In this document: piece by piece, positions 1 through 64,000 of the stretch
Numbering within the stretch: position 1 is the first letter of the stretch
Layout: the number at the start of each line of letters is the position of its first letter
Assembly: GCF_900143185.1 (NCBI RefSeq)
Contig: NZ_FSRQ01000001.1
Coordinates: 992,001 to 1,056,000 of the forward strand
From: Chryseobacterium scophthalmum
GTDB lineage: Bacteria > Bacteroidota > Bacteroidia > Flavobacteriales > Weeksellaceae
Length of the DNA: 64,000 nt
Reading direction: 5' to 3'
The notes under the pieces: model-generated
The model's database searches: none
Told to the model about the DNA's origin: nothing
The model's input: only the letters and a program-made list of their open reading frames with translations
Program-made: the position numbers and the translations under genes

Positions 1-1747
1 TTCCTAAATTTACGCCAACTTTATAATCTAAAACATTTGGGGTAAGATTTAAAATGACCATAAAAACATCATCCCGTCTTTTTCCTTTCCTTAAATAAAT
101 ATATACAGAATTTTCTTTATCATTAGCTTCAACCCATTCAAAACCATTTTGATCAAATTGATTTTCAAAAAGTGCTGTTTCGTTCTTATACAGATGATTC
201 AGATCCTTCACTAGAGTCTGCAAGCCTTTATGAACCGGATATTCCAATAAATGCCAATCTAAGCTCTGTTTAAAATTCCATTCATTGGTTTGCCCGAATT
301 CATCTCCCATAAACAATAATTTTGCTCCTGGATGCGTAAACATATAAACGTATAAAGCTCTGAGATTAGCAAATTTCTGCCATTCATCGCCTTTCATTTT
401 ATAGATCAGACTGGCTTTTCCGTGTACCACTTCATCGTGCGAAAGCGGAATCATATAATTTTCATTATACATATACATCGAAGAAAAAGTCAGTTTGTTA
501 TGATGATGTTTTCTATTGATTGGATCTTCTTTAAAATAAAACAAAGTATCATGCATCCAACCCATCATCCACTTCATACCAAATCCTACTCCGCCTTCGT
601 GGACAGGTTTTGTCAGCTTTGGAAAGTCTGAACTTTCCTCGGCAATGGTCATGATATTATTTCCAAATTCTTTATAAACTGCTGTATTAAATTCCTGAAG
701 AAAAGCTTTTGCTTCAAGATTTACATTTTCTCCATAAATATTCGGTTCCCATTCACCTTCATTTCTTGAATAATCCAAATGAAGCATCGAAGTTACTGCA
801 TCAACCCGAAGTCCGTCTGCGTGATAACGATCGAGCCAGAAGACAGCATTTGAAATTAAAAAAGATTTCACTTCATTTCGTCCGTAATTAAAAATATAAG
901 ATTTCCAATCGGGATGAAACCCCTTTCTGGGATCTTCATGTTCATATAAATAAGAACCGTCAAAACGATGCAATCCATTTGCATCACCCGGAAAATGCGA
1001 AGGAACCCAGTCTAAAATAACGCCAATATCATTTTTATGAAGTTCATTAATTAAGAACATTAAATCTTGCGGAGAACCAAAACGAGACGTTGCCGCAAAA
1101 AAACCGGTAATCTGATACCCCCAACTCGGATCATAAGGATATTCCATCACAGGCATAAACTCTACATGAGTGAAACCCATTTCATTAATATAAGGAACCA
1201 GTTTCGAGGCGATATCTCTGTAATTAAGAAATTTTTCAGGATTGTTTTCGTTTCGTAGCCACGAACCTAAATGTAATTCGTAAACGGAAATCGGAGCATC
1301 TAAACTATTTTTTTGCCAGCGTTTTTCTTGCCATTCCTGATCTCCCCATTCATACCAATTGGTAGAAACCATTGATGCAGCCTGGAGATTTTGTTCCCAA
1401 CTTAAAGCATATGGATCACTTTTTTCTAAAATTTTCCCCTGTACAGTTTCTATTGCATACTTGTAAAGTGTACCCAAGGAAAGTGCAGGAATAAAGCCTT
1501 CCCAAATCCCGGATTGATCCCATCTCGGAAAAAGGATGTGTTCGCGGTGATTCCAGTTATTAAAATTCCCGATAACGGAAACTTTTTTAGCATTCGGAGC
1601 CCAAACCGAAAAATAAACCCCTTTTATTCCGTCTTTCTCAACAGAATGAGCACCAAACTTTTCGTAGAGTCTGTAATGTTTACCTTCTTTAAAAAGATAG
1701 ACATCATGATCCGTAAAAAGGGTGTAGGTTTTTACAAAATTCATCAT
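1..1747 (-). CDS. glgB: 1,4-alpha-glucan branching enzyme (3' end outside window)
   Basis: Forms alpha-1,6 branches in glycogen in the cytoplasm. Reading leftward from 1747 gives about 582 residues with no stop, so the C-terminal part lies beyond the left edge; the family is usually about 630-730 aa. An N-terminal CBM48-type domain (YFSVWAPNAKKVSVIGNFN) is followed by the GH13 barrel. The catalytic set is visible in order: Asp in GLRVDAVTSML, Glu in TIAEESSDF and Asp in PLSHDEVVHGK. Two adjacent ATG codons (1747 and 1744) are possible starts. It is divergent from the esterase gene at 1918, which also has a glycogen-binding-like domain. Identification is very secure. Confidence 0.96.
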   Translation of the reverse strand, partial: MMNFVKTYTLFTDHDVYLFKEGKHYRLYEKFGAHSVEKDGIKGVYFSVWAPNAKKVSVIGNFNNWNHREHILFPRWDQSGIWEGFIPALSLGTLYKYAIETVQGKILEKSDPYALSWEQNLQAASMVSTNWYEWGDQEWQEKRWQKNSLDAPISVYELHLGSWLRNENNPEKFLNYRDIASKLVPYINEMGFTHVEFMPVMEYPYDPSWGYQITGFFAATSRFGSPQDLMFLINELHKNDIGVILDWVPSHFPGDANGLHRFDGSYLYEHEDPRKGFHPDWKSYIFNYGRNEVKSFLISNAVFWLDRYHADGLRVDAVTSMLHLDYSRNEGEWEPNIYGENVNLEAKAFLQEFNTAVYKEFGNNIMTIAEESSDFPKLTKPVHEGGVGFGMKWMMGWMHDTLFYFKEDPINRKHHHNKLTFSSMYMYNENYMIPLSHDEVVHGKASLIYKMKGDEWQKFANLRALYVYMFTHPGAKLLFMGDEFGQTNEWNFKQSLDWHLLEYPVHKGLQTLVKDLNHLYKNETALFENQFDQNGFEWVEANDKENSVYIYLRKGKRRDDVFMVILNLTPNVLDYKVGVNLG

Positions 1748-1806
1748 AATCGGTTTTGGTCTACATCATCATAAACATATATCTTTTACAGAATTACGAT
1801 GACTAC

Positions 1807-1833
1807 CAAATATATAAAATTTTCCCTTGGCAA
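1807..1833 (-). promoter_or_regulatory. Candidate glgB promoter (TTG-N16-TATATTTG)
   Basis: On the minus strand a TATATTTG (+ strand 1807-1814) matches the Bacteroidota -7 consensus TAnnTTTG. A TTG lies 16 nt upstream (1831-1833), slightly closer than the usual 17-23 nt. It would give a leader of about 55 nt for glgB. Motif match only. Confidence 0.5.
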
Positions 1834-1917
1834 AAGCTATTTTTAATCAATATTAAAAAGAATTCATAAAAATATTTTTTATAAATTTAAAAGTTTTAAA
1901 ACCGTTAAAAACACATA

Positions 1918-3048
1918 ATGAAATTTACGCTCAATACGGCAGAAAAAGACAACAGACCTATTTTCATCACCGGAAATTTTAATAAATGGAATCCGAAAGA
2001 TTACAATTTTCAACTTACAATTTTGGATGAAAACACCTACAGCATTGACATTGAAGACCAATTGCTCGGTGATGACATAGAATATAAATTCACAAAAGGC
2101 GGGTGGGAAAATGTAGAACTGGATCAATATGGAAACATTACGCCCAACAGAAAAGTCAAAAAAAAATCTGGAACAACCAATGATTTTGTAGAAAAATGGA
2201 GATTCAACTGGGGACCATTTAAAGATGAGTTCTTCCCTATTGTTGAGGTTATTTCTGAAGAATTTTACATTCCGCAGCTTGACCGTTACCGAAAAGTTTG
2301 GGCGCTTCTCCCCTACGATTATTATATTTCAGATAAAAAATATCCTGTTCTTTATCTTCAGGATGCTCAAAATTTATTCAATGAAGGCAGTGCATATGGA
2401 AACTGGGAAATCGACAAAAAGCTATCTATTCTTGCGGAATACGGTCGTGGAGATGTTATTGTAATCGCAGTAGAACACGGAAGCGAAGACCGAATTAAAG
2501 AATATATTTTTGATAATGATAACGTTGCCAACGGATCTGAAGGAAAAAAATACATCAGATTCGTTACAGACACTTTAAAACCTTTTATTGATGAACATTA
2601 TCGCACAAAAAAAGACCGCGAAAACACAGGGATCGGCGGAAGTTCTTTAGGAGCGCTCATTAGTTTGTACAGTGGGTTTCTTTATCCTGAAGTTTATTCT
2701 AAACTGCTTATTTTTTCACCTTCGCTTTGGATAGAACCTAATAATAACTTTCCGATGATGAGTTTCAGAGTTCCTTTTAAGACTAAAATCTATCTTTATG
2801 GAGGCGAACAGGAAGGAGCTAAAATGGTAAAAAGAATTCAGGTTTTTGAAAATTATTTAAAACGGTGGGAAAAGAAAAATCTTTTTGATTTTGAATTTAA
2901 AACCAATATCAATCCCGACGGAGAACACAGCGAATTTTATTGGTCACAGGAATTTCCTAGAGCGATTGAATGGCTTTTCTATAACAATACAGAAAATCCT
3001 GTTGAAGTAACACCACAACAGGAAAATATTAAAAATAAAACGATTTAA
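1918..3048 (+). CDS. Esterase with N-terminal glycogen-binding-like domain
   Basis: A 376-residue alpha/beta-hydrolase of the enterochelin esterase/esterase D family. Residues 1-85 form an E-set/CBM48-like module (TGNFNKWNPKDYNF, then a YKFTKGGWENVE strand region) of the kind that binds alpha-glucans or positions substrate. The hydrolase domain follows, with the nucleophile elbow GSSLG (Ser243) and a probable catalytic His near the C-terminus (DGEHSEF). There is no signal peptide, so it should be cytoplasmic. It is divergent from glgB and ends 2 nt before the M17 aminopeptidase gene, suggesting co-transcription. The substrate is unknown; despite the family name no siderophore genes are nearby. 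Confidence 0.8.
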   Translation: MKFTLNTAEKDNRPIFITGNFNKWNPKDYNFQLTILDENTYSIDIEDQLLGDDIEYKFTKGGWENVELDQYGNITPNRKVKKKSGTTNDFVEKWRFNWGPFKDEFFPIVEVISEEFYIPQLDRYRKVWALLPYDYYISDKKYPVLYLQDAQNLFNEGSAYGNWEIDKKLSILAEYGRGDVIVIAVEHGSEDRIKEYIFDNDNVANGSEGKKYIRFVTDTLKPFIDEHYRTKKDRENTGIGGSSLGALISLYSGFLYPEVYSKLLIFSPSLWIEPNNNFPMMSFRVPFKTKIYLYGGEQEGAKMVKRIQVFENYLKRWEKKNLFDFEFKTNINPDGEHSEFYWSQEFPRAIEWLFYNNTENPVEVTPQQENIKNKTI

Positions 3049-3050
3049 AA

Positions 3051-4466
3051 ATGCAATTATTCAACAAAAAAAATAAACAATACGCTCAGATTTTTCAATT
3101 ATTCACAGAAGAATCCTGGACTTTAAACTCTAAAAAATTCAACAAAAATATTGCCCTTCTTTTTTCAGGAAAAAAACATGAAGTCTTTATTGAAACCAAT
3201 GAAAAAACCATCACTTATTATATAGGTCTTGGAAAAGAAACTTTACAGAATTTTGAATTTCAGCAAATTGGAGTAAAATTCTCTCAGACTCAGAAAAAAA
3301 ATATACAAACCGTACCTACGTTATTAATTTCTGAATTCATCAATCAAAAACAATTTGAAGAGTTCACAAAAGGATTACTATTGGGAACTTACACTTACCC
3401 ATTTGATAAAACCCATCCTTTTTGGAATAAATCTTTCGAGCTTCATTTTGGGAATTTAAGCCAGAAAAAATTAGATACTATTTCTTCAAGAATAGATGCG
3501 ATCTGTGAAGGACAAGTAGCTTGTCAGGATTGGCTTAATAAACCTGCCAATTTAAAAAAGCCTGAGATTTTCAATACTTATCTAAAGAATTTAGCCAAGA
3601 AAAATCAGCTGAAATACACTGTTTTTAATAGAAAAAAGTGTGAAGAATTAGGTCTTGGAGCTTTCCTTTCTGTTAATCAGGGAAGTGCTTATGATGCAGC
3701 TTTTACTATTTTGGAATATAAAACAACGGAGAAAAATGCCAAAACTTTTGGACTTGTAGGAAAATGCGTTTTATTTGACACTGGAGGAATTTCCTTAAAA
3801 GCCTCAGACAATATGCACTACATGAAATCTGACATGGGAGGCGCAACCGCAGTGATTGGAGCGCTAATTTACGCATCGCAAATGAAACTTCCCGTTAACA
3901 TTACAGCAATTTTACCGATTACAGACAATGCAATTTCTGAAAATGCCTACTTACCAAGCGATGTCATCACGGCTTACAACGGAAAAACAATTGAAGTATT
4001 AAACACCGATGCAGAAGGCAGAATGACTCTTGCAGACGGCCTGTCTTACCTTTCAAAAAATTATAAAACCGATATTTTAATTGATCTTGCAACCCTTACA
4101 GGAAGTTCTGTAAGAATGTTTGGAGATACTTGTGGAGCGATGTTTTCTAACAATGAGGATTTGAAAAATCTTTTAATTAAAACCGGTGATAAGACTAATC
4201 AGAGATTATGGAATCTGCCATTATGGGATGTTTGGTTGGATGATTTTAAATCTGATGTTGCCGATTTTAAAAATATTTCAATGAAACCTCTCGGAGATTG
4301 TATTATTGCTGCAAAATTTCTGGAGCAATTCATCGGAAACCATCCCAACTGGGCACATCTCGACATTGCAGGAGTTGCATTTGGAAGTGTAGGATACGCA
4401 AAAGAAAAAGCAGCAACCGGCTTTGGAGTGCAATTACTGGCCGATTTAATCGAAAATTATCATTAA
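3051..4466 (+). CDS. M17 family leucyl aminopeptidase
   Basis: Cytoplasmic metallo-aminopeptidase of 471 aa, near the usual family length (about 480-500). The C-terminal catalytic domain carries the metal and active-site segments LFDTGGISLKA, MHYMKSDMGGA and the family signature NTDAEGRM (residues 318-325, where the usual last residue is Leu). The N-terminal 150 residues are poorly conserved, as is normal for M17. The gene begins 2 nt after the preceding esterase stop and precedes the amide-ligase genes by 140 nt. It could be general peptide turnover or a trimming enzyme for the cluster's product; the family call is firm and the pathway role is inferred. Confidence 0.92.
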   Translation: MQLFNKKNKQYAQIFQLFTEESWTLNSKKFNKNIALLFSGKKHEVFIETNEKTITYYIGLGKETLQNFEFQQIGVKFSQTQKKNIQTVPTLLISEFINQKQFEEFTKGLLLGTYTYPFDKTHPFWNKSFELHFGNLSQKKLDTISSRIDAICEGQVACQDWLNKPANLKKPEIFNTYLKNLAKKNQLKYTVFNRKKCEELGLGAFLSVNQGSAYDAAFTILEYKTTEKNAKTFGLVGKCVLFDTGGISLKASDNMHYMKSDMGGATAVIGALIYASQMKLPVNITAILPITDNAISENAYLPSDVITAYNGKTIEVLNTDAEGRMTLADGLSYLSKNYKTDILIDLATLTGSSVRMFGDTCGAMFSNNEDLKNLLIKTGDKTNQRLWNLPLWDVWLDDFKSDVADFKNISMKPLGDCIIAAKFLEQFIGNHPNWAHLDIAGVAFGSVGYAKEKAATGFGVQLLADLIENYH

Positions 4467-4606
4467 AAATTAGTTTTTTAAAATTTTTCTTCTTATACTT
4501 GATTAGTAATTTTCAAAAGCACACCGATTATCAATTTTTAATATTAAATAATCAATAATCATAAGCTTTTATTTTTTATAATTTAATAAAAATTAAAAAT
4601 CATTAT

Positions 4607-5818
4607 ATGAAGGAGAAAACCATCGTATGTATTTCGTGCTATTATAAAGGTTACGATTTTATGGACGAGATGAAAAAACTCGGTAATAAAATCATCCTCG
4701 TAACATCGGAAAATTTAAAAGACAAAAACTGGCCATGGCACGCTGTCGATGAAGTTTTCTATATGCCGGAGATAAAGCCTTCGGTCTGGAATCTCGATCA
4801 TCTTATTCAGGGATTTTCTCACTTGATGAAAACCAGGAAAGTAAATGCTGTAATCGCTTTGGATGATTATGATGTTGAAAAAGCTGCACTGATTCGTGAG
4901 ACATTCCGTATTCCCGGGATGGGACAGACAACGCACCGTTATTTCAGAGATAAACTGGCCATGCGTCAAAAAGCAAAAGATTCTGGAATCAACGTTCCTG
5001 AATTTACCGCTGTGTTTAATGATCAGGAAGTAAAAGATTTCACCGAAAAAGTTTCTCCGCCTTGGGTTTTAAAACCACGTTCAGAAGCTTCAGCATCAGG
5101 AATTAAAAAATTAAAAACTCAGGAAGAACTTTGGAATGCTTTGGAAAAACTGGGTGAAGAAAGACATTTATTTCTTCTCGAAAGTTTTAAACCGGGCGAT
5201 GTTTATCATGTAGACAGTTTAACATTCAATAAAGAAATTGTTTTTACTTCTGCTTCAAAATACCTAGCTCCACCGATGCAGGTTTCTCATGAAGGCGGGG
5301 TTTTCAGAACCAAAACTTTAGGAAGATATTCTGAAGAATTTAAAGCTTTGGAAGAAGCTAATGCTAAAGTTTTAAACAATTTTGGTTTATTGAATGGTGC
5401 TACTCACACAGAATTCATTCGTGGTAAAGAAGACAAAAAATGGTATTTCCTCGAAACTTCCTCAAGAGTTGGAGGCGCCCATATTCCAGATTTGGTAGAA
5501 GCTTCGAGCAACATTAATATCTGGCGTGAATGGGCGAAAATTGAAGATGCACTATTAAGAGGAAATCATTACGAAGTTTCAAAACCGACTGGATATTATT
5601 CGGGATTGATTGTTGCGCTGATTAAAGATTTAGCTCCCAATTATAAAGATTTTGAATGTGAAGAAGTCGTGAAATTTCTTCCAATCGACTATCATGTAGG
5701 AATTGTTTATAAATCGAAAGATTCTGATATTGTTCAGGACAGACTTGATTCTGCAGCTGAAAAGATTCATGCGGAGATGCTGAATGTACTTCCCCCGAAA
5801 GATAAACCGAGTTCTTAA
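4607..5818 (+). CDS. ATP-grasp carboxylate-amine ligase (first of three)
   Basis: A 403-aa ATP-grasp enzyme of the carbamoyl-phosphate synthetase large-chain/PurK-like type. A Rossmann-like N-terminal domain (residues 1-105, VCISCYYKGYDF) precedes the ATP-grasp fold, with the nucleotide-binding lysine region PPWVLKPRSEASASG (about residue 150) and the metal-binding strand WYFLETSSRVGG (about residue 283). Such enzymes join a carboxylate, activated as acyl phosphate, to an amine. It opens a same-strand run of genes (small unknown, esterase, second ATP-grasp, GCS2, amidotransferase). The next gene starts 5 nt downstream. The exact substrate cannot be read from sequence. Confidence 0.88.
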   Translation: MKEKTIVCISCYYKGYDFMDEMKKLGNKIILVTSENLKDKNWPWHAVDEVFYMPEIKPSVWNLDHLIQGFSHLMKTRKVNAVIALDDYDVEKAALIRETFRIPGMGQTTHRYFRDKLAMRQKAKDSGINVPEFTAVFNDQEVKDFTEKVSPPWVLKPRSEASASGIKKLKTQEELWNALEKLGEERHLFLLESFKPGDVYHVDSLTFNKEIVFTSASKYLAPPMQVSHEGGVFRTKTLGRYSEEFKALEEANAKVLNNFGLLNGATHTEFIRGKEDKKWYFLETSSRVGGAHIPDLVEASSNINIWREWAKIEDALLRGNHYEVSKPTGYYSGLIVALIKDLAPNYKDFECEEVVKFLPIDYHVGIVYKSKDSDIVQDRLDSAAEKIHAEMLNVLPPKDKPSS

Positions 5819-5823
5819 TTTTA

Positions 5824-6102
5824 ATGAATAGAAAAATTGACATTCAAGAAATTATAGATTTTATAACATTTAATTTACCAAAAGAATCTAATTTAAAAAC
5901 TAATTTAAACACCATCAAATTTGGAAAATGGGAAAGTAAAGCATATTACAAATTTGTTGATTCTACAGGTGCAAATAAACCTGGATCAAAATGGCAGTTT
6001 AAAGAAAATATTATTTTAGAACATCCAAAATATAAAACAATTGTTCTGGATATTCTTCAAGATGATCAACTGGGTGGAATTGAATTCATTAAGTTCATAT
6101 AA
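5824..6102 (+). CDS. Small uncharacterised protein in the amide-ligase run
   Basis: A 92-residue protein that I do not recognise. It is charged, with no signal peptide or membrane segment. The middle region (FGKWESKAYYKFVDS) and the C-terminal segment (LDILQDDQLGGIEFIKFI) look like an alpha/beta fold and recall small immunity-like or DUF proteins. It starts 5 nt after the first ATP-grasp gene and ends 33 nt before the esterase, so it is probably in the same transcript. It may be a carrier or accessory protein, but no phosphopantetheine motif (DSL) is visible. Confidence 0.6.
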   Translation: MNRKIDIQEIIDFITFNLPKESNLKTNLNTIKFGKWESKAYYKFVDSTGANKPGSKWQFKENIILEHPKYKTIVLDILQDDQLGGIEFIKFI

Positions 6103-6135
6103 TATTAACACAAATAAAAGCTCAAACAATAAAAT

Positions 6136-6846
6136 ATGCCACATATAGAACATACAGATTATTATTCTAATATCTTAGGAACAAGCCTTAAAGTGGAAGT
6201 TACGGGACATTACGGTTATCCGATTATTATGTTTCCGACTTCACAGGGTTTATATACTCAAAATCATGATTTTCACCTGAACAGTAGCATCAATTATTTT
6301 ATTGAACAGGGAAAAGTAAAATTATACAACGTTCAAACCATTGATGCATGGACTTTTTATGACGAAAAAATTTCGCCGCAACAAAGAATAAAAAATTACG
6401 AAAAATATGTCCAGTTTCTGATTCAGGAATTTGTTCCTTATATCCAAAAACTTCATCAGATCCATCGTGTTGCGATTGCAGGAGCGAGTTTCGGAGGTTA
6501 TCATGCAGCTAATTTTGCATTCAGATTTCCTGATGTGATTTCGCATTTATTCTGTCTTTCGGGAGCATTCAGCATTCGAAATTTCATGGATGGATATGAT
6601 GGTGAACTCGTTTATTTTAACTGTCCAAGAGAATTTGTAAAAAACGATGAAGCGTGGAAATATAAGCATATGCACATTGTTTTAAGCACTTCTGATGAAG
6701 ATATATGCAAAGATAAAAATGTGGAAATGGCAGGGATTTTAGCCTCAAAAGGAATTGATTTCTGGTATGACGAAAAAAAATGGATCAATCACGACTGGCC
6801 ACTTTGGAGAATGACTTTTCCAACGTACATCGGGGCATTTTTTTAA
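6136..6846 (+). CDS. Alpha/beta-hydrolase, enterochelin esterase-like
   Basis: A 236-residue cytoplasmic hydrolase. The nucleophile elbow GASFGG places Ser118, and a conserved C-terminal His219 in INHDWPLW completes the likely triad. It belongs to the esterase family (esterase D/antigen 85-type core) without added domains. It lies between two ATP-grasp genes in one orientation (33 nt upstream gap, 47 nt downstream). A role in releasing or activating an amide or ester intermediate of the cluster product is plausible but not shown. Confidence 0.82.
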   Translation: MPHIEHTDYYSNILGTSLKVEVTGHYGYPIIMFPTSQGLYTQNHDFHLNSSINYFIEQGKVKLYNVQTIDAWTFYDEKISPQQRIKNYEKYVQFLIQEFVPYIQKLHQIHRVAIAGASFGGYHAANFAFRFPDVISHLFCLSGAFSIRNFMDGYDGELVYFNCPREFVKNDEAWKYKHMHIVLSTSDEDICKDKNVEMAGILASKGIDFWYDEKKWINHDWPLWRMTFPTYIGAFF

Positions 6847-6893
6847 ATTAAAACAACTCAAATATTAATATTAAATCATTAAAAAAACAAATT

Positions 6894-7847
6894 ATGGCAA
6901 AAAAAGTAGGAATTTTATTCGGGATGGAAGATACATTTCCGTGGGCATTTATTGATAAAGTAAACGAACTTGGAGGTGGAGAAGTAATCGCTGAAGCTGT
7001 GAATATAGATAAACTGGAGCAAGGTGCAGATTATGGTTATGCCGTGATTATCGACAGAATTTCTCAGGATGTTCCTTTCTACAGAGCTTATCTTAAAAAT
7101 GCAGCTTTAAACGGAACCTATGTAATCAATAATCCTTTTTGGTGGAGTGCTGATGAAAAATTCTTCAACAATGCTTTAATGACGAAACTTGGAATTCCTT
7201 TACCTAAAACCGTTTTACTTCCTTCACACGAAAGACCTACAGATACCTCAGAAACTTCATTCAGAAACCTAAAGTTTCCACATGATTGGGAATATATTTT
7301 TGATTACGTAGGATTTCCGGCTTATATGAAACCTCATGATGGTGGTGGCTGGAAAAGCGTATACAGAGTAGAAAACCCGCAGGATCTTTGGGATAAACTG
7401 AGCGAAACAGAACAATTAGTAATGATGGTGCAGGAAGAAATTGTTTTCCAGGATTATTACAGAGTATATTGTTTAGGACAAAAATACGTTCACATTATGC
7501 CGTATGAGCCAAGAAATGCACCTCACTTGAGATATGAAACTACTCATCAAACAGAAGGTGAAGATTTGAAAAAATTATTGAAAACAATTCATGATTATAC
7601 CATTAAAATGAATCAGGCTTTAGGATATGATTTCAACACCGTAGAATTTGCGGTAAGAGACGGAATTCCTTATGCAATTGATTTCTGTAACCCAGCTCCG
7701 GATGCAGACAAAAACTCTGTAGGAGAAGAAAATTTTGCATGGATTGTAGAACATTCTGCAAAATTAGCCATTGAAAAAGCTAAAGAATATGTTCCCGGAA
7801 AACCTAATATTTCGTGGGGAACTTTTGTAAAAGACTCTGTAAAATAA
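6894..7847 (+). CDS. ATP-grasp ligase (second of three), RimK-like
   Basis: A 317-residue ATP-grasp protein. The N-terminal segment (KVGILFGMEDTFPW) is a pre-ATP-grasp Rossmann-type domain. The central part has a nucleotide-binding lysine with glycine-rich loop (AYMKPHDGGGWKSV, about residue 145). The C-terminal metal-binding strand is VEFAVRDGIPYAIDFCNPAPDAD. The spacing and length are like RimK/glutathione-synthetase-type ligases that add an amino acid to a carboxylate. Its 3' end is 27 nt before the GCS2 gene, and the pair are often translationally close in this type of cluster. The substrate is unknown. Confidence 0.88.
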   Translation: MAKKVGILFGMEDTFPWAFIDKVNELGGGEVIAEAVNIDKLEQGADYGYAVIIDRISQDVPFYRAYLKNAALNGTYVINNPFWWSADEKFFNNALMTKLGIPLPKTVLLPSHERPTDTSETSFRNLKFPHDWEYIFDYVGFPAYMKPHDGGGWKSVYRVENPQDLWDKLSETEQLVMMVQEEIVFQDYYRVYCLGQKYVHIMPYEPRNAPHLRYETTHQTEGEDLKKLLKTIHDYTIKMNQALGYDFNTVEFAVRDGIPYAIDFCNPAPDADKNSVGEENFAWIVEHSAKLAIEKAKEYVPGKPNISWGTFVKDSVK

Positions 7848-7874
7848 AAACCTAAAAAAAACACTGAAAAAAAA

Positions 7875-8993
7875 ATGCATCAATTTACAATAGGAATCGA
7901 AGAAGAATATCAGATTATCGATGTTGAAAGCCGCGATTTAATTTCTCATGTTTCAAAAATTATTGAAGGCGGAAAAGCTGTTTTAAGCGAAAATTTAAAA
8001 CATGAAATGCACGAATCAATGATTGAAATGGAAACCGGAATTTGCCAGAATATTCAGGAAGCTCAGGCTGAACTCACCAATCTTAGAAGACATTTGATCA
8101 ATACAGCTCATGAACAGGGACTTCGTGTTTCCGGCGGTGGAACTCATCCTTTTTCAAACTGGGAACACAACACGATTACAAATGGTGAACGTTACAACAA
8201 AATTGTAGACGATATGGGCGATGTTGCCCGTGGAAATCTTATTTTTGGATTACACGTTCATATTGGAATTCCTAACCGTGAAGAAGGCGTGAGAATACAG
8301 AATGTAATGCGTTATTTCCTTCCACATGTTTATGCACTTTCCGTAAACTCTCCTTTTTGGATTGGAAGAAGCACGGGCTTTAAATCTTACAGACAGGAAA
8401 TTTTCGTCAAATTTCCAAGAACCGGAATTCCAAGTTACTTTAATTCGTTGGCAGAGTTTGACAGTTATGTTGATCTTTTGGTGAAAACCGGAACGATTGA
8501 CAATGCTAAGAAAATCTGGTGGGATCTGCGTGTTCATCCATTTTATCCGACCATTGAGTTCAGAATTTGTGATATGCCTCTAAGAATTGAAGAAACGGTT
8601 TGTTTGGCTGCAATCATGCAGAGTTTAGTGGCTAAAATTTACAAGCTTCACCAGCAGAATTTAAGCTTCAGAAGCTACAGAAGATTATTGCTTAACGAAA
8701 ATAAATGGCGTGCTTCCAGAGATGGAGTTCATTCTAAACTGATTGATTTTGGTAAAGAAGAATCGGTACCTTATCCTGATCTTTTAAAAGAACTTTTAGA
8801 GTTTATTGATGATGTTGTAGATGATTTAGGATGCAGAAAAGAAGTAGAATATGCCTGGAAAATTTTGGAAAACGGAACCGGTGCAGACCGACAATTAGCC
8901 GTCTATAAAGAAACAGGCGACTTAAAGAAAGTCGTTGATTATATGATATCTGAGACAGAGTACGGCATCACGCATAACCAAACTGCTTTATAA
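7875..8993 (+). CDS. GCS2-family carboxylate-amine ligase (YbdK type)
   Basis: A 372-residue protein of the glutamate-cysteine ligase type 2 family (the YbdK/COG2170 group). The N-terminus has the family hallmark TIGIEEEYQI (acidic metal ligands). The conserved VSGGGTHPFSNWE, LHVHIGIPN and TIEFRICDMP segments follow. Members form gamma-glutamyl-type amide bonds using ATP in the glutamine-synthetase fold. No gshB-like partner with glutathione context is present; the neighbours are ATP-grasp proteins and a glutamine amidotransferase, so a dedicated small-molecule pathway is more likely than glutathione. Confidence 0.92.
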   Translation: MHQFTIGIEEEYQIIDVESRDLISHVSKIIEGGKAVLSENLKHEMHESMIEMETGICQNIQEAQAELTNLRRHLINTAHEQGLRVSGGGTHPFSNWEHNTITNGERYNKIVDDMGDVARGNLIFGLHVHIGIPNREEGVRIQNVMRYFLPHVYALSVNSPFWIGRSTGFKSYRQEIFVKFPRTGIPSYFNSLAEFDSYVDLLVKTGTIDNAKKIWWDLRVHPFYPTIEFRICDMPLRIEETVCLAAIMQSLVAKIYKLHQQNLSFRSYRRLLLNENKWRASRDGVHSKLIDFGKEESVPYPDLLKELLEFIDDVVDDLGCRKEVEYAWKILENGTGADRQLAVYKETGDLKKVVDYMISETEYGITHNQTAL

Positions 8994-9001
8994 TAATTTC
9001 A

Positions 9002-9009
9002 TAACTTTG
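9002..9009 (+). promoter_or_regulatory. Candidate internal -7 element (TAACTTTG)
   Basis: TAACTTTG matches TAnnTTTG and lies 16 nt before the ATG at 9026, just after the GCS2 stop codon. No TTG was found at the expected distance upstream. If active it would give a very short leader of about 10 nt for the amidotransferase gene. Confidence 0.35.
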
Positions 9010-9025
9010 CAGAAATTATGTGGTT

Positions 9026-9859
9026 ATGAAAGATGTAAGAATTGCTTTGCTGGATATGAACAACAATCAGGCGAATCAGGGATTTAAAAATATAAAAGAA
9101 ATCTCTGAGAATTTCCAGAAGCAATCGGAAGAAAATATAAGTATTACAGGTTTTGATGTAAGACATAAAAATGAAATTCCAGACATTGAAGATTTTGATA
9201 TATTCATTTCTTCAGGTGGACCGGGAAATCCTCACCGTGAAGGCTTTGAATGGGAGCAGAAATTTGCAGATTTTTTAGATTCAGTTTATGAATATAACAA
9301 ACATAATGATACAAAAAAATATCTTTTTCTGATTTGTCATTCTTTCCAATTGGCAAGTATTCATTGGGATTTAGGAAATATCTGTAAAAGAAAATCTTAT
9401 TCTTTTGGAGTGCAGCCAATTCATAAAACGGAAGAAGGTGAAGCTGAATTTTTATTCAAAAACCTACCCGATCCTTTTTATGCTGTAGATTCCAGAGCAT
9501 ATCAGTTTATTGAGCCTAATGTAGAGCGTTTTGAAGAATTAGATATGAAAATGGTGGCGATTGAAAAATCTCGTCCTCATATCGATTTGGAGCGGGCAAT
9601 TATGGCAGTTCGTTTTTCTGATGAAATTTTCGGAACACAGTTTCATCCTGAAGCTAATCCTGACGGAATGATTGAAAATCTGAAAGACGAGAAAAATAAA
9701 GAAGCTATGATTGAAAATTACGGTATGGAAAAATATCTGGAAACCGTAGACAGAATTAATGACGAAGACAAAATCGTTCTTACACAATCTCAGATTCTAC
9801 CTCGTTTTTTAAGCGATGCTAAGAAAAATATTTTGAAACAAAATACGGCAACAGCCTGA
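9026..9859 (+). CDS. Class I glutamine amidotransferase-like protein
   Basis: A 277-residue class I (triad) glutamine amidotransferase domain. It shows the oxyanion region SSGGPGNP, the nucleophile Cys104 in LICHSFQLA and the His/Glu pair in TQFHPEANP, so the triad is intact. It would hydrolyse glutamine and pass ammonia to a partner synthetase, or act as a gamma-glutamyl hydrolase. I chose ATG 9026 (MKDVRIALLDMNN); an in-frame GTG at 9020 is the alternative. It follows the GCS2 gene by 32 nt and is followed by a strong hairpin terminator at 9886, which would end the main transcript. Confidence 0.87.
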   Translation: MKDVRIALLDMNNNQANQGFKNIKEISENFQKQSEENISITGFDVRHKNEIPDIEDFDIFISSGGPGNPHREGFEWEQKFADFLDSVYEYNKHNDTKKYLFLICHSFQLASIHWDLGNICKRKSYSFGVQPIHKTEEGEAEFLFKNLPDPFYAVDSRAYQFIEPNVERFEELDMKMVAIEKSRPHIDLERAIMAVRFSDEIFGTQFHPEANPDGMIENLKDEKNKEAMIENYGMEKYLETVDRINDEDKIVLTQSQILPRFLSDAKKNILKQNTATA

Positions 9860-9885
9860 TAAAAAATTCAAATAAAAACAATTAA

Positions 9886-9911
9886 AATCGAGCATTATTG
9901 CTCGATTTTTT
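9886..9911 (+). terminator. Rho-independent terminator after the amidotransferase gene
   Basis: AATCGAGCA (9886-9894), a TTAT loop, and TGCTCGATT (9899-9907), then a T run. The stem has 9 perfect pairs. Confidence 0.85.
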
Positions 9912-9932
9912 AAATCACAAAAGAAAAAAATT

Positions 9933-11117
9933 ATGATCCAAAAATACAGAAAACAGTTTAACGAAGAATTCACCAGCGAAAAATACGATCAGATAAAATC
10001 GATATTAGAAGAAAAAAGCGGCATACAACCTACCTTCAGATTGTCTGAAAGTCCTATTTTTTTAACTCATGAATTCAAAGAAAAATTAGTTTCGGCAAGT
10101 GAAAGTATTATTGATCAGATTAAAAACTTCCCCGAAGGAACTTTAGAAAACTCGATTCCTGAAAACTGTAAAGTTCCCAACGATACCAAACAACCTCATT
10201 TTTTCACCATAGATTTTGGGATTTGCAGAAGCGAAAACGGTAAAATAGAACCTCAACTGATAGAATTGCAAGCGTTTCCTTCGCTGTATGCATTTCAGAA
10301 TGTTTATGAAGATACTTTTTGTGAGGTTTATCCATTCTTAAATCAATTAAAAAATAATATTTCGGATGAACATTATCAGAAACATTTATATGAATTGATT
10401 GTTGGTAAAGAAAATCCTGAAAACGTTGTTTTGCTTGAAATTTATCCTGAAAAACAGAAAACGGCTATTGATTTTGCTTTAACCGAAAAACTTTTAGGAA
10501 TAAAAACTGTTTGTCTAACTAAAGTAAAAAAGCAGGGAAATCACTTATTTTATGAGCGCAATGGTGAACTGATCAGAATCAAAAGAATTTATAACCGCGT
10601 CATTTTTGATGAGCTTGATAAAATTCCTGATCTTAAAACTGAGTTTAATTTCCGTGAAGATGTAGATGTAGAATGGATTACTCATCCGAATTGGTTTTTT
10701 AAAATTTCTAAATATCTTCTGCCTTTGCTAAAACACGAGTTTGTTCCGAAAAGCTATTTTCTGCACGAGTTTCCTGAAAATGAAAGCCTTGAAAATTTTG
10801 TTTTAAAACCTTTGTTTTCTTTTGCAGGTAGCGGTGTAAATCTAAATCCCACAAAAGAGATTACTGATGCTATTTTAGATAAAAAAAATTATATCTTGCA
10901 GCGAAAAGTAAACTACGAACCAGTTTTTGAAGATATCAACGGAGATTTCTCAAGAGCCGAAATTCGTTTACTTTATATCTGGAAAGAAAATGAAGAAAGA
11001 CCAATTTTACTTCAAAACCTTTCAAGAATGACAAAAGCTGCAATGGTAAATGTAGATTTTAACAAAAAAGATGCAATCTGGATTGGCAGTTCTCATGCGT
11101 TTTTTGGGGAAGAATAA
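9933..11117 (+). CDS. ATP-grasp-like protein (third of the region)
   Basis: A 394-residue protein with an ATP-grasp-like C-terminal half. The segment NFVLKPLFSFAGSGVNL (about residues 290-306) looks like the nucleotide-binding lysine plus glycine loop, and SRAEIRLLYIW may supply metal-binding acidic residues near 350. The N-terminal 200 residues are unlike the other two ligases and contain a TIDFGICRSENG / PQLIELQAFPS stretch typical of some glutathionylspermidine-synthase-like or uncharacterised ATP-grasp proteins. A terminator separates it from the amidotransferase gene, so it may have its own promoter or rely on read-through. Function unknown. Confidence 0.72.
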   Translation: MIQKYRKQFNEEFTSEKYDQIKSILEEKSGIQPTFRLSESPIFLTHEFKEKLVSASESIIDQIKNFPEGTLENSIPENCKVPNDTKQPHFFTIDFGICRSENGKIEPQLIELQAFPSLYAFQNVYEDTFCEVYPFLNQLKNNISDEHYQKHLYELIVGKENPENVVLLEIYPEKQKTAIDFALTEKLLGIKTVCLTKVKKQGNHLFYERNGELIRIKRIYNRVIFDELDKIPDLKTEFNFREDVDVEWITHPNWFFKISKYLLPLLKHEFVPKSYFLHEFPENESLENFVLKPLFSFAGSGVNLNPTKEITDAILDKKNYILQRKVNYEPVFEDINGDFSRAEIRLLYIWKENEERPILLQNLSRMTKAAMVNVDFNKKDAIWIGSSHAFFGEE

Positions 11118-11132
11118 AAATAATAAATACAT

Positions 11133-11576
11133 ATGGAAGAAAAATCAGTTTTTGATGAATTTGATCATCAATTAGACACAAAAAGAAGAAGAAATCTATT
11201 GCCTATCTGGATAAAAGTTTTCACTTGGCTTTTCTTTGCTTGCGGTTTTATTGGTGTTTTAATTCTGGCTTTCGGATTTTTCTTGGGCAAAATTAACTTA
11301 TCTCTTTACGGGCTTGAAACTGATAAAGCATATAGTTTAATAGGATTTTTCCTCACAGCTTTATTTATTTTAAAAGGCATTGTCTCGTACGGATTGTGGT
11401 TTGAACAAGATTGGGGAATAAAAATCGCAAAAATAGACGCAATTATCGGGTTAGTAGTTTGTGGAATTTCAATGTTTGTTTTACCATTTTTTACTAAAAA
11501 TTTTGAATTACGACTTGAAGTTGCTGTTTTAATTCCTTACTTGATTAAGCTCCAAAAAATAGAGAAAAACTGGTAG
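11133..11576 (+). CDS. Small integral membrane protein, unknown function
   Basis: A 147-residue protein with an acidic then basic N-terminus (DTKRRRN) and four predicted membrane segments: about residues 27-50 (VFTWLFFACGFIGVLILAFG), 64-84, 94-116 and 120-140. I do not recognise the family. It begins 15 nt after the third ATP-grasp gene and so could share its transcript, though nothing ties it functionally to amide chemistry. Confidence 0.65.
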   Translation: MEEKSVFDEFDHQLDTKRRRNLLPIWIKVFTWLFFACGFIGVLILAFGFFLGKINLSLYGLETDKAYSLIGFFLTALFILKGIVSYGLWFEQDWGIKIAKIDAIIGLVVCGISMFVLPFFTKNFELRLEVAVLIPYLIKLQKIEKNW

Positions 11577-11634
11577 TAAAAAAAGATAAAATTTGGACAA
11601 GCAGTTTTAATGCTTTTTTGGGGAACAATAGTTT

Positions 11635-12123
11635 ATGAAAATGAATAAATATGTATTAAAAATCATTTTGCCGATTATTTTAGTTTTTACTTTTAAGCTG
11701 AATGCTCAACAAAAAATTTATTCTAAACAGGAAATTGGAAAATTTAAAGAAAATGAACAATTTTACCTCAATAAAAAAGTAAAAGACCTTTTAAGAGACC
11801 TTAAAGTAAATTTTGAGATAGCTTACGTTGGCGGCGGCTGGTCTGAAGAAATGAGTTTCATTGTTTTAAGATTTAGTAATCGAAAAGATGAATATCAACT
11901 TCAGCAAAAAGGAATACAACCTGCAAGATTAACGCTTTTTATTAAAGAACAAGACGTTGAAACCAATAAGCTTTTTTATTCTGAAACAAAGAGGATCGGA
12001 TTTTATAGAGACAGCCTAAAAAATAAATCTAATCAACAGATTTTAAAGGATTACAAAAACCTTACTATAGGCATGATTTACGCTAATTCTGAGCAGCCGG
12101 AAATAAAAAAAGGAGTAAATTAA
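11635..12123 (+). CDS. Secreted protein, unknown function
   Basis: A 162-residue protein with a signal peptide (residues 1-24, IILPIILVFTFKLNAQ) typical of Flavobacteriia exported proteins. The mature part has alternating strands and charged residues (YVGGGWSEEMSFIVLRF) but no motif I can name. Its stop codon lies inside the hairpin that serves as a shared terminator with the convergent cphA gene. Confidence 0.65.
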   Translation: MKMNKYVLKIILPIILVFTFKLNAQQKIYSKQEIGKFKENEQFYLNKKVKDLLRDLKVNFEIAYVGGGWSEEMSFIVLRFSNRKDEYQLQQKGIQPARLTLFIKEQDVETNKLFYSETKRIGFYRDSLKNKSNQQILKDYKNLTIGMIYANSEQPEIKKGVN

Positions 12124-12138
12124 CTTTACTCCTTTTTT
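12106..12138. terminator. Bidirectional terminator between the secreted gene and cphA
   Basis: AAAAAAGGAGTAAA (12106-12119) pairs with TTTACTCCTTTTTT (12125-12138): a 14-bp perfect stem with A and T tracts on both sides, serving convergent genes that end at 12123 and 12143. Confidence 0.88.
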
Positions 12139-12142
12139 TATT

Positions 12143-14770
12143 TTAAAATTTATCGTCTTCAAGCAATTCCCTCGCCTGATAATCCTGTACAAGGTCAATC
12201 GCATTAGAAATTACATCACTTAGAGCTGTAATAAAAGTTCCTTCTTCTGCCATTCCCATTGCGTGTTTCAGCGCATCAATTTCTTTAGGAATCGTTTCGT
12301 AGCTAACATCTCTTCCCGAAGATTGCATTCCGTCAATAATCAAACCGTTGATTTCTTCTTCTGTTCTTCCTCGAAGATGTTTTTCGTTTCTGATGATAAT
12401 ATGATCAAACATTCTTCCGGCAATTTTTCCGCACAGTCTGATGTCTTCATCTCTTCTATCTCCCACACCGGAAATAATTCCGATTTTCTTGGTAGATTCT
12501 ACATTTTTAAGATAATCTTCAATCGCTTCATAGCCTGCAGGATTGTGTGCAAAATCTATTAAAACTTTAAAGTTTTTAAATTTAAATACATTCAGTCTTC
12601 CCGGAGTCAACTGTGCACTTGGAATAAATGTACGAAGTGAATTTGAAATATCCTCAATTCCAAAACCATAAAGATAACAAGCCAAACTAGCCGCCAAAAC
12701 ATTATCTATCATGAATTTTGCCTTTCCTTCCATTGTAATCGGGAAATCTTTTACTTTTCCGATTCTTATTTTCCAATCCCCTTTTTTAATGGTTACATAG
12801 CCTTCTTCATAAACACAGGTTGTGCGCCCTTCTTTAGCGAATTTTTTGATGTATTCATTATTTTCATCCAAACTGAAAATAGCGACATTACTCGGTAAAT
12901 CGTTGATGATTCTCATTGAATATTCATCTTCAGCATTCAAAACGCTCCATCCGCTTTTCTTTACACTGTCGAGTACTACCCTTTTTACTTTGGTTAAATC
13001 TTTCAGGTTGTGAATATCATTCATTCCTAAATGATCTTCTTTAATATTGGTTAAAACTCCGATATCACACTGTCCGAAACCTAAACCGGAACGAAGAATT
13101 CCACCTCTTGCCGTTTCCAAAACTGCAAATTCTACAGTTGGATCTTTTAGAATAAATTCGGCTGAAATAGGACCTGTTGTATCACCTTTCGTCAACATTG
13201 TATTCTGAATATAAATTCCGTCTGATGTGGTAAAGCCTACTCTATAACCGTTACTTTTTACGATATGTGAAATTAATCTCGTCGTGGTTGTTTTTCCATT
13301 AGTTCCTGTAACTGCAATAATAGGAATAGTAAAAGGTTTTCCTTGCGGATACAACATATCTACAACCGGAGCTGCAACGTTTCTCGGAAGACCTTCACTC
13401 GGAGCCAAGTGCATTCTGAAACCAGGAGCTGCATTCACTTCAATAATCGCTCCACCGCTTTCTTTCAAAGGCTGGGTAAGGTTTTCTGCCATAATATCAA
13501 TTCCGCAGACATCTAAACCGATGATTTTTGAAATTCTTTCAGCCATTGTGATATTTTCTGGATGCACCATATCGGTAACATCAATCGAAGTACCACCTGT
13601 AGAAAGATTAGCTGTAGACTTTAAATAAACTATTTCTCCTTTTTGAGGAACAGTTTCTAAAGTATATTGAAGTTTTTCAAGTAATTCTAAAGTGTCTTTA
13701 TCGACTGTGATTTCCGTCAGAACATTTTCATGACCATATCCTCTTCTTGGATCCTGATTTTCTTTTTCAATTAATTGCTCAAGATTAGATTCACCGTCAC
13801 CAACAACATGAGCTGGAACTCTTCTCGCTGCAGCAACCATTTTATTATTGATTACCAAAACTCTGAAATCGTATCCCGTAATATATTTTTCAACAATTAC
13901 TTTTTTTGAATATTTCTGAGCGTATTCTAAACCCGTCACAGAAGAAACCCAATCGTTAACATTGATTGAAGAACCTTTTCCGTGATTTCCATCTAAAGGT
14001 TTGATAACGATAGGATAACCAATTTTTTTGATGACGCTTTGTAGTTCTTCCTCATCCACAATTAAATCTCCCATCGGAACAGGAATTGCAGCATCATGAA
14101 GCATTCTTTTCGTCAGCTCTTTATTGCATGCAATATCTACAGCAATCGAGCTTGTGTTTCCGGTAATTGTCGCCTGAAATCTTTGTTGATTAACACCATA
14201 ACCTAACTGAACCAGAGAATTGCTTCCCAATCTTATCCACGGAATTTTTCTTGAAACTGCTTCCTCAACAATACTTCCTGTAGAAGGTCCCAATCTTACA
14301 CGCTCTCTGATTTCTTTTAACTTTTGAATACAAGCGTTAATATCGTATTCTTTATTTTCAATTAAAGCTAAAGCAATTTCTACCGCCTGTTCGGCTGCAT
14401 AGATTCCTGCATTTTCTTCGATATAATCAAACACGACGTTGTAAACTCCGGGAGATTTTGTCTCGCGTGTTCTTCCAAATCCTGTTTCCATACCCGCTAA
14501 AGTCTGAATTTCTAAAGCGATATGCTCAATGACATGCCCCATCCAGGTACCGGTTTCTATTCTATGAAAAAAACCTCCTCTCGTTCCTTCTGAACAACGG
14601 TGACTAATGAGCGAAGGTATAAGATGTTCTATTCTTTCACGAAAACCTTCGATTTTATTTGTAGGAAAATCTTCCATTTCCTCCAGATCCAAACGCATCT
14701 GTATCAGCTTCTTTCTTCTTATACTCCAAATATTTGGACCACGCAAAGCCTGTATCTTCTTAATTTTCAT
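12143..14770 (-). CDS. cphA: Cyanophycin synthetase
   Basis: An 875-residue cytoplasmic enzyme that polymerises a multi-L-arginyl-poly-L-aspartate reserve. Three parts are visible: an N-terminal domain (1-200), an ATP-grasp domain (about 210-480, with YPIVIKPLDGNHGKGSSI) that adds Asp, and a Mur-ligase domain (about 485-870) with the P-loop VTGTNGKTTTT near residue 487 that adds Arg. FAHNPAGYEAIEDYL and GRTEEEINGLI are typical of the C-terminal Mur-ligase lobe. The length fits the cyanobacterial type (about 870-900 aa). It is divergent from cyanophycinase and isoaspartyl peptidase, which makes the assignment firm. Confidence 0.94.
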   Translation of the reverse strand: MKIKKIQALRGPNIWSIRRKKLIQMRLDLEEMEDFPTNKIEGFRERIEHLIPSLISHRCSEGTRGGFFHRIETGTWMGHVIEHIALEIQTLAGMETGFGRTRETKSPGVYNVVFDYIEENAGIYAAEQAVEIALALIENKEYDINACIQKLKEIRERVRLGPSTGSIVEEAVSRKIPWIRLGSNSLVQLGYGVNQQRFQATITGNTSSIAVDIACNKELTKRMLHDAAIPVPMGDLIVDEEELQSVIKKIGYPIVIKPLDGNHGKGSSINVNDWVSSVTGLEYAQKYSKKVIVEKYITGYDFRVLVINNKMVAAARRVPAHVVGDGESNLEQLIEKENQDPRRGYGHENVLTEITVDKDTLELLEKLQYTLETVPQKGEIVYLKSTANLSTGGTSIDVTDMVHPENITMAERISKIIGLDVCGIDIMAENLTQPLKESGGAIIEVNAAPGFRMHLAPSEGLPRNVAAPVVDMLYPQGKPFTIPIIAVTGTNGKTTTTRLISHIVKSNGYRVGFTTSDGIYIQNTMLTKGDTTGPISAEFILKDPTVEFAVLETARGGILRSGLGFGQCDIGVLTNIKEDHLGMNDIHNLKDLTKVKRVVLDSVKKSGWSVLNAEDEYSMRIINDLPSNVAIFSLDENNEYIKKFAKEGRTTCVYEEGYVTIKKGDWKIRIGKVKDFPITMEGKAKFMIDNVLAASLACYLYGFGIEDISNSLRTFIPSAQLTPGRLNVFKFKNFKVLIDFAHNPAGYEAIEDYLKNVESTKKIGIISGVGDRRDEDIRLCGKIAGRMFDHIIIRNEKHLRGRTEEEINGLIIDGMQSSGRDVSYETIPKEIDALKHAMGMAEEGTFITALSDVISNAIDLVQDYQARELLEDDKF

Positions 14771-14815
14771 ACTTTAGTTATACCTTATTATATTAATAAA
14801 AACATCTTTCTAAAT

Positions 14816-14823
14816 CAAAGATA
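14816..14823 (-). promoter_or_regulatory. Candidate cphA -7 element (TATCTTTG)
   Basis: On the minus strand TATCTTTG matches TAnnTTTG and lies about 45 nt before the cphA ATG. A TTTG occurs 15 nt upstream, closer than the usual 19-21 nt, so the -33 assignment is weak. Confidence 0.4.
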
Positions 14824-14954
14824 ATGTAAAACATGAAACAAAACCATAGCGTTATTAAAGATTTATTAAAAAAATACAATTTCTGTAATCAATTAGAAAT
14901 CAAACTAAATACGTTAAAAATCGGTTTACATTTCATTAACAATTTATTATTTTT

Positions 14955-14962
14955 TAAATTTG
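14955..14962 (+). promoter_or_regulatory. Candidate cphB -7 element (TAAATTTG)
   Basis: TAAATTTG matches TAnnTTTG and ends only 6 nt before the ATG at 14969. Transcription normally starts about 7 nt after this element, which would put the start at or next to the ATG and make the message leaderless. No -33 TTG was found. Confidence 0.4.
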
Positions 14963-14968
14963 CAAGCT

Positions 14969-15853
14969 ATGAAACCTGTTGGAAAATTAATTATTATCGG
15001 TGGGGCTGTTAATAAAGGCAGTTTTTCTGAGACCGATTACGATCAGAATGTTGAAAAAAATCTTAACTTTTTTGAGAGAGGAATCTTAAGAAAAATCATT
15101 ACTGAATCTAAGAATAAAGAAAACTCAATTATCGAAGTCATTACTACGGCTTCGCAAATTCCTCAAATAGTAGGTGCTGAATATAAAAAAGCTTTTGAAT
15201 TTTTGGGAGCCAAAAATGTCAACATTCTTGATATTCACAACCGTGAAGAAGCCAATTCGGATGCTATTGTTGCAAGAGCAAATGCAGCTGATGTTGTAAT
15301 GTTTACGGGTGGTGATCAGTTAAGACTGACTTCTATTTTGGGCGGTACAAGATTTCATGACACTATTTTGCTGAAATATATGGAGCAGGATTTTATCTAC
15401 TCCGGAACTTCTGCAGGAGCTGCTGCTGCTTCTGAAAATATGATTTATCAAGGAAGCAGTTCTGAGGCTTTGTTGAAAGGTGAAATTAAAACAACTCAAG
15501 GTTTAGGTTTAATCGATAATGTAATTGTAGATACGCATTTCGTACAAAGAGGAAGAATTGGAAGACTTTTCCAAGCTGTGGTAAACAATCCTAGAACTTT
15601 AGGAATCGGTTTAGGTGAAGACACCGGACTTTTTATACATAATGATACCATGACCGCTGTAGGATCTGGTTTAGTAATTATTGTTGATGGAAGATTCATT
15701 AAAGACACTAATCTTACCAATATCAATTTAGGTGAGCCAATTTCAATAGATAATCTTACCGTTCACGTGATGTCGATGAACGATCATTATGATTTGACGA
15801 CAAGAAAACTGACGATAGAAAACTCACAGTTTAATCCGATACCTCAAACGTAA
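14969..15853 (+). CDS. cphB: Cyanophycinase
   Basis: A 294-residue S51-family serine peptidase that cuts cyanophycin to beta-Asp-Arg dipeptides. The nucleophile lies in GTSAGAAAA (Ser about 149). The family segments VVMFTGGDQLRL, DTHFVQRGRIGRL and LGIGLGEDTGLF are all present. The start is ATG 14969 (MKPVGKLIIIGG); an in-frame TTG nine bases upstream is less likely. No signal peptide is visible, so it should act on intracellular cyanophycin. Its divergence from cphA and its position before the isoaspartyl peptidase gene give a complete synthesis and breakdown locus. Confidence 0.93.
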   Translation: MKPVGKLIIIGGAVNKGSFSETDYDQNVEKNLNFFERGILRKIITESKNKENSIIEVITTASQIPQIVGAEYKKAFEFLGAKNVNILDIHNREEANSDAIVARANAADVVMFTGGDQLRLTSILGGTRFHDTILLKYMEQDFIYSGTSAGAAAASENMIYQGSSSEALLKGEIKTTQGLGLIDNVIVDTHFVQRGRIGRLFQAVVNNPRTLGIGLGEDTGLFIHNDTMTAVGSGLVIIVDGRFIKDTNLTNINLGEPISIDNLTVHVMSMNDHYDLTTRKLTIENSQFNPIPQT

Positions 15854-15858
15854 AATAA

Positions 15859-15962
15859 TCATTGATAATCGATAAATAATAAATGATTTTGATTTGTAAT
15901 TTCAAATCAAATTATTTAAAATCGAAGGTTTAATATCAATTATCATCTATCAATCATCAACT
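15859..15962. repeat. Intergenic inverted-repeat cluster between cphB and iaaA
   Basis: The gap carries GATAATCGATAAATAATAAATGA-like sequence near 15863-15885 and its approximate reverse complement at 15930-15962. A perfect 9-bp hairpin, TTTGATTTG (15888-15896) and CAAATCAAA (15903-15911), lies between them. The same GATAATTGATGATTGATAAATAAT-type sequence recurs before hisS at 24738-24771. It may form a weak terminator or an RNA stem between the two genes. Confidence 0.5.
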
Positions 15963-15971
15963 ATAATTTTT

Positions 15972-16814
15972 ATGAAAATCATTATCCACGGAGGTTTTTT
16001 TTCTGAAAGTGACCAGAGCCACGAAGTGAAAGTAGCCAAACAAAATTCTTTAAAAAACATCGCTGAAAAGGCATATCAATATTTAGAAATCCATTCTGCA
16101 GTTGATACTGTTGCTTACGCGGTTTCTCTTTTGGAAGATGATGAATTGTTTAATGCAGGAATCGGATCTCAAATTCAAAGCGACGGCGTTATCAGAATGA
16201 GTGCAGCACTAATGGATGGTGAAACTCAGAAAATGAGCGGTGTTATCAATATTCAGGATGTGAAAAATCCGATTTTTGTAGCAAAAGAATTAATGAAAGA
16301 AGATGACCGGGTTTTAGGTGGAAACGGAGCTAAAATTTATGCTAACAATAACGGATTTGAAAATTTCTCAACAGAAATTCCTCAAAGAAGAAAAGAATAC
16401 GAAGCAAAGCTAAAAAATGGAGGAAAAGGAACTGTTGGTTGTGTTGCGATCGATAAAAACGGAAAATTAGCTGTTGCTACTTCTACCGGAGGTAAAGGTT
16501 TTGAGATTCCGGGAAGAATTTCAGATTCTGCAACGGTAGCTGGAAATTACGCCAATGAATTTTGCGCAGTAAGCTGCACCGGAGTGGGTGAAGATATTGT
16601 AAGCAATGCTACTTCTGCCAAAATTGTAACCAGAGTGACAGATGGAATGAGTTTAAAAGATGCTTTTGACAAAACTTTTACTGAGCTAAAAACAATCGAT
16701 GGCTTTGCAGGAGCTATTGCGATTGATAAAAACGGAAACATTTACCATCAAGAATCTTACCCTACAATGGTTTTTGCAAGTTTTGATGGAAATCAATTTG
16801 AAATCTTTAAATAA
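15972..16814 (+). CDS. iaaA: Isoaspartyl peptidase / plant-type L-asparaginase
   Basis: A 280-residue Ntn-hydrolase precursor that self-cleaves before a conserved Thr (Thr154 in GKGTVGCVAIDKNG) to give alpha and beta subunits. The following ATSTGGKG and GRISDSATVAGNYAN segments are family hallmarks. In this context it would split the beta-Asp-Arg dipeptide released by cyanophycinase into aspartate and arginine. No signal peptide, so cytoplasmic. It follows cphB on the same strand after 118 nt of inverted-repeat DNA. General isoaspartyl-dipeptide clearance is a second possible role. Confidence 0.9.
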   Translation: MKIIIHGGFFSESDQSHEVKVAKQNSLKNIAEKAYQYLEIHSAVDTVAYAVSLLEDDELFNAGIGSQIQSDGVIRMSAALMDGETQKMSGVINIQDVKNPIFVAKELMKEDDRVLGGNGAKIYANNNGFENFSTEIPQRRKEYEAKLKNGGKGTVGCVAIDKNGKLAVATSTGGKGFEIPGRISDSATVAGNYANEFCAVSCTGVGEDIVSNATSAKIVTRVTDGMSLKDAFDKTFTELKTIDGFAGAIAIDKNGNIYHQESYPTMVFASFDGNQFEIFK

Positions 16815-16915
16815 TTTTAACATATTTTTATTATTCCCATAAATTTTTTGGCACACATTTTACATAGTTATTAATAACAAAATTTTAATATTATAACTTT
16901 TAAAAATCAGAAATC

Positions 16916-17158
16916 ATGGGAAATAAGACAAACGGATTATTAGCTTTATTAGGAATAGGTGCTTTAGCATATTGGAAATACAAAAAATCTACTCCGGAAC
17001 AGCAACAAGCTGTGAAAGACAAAATCAATTCTGCTAAGGATAATTTGAACAAATGGGGAAATGATTTGAAAGATAAAGCAAATGAAGTGGCTTCCCAGGC
17101 TCAAAGTAAATTTGACGAAGCAAAAACAAAAGTAGAAGATTCTGCATCTAAATTATAA
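16916..17158 (+). CDS. YtxH-type small membrane-associated protein
   Basis: An 80-residue protein with one short N-terminal hydrophobic segment (GLLALLGIGALAYWKYKK) and an Ala/Lys/Glu-rich amphipathic helix (KINSAKDNLNKWGNDLKDKANEV onward). This matches the small YtxH or apolipoprotein-like stress proteins common in Bacteroidota. Membrane-anchored with the helix in the cytoplasm or periplasm; the role is probably envelope stress but unproven. It lies alone between iaaA and a convergent methyltransferase gene. Confidence 0.7.
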   Translation: MGNKTNGLLALLGIGALAYWKYKKSTPEQQQAVKDKINSAKDNLNKWGNDLKDKANEVASQAQSKFDEAKTKVEDSASKL

Positions 17159-17203
17159 GATTAGAATCGATAAACTTAGATATTCATTTTAACATTCATA
17201 TAC

Positions 17204-17233
17204 AAAAAAGTCATCATTACGATGACTTTTTTT
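17204..17233. terminator. Bidirectional terminator after the YtxH gene and the methyltransferase
   Basis: AAAAAAGTCATC (17204-17215) pairs with GATGACTTTTTT (17221-17232), flanked by A and T tracts. It serves the plus gene ending at 17158 and overlaps the end of the minus gene at 17217. Confidence 0.8.
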
Positions 17234-18014
17234 GTGCTGAAAGGGCATAAACCATAGGTATTTTATTTCCAAATTTTTCTGTGCGCCATTTTCCTTTTTC
17301 AAATTCTTCAATGTGCTTAAAACACGGGTAAGGTGACCAATCAAATTCCTGAAACTGCTCTATTACTAAGTTTTTATTCATCAGATTCTGCATTACTTCG
17401 GATAAAGAATGATTCCACATTACATAATCCTGAACGATTTCGGCAGAAAAGTCTGCATAGGTTCCTTCATAAGTTTCTGCAATGGGCTTTTCATTAAAAT
17501 AATTATACGCAATATCTTTAAAATCATCATCAAACATCCAAACTACAGGATGAAATTCCGCCATGATAAACTGCCCGTTTGGTTTTAAAAAATGATCAAT
17601 TACACGCGCCCATTTTTCAAGATCGGGAAGCCAGCCAATTGTGCCATAACTTGTAAAAACTATATCAAATTTTTCGTCTAAAATAGTAGGTAAATCATAC
17701 ACATCAGAACAAATAAATTCTGTATCTGTATTGCATTGTTTTGCTAAATCTTTTCCCGCTTCAATCGCTTTATCTGAAAGATCAATTCCGGTAACCTTTG
17801 CTCCCATTCTCGAAAGCGAAATAGAATCTTGCCCAAAATGACATTGCAAGTGCAGAATTGTTTTACCTTTTATATCTCCTAAAAGCCCAAGCTCTATAGA
17901 ATTTAATGAAGTTCTTCCTTTCAAAAATTCATCAACAAAATAGAAATCCGATTTCAGATGTGGTTCTACTTTGGCATTCCAGGATTTCCTGTTGATGTCT
18001 AAATAATTTTCCAT
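17217..18014 (-). CDS. Class I SAM-dependent methyltransferase
   Basis: A 265-residue Rossmann-fold methyltransferase. Motif I is LHLQCHFGQDSISLSRMGA (about residues 54-72), followed by the acidic VTGIDLSDKAIE strand end and motif IV/post-I VFTSYGTIGWLPD. It resembles ubiquinone/menaquinone-type or small-molecule methyltransferases common in Flavobacteriia. It is single and convergent with the upstream cluster, so nothing nearby points to its substrate. The start is ATG 18014 (MENYLDINRKSWN). Confidence 0.85.
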   Translation of the reverse strand: MENYLDINRKSWNAKVEPHLKSDFYFVDEFLKGRTSLNSIELGLLGDIKGKTILHLQCHFGQDSISLSRMGAKVTGIDLSDKAIEAGKDLAKQCNTDTEFICSDVYDLPTILDEKFDIVFTSYGTIGWLPDLEKWARVIDHFLKPNGQFIMAEFHPVVWMFDDDFKDIAYNYFNEKPIAETYEGTYADFSAEIVQDYVMWNHSLSEVMQNLMNKNLVIEQFQEFDWSPYPCFKHIEEFEKGKWRTEKFGNKIPMVYALSAQKKSS

Positions 18015-18170
18015 TGTTTTTTTCTGTAAATATAATTTTTTCCTGAAATATTCGCGCTTTATGGTTTCCCGTAAAAAAATATAAGAATGCCACTGTAGTT
18101 TTGGGAAAAATTAGAATACTAAATTTCTTGTTTTAGAAAAAGAAAAAAACAATATTATAAAATACCAACC

Positions 18171-19193
18171 ATGAGTAAAAATTCTTTAGGAGCATCAGAT
18201 CTATTTTTAGGAGTGCTCGCAATATTATTAATCAGCGTGAGCTTTTATCAAACCTGGGTCGGGCTTGAACAGATCTTCGGCAATGCATCATTTGTAATAG
18301 CACTTGTGCTTTCTTTGCTATTATTATTCCTTTGCTGGATGCTTCGTGCTGCAAAACTTGAAGGTAAATCTACTGGAAGCTTGGTAGGAATTTACATATT
18401 TATTGCATCATTTTGCTTTATTGCTAATTTCAACGCATTATACACAAGATTTATGCGTACCGATATCTACACCAACGAATTAAAAACGATTAATGAAGAT
18501 TTTAATACGCTGGAAAATAATATTGAAGCAAAATTAAATTATAAATACCCGAAAGAAACCACAAGAAATATCGAGATTAAGAAAAAACAATTAATGGCTC
18601 AAATTATTGATCCTGCAAATCAGGGAATCGGCTCAAGAGCGCAGTCATTAATCAGAGATATTGAAAAAATGACAGGGCAAAAAGTAGATCTTTTAACTCC
18701 GATTGGAAATGATTATGAAGATTTGGCTCAAAGAATGGGAAGTCAAATCGATAATATGGTAATGGATTTGTCGCCAGACGAAAGAAATTTAAAATCTGAC
18801 ATTAATAACTCTGTTCTGAAATGGAATAAAAGAATACAGGAGTTTTTGTTGTTGCCTAAAAAAGATAAAGATATTTTGGCACAAGCCCTTATAGACAATG
18901 CCTTAACAGATTATAACAAGCTTGGAAACCGAGGCAGCAATGTTTTGGGAGAAGAAAAATTTAAATTCGAGCCTTTACTTTCTAAAACGCAAGACGTTGG
19001 AAAAATCGGTTATGCTTTTGAACATGCAGTTAAAAACTTCGGAATGTACCAGTTTGTTGTTTTGGCGGGATGTATTTTGTTAGATTTTGTGATTGTAATT
19101 ATTATTTTATTGGTGACAAGTCCGGATAACAGAACCAATAACAGCGTTTTAGGAAACAGAAAAAAAGGCAGAACATTAATCCCAAATAAATAA
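18171..19193 (+). CDS. Multi-pass membrane protein of the GTPase trio
   Basis: A 340-residue protein that I do not recognise. Three membrane segments lie at the N-terminus (about 10-30, 37-57 and 66-88), then a soluble alpha-helical region (95-285, GIGSRAQSLIRDIEKMTG, with coiled-coil character), a fourth membrane segment (about 293-318, FVVLAGCILLDFVIVIIILL) and a basic tail. The soluble middle part is probably on the outer (periplasmic) side or in the cytoplasm depending on topology. It begins the packed trio: 8 nt separate it from the P-loop gene. A sensor or membrane effector role is inferred. Confidence 0.7.
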   Translation: MSKNSLGASDLFLGVLAILLISVSFYQTWVGLEQIFGNASFVIALVLSLLLLFLCWMLRAAKLEGKSTGSLVGIYIFIASFCFIANFNALYTRFMRTDIYTNELKTINEDFNTLENNIEAKLNYKYPKETTRNIEIKKKQLMAQIIDPANQGIGSRAQSLIRDIEKMTGQKVDLLTPIGNDYEDLAQRMGSQIDNMVMDLSPDERNLKSDINNSVLKWNKRIQEFLLLPKKDKDILAQALIDNALTDYNKLGNRGSNVLGEEKFKFEPLLSKTQDVGKIGYAFEHAVKNFGMYQFVVLAGCILLDFVIVIIILLVTSPDNRTNNSVLGNRKKGRTLIPNK

Positions 19194-19201
19194 TTACCAT
19201 T

Positions 19202-20173
19202 ATGAATAATGACAAACCTTTTTCCTTCGATAACTATGATTATGATAACGATTTTAAAAAATTCGATGATTTTACAGAGCCTCAAAACGAGATTGTAACG
19301 AATGAAAATATTTACACCCATCCTGAAATAGAAGATGATGGTTTTGTTCCCACTTCAAACGGCAGTACAACCACTGTGAAAAATAAAGACAGTAATTTCG
19401 TCTTCTTCTACGGAACTTCAGCTTCAGGAAAATCTGTTATTTTATCGGCAATTTTGTATTATTTAAATTCTTATGCCGGAGTTTTAAGACCAAAATTGGG
19501 AAGTCCAAATTCCAGGGAAGCTCAAATTTTGTTGGCTGATTTTTTTGAAAATATAAAAAAGGGCATTCTTCCCAACAGAAGTACGAGAGATCAGGTGACA
19601 AGATTAGATTTTGTATTTGACCCGAATAATCAATCGAAAAAAGTTCCTTCCATTAATATTTCATTTTTAGAAACGGCTGGGGAAAATCATAACGAAATTT
19701 CAAGAGGCGGAAGATATCATGCAGATATTGAAGCGTACTTAAATTCAGACATTCCGCTGAACTTTCTGATTGTAACAAGCTATGACAAAGCGCACAATGA
19801 AGATTCTAAAATTGTAGAATTTTTAGATTATCTGGAAAAAAAAGGAAAGAATCTGAAAAATGTAAATGTGCTTCTTGTGATTTCCAAATGGGATAAATCT
19901 GGAAATACAGGCGTAGATAACGAACAACATCTTGAAAATTTCATCAGCGAAAGATTGAGTATGACCAATAACCGAATTGACACTTATAACCTCAGCAAAA
20001 CCTATTTTACAATAGGAAATGTACAGAATCAGGCCGGAATTGAAAAAATAACGCTATTGAATCTGGAATCGGCAGAAGTCATTGCAAAGTGGCTCTATCA
20101 CAATATTGTTGGCTACAATTTGGATTACGAAGGGACTTTCTGGGAAAAAATAAAATTTAGCTTTTCAAAATAA
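19202..20173 (+). CDS. GTPase-like P-loop NTPase of the trio
   Basis: A 323-residue cytoplasmic protein. An acidic, low-complexity N-terminus (1-60) precedes a Walker A GTSASGKS at residues 71-78. A Walker B/switch-like LETAGEN lies near 156-162, and a SKWDKSG motif at 228-234 matches the guanine-specifying NKxD position of GTPases (S in place of N). This pattern fits a TRAFAC-type or divergent GTPase rather than an ATPase. The stop codon directly abuts the next gene's ATG (TAAATG at 20171-20176), so translation is coupled. Confidence 0.75.
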   Translation: MNNDKPFSFDNYDYDNDFKKFDDFTEPQNEIVTNENIYTHPEIEDDGFVPTSNGSTTTVKNKDSNFVFFYGTSASGKSVILSAILYYLNSYAGVLRPKLGSPNSREAQILLADFFENIKKGILPNRSTRDQVTRLDFVFDPNNQSKKVPSINISFLETAGENHNEISRGGRYHADIEAYLNSDIPLNFLIVTSYDKAHNEDSKIVEFLDYLEKKGKNLKNVNVLLVISKWDKSGNTGVDNEQHLENFISERLSMTNNRIDTYNLSKTYFTIGNVQNQAGIEKITLLNLESAEVIAKWLYHNIVGYNLDYEGTFWEKIKFSFSK

Positions 20174-21742
20174 ATGAAAAATATAAATGTCTTTGGTTAT
20201 GCAACATTTGGGACACCGAATGGTTTTACACAATCCTGTATTTATGGAAATAAAATTTTAGAAAAAGCTCTAAAAACTTTCGATTTAAAAACAGATGCCA
20301 TACAATTATTATCTCCCAATGACCGTATTTATTCGATTAGAAAAGAAGGTATTGCCGATAAGTTTTTGATCTCTTATTCTGTTTATACCTATGCAAAAGA
20401 AAAAAATTCTAATAGAACAGGTACTTTTATTGGGACAAGTTTGATTTTTTCTGACGAAATTGCTGATGAAAATTTGATATTAAACTCATTGCACCAGATT
20501 CATCAAAAATTAAAGAACAATAATGTAAGCAATAATGTTTTAAATATCAATCATTCAAAAGAATTTAATCTCACGAATGTTTTTGATCAGGATTTTGAAA
20601 AAATTAAATACAACAGCAGAAAAATAGGTTTTATAGACTGGCAAAGTTCAGATAAAAACTTGGTTATTTTCACCAATAAATTAGACAATAATTCAATTCA
20701 GAATCTGTTTAAAAAAGCGTTGGAAATTTTACCAAAATATGATACTCTGTTTTTTATTGATAGTAAAGAAATCGCTGAGTTTGTATCTCAAAAAAGACTT
20801 TTCAGATTAATTGACGTCAATATTTTAGAAGAAGAAATTCAAAACTTTCAAACTGAAATAAAACAACAGGTTCTCAATACGATTTCTACACTCGAAAATC
20901 AAAAGGAAAAACTAGAGATTGAAAGGAAAAAAATTGTGGACGATTTAAAAAAACAAATTGAATCGAATGAGAAAAAACAGAGTGAAAATGCAAAAAAAAT
21001 TGACGAATCAAAAAACAATGTAAACAAAATCAGTAATCTTTATTTTAATTTTTTGAAAAAATATGATGAATTTATTCAACAACTAAAATCTGATAAAAAG
21101 CCTGATGAAGTGCTTCGCCTTTATAACGATTGTAAGAAAAATTTTGAGGAAGAAAAAAGAAAATTAGATTACCCTACCCAAATTTCATCTTTAACCAATA
21201 ATCAAAATACGAGTTCTTTTCCGTTACAAAGACCGTCTTTTGCAGAATTTTCTAATCATACTGAAGAAAAACAAAGTAAAAATGCAGTCTTTCTCATTAT
21301 TTCTTTTGTTTTGAATATTTTATTGATAGGTGCATTGATATTTTTCACAATGTTTTATGAGAAAGAAAAAAAACAGGAAGTAATTCCAGACGTTTCACCC
21401 GTATCTCAAGAAACAGTTACAAATGAAGTTTCAGAAAAAGACAGCTTATGGAAAAGCAAGCTTAATCCTTTGCCTAATAAAATGGCTTTGAATGAAGAAA
21501 ACAAAAACCTTGATTTGAATAAACTTACGGACAGCACAACACATGTTGAAGAGATTGTAAATTTAATCTTTGAAAAAAATAAGATAATCAAGGACGTTTA
21601 TCAATTTCAAAAGAACGATTATGCAGATGATTTAATTAAAGAAAATATTGATGCATTCGATTCAAAAAAAGTTTTAATAAGGAAAGATTTATTACTAAAA
21701 ATACCATTCTACTTAAAACCTTCTGATAAAAATGTACCCTAA
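20174..21742 (+). CDS. Coiled-coil single-pass membrane protein of the trio
   Basis: A 522-residue protein. The N-terminal domain (1-215) starts INVFGYATFGTPNGFTQS and looks like a globular domain found next to GTPases in bacterial conflict-type clusters (a recollection, not verified). A long coiled coil follows (about 225-330, Glu/Lys-rich). One membrane segment lies at about 370-393 (VFLIISFVLNILLIGALIFF), with a C-terminal soluble region beyond. It starts directly after the P-loop gene stop. The architecture suggests the GTPase-coupled partner that links a cytoplasmic switch to the membrane. Confidence 0.7.
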   Translation: MKNINVFGYATFGTPNGFTQSCIYGNKILEKALKTFDLKTDAIQLLSPNDRIYSIRKEGIADKFLISYSVYTYAKEKNSNRTGTFIGTSLIFSDEIADENLILNSLHQIHQKLKNNNVSNNVLNINHSKEFNLTNVFDQDFEKIKYNSRKIGFIDWQSSDKNLVIFTNKLDNNSIQNLFKKALEILPKYDTLFFIDSKEIAEFVSQKRLFRLIDVNILEEEIQNFQTEIKQQVLNTISTLENQKEKLEIERKKIVDDLKKQIESNEKKQSENAKKIDESKNNVNKISNLYFNFLKKYDEFIQQLKSDKKPDEVLRLYNDCKKNFEEEKRKLDYPTQISSLTNNQNTSSFPLQRPSFAEFSNHTEEKQSKNAVFLIISFVLNILLIGALIFFTMFYEKEKKQEVIPDVSPVSQETVTNEVSEKDSLWKSKLNPLPNKMALNEENKNLDLNKLTDSTTHVEEIVNLIFEKNKIIKDVYQFQKNDYADDLIKENIDAFDSKKVLIRKDLLLKIPFYLKPSDKNVP

Positions 21743-22057
21743 ATAAATACTTATCAAAGCCCAGATCATTGAAAATAAAATTTTCATTACTGATAATTTT
21801 ACTCTCAGGTTGTCAAAATACTGAGAGTAAGTGTTTTAAAAATGCGTAAAATAAATTAATTGAATACATCCCATTTGAATAGATTTTTTTATCATTTCTT
21901 TTGATACTTTTGCAGCAAAAAAGATATTTAAGCTTTTCTGTCGTGTACTAAGAATAATGTAGAGGCAATCGTAATCGATCATACTTTTTAAAAAATCTCA
22001 TCTGTAGATTTTGGTATTATTGAAAGCGAATAACAATGATAATGTAATTATATTTAA
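21743..22057. other. Intergenic gap (315 nt) with hairpin, promoter and possible gene remnant
   Basis: It holds a perfect 10-bp inverted repeat TTACTCTCAG/CTGAGAGTAA (21799-21808 and 21821-21830, 12-nt loop), which may end the trio transcript although no T run follows on the plus strand. A reading frame from TTG 21769 to TAA 21849 encodes a signal-peptide-like stretch with lipobox LLSGC and only 26 residues; it could be a truncated lipoprotein remnant. A TACTTTTG promoter element at 21905-21912 lies before the nuclease gene. Confidence 0.5.
21905..21912 (+). promoter_or_regulatory. Candidate -7 element (TACTTTTG) before the nuclease gene
   Basis: TACTTTTG matches TAnnTTTG. A start near 21919 would leave a leader of about 139 nt before ATG 22058, containing an AAAATCT/AGATTTT hairpin at about 21990-22010. 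No -33 TTG at the expected distance. Confidence 0.35.
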
Positions 22058-22564
22058 ATGATTTATAAAACTTTTCTTCTCTTTCTCTTTCCAATTATTA
22101 TATTTTCGCAAAATAAATCTTACAAAGTAATCGGGGTAAAAGACGGTGATACTGTAGAAATATTAATGGATGGAAAACCGCAAGTCGTGAGGCTTTCCCA
22201 CATTGATTGTCCGGAAAAAAAACAGCCGTTCGGAAACAATGCAAAACAGTTTGCATCTGATTTATGCTTTGGAAAAAAAGTTAAACTTTCTACTGGCTGG
22301 AAAAAAGATCGCAATAAAAGATTGCTTGCCGAGATCATATTATCGAACGGGAAAAATCTTAATAAAGAACTAGTGAAAAATGGTTTTGCTTGGCATTACA
22401 AAAAATATTCTAAAGACAACAGTTATGATGATCTGGAAAAGCAGGCAAGAAAACTGAAATTAGGATTATGGAATGACAAAATTCCTACAGCGCCTTGGGA
22501 ATGGAGAAAATCACGAAAAAAATCCTCCCAACATTCCATATCTTCTACTTTTAAAGTTAAATAA
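22058..22564 (+). CDS. Secreted thermonuclease-like (SNase) protein
   Basis: A 168-residue staphylococcal nuclease-fold protein with a signal peptide (about 1-17, LFLFPIIIFSQ). The catalytic pattern is intact: VKDGDTVEI calcium-site Asp, VRLSHIDCPEK (Arg and Glu/Asp positions) and KRLLAEI (second catalytic Arg). It would cleave DNA or RNA outside the cytoplasm. The basic C-terminal tail (KSRKKSSQ) is beyond the core fold. Single gene with its own terminator at 22571-22599. The family is clear; the physiological target is not. Confidence 0.9.
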   Translation: MIYKTFLLFLFPIIIFSQNKSYKVIGVKDGDTVEILMDGKPQVVRLSHIDCPEKKQPFGNNAKQFASDLCFGKKVKLSTGWKKDRNKRLLAEIILSNGKNLNKELVKNGFAWHYKKYSKDNSYDDLEKQARKLKLGLWNDKIPTAPWEWRKSRKKSSQHSISSTFKVK

Positions 22565-22570
22565 CAGAAA

Positions 22571-22599
22571 AAAATTCCGGCTCTTCGAGCCGGAATTTT
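22571..22599. terminator. Bidirectional hairpin terminator after the nuclease gene
   Basis: AAAATTCCGGCTC (22571-22583), loop TTC, and GAGCCGGAATTTT (22587-22599): a 13-bp perfect stem in the nuclease/DUF1835 convergent gap. Confidence 0.9.
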
Positions 22600-22659
22600 A
22601 TATTTTATCTACAAGAATTATACTTTATTTTTCTAAAAACTATAATCTCAATATTTCTT

Positions 22660-23352
22660 TTAAGAATAATCTAGAAACTGATCAATATATCTCTTTAACT
22701 GCAAGTCTCCAAAACCATAAATCGGATATTTTTGATTAAAGATTTTGAAAACTTCTTCAAAAGTTTCTGCATTCTTTTGAATATCTTTTATTTGATTTTC
22801 CAAAGTTCTGTTAAACCTATTTTCATTAGCAGTAATCAGTTCTTCAAGGTTTCTTACAATTTCAGATGAGCTCCCTTTCGATAAATTATTCTGTTGGAAA
22901 TCTGCCCAAAGATTTGAAATTAATTTTCTTTCGGTATCATTAATTTCTTTTGCCGAATCAAATAGTTCCAGTAAATCGTTTTCATCACTTTCCGCAAATC
23001 CTTTTTCTTTATTTTTCGGGAAAACTCTAAAAATCTTTTTCTTATTTAAATTCAAACTCGAAATTAAAAACCAAAAATTCACCTGACAAAACAAATCGTC
23101 TTCAAACCAGAAAAACACATCAGAATCCTCTGGAATATTTTGTATTTTCTGAAATTCTTTTACGACCAATTCATCATAGTCGCTTTCTGAATCGTAATTT
23201 TCTGTGATAAATTTTTTACGATTTTCAAAGAAATTATTGTCCGAAACAGGTCCATCAATTAAAGCTTCTCTCCAGATAATAATTTCACCTTCCAAATTTT
23301 TTGGAAATTTTTCGGCTAAACAATCGCCATTCAGAATGTGAAAAGTATTCAT
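22660..23352 (-). CDS. DUF1835-type protein
   Basis: A 230-residue protein whose N-terminus (MNTFHILNGDCLAEKFPKNL, then IIWREALIDGPVS) is the DUF1835 signature. The middle (VFFWFEDDLFCQVNFWFLISS) is the conserved acidic/aromatic patch of that family, and the C-terminal half is helical (the associated DUF3658-like region). The biochemical role of the family is not established. It begins 11 nt downstream of the hisS stop codon, so it is probably co-transcribed with hisS. Confidence 0.8.
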   Translation of the reverse strand: MNTFHILNGDCLAEKFPKNLEGEIIIWREALIDGPVSDNNFFENRKKFITENYDSESDYDELVVKEFQKIQNIPEDSDVFFWFEDDLFCQVNFWFLISSLNLNKKKIFRVFPKNKEKGFAESDENDLLELFDSAKEINDTERKLISNLWADFQQNNLSKGSSSEIVRNLEELITANENRFNRTLENQIKDIQKNAETFEEVFKIFNQKYPIYGFGDLQLKRYIDQFLDYS

Positions 23353-23363
23353 CTGCAGAGAAT

Positions 23364-24734
23364 TTAAGAATTAAGAAACTCTTCCAAAGAAACCGTTTTC
23401 TGTTCTCCTGCTTCTAAGTTTTTAAAAGTAACCGTATTGTTTTTCAGCTCTTCTTCACCTAAGAAAACAAGGTTTTTAATTCCTTTCTTTTCAGCGTAAG
23501 TAAACTGCTTATTGATTTTTGCGCTTTCAGGATACAGCTCTGCAGAAATTCCTTTTTCTCTTAATTGGATGATTAATTTTAAAGCTTCTGAAGTTTCTTC
23601 TCCACCAAAGTTGGCAAATAGATATTCTACATTTGATGTAGCTTCTTCTGGGAAAAGATTAAGCTCTTCCATTACCAGATAAATTCGGTCTAAGCCAAAA
23701 GAAATTCCGATTCCGGGAACATTTTTCACCCCAAAAACTTCGGTTAGGTTATCATATCTTCCACCACCACCGATAGAACCCATTTGCGCTTCATCTGCTT
23801 TCACTTCAAAAATTGCACCGGTGTAATAATCTAAACCACGCGCCAAAGTAATATCAAAAACAAGATTCTGAATATCTACACCCAAATTTAGAGATTGCGT
23901 AATCACAAATTCAAGTTCTTCAACACCTTTCAAACCTACTTCATTTCCAGCAAATTTTTCTTTCAACTGAAGAAGATTTTCTAAAGCATCATTCGACTGA
24001 TTGAAAAGGAAATCTAATTTATCGATCGATTCCTGAGAAATATTTCTTTCCAAAAGCTCCTTCACTACTCCATCCTTTCCGATCTTGTCTAACTTATCTA
24101 AAGCAACTGTGAAATCAATTAGTTTATCTGTAATTCCGGCATATTCTGCCAAACCTGAAAGAATCTTTCGGTTGTTGACATGAATGGTTACTGAAACTTT
24201 TAACTGAGCAAAAGATTTTAAATACAATTGAACCAGATCAACTTCCTGCCAAAGACTTTCGCTTCCTACAACATCGGCATCACACTGATAAAACTCTCTG
24301 AATCTTCCTTTTTGCGGACGGTCTGCTCTCCAAACCGGCTGAATTTGGTAACGTTTGTAAGGAAATGTCAATTTCCCGTGATTCATCGCTACAAATCTTG
24401 CGAAAGGTACTGTTAAGTCATAACGAAGCGCTTTATCTGTAAGACTTTCTGCACTGAAAGGTTTGTCTAAAGCTTTCTGAAAATCAGTCAACATTTGAGT
24501 TTTCTTATCCTCTTTAGCTTCGTTAATGCTTGAATTTAAAATTTTAAAGATCAAACGGTCTCCTTCTTCTCCGTATTTTCCTGTCAATGTTGAAAGATTT
24601 TCAAAACTTGGTGTTTCTAAAGGTTGAAATCCAAATAATTCGAAATTCTTCTGTAATATATTGATGATGTATTTTCTTCTTGAAACTTCCAGCGATGTAA
24701 AATCTCTCGTTCCTTTTGCTAAGCTTGGCTTCAT
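23364..24734 (-). CDS. hisS: Histidyl-tRNA synthetase
   Basis: A 456-residue class II aminoacyl-tRNA synthetase that charges tRNA-His. Motif 2 ([20 protein letters not shown]) and the His-specific [15 protein letters not shown] and GGGGRYDNL segments are visible, and the anticodon-binding domain lies at the C-terminus. I start at ATG 24734 ([12 protein letters not shown]), because the 15 upstream in-frame residues are unlike the family. Its length fits the family (about 420-460 aa). The DUF1835 gene follows closely; upstream is a GATAATTGATGATTGATAAATAAT-type repeat. Confidence 0.95.
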
Positions 24735-24737
24735 TAT

Positions 24738-24771
24738 TATAAATGATAATTGATGATTGATAAATAATCTA
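24738..24771. repeat. GATAATTGATGATTGATAAATAAT-type repeat before hisS
   Basis: The sequence immediately upstream of the hisS ATG matches the inverted-repeat family seen between cphB and iaaA (15859-15962). It probably lies in the hisS leader. Confidence 0.45.
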
Positions 24772-24811
24772 GATTGCAAAAATAAGGAATTGAAAGGACT
24801 TTTAAATCAAT

Positions 24812-24841
24812 AAAAAAGCCGTAGATTTTATTTCTCCGGCC
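24812..24841 (-). terminator. Terminator after the HRDC gene
   Basis: Read on the minus strand: GCCGGAGA, a 7-nt loop, TCTACGGC with one mismatch, then a T run (plus strand 24812-24841). It ends the ssb-HRDC transcript. Confidence 0.65.
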
Positions 24842-24875
24842 TTTCATTTAATCATTTGTGTTTTAGTTTTTGATT

Positions 24876-25334
24876 TTACACGCTTTCTAAGATTTCTAAA
24901 ATCTCTTCGCCGTAGTTTTCAATCTTATGTTTGCCGAAGCCTTTGATATCGAGCAACTCTTCTTTTTTTGCAGGTTTATATTTAGCAACAGACACGAGTT
25001 CTTTATTGGTTGCAATAAAATAGGTCGGAAGATTTTGCTCTTTTGCTTTCTCGGAACGCCACAATTTCAGTGCATCCAGAATTTTAATTTCATCATTGTT
25101 CAGAGCTTCGTCTTCGGCAAAATATTTTACAGCTTTAGAATCTTTTACACTCGTTTTATTAATGGCAGATTCTACATCATTAAAATACAATACCACCGAC
25201 CAAAACTGTTCGTCGTGCACAAATGCCGTTTCAGTTTTAATAATATCATGATCTTCAAGAAACTGATCAATTACTTTCTGGTCTTCACGCAGAAATTCAT
25301 CTGCTATTCTGATTTTTAAAACTTTTATTTTCAT
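24876..25334 (-). CDS. HRDC-domain protein
   Basis: A 152-residue protein. The C-terminal 75 residues (IKILDALKLWRSEKAKEQNL, then LLDIKGFGKHKIENYGEEI) form an HRDC nucleic-acid-binding domain like those at the ends of RecQ and RNase D. The N-terminal half (IADEFLREDQKVIDQFLEDH) has no clear family and may be a regulatory or dimerisation part. It lies 24 nt downstream of ssb, so a role in DNA repair or RNA processing through single-stranded nucleic acid is plausible. Confidence 0.82.
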   Translation of the reverse strand: MKIKVLKIRIADEFLREDQKVIDQFLEDHDIIKTETAFVHDEQFWSVVLYFNDVESAINKTSVKDSKAVKYFAEDEALNNDEIKILDALKLWRSEKAKEQNLPTYFIATNKELVSVAKYKPAKKEELLDIKGFGKHKIENYGEEILEILESV

Positions 25335-25358
25335 TATTTGTGATTTTAAAGTTTATAA

Positions 25359-25691
25359 TTATTTACTTCCTAAAAGCAGAAGTTCATCTACTCTGATTTC
25401 GGTAATATATCTTTTCACACCATCTTTATCATCGTACGATCTGTACGTTAATTTCCCTTCAATGGCAATCTCTTTTCCCTTTGGAACATATTTCTGAAAA
25501 ATCTCAGCCGTTTTCCCAAAAGCAACCAAATTGTGCCATTGTGTTTCTTCTACTTTCTCACCTTTTGCATTGGTGTAATGATCGTTTGTAGCCAATGAAA
25601 CTGAAATTTTCATTCCTCCGTTTTCGAAGTTTACTGTTTCAACTTCTTTTCCTGTGAAACCGATTAAGGTTACTTTGTTTCTTAGTGACAT
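25359..25691 (-). CDS. ssb: Single-stranded DNA-binding protein
   Basis: A 110-residue OB-fold SSB. The hallmark segments are MSLRNKVTLIGFTGKEVE, the ETQWHNLVAFGKTAEI aromatic core and KEIAIEGKLTYRSYDDKDG. It lacks the long acidic-tipped C-terminal tail of E. coli-type SSB, so it is a short form; a second full-length ssb may exist elsewhere in the genome. The HRDC gene follows directly. It binds single-stranded DNA during replication and repair. Confidence 0.93.
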   Translation of the reverse strand: MSLRNKVTLIGFTGKEVETVNFENGGMKISVSLATNDHYTNAKGEKVEETQWHNLVAFGKTAEIFQKYVPKGKEIAIEGKLTYRSYDDKDGVKRYITEIRVDELLLLGSK

Positions 25692-25915
25692 AACTTTATA
25701 TTTTTAAGATTAGCGATTTAGATAAGAGACGTTCACTTGTTTTCTCAAATCTCTGTTGCAAAGATTCGCCAGTTTGGAAAAATTAGTCGGTTATAAACTG
25801 TTTAAATTCGTTTGTAGTCGTTTGAAAACGGATAGTAAAAAAATCATACCCTAAAATTTTTATTGATTATATTTGAACTTATCTCATCAACTTGATAACT
25901 CATTAAAATTCTCAA

Positions 25916-26557
25916 ATGAAAAATAAAAATTTATTCTTTATATTTTTAGGCTTACTTCCTGCGATACTATTATTTACATTTTTCTTAATCAGTAAATCTC
26001 ATGAAAATGATATTGTAATATATAATCCTTATTCCAAAGAGATGATTGTTAAAATAGATGATGAGCAACATATAATTAAACCTAAAGAAGAATTTAACGT
26101 AAGTCTTGAGTTTGGAAAACATAAGGTTTATTCATACTGTGATAAAGTTTTGGTAAATGCAAATATTCAAGTTGATAATAATATTCTTGAAAAAGGAGGT
26201 TTTTTAAATTTGTCAAATCAGCCTGTTTATCTTTGGACAACTATTTATAGTAACCCTACAGATCAGGAAATTGTTAAAGAATTATTTCAGGATGATTCAA
26301 TTGAAATAGATAATCCGTATGAAAACCTACAAATTGATACAATACTTGTTGATTCATATAAAATAGTTGGTCCTATAAAAAGATTTTCACCAAAAGATTT
26401 ACTAATTGAGAAGCAGTGGTATTATTCGATAACGAAACCATTTCAGGGTGAAATTAAAAATAGAGATAGGCAAAGCATAAACGTTAAAGAAAACATTTCC
26501 AAATTATTTTCTGAAGAAGATTTGGTAAATTATTGGATAGAACTAGTAAATGAATAA
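25916..26557 (+). CDS. Membrane-anchored protein, unknown function
   Basis: A 213-residue protein with a single N-terminal membrane segment or uncleaved signal (about 5-25, LFFIFLGLLPAILLFTFFLI). The rest is a soluble, strand-rich domain (IVIYNPYSKEMIVKIDDEQHI) that may be periplasmic. No family was recognised. It stands alone between ssb and a convergent acyl-CoA dehydrogenase-like gene. Confidence 0.6.
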   Translation: MKNKNLFFIFLGLLPAILLFTFFLISKSHENDIVIYNPYSKEMIVKIDDEQHIIKPKEEFNVSLEFGKHKVYSYCDKVLVNANIQVDNNILEKGGFLNLSNQPVYLWTTIYSNPTDQEIVKELFQDDSIEIDNPYENLQIDTILVDSYKIVGPIKRFSPKDLLIEKQWYYSITKPFQGEIKNRDRQSINVKENISKLFSEEDLVNYWIELVNE

Positions 26558-26612
26558 AATAGCTTCAAAAATATTTTAATGTTCTTCCACCTTCAAATTA
26601 TATTCTTGCATT

Positions 26613-27629
26613 CTAATTCTTAAACTCTCTCCTAAAATTAGAATGCTGCGTCGCCGTAAAATAATCACAGAAAACTTGATAAACTGTAGAATCGGTATGA
26701 CTCGCTTTAATTCCTAACTGAATGTAGATCTGCAAAATCTGTTGTGATAAACTTTCAACCAAATCTGAAGAATAATCGTGAATTTCTGATTGTTTTTCCT
26801 GAGTTATCGTTTCAGACATGTTTAATAATCCTTCAATTTCATTGGCAAATTCAATCACTTTTACCATCGCATCTTCTATTTTTTTATCGAAAAACTTTAA
26901 ATCAAGATGAGGGCGGATTTTAATCGCTTCTTCTGAAAAATGAGAAGCCATTCCAAGATAATTAACCAACAATGTCAAATCTGCAAAAATCCTAAACGGA
27001 ATTTTATCTAAAGCATCATCCGTAAAAAACTCATCATAAATAAAACTGTAATCTTCAGAAACTTTTACATTATCAACTTTAAAAGAATAAGTTCCGGTTG
27101 CTTTCATTCCCATCGATTTCCAGTTCGGAATTATTTCAACCAGATTTTTAGAAATAACAAAAGATCTGATGAGTTCATTTCCTGATTCATCAAGCAAAGG
27201 ATTTCCGTTTTCGGTTAGTTTTGCGTTTAAGGTAAAATGACTTAAATGGGGAGCGCCCGTTGCAAAATGCCAAAGTCCGTTAATCAAAAAAGTTCCGTCG
27301 GTTTGTTTTTCAGCTGTTCCGCCAATCATTCCGCTTCCGCCAAAACAGGTTTTTGAATTGGAAAAAAGCTCTTTAGCTATATTGGGGTTTAAATTTCTTG
27401 AGAAAAAATTAGCACCCGAACATAAGGTTAACATCCAGCCTAAACTCCCGTCTATTTTTGACCAATCAAAAAGTAGTTGCAAGCCTTCCTTTAATCGTAA
27501 TCCCAATCCGCCATACCTTTTCGGGACCCAAATCTGAAGCAATCTTTCATGATGGATCTGAGCCATGATTGACTGTGGGACTTCAGAAGCTCCATGCATT
27601 TTTTCTCTTATTTCTTTAGGTGTAAACAT
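26613..27629 (-). CDS. Acyl-CoA dehydrogenase-family flavoprotein
   Basis: A 338-residue protein of the acyl-CoA dehydrogenase fold. It has the N-terminal helical region (WVPKRYGGLGLRLKEGLQL), the middle beta domain (LINGLWHFATGAPHLSHFTL) and the C-terminal helical bundle with the SHTDSTVYQVFCDYF pattern typical of two-component flavin monooxygenases rather than true acyl-CoA dehydrogenases. The catalytic Glu of classical dehydrogenases is not evident. Its length is short for the family (usually 380-400 aa). A single gene with no operon partner; likely a flavin oxidoreductase of unknown substrate. Confidence 0.78.
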   Translation of the reverse strand: MFTPKEIREKMHGASEVPQSIMAQIHHERLLQIWVPKRYGGLGLRLKEGLQLLFDWSKIDGSLGWMLTLCSGANFFSRNLNPNIAKELFSNSKTCFGGSGMIGGTAEKQTDGTFLINGLWHFATGAPHLSHFTLNAKLTENGNPLLDESGNELIRSFVISKNLVEIIPNWKSMGMKATGTYSFKVDNVKVSEDYSFIYDEFFTDDALDKIPFRIFADLTLLVNYLGMASHFSEEAIKIRPHLDLKFFDKKIEDAMVKVIEFANEIEGLLNMSETITQEKQSEIHDYSSDLVESLSQQILQIYIQLGIKASHTDSTVYQVFCDYFTATQHSNFRREFKN

Positions 27630-27705
27630 ACCTTTTATCTATCTCTGAATAATTAAACAGATTAATTTCCTTAATCTAAATGGGACTTTATAATTCTTAT
27701 TTTTT

Positions 27706-27862
27706 TTAACGCAAAGTTTTATTTCTGTGCGCTTTTATTTAAGAGGCAAAGAATAATCAATAAAATTGATTCTAAGCATATGTTTTCAAGCTTCATCAGC
27801 GACTTGTCGCCATCTTTGCTCCTTTAAAATATGTATTTTTAATATAAAACTTTGCGTTTAAT
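27706..27862. repeat. MITE-like inverted-repeat element, copy 1
   Basis: About 157 bp bounded by a 15-bp perfect terminal inverted repeat, AACGCAAAGTTTTAT at the left end and its complement ATAAAACTTTGCGTT at the right. The interior holds the segments GCGACTTGTCGCCATCTTTGC and ATTGATTCTAAG that reappear, inverted, in a second copy at 34481-34650. No coding sequence is present, so it would be non-autonomous. Confidence 0.75.
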
Positions 27863-27866
27863 TATT

Positions 27867-27900
27867 TCTCGCTGATTTAACAGATTAAGCAGATAATCTC
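27867..27900. repeat. CTCGCNGATT...GATTAAGCAGAT repeat, next to MITE copy 1
   Basis: CTCGCTGATTTAACAGATTAAGCAGAT-type sequence. The related inverted form lies at 28737-28808 (TCTCGCAGATT and AATCTGCGAGA). It appears to be a small dispersed repeat family of this genome. Confidence 0.55.
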
Positions 27901-27920
27901 GATTCGTTTGAGAATTTTAA

Positions 27921-28511
27921 TTAAACAACAACCGATTTAGTTTTAATAATTTTCCTCCATTCCAGATAACCAGAAATTGCGACAATAAATAAGAAAGCCG
28001 TCAAAACCGCATACAAATAAAGGTCTTTATGAATCAATAACGGAATTGCGATAATGTTGCTGATGTTGAGTAAAATCCAGTTTTCAATTTTTCTACGAGC
28101 CATCAACCACATTCCAGCCCATGCAAAAGCACTGACTAAAGAATCCAAAATCGGAACATCAGAATCGGTAAAATTTGTCAGGAAAAAATAGAAAATACTA
28201 AAGGTTCCAATCACAATTCCTGCGGTAATTAATTTTTCATTATTGGTCGTTTCAGAAATTGATGTTTCAGACTTTCTCTTTCCAAATTTCCAGTACAACC
28301 ATCCGTAAATGCTCATTACCAGATAGTAAAGATTAAGCGTAAACTCTGCGTAGAGTTTAGACTGAATCATCACGTAAAGCGTTAATAAAATTCCGGCAAC
28401 ACCGAAAAGATAATTATTGGAATTGTTTTTTCTTGCCAATAAAACCTGAAATACTGAAAAGAAAACCCCAAACCATTCTGGTAAGGTGATCTGTTGTAAA
28501 ATGTCCTGCAT
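27921..28511 (-). CDS. pnuT: PnuC-family thiamine/vitamin transporter
   Basis: A 196-residue integral membrane protein of the PnuC family with about seven membrane segments (for example YLFGVAGILLTLYVMIQ and WAGMWLMARRKIENWILLNI). PnuC proteins move nicotinamide riboside, and the PnuT branch moves thiamine; the TPP riboswitch in its 5' leader decides for thiamine here. The start is ATG 28511 (MQDILQQ); an upstream in-frame TTG at 28514 is possible. It is in a single-gene unit. Confidence 0.9.
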   Translation of the reverse strand: MQDILQQITLPEWFGVFFSVFQVLLARKNNSNNYLFGVAGILLTLYVMIQSKLYAEFTLNLYYLVMSIYGWLYWKFGKRKSETSISETTNNEKLITAGIVIGTFSIFYFFLTNFTDSDVPILDSLVSAFAWAGMWLMARRKIENWILLNISNIIAIPLLIHKDLYLYAVLTAFLFIVAISGYLEWRKIIKTKSVVV

Positions 28512-28555
28512 CAAATTAACTTGTATAAATTAAATGATGAGATGATAAATCAAAA

Positions 28556-28636
28556 AATCCCTACGCTGGAATTACCCAGATCAGGTGTGGAAAATTTTCC
28601 CGGGTATCATCTCAGCCGCAATTAGCAGCACCCCAT
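28556..28636 (-). promoter_or_regulatory. TPP riboswitch (THI element) in the pnuT leader
   Basis: On the minus strand the conserved core is complete: GGGGTGC start, GGCTGAGATGATACCC, then ACCTGATCTGGGTAAT and CCAGCGTAGGGA. TPP binding would lower pnuT expression when thiamine is plentiful. It ends about 45 nt before the pnuT start, so control of translation or of an intervening hairpin is possible. Confidence 0.95.
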
Positions 28637-28736
28637 TGATGGCGCAAAATTGATGTTTTTAAATGACATTAAAAAATATTTGGTCTTTTTTATTGCAAAA
28701 AGAAGCAAAAGGAACAATTGAGATTAGAAATAATTT

Positions 28737-28808
28737 TCTCGCAGATTGAGTTAATTAAGCAGATTATTTTAAGCTTTTATATCTGCAAAATTTGTTTAAT
28801 CTGCGAGA
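28737..28808. repeat. 72-bp palindromic repeat with 11-bp termini
   Basis: TCTCGCAGATT (28737-28747) and AATCTGCGAGA (28798-28808) are perfectly complementary. The interior holds ATTAAGCAGATTA, as in the repeat at 27867-27900. Confidence 0.6.
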
Positions 28809-28959
28809 GTTAATAGTTTGTCGTGCTGCAAACATCTCTCTACATCATATTTTAGATTCCTGCGGAATGACAAACAAACTACCTAGATTTAATAATGATT
28901 TCATTCATACCCGTTTACAAACGGATATTTCGTACCTTTAAATTTCAAATAAATTTATT

Positions 28960-29556
28960 GTGAAAAAAACTTTCAAAAGAACGCTCAGAGTTTCAAAATA
29001 TGTCATTTATAAAGAAACACTTGTTGATTATAAAGAACATTTTTGGTCTTTTCTGGGTGCGTTTTTCGGAATTGGATTGATCGCTCTACTGCAGTCTCAA
29101 TATCTATTCAAACAAGAGAATATTTTTTTAATCGGTTCATTCGGAGCCTCTTGTGTATTAATTTACGGAGCCATTCAAAGTCCACTCGCTCAGCCTAGAA
29201 ATCTTGTTGGCGGACATGTAATTTCAGCATTAATCGGAGTTACCGTTTTTAAAATTGTTCCTGATATTATTTGGCTTTCTGCACCACTCGCTGTTGCTTT
29301 TTCAATTGTTGCCATGCAATATACAAAAACGCTTCATCCACCCGGTGGAGCAACGGCGTTAATTGCAGTAAGCTCAACGGGTAAAATTCCTGAACTGGGA
29401 TATTGGTATGTACTTTCTCCGGTTCTTTCGGGTTGCTTAATTTTACTTTTGGTGGCTTTGGTTTTTAATAATATGACTAAACACAGAAGTTATCCCAACA
29501 GTACAAAATGGAAGCGACTTTTACATAAAAGACACAAACACAATTTGAAAAATTAA
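28960..29556 (+). CDS. HPP family membrane protein
   Basis: A 198-residue protein of the HPP family. The name motif is visible as KTLHPPGGATALIAV (about residues 125-140). Five or so membrane segments surround it (FWSFLGAFFGIGLIALL, FLIGSFGASCVLIYGAIQ, LAVAFSIVAMQ, YVLSPVLSGCLILLLVALV), and Arg/Lys-rich ends lie inside. Some family members are nitrite transporters; the exact cargo here is unknown. The start codon is GTG. It is followed 6 nt later by a zinc-ribbon protein gene, so they form an operon. Confidence 0.85.
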   Translation: MKKTFKRTLRVSKYVIYKETLVDYKEHFWSFLGAFFGIGLIALLQSQYLFKQENIFLIGSFGASCVLIYGAIQSPLAQPRNLVGGHVISALIGVTVFKIVPDIIWLSAPLAVAFSIVAMQYTKTLHPPGGATALIAVSSTGKIPELGYWYVLSPVLSGCLILLLVALVFNNMTKHRSYPNSTKWKRLLHKRHKHNLKN

Positions 29557-29562
29557 AAAAAT

Positions 29563-29901
29563 ATGGAATGTATAGAATGCGGCGAAAAAATCATTGGAAG
29601 ATCTGATAAAAAATTCTGTAATGATGCCTGTAGAAATGCTTACAACAATAAGCAAAATAAAGATTCGAGCAACCTGATGCGGAATGTAAACAATAAACTC
29701 CGTAAAAACTACCGCATTCTGAATGAAATAAATATCGACGGAAAAACCAAAATTCCAAAATCTAAACTCGATGGCTTAGGTTTTGATTTTAATTATTTCA
29801 CCAATATAAAAGTGTATAAAAACGGTTCGGAATACAAGTTTATTTACGATCACGGCTATAAAATTCTTGAAGAAGATTACGTTCTCATTGTAAAAAATTA
29901 A
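29563..29901 (+). CDS. Zinc-ribbon DNA-binding-like protein (DUF2116-type N-terminus)
   Basis: A 112-residue protein with a short N-terminal zinc ribbon, CIECGEKI...KKFCNDACRNAYNN (ligands CxxC and CxxxC, residues 3-27). The remainder (STYR-like, then IPKSKLDGLGFDFNYFTNI) resembles the conserved tail found with this ribbon in Bacteroidota. Cytoplasmic, likely nucleic-acid or protein binding; function unknown. It lies between the HPP and epimerase genes with gaps of 6 and 13 nt, so all three are probably co-transcribed. Confidence 0.7.
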   Translation: MECIECGEKIIGRSDKKFCNDACRNAYNNKQNKDSSNLMRNVNNKLRKNYRILNEINIDGKTKIPKSKLDGLGFDFNYFTNIKVYKNGSEYKFIYDHGYKILEEDYVLIVKN

Positions 29902-29914
29902 TGTAAACACTGTA

Positions 29915-30820
29915 ATGAAAGAAATTGTATTAATCACCGGTGCAAGCGGAGCCATTGCAAGAGTGCTTTCAAAAAAACTGGAAAACCAATATTCCATACG
30001 GTTTTTAACCCGCAAGAAAGAAGCTGAAAACGAATTTGAATGGGATCTTGAAAACCAGATTGTTGACGAAAATGCTTTTGAAAACGTAAGCCATATCATT
30101 CATCTTGCAGGAGCCAATATTTCTGAAAAACGCTGGACAGAAGACCGAAAAAAAGAATTGATTTCGAGTCGTGTAGATTCTGCAAAATTGATTTTAAATA
30201 CACTTAAAAAGAAAAATTTAAAGCTAAAATCTTTTATTTCAGCTTCTGGAATTAATTTTTACGGAACAAAAACTACAGATAAAATTTTCACTGAAAACGA
30301 TGCTCCCGGAAATGACTTTCTAAGTGAAGTTGTCATAGTTTGGGAAAAAGCTGCTGATGAATTTAAAGAGCAAAATATCGCAGAACGAGTGGTAAAAATA
30401 AGAACAGCTGTTGTTCTTTCTAAAAATGAAGGCGCTTTGGCAAAAATGATGACTCCGATACAATTCGGAATTGGATCGCCACTTGGAAGCGGAAAACAAT
30501 ATATGCCGTGGATCCATATTGATGATATTTGCAGGATGTATGAGTTTGCTTTAAAAAATCTTGAAATTGAAGGTTCTTACAATGTTTCAGCGCCACAACA
30601 TACAACAAATGAAAATTTGACGAAATTAATTGCGAATGTTTTAAACAAGCCTTTGTTCATGCCGAATGTTCCATCATTTATTTTGAAATTGATATTTGGT
30701 GAATTGGCAGACGCTTTGCTGGAAGGTTTTAGAGCTTCATCAGAGAAAATAGAGAAGGCAGGTTTTGAATTTCAATTTCCTGATTTGAAAATGGCTTTGG
30801 AAGATTTGCTGAAGAAGTAA
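29915..30820 (+). CDS. TIGR01777-type NAD-dependent epimerase/dehydratase (YfcH-like)
   Basis: A 301-residue short-chain dehydrogenase/reductase of the atypical SDR39U1 (YfcH) branch. The N-terminal cofactor loop is TGASGAIARVLSKKL, and the family segments HLAGANISEKRWT, SGINFYGTK and GSGKQYMPWIHIDDICRMYEFA are all present. Its C-terminal part matches the DUF1731 region of YfcH. Cytoplasmic; the substrate is not known. Third gene of the HPP operon. Confidence 0.88.
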   Translation: MKEIVLITGASGAIARVLSKKLENQYSIRFLTRKKEAENEFEWDLENQIVDENAFENVSHIIHLAGANISEKRWTEDRKKELISSRVDSAKLILNTLKKKNLKLKSFISASGINFYGTKTTDKIFTENDAPGNDFLSEVVIVWEKAADEFKEQNIAERVVKIRTAVVLSKNEGALAKMMTPIQFGIGSPLGSGKQYMPWIHIDDICRMYEFALKNLEIEGSYNVSAPQHTTNENLTKLIANVLNKPLFMPNVPSFILKLIFGELADALLEGFRASSEKIEKAGFEFQFPDLKMALEDLLKK

Positions 30821-30851
30821 ATGATTTTCAATATTAATTGGTATAAATTAC

Positions 30852-30930
30852 TTGTCATTCTGAATGAAACGAAGTGGAATGAAGAATCTTTTTAAAGGTT
30901 AATAGATTCCTCCTTCGTCGGAATGACAAA
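30852..30930. repeat. Inverted repeat TTGTCATTC...GAATGACAA
   Basis: TTGTCATTC (30852-30860) and GAATGACAA (30921-30929) bound a 78-bp imperfect palindrome containing GAAACGAAGTGGAATGAAGAATC and GATTCCTCCTTCGTCG. Related half-elements are at 28853-28875 and 39477-39501. Confidence 0.6.
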
Positions 30931-30999
30931 TTAATAAAAAGACAAAACTTTGACAATTGAAAGAATTAATTTAATAAATAAAAAGACATACAATATAGA

Positions 31000-31581
31000 A
31001 TGCAAGAGACGAATGTAAGTATCGAGAAAACAGAGATTTTATCTGATAACTGGTACACTTTAAAAAAAGTAACCTTCAATATAAAAAAAGAAAATGGACA
31101 CACCGAAACCCAAAGCCGGGAAGCTTATGACAGAGGAAACGGGGCCGTTATATTACTGTACAACACGCATACTAAAAATGTAATTTTAACGAGACAGTTC
31201 CGCCTTCCGACGTACATCAACGGAAATCCGGACGGAATGTTGATTGAAGCTTGTGCTGGACTTTTAGACAACGATAATCCCGAAGACTGCATTAAAAGAG
31301 AAACTGAAGAAGAGACCGGTTATAAAATTTCGAAAGTCGAAAAAATATTCGAAGCTTATATGTCGCCTGGATCTGTTACCGAAATTCTGCATTTTTTTAT
31401 CGCCGAATATTCTGATGATATGAAAATAAACGAAGGTGGCGGATTGGAAGAAGAAGGTGAAAACATCGAAGTTTTACAGCTTCAGTTTGATGAAACCCTT
31501 TCTATGATTGATAATGGTGAAATAAAAGATGCCAAAACCATTATACTTTTGCAACATCTTCGTCTTAAAAATATTCTTTAA
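31000..31581 (+). CDS. nudK: GDP-mannose pyrophosphatase NudK
   Basis: A 193-residue Nudix hydrolase that resembles E. coli NudK over its length. It shows the substrate-site VILTRQFRLPTYINGNPDG, the Nudix-box end KRETEEETGY, and the NudK hallmarks EAYMSPGSVTEILHFFIAEY and GGGLEEEGE. It would cleave GDP-mannose and similar nucleotide sugars. Single gene, cytoplasmic. The glutamates that bind magnesium are all in place. Confidence 0.88.
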   Translation: MQETNVSIEKTEILSDNWYTLKKVTFNIKKENGHTETQSREAYDRGNGAVILLYNTHTKNVILTRQFRLPTYINGNPDGMLIEACAGLLDNDNPEDCIKRETEEETGYKISKVEKIFEAYMSPGSVTEILHFFIAEYSDDMKINEGGGLEEEGENIEVLQLQFDETLSMIDNGEIKDAKTIILLQHLRLKNIL

Positions 31582-31609
31582 ATATTTAAATCCAAAAATC
31601 TAAAGTATT

Positions 31610-32182
31610 ATGAAATTTATATTCACAATTGGTCTTTCAATATTGCTTTCTTCTAATTTTTTTGCCCAGAAAAATGAAAAAATGAGCACGAAAGATGCTG
31701 CCATCGTTGACCATTTTAAAACCGATTATAAAAAGAAAAATTATAAAAAATTTGTAGGTAAAATTCTTGTAAAAGATAATCTGATACAGTTTGATGATAA
31801 GACAGTTTATTATGACAAATCCGATAAAATAACTGCTACAATTCTGAAAGAAGGTCTGATCTATCCGCAGCTTTTAACCGATTATCAAATGCAGAAATTC
31901 CTGGATGAGTCGACCGATAAAACCCAGAAAAGGTTTTTAAAACTTCAGAAAGATCCAAAAGCTTCTTTTGATGTGAATAATATCAAGCTGAGCAACACTT
32001 CTGAACTGACTTTTTTTAATTCAAACATAAAAACAAAGAGATTTAAAGTTTCACTAAAAGACATTCGATTAAACACAACCTCAACCTATCTTTTTGAATT
32101 GATGAATGATAAAGCTACAAAAGACATTTCTTTGGAAGAATTTATTAAAGGGGCAAAACTGACGTATATTGATACTGAATAG
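31610..32182 (+). CDS. Secreted protein, unknown function
   Basis: A 190-residue exported protein with a signal peptide (1-20, IGLSILLSSNFFAQ). The mature part is Lys/Asp-rich and probably alternates helices and strands (KILVKDNLIQFDDKTVYY). No recognisable family. It starts 28 nt after nudK, with a second secreted gene 20 nt downstream, so the three may share a transcript. Confidence 0.6.
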   Translation: MKFIFTIGLSILLSSNFFAQKNEKMSTKDAAIVDHFKTDYKKKNYKKFVGKILVKDNLIQFDDKTVYYDKSDKITATILKEGLIYPQLLTDYQMQKFLDESTDKTQKRFLKLQKDPKASFDVNNIKLSNTSELTFFNSNIKTKRFKVSLKDIRLNTTSTYLFELMNDKATKDISLEEFIKGAKLTYIDTE

Positions 32183-32202
32183 ATCAAATAAATTGTAAAA
32201 AA

Positions 32203-32796
32203 ATGAAACAAAAATTTATTTTAATCATTTTAATTTCAAGTTTTAATTTATTTTCAAGTCAAGAAAAGTTCGATTATTTCGATATCCCTTTAGAAATGAA
32301 GAGCAGAGAAAGTTATGGAAATGTAAAATGCGACAGTTTATATTACACAAAAGATATTGATGGCGAATCAATTGATCAAGCTATAGAAATTTTAACGAAA
32401 ACAAATAAGTTTGAAAAAGATTATGGTAAAAAGAATTATTTTTCGATTTCTAAATCTGAGCGGGAATATCTTATTTCAGAATTGAATAAGTTAAAAACTT
32501 TTTTGTGGAATGATCATTTATTTCCAAATTCAAAAGCTTTATATTTTAAAGATCTGATCATCGATCATGGTTTGATACAAAATTTCCCAACCAAAGAAGA
32601 ACAATTGATGTGTTCTATTGTTTATAGTTTTTCAAAGCCGATCTATTTTAGAAATAATAAATATGCATTAATTTTTTATGCTGAAACTTATGAAGATCAT
32701 CAGTCGATAAACTTCAATATTTATGATGTAAATTCAGTTAGAATTCCTACAGAGGAACTCGCATCGATTTATCACACGAATCGTAATTTGAAATAA
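32203..32796 (+). CDS. Secreted protein, unknown function
   Basis: A 197-residue exported protein with a signal peptide (1-19, ILIILISSFNLFSSQ). The mature domain carries the segments SKSEREYLISELNKLKTFLW and KPIYFRNNKYALIFYAETY, which suggest a mixed alpha/beta fold, but no family is recognised. It follows the preceding secreted gene closely. Confidence 0.6.
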   Translation: MKQKFILIILISSFNLFSSQEKFDYFDIPLEMKSRESYGNVKCDSLYYTKDIDGESIDQAIEILTKTNKFEKDYGKKNYFSISKSEREYLISELNKLKTFLWNDHLFPNSKALYFKDLIIDHGLIQNFPTKEEQLMCSIVYSFSKPIYFRNNKYALIFYAETYEDHQSINFNIYDVNSVRIPTEELASIYHTNRNLK

Positions 32797-32833
32797 TTTA
32801 TTTTTAGTAAAACCAAGTTTGTAATTTAGTCCC

Positions 32834-33598
32834 ATGTTTAATCCAACAAGAAGAAACAGAAATATAGGAACCGAAAATCAAGGTTTTAGTCAGGATAATA
32901 AATTGAAAATTTCTACTCCTTACGGAACACTGAAATCTTTTTATGAAAGAATAGAAAAGTTTCAAACAGAGATTAGAATTATCAATGAACATGAATTTTT
33001 ATTTATAACTGAAGAAACCCGGGAAAACTGCTTTCATTCTTGTTCGGTGAATGATTTAGCAAAAATTATTCAGCATATACCTAAAGAAGATTATGGAGAA
33101 TTGAGATTTATTATTCTTCGCCAACCCAAAAGAAAAGAAGAAATAATTTCTCCGGTTTGGGGTAGATTAATCTATAGTTTTGAATTTGAAAACGAATATT
33201 TCCCTGCAATAGTTTTAGATTCTATTGATTTAAATAAAAAATTAATCTGGTCTAAAAAACAAACCATTGAAGACCAAAAAGAATTTACACGGTTAAAAGA
33301 AGACGGACACCTCTTCATTGAAAATAAAAGAAATTTTGTTTCTGAACTAAAATTAGAATCTTCAAGAAATACTCAACTTTACAGAACTTTATTGCATGAA
33401 TTTGGGCATTACGTACATTGTTTAGAAGTTGTGGAGAGACCTGGAAATGATGATGAAGATTATGATGCAAAAGAAATCAGAGATAATCATTATATGAGTC
33501 TTCCAAAAGTCGAAAAAGAAAAGTTTGCCAATCAATATGCAGATCGCTTGAAAAAGAGATTGACTGATGATAAAATAATTCCTTTTGAAAATATTTGA
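32834..33598 (+). CDS. Possible zinc metallopeptidase-like protein
   Basis: A 254-residue cytoplasmic protein with a HEFGH motif at residues 188-192 (LLHEFGHYVHCLEVV), matching the HExxH zinc site of metallopeptidases; EIRDNHYMSLPKVEKEKFANQYADRL follows and could supply the third ligand (Glu). No signal peptide is visible. The family is not one I recognise, and the N-terminal 150 residues are unlike known peptidases. It ends directly at the stop of the convergent Lrp/AsnC gene. Confidence 0.6.
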   Translation: MFNPTRRNRNIGTENQGFSQDNKLKISTPYGTLKSFYERIEKFQTEIRIINEHEFLFITEETRENCFHSCSVNDLAKIIQHIPKEDYGELRFIILRQPKRKEEIISPVWGRLIYSFEFENEYFPAIVLDSIDLNKKLIWSKKQTIEDQKEFTRLKEDGHLFIENKRNFVSELKLESSRNTQLYRTLLHEFGHYVHCLEVVERPGNDDEDYDAKEIRDNHYMSLPKVEKEKFANQYADRLKKRLTDDKIIPFENI

Positions 33599-34060
33599 TT
33601 AAATACTCACCCCATAAATATTCTTCACTTCCGCCATCACAAAAGTACTGTGTGTACTTCCGATAGAATCTACGCTTCCTAGTTTATTAAACACAAAATC
33701 CTGATAATGTTTCATATCTCTTACCTGAACCTTCAGTAAGAAATCAAAATCGCCTGAAATATTATAACATTCTGCCACTTCATCGATCTGCAGAATATCT
33801 TCCACAAATTGGTTTCCTACAGAACGATCATGAATTTTGAGTTTAATTTGGCAAAAAACAGTAAATCCACGATTGAGTTTTTCAGCTTCCAAAACAGCTG
33901 CATAATGTTTAATATACCCTTCCTGTTCCAGTCTTTTCATCCGTTCAAAAACAGGTGATGCTGAAAGATTTACTTCTTTAGCTAACTCTTTTACGGTCAG
34001 TTTTGCATTTTTTTGGAGGATTCTTAATAGTTGTAAATCCTTTTCGTCGAGTCTTTCCAC
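33599..34060 (-). CDS. Lrp/AsnC family transcriptional regulator
   Basis: A 153-residue regulator. The N-terminal winged helix-turn-helix is DEKDLQLLRILQKNAKLTVKELA...LSASPVFERMKRL (residues 4-45), and the C-terminal RAM domain binds amino acids (VAECYNISGDFDFLLKVQV). Start codon GTG at 34060. It is divergent from the B12-riboswitch/metE unit, so control of methionine synthesis by it is plausible but unproven. A TAAATTTG element lies upstream. Confidence 0.9.
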   Translation of the reverse strand: MERLDEKDLQLLRILQKNAKLTVKELAKEVNLSASPVFERMKRLEQEGYIKHYAAVLEAEKLNRGFTVFCQIKLKIHDRSVGNQFVEDILQIDEVAECYNISGDFDFLLKVQVRDMKHYQDFVFNKLGSVDSIGSTHSTFVMAEVKNIYGVSI

Positions 34061-34092
34061 AGAATAATATTCTTTTTTTTGATTATAATTTT

Positions 34093-34100
34093 CAAATTTA
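34093..34100 (-). promoter_or_regulatory. Candidate -7 element (TAAATTTG) for the Lrp/AsnC gene
   Basis: On the minus strand TAAATTTG matches TAnnTTTG and lies about 33 nt before the GTG start. No clear -33 element. Confidence 0.4.
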
Positions 34101-34229
34101 AAGAATAAATATCTTTTATAATTAAAATAAAAAGAACAATATCCTTTATTTTTAAATTAAAACCAATCAATTCACTTTAACCCTATCTTTACCAAAGAAA
34201 TTGTTCTTTCACATACTTCATCAAACGGA

Positions 34230-34400
34230 AAAGGTTTTATTTAAGATAAATTAATAGGGAATCGTGTGAGAATCACGAACTGTCGCGCAACTGTAAGTAA
34301 CACACCAAAAGTTTTTGTCCGAGAATATCCACTGTGAAAACGGGAAGGATGACAAAAACCGTTACAAGTCAGGAGACCTGCCTGTTCCGAATGATCAATG
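34230..34400 (+). promoter_or_regulatory. Cobalamin (B12) riboswitch upstream of metE
   Basis: Conserved elements are present in order: AATAGGGAATC, GTGAGAATCACGAACTGTCG, CGCAACTGTAAGT, CCACTGTG, CGGGAAGG and AAGTCAGGAGACCTGCC. B12 binding would lower expression of the B12-independent synthase, since a B12-dependent enzyme can then take over. The expression platform is not obvious within this stretch. Confidence 0.95.
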
Positions 34401-34922
34401 CTCTCGCAAATTGGAGTTTTTGGGTTTACAGATGATACTTTTGAATGTAATTTGGTTTAAAATTCTAACTTTTTTAATTTTTAAACGCAAAGATTTTTTG
34501 TTATGACTTCTTATTTTTAGGGAGCAAAGAGTTGCGACTTTGTCGCTGATGGAGTGGATGTTTTTATACGTCCGCTTCTTAAAATCAATTTATTGATTCT
34601 TCTTTGCCTACTTAAATAATATAGAAATTTGAATTAAAACTTTGCGTCAAAAAATTCAACATTAAGAATTTGAGAATTTTAAGTTCTGATAATTTGACCA
34701 TCTCAAATTATTAAATGTTACGCTTATGTAAAACATCTTCGATGTTTCTTAATGTATCTTAACTACTTAAATCTTCTTAATGGTCAAATTTTAAAAATTA
34801 TTGATAAGAAAATTACATATTCATGGTATCTACTCTACTCCACAAAATCTCTTTCTAAGAGAGCATTACGAAGCATCTGAAGAGCTTTTAAAATCATTAT
34901 TTAATTTAAAAGTTTTTAAGAA
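34401..34922 (+). other. Long metE leader (522 nt) carrying a MITE-like element
   Basis: Between the riboswitch and metE. It holds MITE copy 2 (34481-34650) and then 270 nt with no coding support; a TTG-started frame from 34801 overlaps the metE start in another frame and is judged spurious. No clear terminator or anti-terminator hairpin was found. Confidence 0.6.
34481..34650. repeat. MITE-like inverted-repeat element, copy 2
   Basis: About 170 bp, ending TTAAACGCAAAG at the left and CTTTGCGTCAA at the right. Its interior GGAGCAAAGAG...GCGACTTTGTCGCTGATGGA and TCAATTTATTGATTCTTCTTTGCCT match copy 1 (27706-27862) read in reverse complement. A degraded relative lies at 39331-39400. Confidence 0.75.
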
Positions 34923-37238
34923 ATGCAAACACACCTTCTTGGCTATCCGCGAATTGGTAGCAACAGAGAACTCAAAAAAGCCTGCGAGCAATATTGGTCA
35001 GGCAAAATTGTTTTAGACGAATTATTAGAAGCCGGAAAAACCATCACTCAAAACAACTGGAAACTGCAGCAGGAAGCAGAAATCGATCTTATTCCTTGCA
35101 ACGATTTTTCGTATTACGATCAGGTTTTGGATATGACCTTAACGGTTGGAGCAATCCCGGAACGTTATCAGGAAATTGCTTTCAAAAAATCTGAAATCGA
35201 TCTTTATTTTGCGATGGCAAGAGGATTTCAGAAAGATGGATTGGATATCACCGCGATGGAAATGACGAAATGGTTTGATACCAATTACCACTACATCGTT
35301 CCTGAATTTCAGAAAGATCAGGAGTTTAAATTATTCTCCAATAAGATCATCAAAGAATTCATCAGCGCAAAACAGGCGGGAATTAATGCAAAACCTGTGA
35401 TTATCGGTTTGTTGACCTATTTATTACTAGGAAAAGAGAAAGAAGAAAGTTTTGACAAATTGGATTTAGCTCAAAACTTGCTTCCGGTTTATATTCAGAT
35501 TTTAAAAGAACTTGAAAATCACGGTGCGGAATATATTCAGTTTGATGAGCCGTTTTTAGCTTTAGATTTAACTGAAAAAGCGAAAGAAACCTATCAGTTT
35601 ATTTATGCTGAGATCAGAAAGCAATTCCCGAAATTAAAGTTTATTGTTGCAACTTATTTTGAAGGATTAAAAGACAACCTGGCGTTGGCTACTTCCCTTC
35701 CGATCGATGTTTTGCATGTTGATTTGGTTCGTTGTCCTGAACAATTGGATGAAGTTTTAAGTACAATTCCTGAAACATTAAGTCTTTCTTTAGGAATTGT
35801 CGACGGAAGAAATATCTGGAAAAATGATTTCAGCCAGTCTTTAAATTTTATTAAAAAAGCCGTTGAAAAAATTGGTTCGGAAAGAATTTTCATTGCTCCG
35901 TCTTGTTCATTACTCCACTCTCCTTTCGACCTTGATTCTGAGAAAAACGAAGACATTTTATCTCCTGAGATCAAGCAATGGCTGGCTTTTGCCAAACAAA
36001 AAGTCTATGAAATCGTTCATTTAAAAAAATTAGCTTCAGGAAATCCGGATTACAATGCTTTACAGACTTTAGCTGAAAATAAAAAGGCGATTGAAAACCG
36101 TAAAATATCCACATTAATTCACAATCAGGATGTGAAAAACCGTGTTGATGTAACAACAGAAGAAGATGCACAAAGAAATTCGCCATTTACTATAAGAAAA
36201 GAAACGCAGCAAGAAGTGTTGCAACTTCCTTTGTTTCCGACAACAACAATTGGTTCATTTCCGCAGACGAAAGAAGTGAGAAACTGGCGTTCAAAATTCA
36301 AAAAAGGGGAATTGAATGCTGAACAATACGATACTTTATTGAAACAAGAAACCGAAAGAACGATCCGTTGGCAGGAAGAAATCGGGATCGATGTGTTGGT
36401 TCACGGAGAATTTGAGCGAAACGATATGGTGGAATATTTTGGCGAACAGTTGGCTGGATTTGCGTTTACACAAAACGGTTGGGTTCAAAGCTACGGAAGC
36501 CGTTGCGTGAAACCTCCGGTAATTTTTGGAGATGTTCACAGACCAAATCCGATGACGGTTTATTGGTCAGAATATGCACAGTCTTTAACTAAAAAATGGG
36601 TAAAAGGAATGTTGACTGGTCCTGTAACGATTCTTCAATGGTCTTTCGTTCGTGACGACCAACCTCGTTCAACGACTTGTAAACAAATTGCTTTGGCGAT
36701 CCGTGATGAGGTAAATGATTTGGAAAAAGCGGGAATCAGAATTATACAGATTGATGAACCAGCAATTCGTGAAGGACTCCCGTTGAGAAAATCTGACTGG
36801 CAAAACTATTTGAAATGGGCAGTTGAAGCCTTTAGAATTTCGGCAAGCGGTGTGGAAGATGCAACGCAAATTCATACACACATGTGTTATTCTGAGTTTA
36901 ATGACATCATTCAAAATATCGCCGATATGGATGCTGATGTAATCACAATTGAATGCTCCAGAAGTCAGATGGAATTGTTGAATGCTTTTGCTGATTTCAA
37001 ATATCCGAATGAAATTGGACCGGGAGTTTATGATATTCACTCACCGAGAGTTCCGTCCAAAGAGGAAATGGTAGAATTGCTTAAAAAAGCACAATCTGTG
37101 ATTCCTGCACAGCAACTTTGGGTAAATCCTGATTGTGGTTTGAAAACCCGTCATTGGGATGAAACGGAAAAGGCGCTGATTGCCATGGTGGAGGCTTCGA
37201 GGGAGATGAATGAGGAGTTTGCTTTGGAGACGCTTTAA
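34923..37238 (+). CDS. metE: Cobalamin-independent methionine synthase
   Basis: A 771-residue enzyme that moves a methyl group from methyltetrahydropteroyl-glutamate to homocysteine. It has the N-terminal barrel (LGYPRIGSNRELKKACEQYW) and the catalytic barrel (PTTTIGSFPQTKEVRNWRS, RNDMVEYFGEQL). Zinc ligands are visible in IHTHMCYSEF (His and Cys, near residue 652) and in VNPDCGLKTR (Cys, near 736). The length is normal (about 750-770 aa). Regulated by the B12 riboswitch upstream; a hairpin terminator follows at 37261-37285. Confidence 0.96.
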   Translation: MQTHLLGYPRIGSNRELKKACEQYWSGKIVLDELLEAGKTITQNNWKLQQEAEIDLIPCNDFSYYDQVLDMTLTVGAIPERYQEIAFKKSEIDLYFAMARGFQKDGLDITAMEMTKWFDTNYHYIVPEFQKDQEFKLFSNKIIKEFISAKQAGINAKPVIIGLLTYLLLGKEKEESFDKLDLAQNLLPVYIQILKELENHGAEYIQFDEPFLALDLTEKAKETYQFIYAEIRKQFPKLKFIVATYFEGLKDNLALATSLPIDVLHVDLVRCPEQLDEVLSTIPETLSLSLGIVDGRNIWKNDFSQSLNFIKKAVEKIGSERIFIAPSCSLLHSPFDLDSEKNEDILSPEIKQWLAFAKQKVYEIVHLKKLASGNPDYNALQTLAENKKAIENRKISTLIHNQDVKNRVDVTTEEDAQRNSPFTIRKETQQEVLQLPLFPTTTIGSFPQTKEVRNWRSKFKKGELNAEQYDTLLKQETERTIRWQEEIGIDVLVHGEFERNDMVEYFGEQLAGFAFTQNGWVQSYGSRCVKPPVIFGDVHRPNPMTVYWSEYAQSLTKKWVKGMLTGPVTILQWSFVRDDQPRSTTCKQIALAIRDEVNDLEKAGIRIIQIDEPAIREGLPLRKSDWQNYLKWAVEAFRISASGVEDATQIHTHMCYSEFNDIIQNIADMDADVITIECSRSQMELLNAFADFKYPNEIGPGVYDIHSPRVPSKEEMVELLKKAQSVIPAQQLWVNPDCGLKTRHWDETEKALIAMVEASREMNEEFALETL

Positions 37239-37260
37239 TTTATTGATATTTATTTTTTCG

Positions 37261-37285
37261 GGAGCCTTTTGGGGCTCCTTTTTTT
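37261..37285 (+). terminator. Terminator after metE
   Basis: GGAGCC (37261-37266), loop TTTTGG, GGCTCC (37273-37278), then seven Ts. Confidence 0.88.
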
Positions 37286-37311
37286 ATTATAATTTATTTA
37301 AAATAAATATT

Positions 37312-37319
37312 TACTTTTG
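37312..37319 (+). promoter_or_regulatory. Candidate -7 element (TACTTTTG)
   Basis: TACTTTTG matches TAnnTTTG, 21 nt before the ATG at 37341; no -33 TTG seen. Confidence 0.4.
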
Positions 37320-37340
37320 TTAAAATGAATTCAAAATTAC

Positions 37341-37988
37341 ATGAATGATATACCTGATGTATTAGACGAAAAAATACAATGGTCAATTGATTTTGCTTGG
37401 AAAGTTTGCTTGTCAAAAATTAGTAATTATGAAATAAGGGTTAATAAAGAAGCATCTCTACAACTTCATTATGCAAATATTTTAAGTAATATCTTACAGT
37501 TAGTAAAATTCTCTCCTGATGAAAGGTTTGAAATAGAATTAGAATCATCACATATTATAAATAACAGACAGATTATTGCAGACATTATAATAGATTATAA
37601 AGATTCAAAAATCCATAAAAAACATTCCATTGAATTAAAGTTTTATAAAAAATTAGCATACTCAGGTAAAAACAGAGGAGGAAGTGACATATTCATGTGT
37701 GAAGTTTATAAAGATCTACATTATTCTGAATTATATTTAATAAACAATTATGTTTCTTTTACTACTTGTTTAGTTTTAACGGATTATGAACATTTTATAA
37801 ACCCTAAAAATAAAGCATCTAAGAATTGGAGCTATGACATTTCTAATAACTTCTTATCCGAAGCCAAAGTTTATGATACAAGTGTTGGTGGAAAAAAAAT
37901 ATTATTTGAATTAAAAAATCAATATTTGTTTTCTTGGTTTAATCATGGTAATTTATGGGCTTGTATTTTAAGAGCACCAAATTCTTAA
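37341..37988 (+). CDS. Restriction-endonuclease-like (PD-(D/E)XK-type) protein
   Basis: A 215-residue protein that I do not recognise by family. It shows a nuclease-like motif: Asp81 in QIIADIIIDYKD and Glu98-Leu-Lys100 in KHSIELKFYKK, 17 residues apart, typical of the PD-(D/E)XK fold. The basic residues near NRGGSDIF could bind DNA. No methyltransferase or specificity gene lies nearby, so it is an orphan rather than a full restriction-modification system. The following gene (38022) is on the same strand after a 33-nt gap. Confidence 0.6.
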   Translation: MNDIPDVLDEKIQWSIDFAWKVCLSKISNYEIRVNKEASLQLHYANILSNILQLVKFSPDERFEIELESSHIINNRQIIADIIIDYKDSKIHKKHSIELKFYKKLAYSGKNRGGSDIFMCEVYKDLHYSELYLINNYVSFTTCLVLTDYEHFINPKNKASKNWSYDISNNFLSEAKVYDTSVGGKKILFELKNQYLFSWFNHGNLWACILRAPNS

Positions 37989-38021
37989 TTAGTAATTTTT
38001 TTAATATTAATTAAATCTCAA

Positions 38022-38681
38022 ATGACATCCGAAGATTTCATAAAAAACTTCTATTTAGAAAAACAAAATATTCTCCATTCAACTTTTGATATTCAATCAG
38101 AACACAGAACTTTTGTTTCAACAAAAATTGAAGAATTAAATCTTAATGATATTGAAACTGAAAAATTAAAAAAGATCATTTCTTATCTTTTAGATGATAC
38201 CTTTTATACAATTTTGCTTGGTTTGGATGGTTCGGCAAGTATTGGAGGTTCACAAGAATCCCTTAAAATTTATGATGAAGAAGACAATCTAATTTCTGAA
38301 GGTGGAGATTTAGAAGGTTATGCTTATGAATATTTTAATGAGAATAAATTAGAAACTGAAAATTCAAAATGTGATTTTATAGCTAAAATTCATTTAAAAA
38401 AAGAAAATGAAGGAGGGAGACAAAATTATGTAAAAAGTGATTATAGATGTCAATTAGTTTTCAACTTTGATGATTACAAAACTTCTGCTCGTCAAATTTA
38501 TATTGGGACAGATTATGCTTTCCCTGGAGATATTGTGAATGCAGAAATTGATATCCTATCTCAAGCATATTTTCACGCAAAATTAAAAGCAGGAATGGGT
38601 TTCAAGCTATATGAAAATTTACAATTAATTGCTACCGGAAAAATTATTAAAGTTGTTAATGAAAAACTAATTAAAATTTAA
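38022..38681 (+). CDS. Uncharacterised protein with EF-Tu-like C-terminal strand region
   Basis: A 219-residue cytoplasmic protein. The N-terminal half is helical (FIKNFYLEKQNILHSTFDI) with a Gly-rich LGLDGSASIGGSQES segment, and the C-terminal part (IGTDYAFPGDIVNAEIDIL, then KLKAGMGFKLYENLQLIATG) resembles the beta-barrel domain of EF-Tu-type translation GTPases without the GTPase domain. Such isolated barrel domains occur in immunity or binding proteins. It follows the nuclease-like gene and could be its partner. Confidence 0.6.
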   Translation: MTSEDFIKNFYLEKQNILHSTFDIQSEHRTFVSTKIEELNLNDIETEKLKKIISYLLDDTFYTILLGLDGSASIGGSQESLKIYDEEDNLISEGGDLEGYAYEYFNENKLETENSKCDFIAKIHLKKENEGGRQNYVKSDYRCQLVFNFDDYKTSARQIYIGTDYAFPGDIVNAEIDILSQAYFHAKLKAGMGFKLYENLQLIATGKIIKVVNEKLIKI

Positions 38682-38782
38682 TTTAGTATTATTAATCTTT
38701 CTTAAATCTTAATTTAAACATATCTTTTTAATCTCAAATAAATTAATAATCAAAAACTTACGGTTTTCTCAATTTAAATTCT

Positions 38783-38790
38783 TAATTTTG
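38783..38790 (+). promoter_or_regulatory. Candidate -7 element (TAATTTTG)
   Basis: TAATTTTG matches TAnnTTTG, 25 nt before ATG 38816 of the J-domain gene; no -33 TTG at the expected distance. Confidence 0.45.
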
Positions 38791-38815
38791 CACCCCGAAA
38801 TAAGGATTGTACGTT

Positions 38816-39262
38816 ATGAAAAAAATAGGTGATTACAGAAAACTTCTTGAGGTAGACAATACCGCTACTTTGAAAGATTTGAAAACAATTTACAGAAATG
38901 TGATGAAAGATACACATCCTGATAAATTTGTGAATGATGAAGAAGGGAAACTGGCTGCAGAAGAAAAAAGCAAATCTGTGATTGAGGCCTATCATTTTTT
39001 GGTAAGCATCAACCCTGAAACGCAGGAAAAATACAAAGAAGAATACACAGAAACGATTACCACTTCAATCATTACTGATTTTTATTTGGAGAAATCTATT
39101 TTGAAAGTGCAACATTTGAATGGTAAAATGTTTGAATATATTGGTGTTCCTAGAAATACCTATATCAAAATGGTGAATGCAGATTCGCCAAGTCGTTTCG
39201 CAAGAAGACATATCTATGGGAATTTTACCTTTAGAAAGTCTGGTGAAGTGATGGCAGACTAA
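38816..39262 (+). CDS. J-domain protein with C-terminal KTSC domain
   Basis: A 148-residue protein. Residues 1-70 form a short J-domain (DYRKLLEVDNTATLKDLKTIY, with HPDKF at about 36-40), which stimulates DnaK-type chaperones. The C-terminal half (DFYLEKSILKVQHLNGKMFEYIGVP) is a KTSC domain, a small nucleic-acid- or protein-binding module. I chose ATG 38816 (MKKIGDYRK) over a TTG nine bases upstream. The fusion is short, so the J-domain probably acts with a free DnaK. It ends in a strong terminator. Confidence 0.85.
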   Translation: MKKIGDYRKLLEVDNTATLKDLKTIYRNVMKDTHPDKFVNDEEGKLAAEEKSKSVIEAYHFLVSINPETQEKYKEEYTETITTSIITDFYLEKSILKVQHLNGKMFEYIGVPRNTYIKMVNADSPSRFARRHIYGNFTFRKSGEVMAD

Positions 39263-39286
39263 TGCTCTGCATGAAAAATGAATGAT

Positions 39287-39315
39287 AAGCTTTCGGTTTT
39301 CCGGAGGCTTTTTTT
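39287..39315 (+). terminator. Terminator after the J-domain gene
   Basis: AAGCTTTCGG and CCGGAGGCTT (39287-39310, with G-T pairs), then a T run. Confidence 0.78.
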
Positions 39316-39540
39316 ATTTTGTTTATTTTGTTTAATCGCAAAGGCGCAAAGTGTTTGATTTAGGTTACGTTTATAAGAAGCAAAGATTTTGCCTAGCAAA
39401 GTCACATCCACTTTGTCATCTCGTAGAGATCCCAATACGAATCTTTTCAAAGTTAATCTCTAATAATTCTGCTTAAATTCCTACCGGAATGACAAAGATT
39501 CTGTTTATCTTTTGACGCTTCGCTCATCGCAATGACATAA

Positions 39541-39571
39541 AAAAGCGCATCAATTAAATTGATGCGCTTTT
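39541..39571 (-). terminator. Terminator after the RND pump operon
   Basis: AAAAGCGCATCAATT (39541-39555) and AATTGATGCGCTTTT (39557-39571): a near-perfect 15-bp stem with T run in the minus direction. Confidence 0.85.
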
Positions 39572-39593
39572 AGGTTAATTAAAGGTTGTTATA

Positions 39594-42500
39594 TTAATCT
39601 ACGTGTTTTGCGGTAAACCCGTCTTCACTTAGTTCTCTATGTTCGTAATCAGCTTTCATTTCAGCTTCATAGTCTGGCTTTTCATGTTTACCCATTCTTC
39701 TTAACATTGAGTCGAATAGTGAATATACTACCGGTACAATAATCAAAGTAAGGAATAATGATGATGTCAAACCACCGATGATTACCCAAGCCAATCCGTT
39801 GTTCATCTCCGCTCCTGCTCCTTTTGCAATTGCGATCGGGATCATACCGAAGATCATCGCAATAGTAGTCATCAAGATCGGACGAAGACGAGCGTGGTTT
39901 GCCTGAATCAAAGCATCGTGCGTAGTTGCTCCTGCAGCTTTTCTCATATTGGCAAAGTCGACGATCATGATCGCGTTTTTCGCAACCAAACCAATCAACA
40001 TGATCATCCCCAACATCGTAAAGATATTAATTGAATTTCCGGTGATGGCCAAAATAACCATTACTCCGATCAATGCCAAAGGAATTGAGAACAATACCAC
40101 AAACGGATACACAAACGAGTCATACAATGAAACCATTACCAAATAAACCAATACAATAGCTGCTAATAAAGCAATTCCTAAAGTACCGAAACCTTCAGTC
40201 TGGTTTTCCATATCACCACTCCAGATATAAGAAACACCTGCAGGTTTTGTTTTTTCGTTATCCATAAACTTCGCTGCCCATTCGTTGGCAACATCTCCTA
40301 CAGGACGACCTACAACTTTAGATTTCACCTTTACAGAAGGCGCTTTGTCTCTACGTTCTAGCAAACTTGGCCCTGAACCCATTTTCACTTCTGCAAACTG
40401 ACTAAGTCTTATCTGTTCCCCTTGAGGATTTGTAAACATCAAGTTTCTTACATCTTCGATCGACTGTCTGTTGGCATCACCAAAACGGATGTTGATATCA
40501 TATTCATACTCTCCAGCTCTGAATTTTCCGTCTGTATTTCCATTAAATGCAGTTTGCATCGTTTGTCCTACACTCGAAAGATTTAAACCTAAAGAAGCCA
40601 TTTTATCTCTATCGATATTCACCTGAACTTCTGGGTTTCCTGAGTCAGTTGACAATTCAGCATCTACAGAACCAGGAACTTTCTTAAGCAATTCTAGAAT
40701 TCTGTTTGCTTCTTTGTTTGCTGTTTCGTTATCCTGAGCAGTTACTACCATTTCGATTGGTGCATTGTCTGCTCCCATTAATCCGATTGGCGCTGTTTTA
40801 AACTCAACTCCGGTGAATTTTTCTTCTAAAGCTCTTTTAATTTTAGCAGATTTAATATCTGTACTTTCATTACGTTCAGATTTATCAACTAAAATTACCT
40901 GAATTTCTGACTGATACAAAGTTGCTTGTGCACCACCAAAACCTGATGATTGCTGACCTACTGTTGTAATCATATCAACAACATCTTTATCTGCTCTAAG
41001 ATATTTTTCAACCTCAAGAGTTATTTGATTGGTTTTTTCTACAGAAGCATCTTTAGGTAATTCCATCTGAACAAGGAACTGTCCTCTATCCATTTTAGGG
41101 AAGAATTCACCACCGATAAATCCGAATGCTACCAACATAAATGAAGCAATTAAGATAATGAAAGTAACAATTACGGTCATTATTCTTCTTAAAGTTGATT
41201 TTAAAGCCCACTCCAAGATTCCTGTGATCCAGTGTGTGAATTTCTCCAATTGCTTTTCAAACCAAAGGATAAATTTCTCGAAAGGATTTTTACCTGACAA
41301 ATGAACCAATTTACCATATCTTGAAGATAACCAAGGAATAATAGTAAATGAAGCCAATAATGAAAACAATGTTGCAATAACAACCGTTATACAGAACTGA
41401 GTTAAGATATCAGATACCAAGCCCGAACTCATTGCAATTGGTAAGAATACCACCACAATTACCATCGTGATTGCCGTTACCGTAAATCCAATTTCTGAAG
41501 CTCCATCGTACGCTGCACGAATTCTGCTTTTCCCCATTTCCATGTGGCGGTAAACGTTTTCCAAAACTACAATCGCATCATCCACAAGAATACCTACCAC
41601 CAATGAAAGTCCAAGTAAACTCATTAAGTTTAAAGTATATCCCATTAAATACATTCCGATCACCGTAGCAATCAAAGACAATGGAATAGAAACCATTACA
41701 ATAAATGCATTTCTTATATTATGAAGGAATAGCAACATTACAATAGCAACCAAAATAATCGCTAAGAATAAATCGAAAATTACGTGATCTGCTGCTTCAA
41801 GCGTAAAATCTGTAGAGTCATCTACGATACTTACTTTGATCGCCTGAACTTTATAATCTGTCTGAACCTGAGCAATAGTTTTCTGAACCAATTCTGAAAC
41901 CGCTACTGCATTGGCATCAGATTGTTTTTTCACCTGCATTAAAATGGTAGAATTCTGATTGAATCTTGCCACTTTTTCTACATCTTTTTGGCTGTCAAAA
42001 ACAGTAGCGATATCTGAAAGACGCACCTGTGCTCCATTTTTATTAGAAACAACAAGGTTATTCATTTCATTCACATCTCTATACTTTCCGGAAAGTCTGA
42101 TGGTAGACCTTGAAGTTCTGGTCTTCAAAGCACCTGTAGGGAAATCTAAGTTAGAAGAAAGAATTGCCTGCTGCACGTCTCCAATAGAAAGACCGTAACC
42201 CTGCAATTTCTTTTCATCTAAATTCACCTGAATTTCTCTTTCCTGTCCACCAACAAGGTCAACCTGAGCAACACCATTTACTCTTGAAAAAATAGGCTCG
42301 ATCTTCTTATCTAAAAGGTCATAAAGCTCTTTATTATTCAATTTATTACTGGTAATACTCAAAGTCATGATCGGTAGATCATCCAATGAGAACTTCTGCA
42401 AAGAAGGAGGATCTGCATCTTCCGGAAGGTCTGCCAAAATAGCATTTACCTTTCTTTGAGCATCATTCAAAGCATAGTTTACATCAGCACCTGTGTTCAA

Positions 42501-42782
42501 CTGAACCATGATCACTGATAAACTTTCGTATGAAGATGATTCTACCTTTTTTACGTTTTCCAAAGAACCTACAGCATCTTCGATCTTTCGGGTCACCGAA
42601 GTTTCTACCTCAGAAGGTGAAGCTCCCGGATAAACCGTAGAAATGGTTACCATATTAGTTTCAAATTTCGGAATCAACTCGTACCCCATCATGGAGTAGC
42701 TTAATAAACCTCCCAACGTAAGGATCGTAAATAATACGATAACGAGGGACGGCCTTTTAATGGATATTTCTGCTAACTTCAT
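39594..42782 (-). CDS. RND family efflux transporter permease (AcrB type)
   Basis: A 1062-residue inner-membrane pump of the hydrophobe/amphiphile exporter branch. Twelve membrane segments are expected; visible are the N-terminal LVIVLFTILTLGGLL and the proton-relay segment LSLVVGILVDDAIVVLENVYRHME (two adjacent Asp). The two large periplasmic loops (for example YPGASPSEVETSVTRKIEDA) fit. It is the last gene of tetR-tolC-acrA-acrB (minus strand) and would extrude drugs or other amphiphiles together with the adaptor and outer-membrane channel. Substrate range not readable. Confidence 0.95.
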   Translation of the reverse strand: MKLAEISIKRPSLVIVLFTILTLGGLLSYSMMGYELIPKFETNMVTISTVYPGASPSEVETSVTRKIEDAVGSLENVKKVESSSYESLSVIMVQLNTGADVNYALNDAQRKVNAILADLPEDADPPSLQKFSLDDLPIMTLSITSNKLNNKELYDLLDKKIEPIFSRVNGVAQVDLVGGQEREIQVNLDEKKLQGYGLSIGDVQQAILSSNLDFPTGALKTRTSRSTIRLSGKYRDVNEMNNLVVSNKNGAQVRLSDIATVFDSQKDVEKVARFNQNSTILMQVKKQSDANAVAVSELVQKTIAQVQTDYKVQAIKVSIVDDSTDFTLEAADHVIFDLFLAIILVAIVMLLFLHNIRNAFIVMVSIPLSLIATVIGMYLMGYTLNLMSLLGLSLVVGILVDDAIVVLENVYRHMEMGKSRIRAAYDGASEIGFTVTAITMVIVVVFLPIAMSSGLVSDILTQFCITVVIATLFSLLASFTIIPWLSSRYGKLVHLSGKNPFEKFILWFEKQLEKFTHWITGILEWALKSTLRRIMTVIVTFIILIASFMLVAFGFIGGEFFPKMDRGQFLVQMELPKDASVEKTNQITLEVEKYLRADKDVVDMITTVGQQSSGFGGAQATLYQSEIQVILVDKSERNESTDIKSAKIKRALEEKFTGVEFKTAPIGLMGADNAPIEMVVTAQDNETANKEANRILELLKKVPGSVDAELSTDSGNPEVQVNIDRDKMASLGLNLSSVGQTMQTAFNGNTDGKFRAGEYEYDINIRFGDANRQSIEDVRNLMFTNPQGEQIRLSQFAEVKMGSGPSLLERRDKAPSVKVKSKVVGRPVGDVANEWAAKFMDNEKTKPAGVSYIWSGDMENQTEGFGTLGIALLAAIVLVYLVMVSLYDSFVYPFVVLFSIPLALIGVMVILAITGNSINIFTMLGMIMLIGLVAKNAIMIVDFANMRKAAGATTHDALIQANHARLRPILMTTIAMIFGMIPIAIAKGAGAEMNNGLAWVIIGGLTSSLFLTLIIVPVVYSLFDSMLRRMGKHEKPDYEAEMKADYEHRELSEDGFTAKHVD

Positions 42783-42788
42783 CTGCTG

Positions 42789-43850
42789 TTACTTTACGAT
42801 ATTGATTTTTGAACCGTTATCTAGGTTGATTTGTCCGCTGGTAATTACTTGTTCACCACCATTCAATCCGCTTAAGATCTGAACTTTGTCGCCGTACACT
42901 TTTCCGGTTTGAACTTTAATTAATTTAGCAGTTCCGTTGCTTACGATAAATAATTGTCCTGAACTTACACCGTTTACGAAAGCTTCCGCAGGAACAGTCA
43001 ACATATTTTGAGTTTCAGCACCATTGTTGGTTTTGAAAGTCGCAGTTGCATACATACCCGCTTTCAAATTCCCTCTATTTTGAACTTCAATTTCTACTGG
43101 GAAGTTTAAAGAAGCATCACTTTTAGGAGCAATAAATGTAATTCTTCCGCTGAAAGAATCGTTTGGTAAAACATTTACATTAATTGGAACTTCCTGACCT
43201 AGCTGAATTCTTCCGATTTGGCTTTCGTCAACCAAAACCGAAAGCTTCAATGAATTGATATTTACAATTTCGAATAAAGCTGTTCCCGGAGAAACTACAG
43301 TTCCCGGTTCCACCATTTTCTTGTTGATGGTACCGCTGATTCCGGCTCTGATGCTTGTGTCGTTAATTTTAACTCCTTGAGCTCTTACTGCAGCCTGCAT
43401 GTTTTTCAACTGTAATCTTGAGTTATCAAGCTGTTGTTTAGTAACACCACCAGTTTTATAAGCATTTTCGTAACGTTGGTTATCGATAATCGCATTTTGC
43501 AAATTATTCTGAGCCTGAGTAACATCAACTTCGATTGCATCTCTTTTGATAGTAGCCAAAGTTTGTCCGGCTCCAACTTTTGAACCTTCTTTTACCAAAA
43601 CGCTTACAATACGTCCTGAGATCTCAGAAGACTGCTGCATTTCCTGCTTAGGAAGAAAAGTTCCGTTTGCGCTGTAATCGGTATCAATATTTTCTCTTGA
43701 AGCAGTGATCACGTTCACGTTGATCTTGTCAACCTGTCTTGCCACCTCTTTTACTTCAGTATCTTGCTTCTTTTTGTTGTCAGCAATTTTCCAAGCTGCC
43801 AAACCAACAAGTACAGCTGCTACGATGATATATATTAAAGTTTTTTTCAT
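42789..43850 (-). CDS. RND efflux periplasmic adaptor subunit
   Basis: A 353-residue membrane-fusion protein. One N-terminal anchor (IIVAAVLVGLAAWK) is followed by a barrel-sandwich/lipoyl domain (GRIVSVLVKEGSKVGAGQTL), an alpha-hairpin (VTQAQNNLQNAIIDNQRYENA, QLDNSRLQLKNMQAA) and a beta-barrel (LNFPVEIEVQNRGNLKAGMYA). It links the inner-membrane pump to the outer-membrane channel. It precedes acrB by 6 nt and follows tolC by 88 nt. Confidence 0.93.
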   Translation of the reverse strand: MKKTLIYIIVAAVLVGLAAWKIADNKKKQDTEVKEVARQVDKINVNVITASRENIDTDYSANGTFLPKQEMQQSSEISGRIVSVLVKEGSKVGAGQTLATIKRDAIEVDVTQAQNNLQNAIIDNQRYENAYKTGGVTKQQLDNSRLQLKNMQAAVRAQGVKINDTSIRAGISGTINKKMVEPGTVVSPGTALFEIVNINSLKLSVLVDESQIGRIQLGQEVPINVNVLPNDSFSGRITFIAPKSDASLNFPVEIEVQNRGNLKAGMYATATFKTNNGAETQNMLTVPAEAFVNGVSSGQLFIVSNGTAKLIKVQTGKVYGDKVQILSGLNGGEQVITSGQINLDNGSKINIVK

Positions 43851-43938
43851 TTGAAGTTATTTATTATTTAAAGGTCAAATGCAATCGCCAAATATTTAGT
43901 ATTTTTTTTGTACTACAATTCATAGCGATTTCATGTTC

Positions 43939-45291
43939 TTATGGGTTTTGTAAAGTATTAAGCTCGCCTTTAGCTTTTATTAATTTAATTTCAGCCTGTT
44001 TGTAGTCTAATAAAGCAGTTGTATAATTCTGTTTTGCATCTGTTAATGCATTTTCAGAATCTAAAACTTCCGTAAGCGTTGCTAAACCGTACTGATAATT
44101 TGATTGCGTATCTTTTTGTACTTTTTCGGCAAGTGTTACGTTGTTTTTCATGCTTTCAATATTGATCAATGAATTTTCAATATTGGTTACTGCATTTTTA
44201 TATTCAAGACTTAACTGAAGCTGTGTATTCTGAATATCCTGATCAAGATCTAAGATATCAATTTCAGCCTGCTGAATTTTTGATTTCGTAGAACCACCCG
44301 TAAAAATCGGAATGTTTATATTTAAACCAATCGCAGAATAGTCACTCCAAAGAACTCCGTTATTCAATCCGTTTGTTAAAGGGAATTTTTTACCCATTCC
44401 AGCCCAACCGTAGTTTGCCTGCAATCCAACAGTAGGATAAAGATAGGCTTCAGTAGCTTTCTTGTTATACACTAAAAGCTCTCTGTTTTTCTGAAGAACT
44501 TTCAATTCAGAACGACCTTCAAGATTTACAGCATCTGCCAAAAGCTGAGGTTGAGGTTCAATCGTTTTTTCTTCAAGCTCAATATCAGTTTCAATAGGAA
44601 CTCCCATATAAAACTTCAAAGAGTTTTTTGAAAGTTCTACTGCATTGACCAATTGTTGTCTGCTCGAACTGATATTCGTCAACTGAACATTCGTACGATC
44701 TAAATCGATTCCTTTTGCCAAACCATTATCTACTAAACTTTTAATTACATTTCTTACTTTTTCAGTATTGGTGTAACTTACATTTAAAGTTTTAAGATTT
44801 TCTTCCTGTACAAAAACCTGATAATAAGCTGTTGCTACATTTTCAATAATCTGTTCGTTCGTCAATTGAGCATTTAAAACATAAAATTCTCTTGTAGATT
44901 TTGCTGCTTTAAGACCTGTAAAAACTCTCTGATCAAAAATAGTCTGATTAAGAGTCACTACCGCTTGTGATTGCCAAGCCTGCCCCAATTGTGCACGAAT
45001 TCTTTCGCCTCCAAATTCAAGCAATGACTCCTGAATTACCGGATTGTAAGTTACTCCTGCAGTAGCCCCAATCTGAGGTAAAGCTCCAGATCTGGCCTCA
45101 TTGATTTTGTACTCTGCTTTTTTAATCTGTAAAGCCGCTTTTTTAGCTTCAGCTTTATTTTGCAACGCCTGTTTAATAGCTTCCTGCAGAGAAATCTGCT
45201 GTTGCGCATAAGCTGATGAAGAGGCCAACATCATAAATGCTGCAGCTACACCAATTTTGAGCTTTTTAGCAGTTATACGTTTTCTGTTCAT
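43939..45291 (-). CDS. TolC-family outer-membrane efflux channel
   Basis: A 450-residue outer-membrane factor with a signal peptide (ending near ASSSAYAQQ, residue 30). The mature protein has the internal duplication typical of TolC: helical hairpin repeats VATAYYQVFVQEENLKTL... and ILDLDQDIQNTQLQLSLEYKNAV, with TEVLDSENALTDAKQNYTTA. It forms the channel through the outer membrane for the pump. Second gene of the operon, 93 nt after tetR. Confidence 0.93.
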   Translation of the reverse strand: MNRKRITAKKLKIGVAAAFMMLASSSAYAQQQISLQEAIKQALQNKAEAKKAALQIKKAEYKINEARSGALPQIGATAGVTYNPVIQESLLEFGGERIRAQLGQAWQSQAVVTLNQTIFDQRVFTGLKAAKSTREFYVLNAQLTNEQIIENVATAYYQVFVQEENLKTLNVSYTNTEKVRNVIKSLVDNGLAKGIDLDRTNVQLTNISSSRQQLVNAVELSKNSLKFYMGVPIETDIELEEKTIEPQPQLLADAVNLEGRSELKVLQKNRELLVYNKKATEAYLYPTVGLQANYGWAGMGKKFPLTNGLNNGVLWSDYSAIGLNINIPIFTGGSTKSKIQQAEIDILDLDQDIQNTQLQLSLEYKNAVTNIENSLINIESMKNNVTLAEKVQKDTQSNYQYGLATLTEVLDSENALTDAKQNYTTALLDYKQAEIKLIKAKGELNTLQNP

Positions 45292-45383
45292 AATTTTATA
45301 CTTCGTTTATTTTTTGTTGTCTTTGTTAAAATCTTTATTCCTAAAGGACGATTTAATTCTTAAATTACTTTAACAGTTTTTAA

Positions 45384-45977
45384 TTAATTTTTAAAAAGCA
45401 TGTTAAGAATGATATCTTTTCGGTCTGCGATTAACGCATCAAACTCTTTATCATCAATCATCATATTCTCTAAAAAGAGAGGACGCACCGCACTTGGAAA
45501 CACCAGCAGCGAAATCATATTGAGTACAAATTGCACAGGTGCCATCTTTTCGATGTTCCCTAATTCCATTTCTTTTTCAATATCTGCATACAGTTTTTTC
45601 AGTTCGTCTTCTTCAACATCTCTTTTATGACAGCTTCCTTTATTGATCTGTGAAACAATATAGGTCTCCAGATAAGGATATTGAAGGCTTGTCTGTAAAC
45701 TGCCATCGATAAAATTGGCAATCTTCTCTTTGAAAGGCAGATCTGAATTCATAATCAATTCAGACTTTTCTTTTTCTACTCGGTGAGCTTCATCAAAAAT
45801 AATCTGGATCAGGTTATCTCTGGATCTGAAATAATAATTGATAAGTGTTCTATTGACACCTGCTTCATCTGCTATTTCCTGCGTTGTGGCATCAAACTTA
45901 CCCTGTACAAAGAATAAATTCTTTGCGGTTTGCTTGATTAACTCTTGGGTTTGATCTTTTTTTTCTTGTTTTGACAT
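45384..45977 (-). CDS. TetR-family repressor of the efflux operon
   Basis: A 197-residue regulator with an N-terminal helix-turn-helix (FDATTQEIADEAGVNRTLINYYFRSRDNLI, residues 28-57) and a C-terminal ligand-binding helical domain. It heads the tetR-tolC-acrA-acrB unit. A perfectly placed promoter lies just upstream, flanked by two TTGTTAAACAA palindromes (45980-45990 and 46030-46040), which are probably its own operators, so the operon would be autoregulated and induced when a pump substrate binds the repressor. Confidence 0.94.
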   Translation of the reverse strand: MSKQEKKDQTQELIKQTAKNLFFVQGKFDATTQEIADEAGVNRTLINYYFRSRDNLIQIIFDEAHRVEKEKSELIMNSDLPFKEKIANFIDGSLQTSLQYPYLETYIVSQINKGSCHKRDVEEDELKKLYADIEKEMELGNIEKMAPVQFVLNMISLLVFPSAVRPLFLENMMIDDKEFDALIADRKDIILNMLFKN

Positions 45978-45979
45978 TT

Positions 45980-46040
45980 TTGTTAAACAATTTTGTGCAA
46001 ATATATATCAATCATTTGTTTTGACAAAATTGTTAAACAA
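45980..46040 (-). promoter_or_regulatory. tetR promoter with two palindromic operator candidates
   Basis: The promoter on the minus strand is TTTG (plus 46025-46028), a 19-nt gap, and TATATTTG (plus 45998-46005), matching the Bacteroidota consensus. The palindrome TTGTTAAACAA occurs twice (45980-45990 and 46030-46040) within longer mirror-image copies, TTGTTAAACAATTTTGT and ACAAAATTGTTAAACAA. One overlaps the -33 side and the other the start region. Confidence 0.75.
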
Positions 46041-46124
46041 AATAATTAATATGATTTGCATCATATTTTACACTCAGAATCACGTATTCATGATTTATTA
46101 ATTCGTATAAGATCTTTGTTTGAT

Positions 46125-46132
46125 TATATTTG
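46125..46132 (+). promoter_or_regulatory. Candidate -7 element (TATATTTG) for the T9SS protein gene
   Basis: TATATTTG matches TAnnTTTG, ending 13 nt before ATG 46146. No -33 TTG at the expected distance. The leader would be very short. Confidence 0.45.
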
Positions 46133-46145
46133 CGGAAAATTAATA

Positions 46146-49100
46146 ATGATGAGAAAAACTTTACTCTTATTTTCAATAATTAGCTGTGCTTTTTTATTTG
46201 GGCAGAATATTATTTGGGATTTTCAAACTACAAGTACCATTAATCAATCCCAGCATTTTATTACATTTAGCGATACAGATTCTCAAGGAAATATTTACGT
46301 TGGAGGAAGATATGGAAGACTTGCGTTTCCGAGTGTAAATAATATAACATTTGGAAGTATTAGTAATACGACTTCAAGCACAGAGCTATCCAGAGCTGTA
46401 ATTGCTAAGTTTGACAAAAATAAAAATGTGATTTGGGTGAAAGAAATAAGCTCCAGTTATGGCTCCGGTATAAACTCATTAGTTATCGATAAGCAAGATA
46501 ATGTGGTTGTTACAGGATACACAGACGGACAAAATTTAAAATTAAATCCTAATTCAAATACAATTTTTGACACCGGTATTACTTCTTCCAGTTCTTTTCT
46601 TGTAAAACTAAGTTCCGCAGGTAATTTTATATTCGGGAATATTTACAATTATGTCGGGAATATGACCTGTACAATAGATGAAAATAACAATATAATTTCA
46701 ACAGGAAATTATGTAAATTATTTACCAGTTGCTATAACTGATTTTGATCCGAGTCCTACAAATGTTTACACCTTACCAGCTCCAAACGGATTATTTATTA
46801 TGAAAAATCTGCAAGATGGAACTTTCTCTTGGGCTCGACCAATACACGCACACAATACACCTTCTATAAATACCGTAAAAACAGATAAAAATAACAATAT
46901 CATTGTGATAGGTAATTATGAAGCATACTTAAAAATTGATAACGTCACTTATCCTGCGAATACAAGTTCGTCTAACAGAAGTTTTGTTGCAAAGTTTAAT
47001 AATAACGGTAATTTTTTATGGCATCGAAATCTCACCTATTATAGCAGTGGAGGATTTGCATCGAATTCGAAAATTGATATTGATAGCGATCATAATATTT
47101 ATACTGCAACAACCTATTATCAACCACAAACTGTCAGTTTTCCAAATCAAACTTTTCAAGCTCCAGATGGAGGAAGAAATATTATTTATAAAATTGATAC
47201 TACTGGAAATTTGGTTTGGAGGTCAATCATTAAAGGTGAGGATGCCTATGATTTTCTTTCGATTAAACTAAATCCCGATAATACAATAAACTTCTTTGTG
47301 AGTTATCAAAACGATAAGATTATAAAAGTAATTAATGGTCATAATAATTCTGAAGAAACAGTTCATAGATTGGACATAAATTTAAATTATAATTATTTAT
47401 CCCAAAATTCTAAAGCCTTTTATCTGAAATTTAGAAATGACGGTAAATTAATTTTTAATAAAAGTGATTTCTCATCATCATCTTATAGTCAAAATGTAGA
47501 TTACGAAGGAAATATAATATTAGTCGGATATTATGATGATTACCAAGATTTTGATCCTGATCAAGATATTAAAAATATAAAATATACAAGTGGGGATATA
47601 AGTGGGTTTATACAAAAGTTTGGTAAATGCTATAATGGAACTCCAGATGGTGCCAAAACACAAACCTTTTGTTCATTATCAAATCCTAAAATACAGGATT
47701 TACATCCAAACACATCTTATACAACATGGTATGATTCACCATTATCGATAGTACCTCTACCTGCAAATACACTATTACAGAACAATGTAACATATTATGC
47801 ATCAGTACAGGATGAATCTTGTCCTTTAAATCCTAAAAGGCTTCCAGTTAAAGTTATTATTAAAACATCACCACTTCCATTATCAGTAAGTGATTTTTAT
47901 TTTTGCAGCAATGTATATGGTATGACATTTAACCAACTTAATATCAATAATAATCAAAATATAAGGTTTTATAATGCAAATGGAGATATTCTGGGTAATT
48001 ATTCAAATATTACTCCCGGAGTTCAGTATTATGTTGTACAATATGTTGAAGAATGCGAGAGTGAAAAAGTTCCTTTTAAAGTATTCTCTTTGCAAGATAC
48101 AGGCCCAATTGCAAATCCTATTCAACCTTTCTGTGCAATTGATCAACCAACAATAGCAAACCTCCAAATCACAGGTCAAAATATAAAATGGTATGACGCT
48201 ACAAATAATATTTTACCTACAACTACTCCACTGGTAAATGGGCAAACTTATTTTGCTTCACAAACGATTAACGGTTGTGAAAGTACTAAAATCTCTATTC
48301 AGGTTACTTTAAACACAACACCCAAACCTGTTGCAAATATGGATCAGGATTTCTGTGAATCGGCAAATCCTAGATTGGCAAATTTAGTAGTAAACGGAAC
48401 TGGTTTAATATATTACGATGCTGCAGGAAATGTTTTACCGCTTACCACTCCGCTCGTTCATGGGCAAACTTATTTCGTTACCCAAACTTTAAATGGTTGT
48501 GAATCTGAAAAACTGGCAATTGCAGTAACACTTTCACAAAACAATGTTCCAGCAGACAATTACAGGACGTCACTTTGTAATGTTTCTACAGGAAATACAA
48601 TGGTTGTCGACCTTACTTCATACCAAAGCAACCTTATTGCAAATCCTAATAATTATATTTTCAACTATACCACTCAAACGGGAGCTCCAATTACAATTCC
48701 TACAAATTATACTTTAAATATAGGTTCAAATGTGATCAATGTAAAAGTTGCAACGGCAGATGGGTGTTTTAAAAATGTTGTTTTAGAATTAGTTTTAAAT
48801 CCAAAACCAATTATTACACTTCCGGAAGATCTTGATTTCTGTAAAGGCAAAACCGTAACTCTAGACGCAGGAACCGGCTTTACATCGTACCTATGGAATA
48901 CAGGTGCAACCACACAAACAATCAATGTTTCAAGTCCCGGAAATTATTCTGTTATTGTTACTAATATGTTTGGATGTAGCAATACTGATAATATTCAGCT
49001 GAGCTATTCTGTTTTAGCGGAAATTGTTTCGGTAAATATCAATAACAATTCTGCAACGGTTATTCTTTCAGCTTCCGGAAATTACGAGTATTCTTTAGAC

Positions 49101-49481
49101 AACTCTTCTTGGCAAGATTCTAATGTCTTCAGCAATTTAGGAATGGGAGAATATATTGTTTATGCAAGAACAAAATCAGGCTGTATCATTGGTCAGAAAC
49201 CGTTTTCTATTTTTAATATTCCGAACGCAATCAGCCCGAATGGAGACGGAATAAATGACAAATGGAAAATTGCAGGTTTAGAAAATTATTCGGGTTCAGA
49301 AATTCACGTTTTCGACAGAAAAGGAGTTTTGGTTTTCAAACAGATCATCAACAAAAAACCTCTGGAATGGGATGGTAAAATAAATGGTTCACCAATTCCT
49401 ACAGGAAATTATTGGTACTCGATAAAAGTATCAGATGGTAGAAATTATACAGGCTGGCTTTTGATAAAGAATAGAGAGTAA
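46146..49481 (+). CDS. T9SS-secreted repeat protein with type B sorting domain
   Basis: A protein of about 1111 residues, exported and carrying a type IX secretion sorting domain at the C-terminus (NAISPNGDGINDKWKIAGLE, VFDRKGVLVFKQ, GNYWYSIKVSDGRNYTGW). A signal peptide is at the start (MMRKTLLLFSIISCAFLFGQ). Residues 30-490 have a beta-propeller-like SBBP pattern (DSQGNIYVGGRYG, NNIISTGNYV). About residues 500-800 hold at least four tandem modules around NPKIQDL, FYFCSN, QPFCAI and QDFCES, each ending near CES/V. I start at ATG 46146. Surface-exposed; may bind glycans or proteins. Confidence 0.9.
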   Translation: MMRKTLLLFSIISCAFLFGQNIIWDFQTTSTINQSQHFITFSDTDSQGNIYVGGRYGRLAFPSVNNITFGSISNTTSSTELSRAVIAKFDKNKNVIWVKEISSSYGSGINSLVIDKQDNVVVTGYTDGQNLKLNPNSNTIFDTGITSSSSFLVKLSSAGNFIFGNIYNYVGNMTCTIDENNNIISTGNYVNYLPVAITDFDPSPTNVYTLPAPNGLFIMKNLQDGTFSWARPIHAHNTPSINTVKTDKNNNIIVIGNYEAYLKIDNVTYPANTSSSNRSFVAKFNNNGNFLWHRNLTYYSSGGFASNSKIDIDSDHNIYTATTYYQPQTVSFPNQTFQAPDGGRNIIYKIDTTGNLVWRSIIKGEDAYDFLSIKLNPDNTINFFVSYQNDKIIKVINGHNNSEETVHRLDINLNYNYLSQNSKAFYLKFRNDGKLIFNKSDFSSSSYSQNVDYEGNIILVGYYDDYQDFDPDQDIKNIKYTSGDISGFIQKFGKCYNGTPDGAKTQTFCSLSNPKIQDLHPNTSYTTWYDSPLSIVPLPANTLLQNNVTYYASVQDESCPLNPKRLPVKVIIKTSPLPLSVSDFYFCSNVYGMTFNQLNINNNQNIRFYNANGDILGNYSNITPGVQYYVVQYVEECESEKVPFKVFSLQDTGPIANPIQPFCAIDQPTIANLQITGQNIKWYDATNNILPTTTPLVNGQTYFASQTINGCESTKISIQVTLNTTPKPVANMDQDFCESANPRLANLVVNGTGLIYYDAAGNVLPLTTPLVHGQTYFVTQTLNGCESEKLAIAVTLSQNNVPADNYRTSLCNVSTGNTMVVDLTSYQSNLIANPNNYIFNYTTQTGAPITIPTNYTLNIGSNVINVKVATADGCFKNVVLELVLNPKPIITLPEDLDFCKGKTVTLDAGTGFTSYLWNTGATTQTINVSSPGNYSVIVTNMFGCSNTDNIQLSYSVLAEIVSVNINNNSATVILSASGNYEYSLDNSSWQDSNVFSNLGMGEYIVYARTKSGCIIGQKPFSIFNIPNAISPNGDGINDKWKIAGLENYSGSEIHVFDRKGVLVFKQIINKKPLEWDGKINGSPIPTGNYWYSIKVSDGRNYTGWLLIKNRE

Positions 49482-49490
49482 AACAAAAAA

Positions 49491-49519
49491 ACGAGCAGAA
49501 ATTTCTGCTCGTTTTTTTA
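49491..49519. terminator. Bidirectional terminator between the T9SS gene and cvfB
   Basis: ACGAGCAGAAA (49491-49501) pairs with TTTCTGCTCGT (49502-49512), followed by Ts; an A tract precedes. A 22-nt perfect palindrome. Confidence 0.88.
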
Positions 49520-49539
49520 TTTTGGTAAATTAATTTCGT

Positions 49540-50364
49540 TTAAGCTAACTTAATTTTATCTTCTAAAATATCTACGATTTTATCTTTATACAATCCGCCT
49601 AAAGCTTTTTTAAAGTTCTTTTTACTCATCTGCAATTCATCTTTAATTTCTTCTGGTGAAGATTTGTCTGAAAGATGCAGTAAACCGAAATTCTCTTCTA
49701 ATTTATTAAGAATCTTTTGTTTGAATTCATCGATATTCTCAAAACCTACAGGCTGTAGCGAAACATCAATTTTCCCGTCTTCACGGATATCTTTGATGAA
49801 ACCTTCTTCTTCTGAAAGCGGATATAGTTTTTTATAAACATCCGAAGTATAGATTAATCCGATATACTTTTTGTTGATTACTACATTCCAGCCCAGTTCA
49901 CTTTCATTCATCATCAGCAAATCTACTTTGTCTCCTTGTTTGAAAGGAAGATTTTCGTACTGTGGATTTCTTTTAAATTTTGTTGTTCCGGTAATCAATT
50001 TCAAATCATTGTCAACATACAGATGCACAAGATATCTTTTACCTTCAATAATTTTTGCCTTCTGTTGTTTGTAAGGAATGAAGACATCTTTAATGATTCC
50101 CCAATCCATAAATGCACCGGTTGGAAGACTTTGCACACAAGTCATTACTGCAAACTCGCCTACTTCAGCCAAAGGAATTTCAGTCGTTGCCTTCAGTTTA
50201 TTATCATCCTGATACACAAAAACTTCAATCTCATCACCAATTTCTTTTTCTTCACGAATGAAAACTTTAGACATAAAAGCCGTATCGCCTGTTTCTGATT
50301 CAAGCATCCATCCTGAATTGTTTTTTTCTGAAATTTTTAAAGTCTGGGTTTTTCCGAGTTGCAT
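49540..50364 (-). CDS. CvfB-family S1-type RNA-binding protein
   Basis: A 274-residue protein built of S1-like OB-fold domains and a C-terminal winged helix, as in CvfB/YitL. The segments EVGEFAVMTCVQSLPTGAFMDW and GLIYTSDVYKKLYPLSEEEGF are S1-type strands, and KLEENFGLLHLSDKSSPEEIK belongs to the C-terminal winged helix. It probably binds RNA and influences translation or virulence-type gene expression in some bacteria. Single gene, convergent with the T9SS gene through a shared terminator. Confidence 0.87.
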   Translation of the reverse strand: MQLGKTQTLKISEKNNSGWMLESETGDTAFMSKVFIREEKEIGDEIEVFVYQDDNKLKATTEIPLAEVGEFAVMTCVQSLPTGAFMDWGIIKDVFIPYKQQKAKIIEGKRYLVHLYVDNDLKLITGTTKFKRNPQYENLPFKQGDKVDLLMMNESELGWNVVINKKYIGLIYTSDVYKKLYPLSEEEGFIKDIREDGKIDVSLQPVGFENIDEFKQKILNKLEENFGLLHLSDKSSPEEIKDELQMSKKNFKKALGGLYKDKIVDILEDKIKLA

Positions 50365-50449
50365 TAATGATAAATTTAGTCTGCAAAGGTAAGGAAAATA
50401 AGTTGGAGAGTTTTAGAGTTAATGAGTTTGAGTTTTTTTACATTTAAAT

Positions 50450-50935
50450 TTAATTATTGTAATTTCTTAAATCACTGATAAGATTTTGGGATTCTTTCAT
50501 ATAATCTGTTTTTTCATCAGGATTAAATGTTCCGACAGATTTTATCAGCTTATCATTTTCATAATAACATCTCAATTCAGACAACTTTTGAGGTTTTTCT
50601 AAATATCCATTTTCGTCAACCGTTTGATATTTTGTTGAATGTACAAAAACCAATTGATGATTTTCCGAAAAAAAATATTCGGTTACAATGTTCCAGGCTG
50701 ATAAACCAACAAAATGCTCCATCTTTTTAAGCGCACCGTTTTTATAAAATCCTTTTAATTCAATTCCGTTATCTGTTACCTCAGATTTATCCATAAAATA
50801 AGAATAGGGAACTGTTTTAATTTTAAAATCTGTTGTCTGATTAATTTTTTGAACAGTTTTTCTTACAGGCTCAATATTCTGACCAGAAATCAATCCTGAT
50901 AAAAAAATGAGCAAAAACGGAATCATTTTTTTCAT
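50450..50935 (-). CDS. Secreted protein, unknown function
   Basis: A 161-residue exported protein with a signal peptide (MIPFLLIFLSGLISGQ). The mature part carries FYKNGALKKMEHFVGLSAWNIV and FSENHQLVFVHSTKYQ, a strand pattern like MORN-type repeat regions, but it is not a family I can name. It follows the DUF4476 gene by 9 nt and is likely in its transcript. Confidence 0.6.
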   Translation of the reverse strand: MKKMIPFLLIFLSGLISGQNIEPVRKTVQKINQTTDFKIKTVPYSYFMDKSEVTDNGIELKGFYKNGALKKMEHFVGLSAWNIVTEYFFSENHQLVFVHSTKYQTVDENGYLEKPQKLSELRCYYENDKLIKSVGTFNPDEKTDYMKESQNLISDLRNYNN

Positions 50936-50944
50936 TGAAAAATC

Positions 50945-51820
50945 TTAATAGTTAGATACAAAGTCCATCAAATCTCTTCTGCTACTTTCAAAATCTAATG
51001 CATCTCCAACAACAAAATATTTCTGTTTGTCAACACATTTCGAGAATAAAGATTTAGCCAAAGCAATTTTATTCTTATCAAAACTCAGATCTTTTACCAG
51101 AACACTTATTTGCTCCGATGTAAACATAGCGTGACGACCTTGCTGATTAATGAAAATGATTTTTTTATCATCAAACCAAGCATCTTCTTTCATCTTACTT
51201 AAAAATTGCTGGAAAGTTTGATTATCCATGACATTAGGATAATTTATGTTTCCAATATTTCCTGAATTCCCATAAGGATTGTTCCAGATATCATTCCAGT
51301 TATTAAAACCGTAATAGCCATTTTGGAGCGGATAAGAATCTAAAAGATACAAACCTTCATTCGTGAAAAAATCGAGAACCAATCTGCTGTTATTTCTGAC
51401 ATTCAAAGTCGTTCTGTACATCAAAAATCCGTTTTCGTAGATTGAAATAGGAATTCTTCCCGAAGGAAGATCAAAGAATCTATATTTACCTGAGTTGTTT
51501 GAAATCGACTGATCCGCTAATTCCACACTAAAACTTCCCTGCTCCGGAATTCTCAGGAAAACTTCTGCATATCCATAGTTATTATTCCATTGGTAATTCG
51601 GATTTGCAGGTCTTCTGTTTGTATTATTCTGATTATTTGAATTTCTGAATCCTGAAGAATTATCTGAATTATTATTTCGAGAATCTTGCCTTTTAGAGGT
51701 TGTAGATTCAATCTCTCTTTTAGAGACTTCGTTTTTTAAAAGTTCACCCGCTTTTCCTGCTTCCTGCGCAAAAAACAATAGACCGGATAAGATTGAACAA
51801 ACTGTAAATATTTTTTTCAT
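50945..51820 (-). CDS. DUF4476-domain secreted protein
   Basis: A 291-residue exported protein. A signal peptide (1-22, VCSILSGLLFFAQE) is followed by a Ser/Asn-rich linker (NNSDNSSGFRNSNNQNN), a beta-sandwich-like part (GYAEVFLRIPEQGSFSVEL) and a C-terminal DUF4476 helical domain (FQQFLSKMKEDAWFDDKKI, FVVGDALDFESSRRDLMD). Such proteins occur in Bacteroidota envelopes; role unknown. The small secreted gene follows. Confidence 0.82.
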   Translation of the reverse strand: MKKIFTVCSILSGLLFFAQEAGKAGELLKNEVSKREIESTTSKRQDSRNNNSDNSSGFRNSNNQNNTNRRPANPNYQWNNNYGYAEVFLRIPEQGSFSVELADQSISNNSGKYRFFDLPSGRIPISIYENGFLMYRTTLNVRNNSRLVLDFFTNEGLYLLDSYPLQNGYYGFNNWNDIWNNPYGNSGNIGNINYPNVMDNQTFQQFLSKMKEDAWFDDKKIIFINQQGRHAMFTSEQISVLVKDLSFDKNKIALAKSLFSKCVDKQKYFVVGDALDFESSRRDLMDFVSNY

Positions 51821-51953
51821 AATGATTTCATTCTATAGTGAATTCCCACTCTATTTTCATGCCAAAAATGAACAATTTCAATTAAAATAAAATTTAAAAT
51901 CATTTGTTTTAACTTTGTTCAAAATATTGAATCCAAGCGAAATTCAGACAAAA

Positions 51954-51979
51954 AAAAGAGAAGCCAAAACTTCTCTTTT
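51954..51979 (-). terminator. Terminator after lpdA
   Basis: AAAAGAGAAG (51954-51963) pairs with CTTCTCTTTT (51970-51979); a T run follows in the minus direction. Confidence 0.8.
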
Positions 51980-52023
51980 ATATTTTCGCCAAAACTTAGC
52001 TCTTTCTACTTTTTACTTAACTC

Positions 52024-53427
52024 TTACATGTGAAGAGCTCTTTTTCCTGTAGCATCCAAAGCAGCTTCTTTCACTGCTTCAGCGTAAGTTGGATGAGCGT
52101 GAGAACTTCTTGCGATGTCTTCTGCACTTGCACGGAATTCCATTGCAATTACTCCTTCAGCAACCAAATCTGCAGCTCTCGCTCCGATCATGTGGAAACC
52201 AAGAACCTCATCCGTTTTTTCGTCAGCGATAATTTTCACCAAACCATCGATATCACCACTTGCACGGCTTCTTCCTAAAGCTCTCATTGGGAAAGTTCCG
52301 ATTTTGTAAGCTACACCTTCTTCCTTCAATTGCTCTTCAGTTTTACCAACTCCGGCAACTTCAGGCCAAGTGTAAACAACTCCAGGAATTAAGTTATAAT
52401 TGATGTGAGGTTTTTGTCCAGCTAAAGTTTCAGCAACGAAAACTCCTTCTTCTTCAGCTTTGTGAGCCAACATCGCTCCTTTAATTACATCTCCGATTGC
52501 ATAAATATTGGCAACGTTAGTCTGTAAATGGTCGTTTGTTTTTACTCTTCCTCTTTCGTCAAGCTCAACACCTGCTTTTTCCAATCCAAGTCCATCTGTG
52601 AAAGGTCTTCTTCCTACAGAAACCAAACAGTAATCTCCTTCAACAGTAACTTCCTCTCCTTTTTTATCTTTTGCAGTAATCTTTACAGAATCTCCGTTTC
52701 TTTCAACCGCAGAAACTGCTGTAGAAAGCATAAACTTCATTCCTTGTTTTTTAAGAACTTTAGTCAATTCTTTGCTTAAAGCACCATCCATTGTAGGAAT
52801 GATTTTGTCCATAAACTCAACAACAGTAACCTGAGCTCCTAATCTTAGGTAAACAGAACCCAATTCAAGACCGATTACACCACCACCGATTACTACCAAA
52901 TGCTTAGGAATTTCTTTTAAATTTAAAGCTTCCGTAGAAGTAATCACTCTTTCTTTATCTAAAGTAATGAACGGTAAAGATGAAGGTTTAGAACCTGTTG
53001 CAATGATTGTATATTTAGAATCGATCGTTTCAGAAGAACCGTCGTTTTTAGTTACTTTAATTTGAGTAGCAGATTCAAAGCTTCCAAGACCTTCAAAAAC
53101 AGTGATTTTATTTTTGTCCATCAAAAAGTTGATTCCTTTTGTAGTTTGCTCTACCACTTCATTTTTTCTCGCAATCATTCTTGCGATATCAGCTTTTGGC
53201 TCGTTAATGATAATTCCGTGGTTTTCGAAATTGTGCTTTGCGTTTTCGAAATGCTCAGAGCTGTCTAAAAGCGCTTTTGAAGGAATACATCCAACATTAA
53301 GGCAAGTTCCACCCAACGTTGAATATTTTTCGATAATTGCTACTTTGAAACCTAATTGTGCAGCGCGAATTGCAGCTACATAACCTCCAGGACCGGAACC
53401 GATTACGGTAACATCAAATTGACTCAT
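52024..53427 (-). CDS. lpdA: Dihydrolipoyl dehydrogenase
   Basis: A 467-residue FAD/NAD flavoprotein, the E3 part of pyruvate, 2-oxoglutarate and branched-chain dehydrogenase complexes. FAD loop IGSGPGGYVAAIRAAQLG, redox disulfide in GGTCLNVGCIPSKALLD, NAD loop VIGGGVIGLELGSVYLRLG, and the active-site HAHPTYAEAVKEA at the C-terminus are all intact. The length is standard. No E1/E2 genes are adjacent. Cytoplasmic. Confidence 0.96.
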   Translation of the reverse strand: MSQFDVTVIGSGPGGYVAAIRAAQLGFKVAIIEKYSTLGGTCLNVGCIPSKALLDSSEHFENAKHNFENHGIIINEPKADIARMIARKNEVVEQTTKGINFLMDKNKITVFEGLGSFESATQIKVTKNDGSSETIDSKYTIIATGSKPSSLPFITLDKERVITSTEALNLKEIPKHLVVIGGGVIGLELGSVYLRLGAQVTVVEFMDKIIPTMDGALSKELTKVLKKQGMKFMLSTAVSAVERNGDSVKITAKDKKGEEVTVEGDYCLVSVGRRPFTDGLGLEKAGVELDERGRVKTNDHLQTNVANIYAIGDVIKGAMLAHKAEEEGVFVAETLAGQKPHINYNLIPGVVYTWPEVAGVGKTEEQLKEEGVAYKIGTFPMRALGRSRASGDIDGLVKIIADEKTDEVLGFHMIGARAADLVAEGVIAMEFRASAEDIARSSHAHPTYAEAVKEAALDATGKRALHM

Positions 53428-53649
53428 TTTATATTTTTATTTATTATTATCTGAAATGATTAATTCTTACAAATTTAATGATTAATTACCACGCCACAAA
53501 GTGAGTTTTGTCAAGTTTTTTTGTTGCAGGGTAATGGATGTTAGAGGATGGAAGTTTAATTGATTTTTTTTAAGTAGGAAGTCTGAAGCGGGATGATGGA
53601 TGTTTAAATGATTGAGAATATTTTTAAAGCTTCTGACATCTAACTTAAT
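53428..53649. other. Intergenic gap (222 nt) with short direct repeats
   Basis: Contains GGTAATGGATGTTAGAGGATGGAAGTT and a later GCGGGATGATGGATGTTT, two related degenerate copies of a GATGGATGTT-type unit. No coding signal. Confidence 0.35.
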
Positions 53650-53994
53650 TTACAAATTCAATTTCCCTTCTCCAAAAACTTCTTTATTTCCAAAATAAGA
53701 ACCCCCGCAAATGTACCATGGAAGGTTTTCCAGATATTTTATTGCGTTTTCTGGTTTCATTTCTGCAACCTCTTTTTTAGCGATAATTCCTTTGAACCAT
53801 CTTCCGGATTCTTGGGAATCAGGAAATTCTATAGCATAATTAAGCCAAATTCTTTGGCAAAGTCTACATTGAATTATACTTACTTCTGCATTTTTACCAC
53901 TGGTAAAATCTGTACCAACTATTGAAGTTCTATATTCAGATACACTTAAGTCGTGTTTTTCGCAGGCACAACCCAGTTTCGGAAGTTTTTTCAT
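53650..53994 (-). CDS. Small cysteine-rich protein, unknown function
   Basis: A 114-residue cytoplasmic protein with CAC, IQCRLCQRIWLNY and WYICGG cysteine positions that might form a zinc knuckle (CxC near residue 9 and CxxC near 43). No recognisable family or signal peptide. It lies alone, with no close partner. Confidence 0.55.
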   Translation of the reverse strand: MKKLPKLGCACEKHDLSVSEYRTSIVGTDFTSGKNAEVSIIQCRLCQRIWLNYAIEFPDSQESGRWFKGIIAKKEVAEMKPENAIKYLENLPWYICGGSYFGNKEVFGEGKLNL

Positions 53995-54074
53995 GAATGA
54001 AATATTGATTTTAAATAAAATTGAAACGCAAATTTAAGGAAATATAAAAGCTTTCATTTAGTAATATTCTCATT

Positions 54075-54698
54075 TTAAACACAATCATCAGCAAATTTCA
54101 CTATTCTTTTTTCATAATTTGCATTACAATTGTTACAATTCTGGGTCATTGTTTTAATAAGACCCTGTTTAATTTCTTCTGTGTTATCAGAATTTTCAAA
54201 ATCATTAAAACCGCTGTATAAAATAGAATTACACCAATCAGAATACTTTTTTCCAGATTCATCAAACTCCATGTACTCAAAAAATTCTTTTGGGAATTTT
54301 TCTGCATATTTTCTTGCAGGAAGTCCGGTGTATTCTCCTAAAGCGCCATCTTGAATAAATATCGTCTTATCTAAAATCCATCGATAAAAAGGTCTTAAAG
54401 AATCATTATCTGTTGTAACTAAATTTAATAGTTTTTCTGTTTTAGGTTCATCTTTTGGTCTGTAAACTCCCAAATAAAAATCTCTTGCAACAGGATCGCA
54501 GTTTTTATTTGTAATGTAATATCTCATAGGTTTACCCCAAACAGAATCAAGATCAATTGAATGAGTTAGACGGAAACCTTCCTGCCAATTTGTGGATTCG
54601 TATTCGATAGTATCTTTATTTTCTTTAATCACTACAGCTTCCTGTTTTTTACAAGAAAATAGGATCAGTAGAAATATTAAAGAAACAAATCTTTGCAT
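54075..54698 (-). CDS. Lipoprotein, unknown function
   Basis: A 207-residue exported lipoprotein. The signal ends at a lipobox, LILFSC (residue 16), then KKQEAVVI. The mature domain contains GFRLTHSIDLDSVWGKPMRYY and a C-terminal CNNCNANYEK motif resembling a metal- or haem-binding CxxC, though it is too short to call. Function unknown. Confidence 0.65.
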   Translation of the reverse strand: MQRFVSLIFLLILFSCKKQEAVVIKENKDTIEYESTNWQEGFRLTHSIDLDSVWGKPMRYYITNKNCDPVARDFYLGVYRPKDEPKTEKLLNLVTTDNDSLRPFYRWILDKTIFIQDGALGEYTGLPARKYAEKFPKEFFEYMEFDESGKKYSDWCNSILYSGFNDFENSDNTEEIKQGLIKTMTQNCNNCNANYEKRIVKFADDCV

Positions 54699-54722
54699 TT
54701 AAAATTTTTGAGATTGTAAAAC

Positions 54723-55808
54723 TTATTTTTTTATTAGATCCAATAAGATTTTTTCATATCTATCTAAAATAATTTCTTTGGAAAATCTAGATTTTATAGA
54801 ATTTTTTATTGCATCCTGATCAAATGACTGATGTAAAATCTGCATAATTTTTTGAGAAAAATCTTCGTGATTTTCAATGTCTGCAATTTCACCGTTGGTG
54901 TTGTGCTGAATAATTTCGTTAATTCCGCCTCTGCAATTATTTGCCAAAGAATATGTTCCGCAAGCTCCGGCTTCCAACAAAACATTCGGAAAGCCTTCAT
55001 AACGTGAAGAAAGAATAAACAAATCGGCAAACTTCAGAAACTGATACGGGTTTTCCTGTCTTCCATGAAAAATAACTTTTTTCAAACCTAAAAAATCCTT
55101 CATCTGATGAAGAATCTCCCGATCTCTGCCATCTCCTAAAATATGGAGAATAATATTCTCATTTTTAAGTCTTGAAAAAACTTTTAACAGATTATCAAAT
55201 CCTTTTCGCGCAGACAAATTGCCGATGGCAACTACATTTTTATAATTGTATTTAAAACTTTCAGGTTTTGTAGAAATAAGAAGCTTTTCATTGATAAACT
55301 CAAAATCTACAGGATTATTGATTTTGGTGATTTTATTTCTTTTAATATTAAAATTATTCACCAAATCATTCATCATATCGTCGCTTTGCGCAATAATCTG
55401 CTGATAATTGTTGTAAAAATGATAGAAGAATTTTATTTCTTTTCTCGTTATATGCTCTGAAACGACATTGGTTTCTCTTGCAATAAATTTAATTTTCGGA
55501 AAAAGCTTGATAAATACAGACAAATATGCATTTACTTCTCCAAATCCCGAAAAAACAATATCGGGTTTTCTGCGGTAAATTTGTGAAAGAATAGGCTTTA
55601 AAGAATGTCTGATTCTTTCGGTATCGATGTCAATAATTTCTACATCTTTTTTTAGAAAATTTAAGTAACCACCTTGTTTCCGTAAAAGCAAAATCATAGG
55701 CTCAAAACGATCTCTGGAAAGATGATTTGCAATGGTGGTAACGATTCTTTCTGCACCTCCGGTTTCAAGATCCGGCAGAATAAACATGACAGAAATTTTC
55801 TTATTCAT
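54723..55808 (-). CDS. GT4-family glycosyltransferase
   Basis: A 361-residue GT-B fold retaining glycosyltransferase of family GT4. The N-terminal glycine-rich site is LPDLETGGAERIVTTIANH, and the C-terminal donor site holds VVAIGNLSARKGFDNLL and LFILSSRYEGFPNVLLEAGACGT with the E-x7-E pattern. It transfers a sugar from a nucleotide-sugar donor, probably for surface polysaccharide or glycolipid. Single gene downstream of a TA pair; the acceptor is unknown. Confidence 0.9.
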   Translation of the reverse strand: MNKKISVMFILPDLETGGAERIVTTIANHLSRDRFEPMILLLRKQGGYLNFLKKDVEIIDIDTERIRHSLKPILSQIYRRKPDIVFSGFGEVNAYLSVFIKLFPKIKFIARETNVVSEHITRKEIKFFYHFYNNYQQIIAQSDDMMNDLVNNFNIKRNKITKINNPVDFEFINEKLLISTKPESFKYNYKNVVAIGNLSARKGFDNLLKVFSRLKNENIILHILGDGRDREILHQMKDFLGLKKVIFHGRQENPYQFLKFADLFILSSRYEGFPNVLLEAGACGTYSLANNCRGGINEIIQHNTNGEIADIENHEDFSQKIMQILHQSFDQDAIKNSIKSRFSKEIILDRYEKILLDLIKK

Positions 55809-55846
55809 CCTAAGATTTTTTTAAATATTTTCAAAGGAATTTTGTT

Positions 55847-56170
55847 TCACAATAGGTCTGGAAAATCCTGAGAATGATTATTTGTAATATGATTTATTAA
55901 AAATTTATGCTCTTTCTGATCGAAAAATATATACCAAGACGTATTGTTGTTTGCTTTATATTTAAAAAATTTCCTTCCAAACTTTTTAAAATTCTCAGGA
56001 GTTTCATAAATATTAACCTGAAAATCAAAATTCATTATATAGAAAATAATTTCCTGTACATAAGATTTAGCATCTTCTTCAAAACCAAAATAGTTTTTTG
56101 AATATAAAATATCTACTAAATCTGTAAGGAATACCTTAACATCATTAGAAAAAATTATTTCTCTTTCCAA
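55847..56170 (-). CDS. Putative ParE/RelE-like toxin
   Basis: A 107-residue protein with the small basic fold of plasmid-stabilisation toxins: FVSDVKVFLTDLVDIL-type N-terminal helix region, then KKFGRKFFKYKANNNTSWYI and HKFLINHITNNHSQDFPDL, matching the end strands of the RelE/ParE fold. The best start is TTG 56170, since no other in-frame ATG is suitably placed; it overlaps the antitoxin gene by 16 nt, as is typical of toxin-antitoxin pairs. Inferred type II toxin; the target (gyrase or ribosome) is not readable. Confidence 0.75.
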   Translation of the reverse strand: MEREIIFSNDVKVFLTDLVDILYSKNYFGFEEDAKSYVQEIIFYIMNFDFQVNIYETPENFKKFGRKFFKYKANNNTSWYIFFDQKEHKFLINHITNNHSQDFPDLL

Positions 56171-56406
56171 GGTAAAGATTCAATATGTGCATAAACTTTT
56201 CTCATCAAATCTTCGCCAGTTATTCCTCTCGCAAATCGTTCATCAAAGTCATCTTTTACAACGTATTCAGCTTGAGATTCTGCAACTTGATGAACTGAAG
56301 TTTTTCTATTCTTAATCTCAAGTAATTCTGCAATATCATCAAGCTCATTCATTTCTTTTATCCACTGAATGAGTTCTCTTTTTGCTTCTAATATTGGATT
56401 TTCCAT
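56155..56406 (-). CDS. Putative antitoxin of the ParE-like pair
   Basis: An 83-residue acidic protein (MENPILEAKRELIQWIKEMNE, then DDFDERFARGITGEDLMRKVY) encoded directly upstream of, and overlapping, the toxin gene. Its helical C-terminal region would clamp the toxin. It starts 17 nt after the recQ stop, in the same orientation. A type II antitoxin by context; it has no clear DNA-binding domain of the AbrB/RHH type visible. Confidence 0.72.
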   Translation of the reverse strand: MENPILEAKRELIQWIKEMNELDDIAELLEIKNRKTSVHQVAESQAEYVVKDDFDERFARGITGEDLMRKVYAHIESLPWKEK

Positions 56407-56423
56407 TTTAATTTTATCAAAAA

Positions 56424-58628
56424 TTAATTGGCTACATCGCTGATAAATTTTATTCTCAGCATTCTTACTTCTTCATCAGAAAGCTCATCTCCGAATTCAT
56501 CAAGCAAAACTTTCATACTGTCGCTTTCAGATTCGTTCATAAATTCCATAAAATCATCTACTACATCTTCATCAAAATTGTCTTCGATATAGTAATCGAT
56601 ATTCAGTTTCGTACCCTGATAAACAATACGTTCCATCTCTTTCAAAAGATCATTCATCGAAAGATTTTTGGCTCTTGCGATATCTTCAAGGTCAATTTTT
56701 TTATCGGTACTCTGAATGATAAAAACTTTATGGCTAGATTTATTCGCCACCTGCTTCAAAACCATATCCTGAGTACGTTCTATGTTGTGGTCTTCAACAT
56801 ATTTTGCTATAAAATCTGCAAATTCTTTTCCGTACTTTTTAGCTTTTCCTTCTCCGACTCCGTAGATTTTGGCAATTTCTTCAACAGAAATAGGATACTG
56901 AACGGTCATATCTTCCAAACTAGGATCCATGAAAACCGTGTAAGGTGGAATCCCATGTTTTTTGGCTACTTTTTTTCTAAGTTCTTTTAAAAGAACAAAT
57001 AGGTTTTGATCTAAACCTCCACTTGACTGCATTTGCACCTGATCGCTTTCAGCTTTTGTCTGTGAAAGATCAAATTCACGGTCTTCAGCAATCAAAAATG
57101 GTTCTTTAAAATCACCAGATAAGACTTTTTTCCCTTTTTCGGCAATTTTTAAAACACCGTATGTTTCAATATCTTTCTGTAAAAAATTCTGTACAGTTGC
57201 TTGTCTTAGAATTGTTTTCCAATAATTATCTTTTTCAGATTTTCCAAAACCAAAGAATGAGCTTTGCTCTAATTTGTACGACTTTGTAACCGCTGTTTCT
57301 TTTCCAACAATTACAGAAATCAAATCTTTAGATTTAAATTTCTCTTTCGTTTCGTTAATTAATTCTAAGGTTTTCTTTAGATCAGCCGTAGCATCTTTCA
57401 GCTTCGGCGGATTTGATGCATTGTCACACATTTTGGCTCCGTCACCATTTATAGGATCAAAAGTTTCACCAAAATAATATAATATATATTGTCTTCGGCT
57501 CATCGAAGTTTCAGCGTAACCTACTACTTCATTTAAAAGCTGTAAGCCGATTTCTCTTTCAGAAACAGGTTTTTGAGCCAGGAATTTTTCCAGTTTTTCA
57601 ATATCTTTAGGATCATAGAAAGCAAGGCAGTACCCTTCTCCTCCATCACGACCTGCACGACCGGTCTCCTGGTAATAACTTTCCAAAGATTTTGGAAAAT
57701 CATAATGAATCACAAAACGTACATCCGGTTTATCTATTCCCATTCCAAATGCAATCGTTGCCACAATTACATCTGCTTCTTCCATCAGAAACTTATCTTG
57801 ATTAGCAACTCTCACTTTCTGGTCGAGACCTGCATGATAAGGAAGCGCATTGATACCGTTTACCTGAAGAAGCTGGGCAAATTCTTCTACTTTTCTTCGA
57901 CTTAAACAATAAACAATTCCTGATTTTCCTTTATTTTTATTGATAAATTTTACAATTTCTTTATCAATATTAACTTTTGGAGTTACTTCGTAAAATAAAT
58001 TAGCCCTGTTAAAACTTTCTTTAAATACTAAAGCATTGCTCATTCCTAAAGTTTTCTGGATATCATCCTGTACTTTAGGGGTTGCCGTCGCCGTTAAAGC
58101 GATGACAGGAACATCTGCAATTTTATCGATGATTTGTTTTAAATTTCTGTATTCCGGTCGGAAATCATGCCCCCATTCTGAAATACAGTGCGCTTCATCA
58201 ATTGCAACGAAAGATATTTTAACATCTTTCAAAAATTCCAGATAATCTTCTTTAATTAAAGATTCCGGAGCTACATAAAGCAGCTTTGTTTTACCACTTT
58301 TTATATCATCAAAGACCTGTTTGGTCTGAGTTTTGTTAAGAGAAGAATTAAGAACATGGGCTACACCCGTTTCAGAAGAAAGACCGTTTACTGCATCTAC
58401 CTGATTTTTCATAAGAGCAATAAGCGGTGACACAACAATTGCCGTTCCCTCAGAAATAAGAGCCGGAAGTTGATAACACAGTGATTTACCGCCTCCTGTA
58501 GGCATAAGAACAAAAATATCTTTTCCATTTAAGAGATTATTAATGATCTCTTCCTGCTGTCCTTTAAAGGTAGAAAATCCGAAGTATTTTTTTAATTCGC
58601 CTGATAAATTGGCTTTTTTTGCGCTCAT
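56424..58628 (-). CDS. recQ: ATP-dependent DNA helicase RecQ
   Basis: A 734-residue superfamily 2 helicase. Walker [16 protein letters not shown] box [18 protein letters not shown], motif [14 protein letters not shown], the zinc-binding RQC domain (MCDNASNPP region) and a C-terminal HRDC domain ([20 protein letters not shown]) are all present. It unwinds recombination and repair intermediates. The toxin-antitoxin genes follow immediately. A TAACTTTG element lies upstream at 58661-58668 on the minus strand. Confidence 0.95.
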
Positions 58629-58660
58629 CTAATTTTGTATTGCTAAATTTGCATCCAATC

Positions 58661-58668
58661 CAAAGTTA
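58661..58668 (-). promoter_or_regulatory. Candidate recQ -7 element (TAACTTTG)
   Basis: Minus strand TAACTTTG matches TAnnTTTG, about 32 nt before the recQ start. No clear -33 element. Confidence 0.45.
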
Positions 58669-58775
58669 TAAAATTTTTACTTAAAATAAAAGTAATAGAA
58701 TTTTTTAGTAATCAAATTTATATTAAGTATAAATTGAAATCATTGGTAAATCTACATACTAATTTCGTTATAAAA

Positions 58776-59735
58776 ATGGAAAGAGACAATATTATCTCAA
58801 TAGCAAAAAGCACATTGACCATAGAAATTTCCGAACTGGAAAAATTAAAAGAAAGAATTGGAGACGAATTTGTAAAAGCAGTAGAACTGATTCATTCTGC
58901 TACCGGAAAACTTATCGTAGTTGGTATCGGAAAATCGGCTCATGTGGGCAATAAAATCGTTGCAACGCTAAATTCTACAGGAACTCCTTCTCAGTTTTTA
59001 CATGCTTCGGAAGCAATTCACGGAGATTTAGGAGTTATTCAAAAGCAGGATGTGGTGTTATGTATTTCCAATTCTGGAAATTCACCTGAAATTACCAATC
59101 TTGTTTCTTATTTAAAAGATTATTCTTCTGCACTCATTGGAATGACAGGAAACAGAAAAAGCAAACTTGCAGAATTTTCTGATGTCATTTTAGATACTCA
59201 TGTAGATTTGGAAGCATGCCCGAATAAACTAGCTCCAACAAGTTCTACAACCAATCAAATGGCTTTAGGCGATGCTTTGGCTGTATGCCTTATGGAAATG
59301 AATGACTTTAAAGAAAATGATTTCGCAAAATTTCATCCGGGTGGAAGTTTAGGTAAAAACTTAACGGCAAGAGTTGAACAGTTCCTTTCTTCACAAAAAC
59401 CTCAGGTTTCAGAAGATTCTTCGATCAGAGATGTTATTATTTCTATCAGTGCATCAAGTCATGGAATCACTGTAGTAACAGATAACGATAAAATTATCGG
59501 AGTTGTTACCGACGGAGATTTGCGAAGAATGTTATTGAAAGGAGATGATATTTCTAAAGTTTTGGCGAAAGATATTATGTCTGCAAATCCTAAAACAATA
59601 GAGAAAGATGTTTTGGCGAAAGAAGCCATGAAAATTTTAAAAGACAACAACATCGGACAATTAATTGTAACAGAAAACGGACAATACTTTGGAATTATTG
59701 ATCTGCACACATTATTAGACGAAGGAATTAATTAA
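58776..59735 (+). CDS. kdsD: D-arabinose-5-phosphate isomerase (KdsD/KpsF)
   Basis: A 319-residue enzyme that makes arabinose-5-phosphate from ribulose-5-phosphate, the first step to KDO for lipopolysaccharide. The N-terminal SIS domain carries GIGKSAHVGNKIVATLNSTG and the conserved HASEAIHGDLG, and two CBS domains follow (ASSHGITVVTDNDKIIGVVT, NNIGQLIVTENGQYFGIID). The start is ATG 58776 (MERDNIISIAKS); an upstream in-frame TTG at 58734 is less likely. Downstream: a small secreted protein and tatC on the same strand. Confidence 0.93.
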   Translation: MERDNIISIAKSTLTIEISELEKLKERIGDEFVKAVELIHSATGKLIVVGIGKSAHVGNKIVATLNSTGTPSQFLHASEAIHGDLGVIQKQDVVLCISNSGNSPEITNLVSYLKDYSSALIGMTGNRKSKLAEFSDVILDTHVDLEACPNKLAPTSSTTNQMALGDALAVCLMEMNDFKENDFAKFHPGGSLGKNLTARVEQFLSSQKPQVSEDSSIRDVIISISASSHGITVVTDNDKIIGVVTDGDLRRMLLKGDDISKVLAKDIMSANPKTIEKDVLAKEAMKILKDNNIGQLIVTENGQYFGIIDLHTLLDEGIN

Positions 59736-59754
59736 TTTTTCTGTGATTATTAAA

Positions 59755-60405
59755 GTGAAAAATTTCATCATATTTTGTTTTGCCTTTTTATCTTTTAATC
59801 TAAATGCTCAGGAAATTGATAAAACGTATTATTTATTAGGAGCAGTTGATAATTATTCCGGTAGAAATTATGAACTAAAAAACAGTGATTATAAAGGCTA
59901 CGTTTTAATGGTCAATAAAGATGAAACTAATAAAATTAAAAGGCTTCAAGAAGTTTCCGGTTTAAAATTTTCAAACTTCAATTCTGAAACTTTAGCAAAT
60001 TGGGTTTCTCTTAATTCTGATAGTTATGAAAAAGAAATCAATCAATTTTATTCTTTTTCTAAAACAAAAGGTACAGAAAATTATCGTGGGAGATTAAATC
60101 ATGACAAAGTTTTAAAAGGAACAAAAAACCAATTATTATCTTATTTATTAGGTTCATTTTTAATTCATGGAAATATAAAAACAGAAAATGATGGCGGAGA
60201 TCAGTATGAAGTTTATGAAATTTCTGTAGCCAATGCTCAACCACAATTTGAAGTTTTAAAATCCATTTTAAAAGAATTAGGCGTATATACGATTAAAGAA
60301 GAAATATGGTACAAAATTCCATTTACATTTCATGTGAAATTTATTCCTGACTCCGAATTAAAAACTTTATTAGATAAAGAATTAGCTTATCAGAACAATA
60401 ATTAA
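59755..60405 (+). CDS. Secreted protein, unknown function
   Basis: A 216-residue exported protein with a signal peptide (FIIFCFAFLSFNLNAQ). The mature part has no family I can name; segments include YYLLGAVDNYSGRNYELKN and LLSYLLGSFLIHGNIKT. The start is probably GTG 59755 (MKNFIIFCF), with a GTG at 59743 the alternative. It lies between kdsD (20 nt after its stop) and tatC (54 nt before its start), so all three may be one unit. Confidence 0.6.
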   Translation: MKNFIIFCFAFLSFNLNAQEIDKTYYLLGAVDNYSGRNYELKNSDYKGYVLMVNKDETNKIKRLQEVSGLKFSNFNSETLANWVSLNSDSYEKEINQFYSFSKTKGTENYRGRLNHDKVLKGTKNQLLSYLLGSFLIHGNIKTENDGGDQYEVYEISVANAQPQFEVLKSILKELGVYTIKEEIWYKIPFTFHVKFIPDSELKTLLDKELAYQNNN

Positions 60406-60459
60406 CTAAAATAATTATTATCATTGCAAATCGAATCTCAGAATTCATAACATATATTT

Positions 60460-61290
60460 ATGGCAGAAGATAAAGACATGTCCTTTTTCGGACATATTGG
60501 GGAATTGAGAGGGCATTTAATCCGCTCTATTCTTGCTATTGTTATCGCGGCAGTTGTTGTCGGTTTTAATATCAACTGGATTATGGATCACATCTTTTTT
60601 GGTCCTACCCGAAATGATTTCCCTACGTTTAAACTTGTGAATGAATTTTCACAATGGATTTTGGGTGAAGACAGTATTACTTTACCTGATGAATTTCCGG
60701 TGCGAGTTCAGAGATTGTATCAGCAATTTAATGTGATGATGGCAGTTTCTATTTTTGGTGGAGTTGTGGCAGCTTTTCCTTATATCGTTTGGGAATTGTG
60801 GAGATTCATCAGTCCGGCTTTGCATCCTAATGAAAGAAAAAATTCGCTTTTCATTATCAATTCAGTTTGGATTTTATTTATGACCGGAGTTTTATGCGGA
60901 TATTTCCTGATTTTACCTTTTGCGGTAAATTTTGGAGTTATTTTTAAAATTTCAGACATTATTATTCCGTTATATGACCTTAGTGATTACACTACTCTAT
61001 TTTTACAGGTTGTTTTAGGAATGGGCGTTGTCTTTTTATTTCCGGTTTTAATTTATTTCTTGACCAATATCGGAATTCTGAATCCTAAGTTTATGAAAAC
61101 GTACAGAAGACACGCTATTGTTTTGATTATGGTTGTTGCCGCAATTATTACTCCTGCCGATGTTTTGAGTATGATTATGGCAGCTTTACCGCTTTTATTA
61201 TTGTATGAATTCAGTATTGTAATGTGTGGTTACACTTATAAAAAGGTACAAAAACGTGATGCCGCTTTAAAAACGGTTCAAAAATCTTAA
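60460..61290 (+). CDS. tatC: Sec-independent protein translocase TatC
   Basis: A 276-residue membrane protein, the receptor and channel core of the twin-arginine pathway that exports folded proteins. Six membrane segments are expected; HIGELRGHLIRSILAI, the second-loop FISPALHPNERKN, MTGVLCGYFLILPFAV and VVAAIITPADVLSMI are typical. A TatA/B gene is not adjacent. A strong GC-rich hairpin follows at 61310-61342. Confidence 0.95.
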   Translation: MAEDKDMSFFGHIGELRGHLIRSILAIVIAAVVVGFNINWIMDHIFFGPTRNDFPTFKLVNEFSQWILGEDSITLPDEFPVRVQRLYQQFNVMMAVSIFGGVVAAFPYIVWELWRFISPALHPNERKNSLFIINSVWILFMTGVLCGYFLILPFAVNFGVIFKISDIIIPLYDLSDYTTLFLQVVLGMGVVFLFPVLIYFLTNIGILNPKFMKTYRRHAIVLIMVVAAIITPADVLSMIMAALPLLLLYEFSIVMCGYTYKKVQKRDAALKTVQKS

Positions 61291-61309
61291 AAAAATTAAT
61301 ATAAATAGT

Positions 61310-61345
61310 AGCGGCGCGAAAATCTTCGATTTTCGCGCCGCTTGT
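61310..61345 (+). terminator. Strong GC-rich terminator after tatC
   Basis: AGCGGCGCGAAAATC, loop TTC, GATTTTCGCGCCGCT (61310-61342): a 15-bp perfect stem, unusually GC-rich for this genome, with a mixed T tract after it. Confidence 0.85.
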
Positions 61346-61399
61346 TTTCTTGCTATCAATTAATCAGTAGAAATAATATAGATTTTGCATTTCAGATTA

Positions 61400-61407
61400 T
61401 ATATTTG
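61400..61407 (+). promoter_or_regulatory. Candidate -7 element (TATATTTG)
   Basis: TATATTTG matches TAnnTTTG, 24 nt before ATG 61432. No -33 TTG at the expected distance. Confidence 0.45.
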
Positions 61408-61431
61408 ATAAATATTAAATATGAAAAAAAC

Positions 61432-62082
61432 ATGAAAGTTTTCGCAGAGTTTATAGAACATAATGGATTACAATTTCGTACAAAAACACTTTTACAATTC
61501 GGAGATTCTTGGGACTTAATTGGTTCTATAGTAATGAAAAATCCGGGGAGCGCGAAGCCCGGAATTGCATTAGACGATTCGACTTACCAAAACATTTCAA
61601 ATTTTTTAGGAGAAAAAATAAATAGCGAAACCTGGTCAGTATCTGGTAATGATCCTACCATAAGAAGGATTGCTACAATTTTTAATGGTAACCATGTAGA
61701 CAAAGATTTAAAACTTAATGGTATAATTCAAATTTACAATCTATATAACATCTGTGAACCAAAAATAAACCTTGCTTATCAAAAGGCTGAAAATGCTAAT
61801 CAGGATTTATTATATATTGATTTACACAAAGTGATTAGTGAATTTAAAAACAAACCCGTCTATTTAGGTTTTTTTCATTTTTACACTTATCGTAAAACAA
61901 AGCATTCTGAATATTTACAAAAGACAGCAAGAGGAATTTTTGATTATGTGAAAAATTCAAAATTTAATTATTTCAGTTATAAAGATATAATTGACAATCC
62001 CTACTACCATCCTTATTCAAGATATGTTTACGGAGAAAAAAATATACCTTTACTCAAGAGATTTATATCTTTTTATGAATAG
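61432..62082 (+). CDS. DUF1643-like protein
   Basis: A 216-residue cytoplasmic protein. VMKNPGSAKPG and WSVSGNDPTIRRIATIF resemble the conserved NPSxA and DPT...R blocks of DUF1643, whose function is not established. The start is ATG 61432 (MKVFAEFIEH); upstream in-frame sequence is untranslated and includes the promoter element. Single gene. Confidence 0.55.
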   Translation: MKVFAEFIEHNGLQFRTKTLLQFGDSWDLIGSIVMKNPGSAKPGIALDDSTYQNISNFLGEKINSETWSVSGNDPTIRRIATIFNGNHVDKDLKLNGIIQIYNLYNICEPKINLAYQKAENANQDLLYIDLHKVISEFKNKPVYLGFFHFYTYRKTKHSEYLQKTARGIFDYVKNSKFNYFSYKDIIDNPYYHPYSRYVYGEKNIPLLKRFISFYE

Positions 62083-62130
62083 ATTCCAATCAATATTCTT
62101 TAATTTTGGCTTTAGTCAAATTTCATCTTA

Positions 62131-63759
62131 ATGAAAAAAATATCTTACTCGCTTTTATTAGTTTCAGGTTTAGCTTTCGGTCAGTTTTTCGAAAAAGGTA
62201 AAACATTTACAAAACAGGACACTTTAAAAGGTTCTAATACCGAATTCAGAAATTTCTGGAATGTAAAAAAGTATGAACTTTCTGTGGAACCCAATTTTCA
62301 GCAAAAAAGTATCGCGGGAAATAATAAAATAAGTTTTGAGATTACGAAAGATATTTCAAATCCTGTTTTTCAGATTGATCTGCAACAGCCAATGAAAGTT
62401 GATGTTGTACAATGTAGCTTCCCTACTCCTAAACCATTTAAAAGAGAAGGTGATTTTATTTTTATTTCCTCTCATAAAAACTTTAAAAAGGGAGAAAAAT
62501 ACACCATTGATATTGGCTATTCCGGAAATCCAACGATTGCAAAAAGAGCACCTTGGGACGGAGGCTGGATTTTCACAAAAGATGAAAAAGGAAATCCTTG
62601 GATGAGCGTTGCTGATGAAGGAATTGGCGCTTCAGTCTGGCTTCCTACAAAAGATATTTGGAGTGACGAACCAGACAATGGGATTGTTATGAAGATTATT
62701 ACTCTAAAAGATTTAGTTGGAGTTGGAAACGGAAGATTAATCAACAAAAAGACAGAAAACAATAAAAATATCTTCACTTGGGAAGTTAAAAACCCGATCA
62801 ATGCCTATTCTATTATTCCGAATATCGGAAAGTATGTAAATTTTAAAGATTCTTACAGCGGAGAAAAAGGAAAACTGGATCTTGATTATTGGGTAATCGA
62901 CTATAATTTAGATAAAGCAAAAAAACAGTTTCAGCAGGTAAAACCGATGCTCAAAGCGTTTGAATATTGGTTTGGTCCTTATCCTTTTTATGAAGATTCT
63001 TACAAATTGGTAGATTCCCCTCATTTGGGAATGGAACATCAGAGCAATATCGCTTACGGAAATGGTTATCAAAACGGATATTTAGGCAGAGATCTTTCAG
63101 GAACCGGAGTTGGTTTAAACTGGGATTTCATCATTATTCATGAAAGTGGACACGAATGGTTTGCCAATAATATTACGGCAAAAGATCAAGCCGATATGTG
63201 GATTCATGAAGCTTTTACTAATTATTCTGAAGTTCTTTTCACCGAAAATTATATGGATAAAAAATCTGCGGATATGTATGCGCAGGGAATTCAGAATAAT
63301 ATTGAAAACGACGTTCCTATTATTGGAAAATACGGTGTACGAAATGAAGGAAGCGGCGATATGTATGCGAAAGGCGCAAGTATGGTTCATACAATGAGAC
63401 AGATTATTAATGACGATGCAAAATTCAGACAAATTTTAAGAGGTTTAAATAAAGATTTTTATCATCAAACCGTCACAACCGAACAAGTTGAAAAATATAT
63501 TTCAGAGAAAGCGGGTTTCGATTTCACATCGATTTTTAACCAATATTTACGGACAACCGATGTTCCTATTTTAGAATATGCTCAAAAAGGAACAGAATTG
63601 AAATACCGTTTTGTAAAAGGTGTAAAAAACCTAAACCTTCCGATAAGATTTGGTGAATACACCATTTCACCGAGTGAATCTTGGCAGACTTTGAAGCTTA
63701 AAAATTCAGATCCGGTAGAGTTTAGCAAGAATTATTATATTAAGTATAAACAGATTTAA
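62131..63759 (+). CDS. M1-family metallopeptidase (aminopeptidase), exported
   Basis: A 542-residue zinc peptidase of family M1 (gluzincin fold). The zinc motif is HESGHEWFANN (HExxH) with the third ligand Glu in WIHEAFTNYSE, about 20 residues on. LGMEHQSNIAYG fills the substrate-site GxMEN position. The N-terminus has a signal peptide (YSLLLVSGLAFGQF), so it is exported. Shorter than full-length M1 aminopeptidases (about 600-900 aa) because it lacks the C-terminal ARM region. A terminator follows at 63774-63804. Confidence 0.93.
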   Translation: MKKISYSLLLVSGLAFGQFFEKGKTFTKQDTLKGSNTEFRNFWNVKKYELSVEPNFQQKSIAGNNKISFEITKDISNPVFQIDLQQPMKVDVVQCSFPTPKPFKREGDFIFISSHKNFKKGEKYTIDIGYSGNPTIAKRAPWDGGWIFTKDEKGNPWMSVADEGIGASVWLPTKDIWSDEPDNGIVMKIITLKDLVGVGNGRLINKKTENNKNIFTWEVKNPINAYSIIPNIGKYVNFKDSYSGEKGKLDLDYWVIDYNLDKAKKQFQQVKPMLKAFEYWFGPYPFYEDSYKLVDSPHLGMEHQSNIAYGNGYQNGYLGRDLSGTGVGLNWDFIIIHESGHEWFANNITAKDQADMWIHEAFTNYSEVLFTENYMDKKSADMYAQGIQNNIENDVPIIGKYGVRNEGSGDMYAKGASMVHTMRQIINDDAKFRQILRGLNKDFYHQTVTTEQVEKYISEKAGFDFTSIFNQYLRTTDVPILEYAQKGTELKYRFVKGVKNLNLPIRFGEYTISPSESWQTLKLKNSDPVEFSKNYYIKYKQI

Positions 63760-63773
63760 TGAAATTTTAAAAG

Positions 63774-63804
63774 GCAAAATCATAAGTATGGTTTTGCTTT
63801 TTTT
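63774..63804 (+). terminator. Terminator after the M1 peptidase gene
   Basis: GCAAAATCAT (63774-63783), loop AAGT, ATGGTTTTGC (63788-63797) with one G-T pair, then a T run. Confidence 0.82.
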
Positions 63805-63886
63805 AACTAAAGTTTAGCAAAAAATTATAAATTTCTCTGTAACAATCTCAATTTAAAATCAACTACTTATCAATAAAATAAACCTA

Positions 63887-64000
63887 ATGAAAAAAATAGC
63901 ACTCAGTTTAGGAATTCTTGCGGTGGCTTTCGTTCAAGCGCAGTCGATCAAGACCAATATTGATTTGGTAAACGTAAAAGACGATAAAATCGCCGTTACG
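63887..64000 (+). CDS. Start of a secreted protein, cut by the window edge
   Basis: Thirty-eight residues are visible: a signal peptide (LSLGILAVAFVQAQ) followed by SIKTNIDLVNVKDDKIAVT. The post-signal segment recalls M61-type (glycyl aminopeptidase) proteins, but it is too short to assign. The remainder lies beyond the right edge. Confidence 0.45.
   Translation, partial: MKKIALSLGILAVAFVQAQSIKTNIDLVNVKDDKIAVT

Follow-up and report, generated by a model that had tools for sequence, protein, structure and literature searches.

We analysed a 64,000-nucleotide stretch of Chryseobacterium DNA (hereafter the window) and propose, at about even confidence, that a gene run within it encodes a chromosomal, NRPS-independent pathway, which makes and recycles a small gamma-glutamyl peptide along lines that resemble glutathione metabolism. 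Direct support comes from gene content, gene order, co-occurrence, active-site positions, the predicted folds of two members (AG3 and GAT), and the missing glutathione and NRPS genes; from these we infer each reaction, the reaction order, the substrates and the product.

The gene run lies on the plus strand and begins upstream of AG1, at 1918, with the alpha/beta-hydrolase esterase EstA (1918..3048), followed after 2 bp by the M17 zinc aminopeptidase (3051..4466). Together with the ATP-grasp ligase AG1 (4607..5818), these two genes constitute module B. Beyond the 92-residue ORF U92 (5824..6102) lies the core module A, which consists of the stand-alone esterase Est236 (6136..6846), the RimK-like ATP-grasp ligase AG2 (6894..7847), the YbdK-type carboxylate-amine ligase GCS2 (7875..8993), the stand-alone class I glutamine-amidotransferase-like enzyme GAT (9020..9859, GTG start), and the predicted circularly permuted ATP-grasp ligase AG3 (9933..11117). 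The gaps from AG1 through to AG3 measure 5, 33, 47, 27, 26, and 73 bp. An 11-pair hairpin between GAT and AG3 (9884..9909, unstranded) is a possible terminator or attenuator; the promoter and terminator scans overall performed no better than shuffled sequences. Genes for CphA, a cyanophycinase, and a beta-aspartyl-peptidase-like protein lie directly downstream of the cluster. A first-pass annotation of this DNA had delimited the cluster as the seven plus-strand ORFs from AG1 to AG3, all of which an ORF check recovered at the same coordinates. Its limits are revised here, since EstA and M17 had been left out and U92 included. Specifically, U92 matches no Pfam or NCBIfam family, and because it occurs in just 1 of 120 relatives' loci (L077) and has a GC content of 24.4% against 33% for the window, it is not counted in the system and probably stands outside it.

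The ligases were assigned by profile and structure comparison. GCS2 passes the cut-offs of NF010039 (535.8 bits versus 371) and PF04107 (218.6 versus 21), in agreement with its earlier placement in the YbdK type; it is the sole PF04107 protein of the genome and matches 1tt4 and 1r8g in the PDB. Its GhExE motif (G7, E9, E11), an ATP/Mg motif as defined in PMC2588565, is kept in 100 of 100 members. Two or three ATP-grasp ligases had been counted previously; three are recognised here, AG3 by predicted structure. AG1 exceeds the PF13535 cut-off (29.5 bits versus 27), and among solved structures it comes closest to L-amino acid ligases (PDB 4wd3, E = 2e-17; 3vot, 5.5e-8; 30vh, 4e-7); against the BacD equivalog NF053745 it scores 22.3 bits, under the cut-off of 850. 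AG2, which is better conserved than any other gene of the set, has K146, E251, D263, and N266 identical in 117/117 sequences. It stays below the cut-offs of RimK-type models (37.1 bits versus 143.4 for TIGR00768), and judged by its sequence it is a relative of RimK and is not classed as RimK. Neither Pfam nor NCBIfam has a family that AG3 matches; it is recognised by its full-length predicted fold, which belongs to the glutathione synthetase/GspS/YgiC superfamily. Its top Foldseek match is 3n6x (2.2e-14), while the sequence search of the PDB returned a single weak match, YgiC (E 0.022). The AG3 family is large: at 90%-identity clustering, 7,999 of 8,000 scored candidates match.

The hydrolases likewise retain their conserved positions. 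GAT passes PF00117 (35.4 bits versus 22.8), and its triad C106/H209/E211, already described as intact, is kept in 87/87 relatives. Its predicted fold groups, in a tie, with gamma-glutamyl peptidase 1, the glutamine amidotransferase DnfC, the uncharacterised TM1158, and homoserine succinyltransferases. Both esterases belong to PF00756 (85.5 bits for EstA); the Est236 family retains Ser118 and His219 in 85 of 88 members each and Asp189 in at least 97%, and the EstA family retains Ser243 in at least 97% and His337 in 72/72. EstA homologues adjacent to AG1 in two loci (L179, L180) carry an AMPK1_CBM N-terminal domain, for which the EstA of the window itself gave no Pfam match. M17 matches PF00883 at 353.5 bits, and seven checked positions, which we take to be the metal and catalytic sites, are identical in 30/30 members. 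In other loci EstA and M17 often stand beside AG1, and EstA adjoins the M17-AG1 pair in L133, L151, L184, L190, and L191; M17 lay next to AG1 in only 4 of the 20 regions fetched for that test, which speaks against the pathway reading.

The order of the core is conserved across Bacteroidota, a point that the first-pass annotation had raised for checking: Est236-AG2-GCS2-GAT-AG3 is colinear in 69 of the 69 loci holding all five genes, far beyond chance. The set of named loci comprises the best 80 of 583 relatives and is skewed to the Chryseobacterium group, and the even sample is that of 148 Bacteroidota genomes. Here AG2 is present in 60 genomes, GCS2 in 52, AG3 in 49, GAT in 40, and AG1 in 34; every GAT-positive genome and all 34 AG1-positive genomes also contain AG2. 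These calls come from single-sequence searches with fixed E limits (1e-3 for AG2 and AG3, 1e-30 for AG1, 1e-20 for GCS2 and GAT), so more divergent versions could have escaped detection. Patchiness also weighs against the pathway reading: GAT is absent from 19 of 49 AG3-positive genomes, AG1 from 26 of 60 AG2-positive genomes, and GCS2 from 2 of 49 AG3-positive genomes (G037, G064). Distance correlations among the core genes reach 0.82-0.92 with species history uncontrolled, and hence are not counted as evidence. ORFs of at least 60 residues were called in the relatives by a greedy longest-ORF script, which breaks down in certain GC-rich loci (L155, L158); these were checked by tblastn. Many loci share the ligases, GAT, the esterases, and M17, and these are the only families so widespread; transporters, regulators, and carriers do not consistently adjoin them in the relatives' loci, a further observation against the pathway reading. 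A plasmid-borne system was ruled out, as neither AG2 nor AG3 has a match among 72,556 plasmid records. A defence system was likewise rejected: none of the six proteins AG1, Est236, AG2, GCS2, GAT, and AG3 has a PADLOC match, and U92 gives a weak 15.9-bit match to PDC-S06.

Canonical glutathione biosynthesis was rejected by genome searches, which found no PF04262 match for GshA and no dedicated GshB, PF02955 passing its cut-off once (27.4 versus 23) inside CphA; for GshF, TIGR01435 reaches 144.3 of the required 656 bits inside CphA and leaves an 18-bit trace elsewhere. The expected absence of NRPS genes was borne out, with no PF00668 condensation domain in the whole genome, and this route was rejected. 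No model for a purine or carbamoyl-phosphate use of GAT and the ATP-grasp proteins exceeds its cut-off, and the purine assignment that had been named as a possible refutation was rejected. Bacillithiol was rejected as an explanation because BshC is found in 147 of 148 Bacteroidota genomes and thus does not track the cluster; that the bacillithiol genes already cover a thiol role is an observation against the pathway reading.

With a conserved order and with no purine model, NRPS, GshA, GshF, or dedicated GshB, a small amide-linked or gamma-glutamyl product is the natural inference. The short peptide-like or glutamyl metabolite suggested earlier therefore survives; the accompanying statement that no glutathione-cycle gene is present is not supported, since AG3 is predicted to fold with eukaryotic glutathione synthetase, GspS, and YgiC and GAT groups with gamma-glutamyl peptidase 1. 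On these predicted folds, the logic of the locus looks glutathione-like though the standard glutathione genes are missing. Specifically, GCS2 would phosphorylate the gamma-carboxylate of glutamate, or of a similar compound, and couple an amine-bearing unit X. AG3 would then activate the C-terminal carboxylate of the gamma-glutamyl product and add a further amine, either an amino acid or, as in YgiC/GspS, a polyamine, while AG2 (RimK-like) and AG1 (L-amino acid ligase-like) might contribute one more residue apiece. For recycling, GAT may strip gamma-glutamyl groups in the manner of gamma-glutamyl peptidase 1, M17 (M29 in some genomes) may trim residues from the N-terminus, and both PF00756 hydrolases may cleave an ester or activated-acyl form. 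Against this reading, a predicted fold reveals no substrate, and the fold of GAT ties with DnfC and TM1158.

The gamma-glutamyl step is not universal, because in nine genomes the cluster holds a circularly permuted ATP-grasp in place of both GCS2 and AG3, which also counts against the pathway reading; three of the nine (G022, G112, G123) keep GCS2 elsewhere. These nine were found among 11 inspected of the 12 AG2-positive, AG3-negative genomes (all but G104); the variant ligase was not seen in the other two inspected, G007 and G087, which have a divergent AG2 (32-36%). The case for kinship between AG3 and the replacing ligase rests on a shared relative, 3n6x, which alone matched the latter in the PDB sequence search (2.6e-8), the direct profile comparison being weak (probability 3.6%, E 0.012). 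3n6x represents the circularly permuted type 2 ATP-grasp family (PF14403), to which AG3 is linked by fold and the replacing ligase by sequence, although AG3 itself matches no Pfam family.

Several other readings were weighed. GATase nucleophile loops read G-x-C-x-G, and glutathione amide and NAGGN are known C-terminally amidated products. If GAT were a true glutaminase passing ammonia to AG3 or its replacement, the product would be such an amidated peptide; we regard this as unlikely, given the 19 AG3-positive genomes that lack GAT, the deviating loop of GAT (L-I-C-H-S-F-Q), and the M29 aminopeptidase that fills the GAT slot in the GAT-less G055 and G093. A tagging system, in which ligases decorate a protein or peptide with glutamyl residues or others and peptidases take them off, would suit the RimK-like AG2, the long Lys/Ala-rich tails of several AG2 orthologues, and the joint sets of ligases and peptidases. 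It is rather improbable, as enzymes of the GS/GspS fold act on small peptides and no small acceptor ORF of at least 60 residues recurs, the candidates F19, F20, and F22 occurring in 11, 10, and 7 of 120 loci.

Amine assimilation after the PuuA-PuuD logic, whereby an amine is gamma-glutamylated and oxidised and glutamate is then removed, would pair GCS2 with GAT as a possible gamma-glutamyl hydrolase, and in Dyadobacter and related Cytophagales 12 loci do have an ArgD-like aminotransferase downstream of AG3; we give it a slim chance, with no oxidase or dehydrogenase among the families common across loci and three further ligases unexplained. GCS2 and GS folds do produce glutathione in other organisms, so displaced enzymes (GCS2 with AG3 of predicted GS fold) could make ordinary glutathione or homoglutathione where GshA and GshF are absent. 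The chance of this appears slightly slimmer, as two ligases would be left idle in a phylum with near-universal BshC. Moreover, N-methyl-bacillithiol and BSH are reported in PMC6282198 for Polaribacter MED152, a strain that may lack the cluster. A part in cyanophycin metabolism, suggested by the adjacent cyanophycin genes of the window and by CphA in 14 of 120 loci, is highly improbable: all 14 are close relatives (12 from Chryseobacterium and, in one case, Halpernia, and the remaining two from the same genus), and CphA is absent from the flanks retrieved, some of them short, for the other 106.

The gamma-glutamyl peptide pathway that we favour resembles several known systems and differs from each. 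In comparison with glutathione biosynthesis by a gamma-Glu-Cys ligase and a eukaryotic-type synthetase, AG3 shares about 9-17% identity with the enzymes of that route, and the cluster adds two more ligases, GAT, an aminopeptidase, and esterases, in a genome without GshA or GshF and a phylum with BshC. Unlike the YgiC/YjfC and GspS peptide-spermidine ligases, AG3 has no amidase domain and is accompanied by GCS2 and other ligases. Arabidopsis GGP1, a stand-alone class I GAT-like gamma-glutamyl peptidase, shares the predicted-fold group of GAT, but GAT is equally close to the other members of that group, and the Chryseobacterium genome lacks standard glutathione genes. Neighbourhoods of this kind were reportedly treated by Iyer, Aravind and colleagues in a 2009 amidoligase paper. 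In the part of PMC2588565 available to us, GCS2-superfamily ligases adjoin GAT-like peptidases in predicted amidoligase neighbourhoods, but the families are others, and that part names no Bacteroidota cluster of like make-up. A search of titles and opening lines of abstracts, mostly outside subscription journals, returned no description of the cluster.

More tentatively, about 40% of the sampled Bacteroidota (60/148 by AG2) may run a second small-peptide economy beside bacillithiol. It would be based on an undescribed gamma-glutamyl peptide, possibly polyamine-capped, synthesised by GCS2 together with a ligase of glutathione-synthetase fold unrelated to GshA/GshB, and served by a gamma-glutamyl peptidase, an aminopeptidase, and esterases of its own, with a second lineage rebuilt around the circularly permuted ATP-grasp. 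If true, a phylum that is nearly all BshC-positive would also make a glutathione-like peptide, so far as could be found not isolated, and a first role would be assigned both to the stand-alone GAT family and to AG3, an as yet unnamed ligase family with thousands of members.

The seven plus-strand genes that the first-pass annotation had grouped as an amide-ligase cluster were all located as described: the ATP-grasp-type ligase AG1 (4607-5818), the 92-residue ORF U92 (5824-6102), the PF00756 esterase Est236 (6136-6846), the ATP-grasp-type ligase AG2 (6894-7847), the YbdK-type carboxylate-amine ligase GCS2 (7875-8993), the class I glutamine-amidotransferase-like enzyme GAT (9020-9859) and a third ATP-grasp-type ligase, AG3 (9933-11117). 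The boundary drawn around them needed revision. It missed the PF00756 esterase EstA (1918-3048) and the M17 zinc aminopeptidase (3051-4466), which run on toward AG1 on the same strand with gaps of 2 bp (EstA-M17) and 140 bp (M17-AG1), and it wrongly included U92, which we leave out because it is AT-rich and occurs in 1/120 relatives' loci (L077). Polaribacter (L133) and Flavobacterium (L151) carry EstA-M17-AG1 as a block of its own that faces the core from the opposite flank, and in two Saprospiraceae loci (L132, L136) AG1 comes after AG3 and is itself followed by M17 on the opposite strand. The system thus has an A module (Est236-AG2-GCS2-GAT-AG3) and a B module (EstA-M17-AG1), which form a single run in the Chryseobacterium group. 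M17 adjoins AG1 in 4 of the 20 fetched AG1 regions (L184, L185, L190, L191) and, outside this set, in L171, and is therefore a recurring yet not universal partner; Pfam-confirmed PF00756 esterases adjoin AG1 in L179 and L180.

The components belong to known families or are nameless relatives of known folds. By profile matching, the assignments of GCS2 (NF010039, 535.8 bits vs cut-off 371), GAT (PF00117) and AG1 (PF13535) are secure, and GCS2 is the sole PF04107 protein of the 4.47-Mb Chryseobacterium genome that hosts the window. AG2, 97% identical to that of C. formosus, is only a distant RimK relative, and profile searches with AG3 returned no Pfam or NCBIfam match. Among the active-site positions that could be named, the Cys-His-Glu triad of GAT is kept in 87/87 relatives, GhExE of GCS2 in 100/100, the K/E/D/N positions of AG2 in 117/117, D94/E111/Q113/K292/E343/R345 of AG3 in 95/95, seven positions of M17 in 30/30, and Ser118 and His219 of Est236 each in 85/88; apart from GhExE, we take these positions to have their usual roles.

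Gene order across Bacteroidota, proposed earlier as a check, proved conserved: module A has identical order and strand in 69/69 loci with all five genes script-detected, drawn from 120 loci skewed to close relatives. Among 148 sampled Bacteroidota genomes, AG2 occurs in 60, GCS2 in 52, AG3 in 49, GAT in 40 and AG1 in 34; AG2 accompanies GAT (40/40), AG1 (34/34) and AG3 (48/49), and GCS2 accompanies AG3 in 47/49. AG2 and GCS2 lie <5 kb apart on one strand in 32 of the 50 genomes holding both (12 families), 5-30 kb apart in 5, and farther apart or on different contigs in 13. In genome families f22 and f26, where the genes are scattered, AG2, GCS2 and AG3 nonetheless co-occur in 11/12 genomes; this favors a common function over a common location as the explanation. 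Exceptions are G144 (AG3 and GCS2, AG2 absent), G004 (GCS2 with none of the other four), G037 and G064 (GCS2 absent), G096 (only AG2 and GAT), and G007 and G087 (only a divergent AG2).

Twelve AG2-positive genomes are AG3-negative, and in 9 of the 11 looked at a circularly permuted ATP-grasp gene sits between AG2 and GAT (451-474 residues at six loci with a called ORF); an additional PF00756-type esterase follows GAT in 7/9 of these variants. Of three replacing ligases tested against PF14403, those of L152 and L153 score above the cut-off and that of L156 below. Direct profile comparison with AG3 is weak; 3n6x is common to both, as the sole solved sequence relative of the replacing ligase (E 2.6e-8) and as the top Foldseek match of the predicted AG3 structure (2.2e-14), and the variant thus seems to swap AG3 for a second circularly permuted ligase of GS type, by sequence for the replacing ligase and by predicted fold for AG3. 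In GAT-less G055 and G093, an M29-type aminopeptidase (Pfam in L161, 62% identity in L052) lies between GCS2 and AG3, a hint that the position taken by GAT elsewhere is one for a peptidase; equally, M29 could stand in for M17, which was not found beside AG1 in either genome.

The neighborhood varies. In the window, a cyanophycin set follows (12143-16814), with CphA (1263 bits vs cut-off 850), cyanophycinase (227.5 vs 126.6) and a beta-aspartyl-peptidase-like protein under its cut-off; CphA lies near the core in 14/120 loci, all close relatives. AG2 carries long Lys/Ala/Pro-rich C-terminal tails, by eye histone H1-like, in L034, L036, L037, L042 and L045, and no such tail in the window. In f22 loci L062, L063, L065, L066, L069 and L164, AG2 is apart from AG3 and near an aromatic amino acid lyase gene (protein family F5, Pfam on L066 only; L164 separately), and the first five share a metallophosphoesterase. 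Pyruvate:ferredoxin oxidoreductase and dihydroorotate-dehydrogenase-like genes precede the core in f14 loci L054 (by Pfam), L049, L055 and L058 (by family membership), and a sodium:alanine symporter follows AG3 in L055. Twelve loci of Dyadobacter and related Cytophagales (L106, L107, L110, L111, L112, L114, L116, L118, L120, L122, L124, L125) have an ArgD-like class III aminotransferase downstream of AG3, that of L118 scoring under family cut-offs. In Chryseobacterium sp. E1 (L097), Est236, GAT and AG3 each match twice side by side, suggesting breaks or partial duplication.

No description of the gene combination, its phylum-wide conservation or the variant was found among the titles and abstract openings listed by the literature searches; parts of the combination may have been noted in the 2009 amidoligase survey of Iyer and colleagues. 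A genome search found no GshA in the host; PF02955 matches only the neighboring cyanophycin synthetase, and TIGR01435 gives that protein far under cut-off plus one 18-bit trace. The whole genome holds zero condensation domains, in line with the earlier claim that no NRPS is present. The host encodes BshC, as do 147/148 Bacteroidota, and N-methyl-bacillithiol has been reported in Polaribacter MED152 (PMC6282198); there is therefore no need for the product to be a bulk redox thiol, and we do not assume that it is.

The main rival to a gamma-glutamyl peptide pathway is that the GAT-AG3 pair performs glutamine-fed amidation, and it is favored by their tight coupling, as the two genes overlap in 30/84 relatives' loci. 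Between this same pair the window has an 11-pair hairpin (9884-9909), possibly an attenuator. Among characterized relatives of these enzyme families, GGP1 is a gamma-glutamyl peptidase, and YgiC/YjfC are reported as peptidylpolyamine synthetases (PMC12568646). Our observations are limited to which genes are present, how they are linked, the conservation of their active sites and the predicted folds, and from the enzyme families we infer each reaction of the gamma-glutamyl peptide pathway: GCS2 would form the gamma-glutamyl bond, AG3 would ligate at the C-terminal side, AG2 and AG1 would add further residues, and GAT, M17/M29 and the esterases may serve in trimming or recycling.
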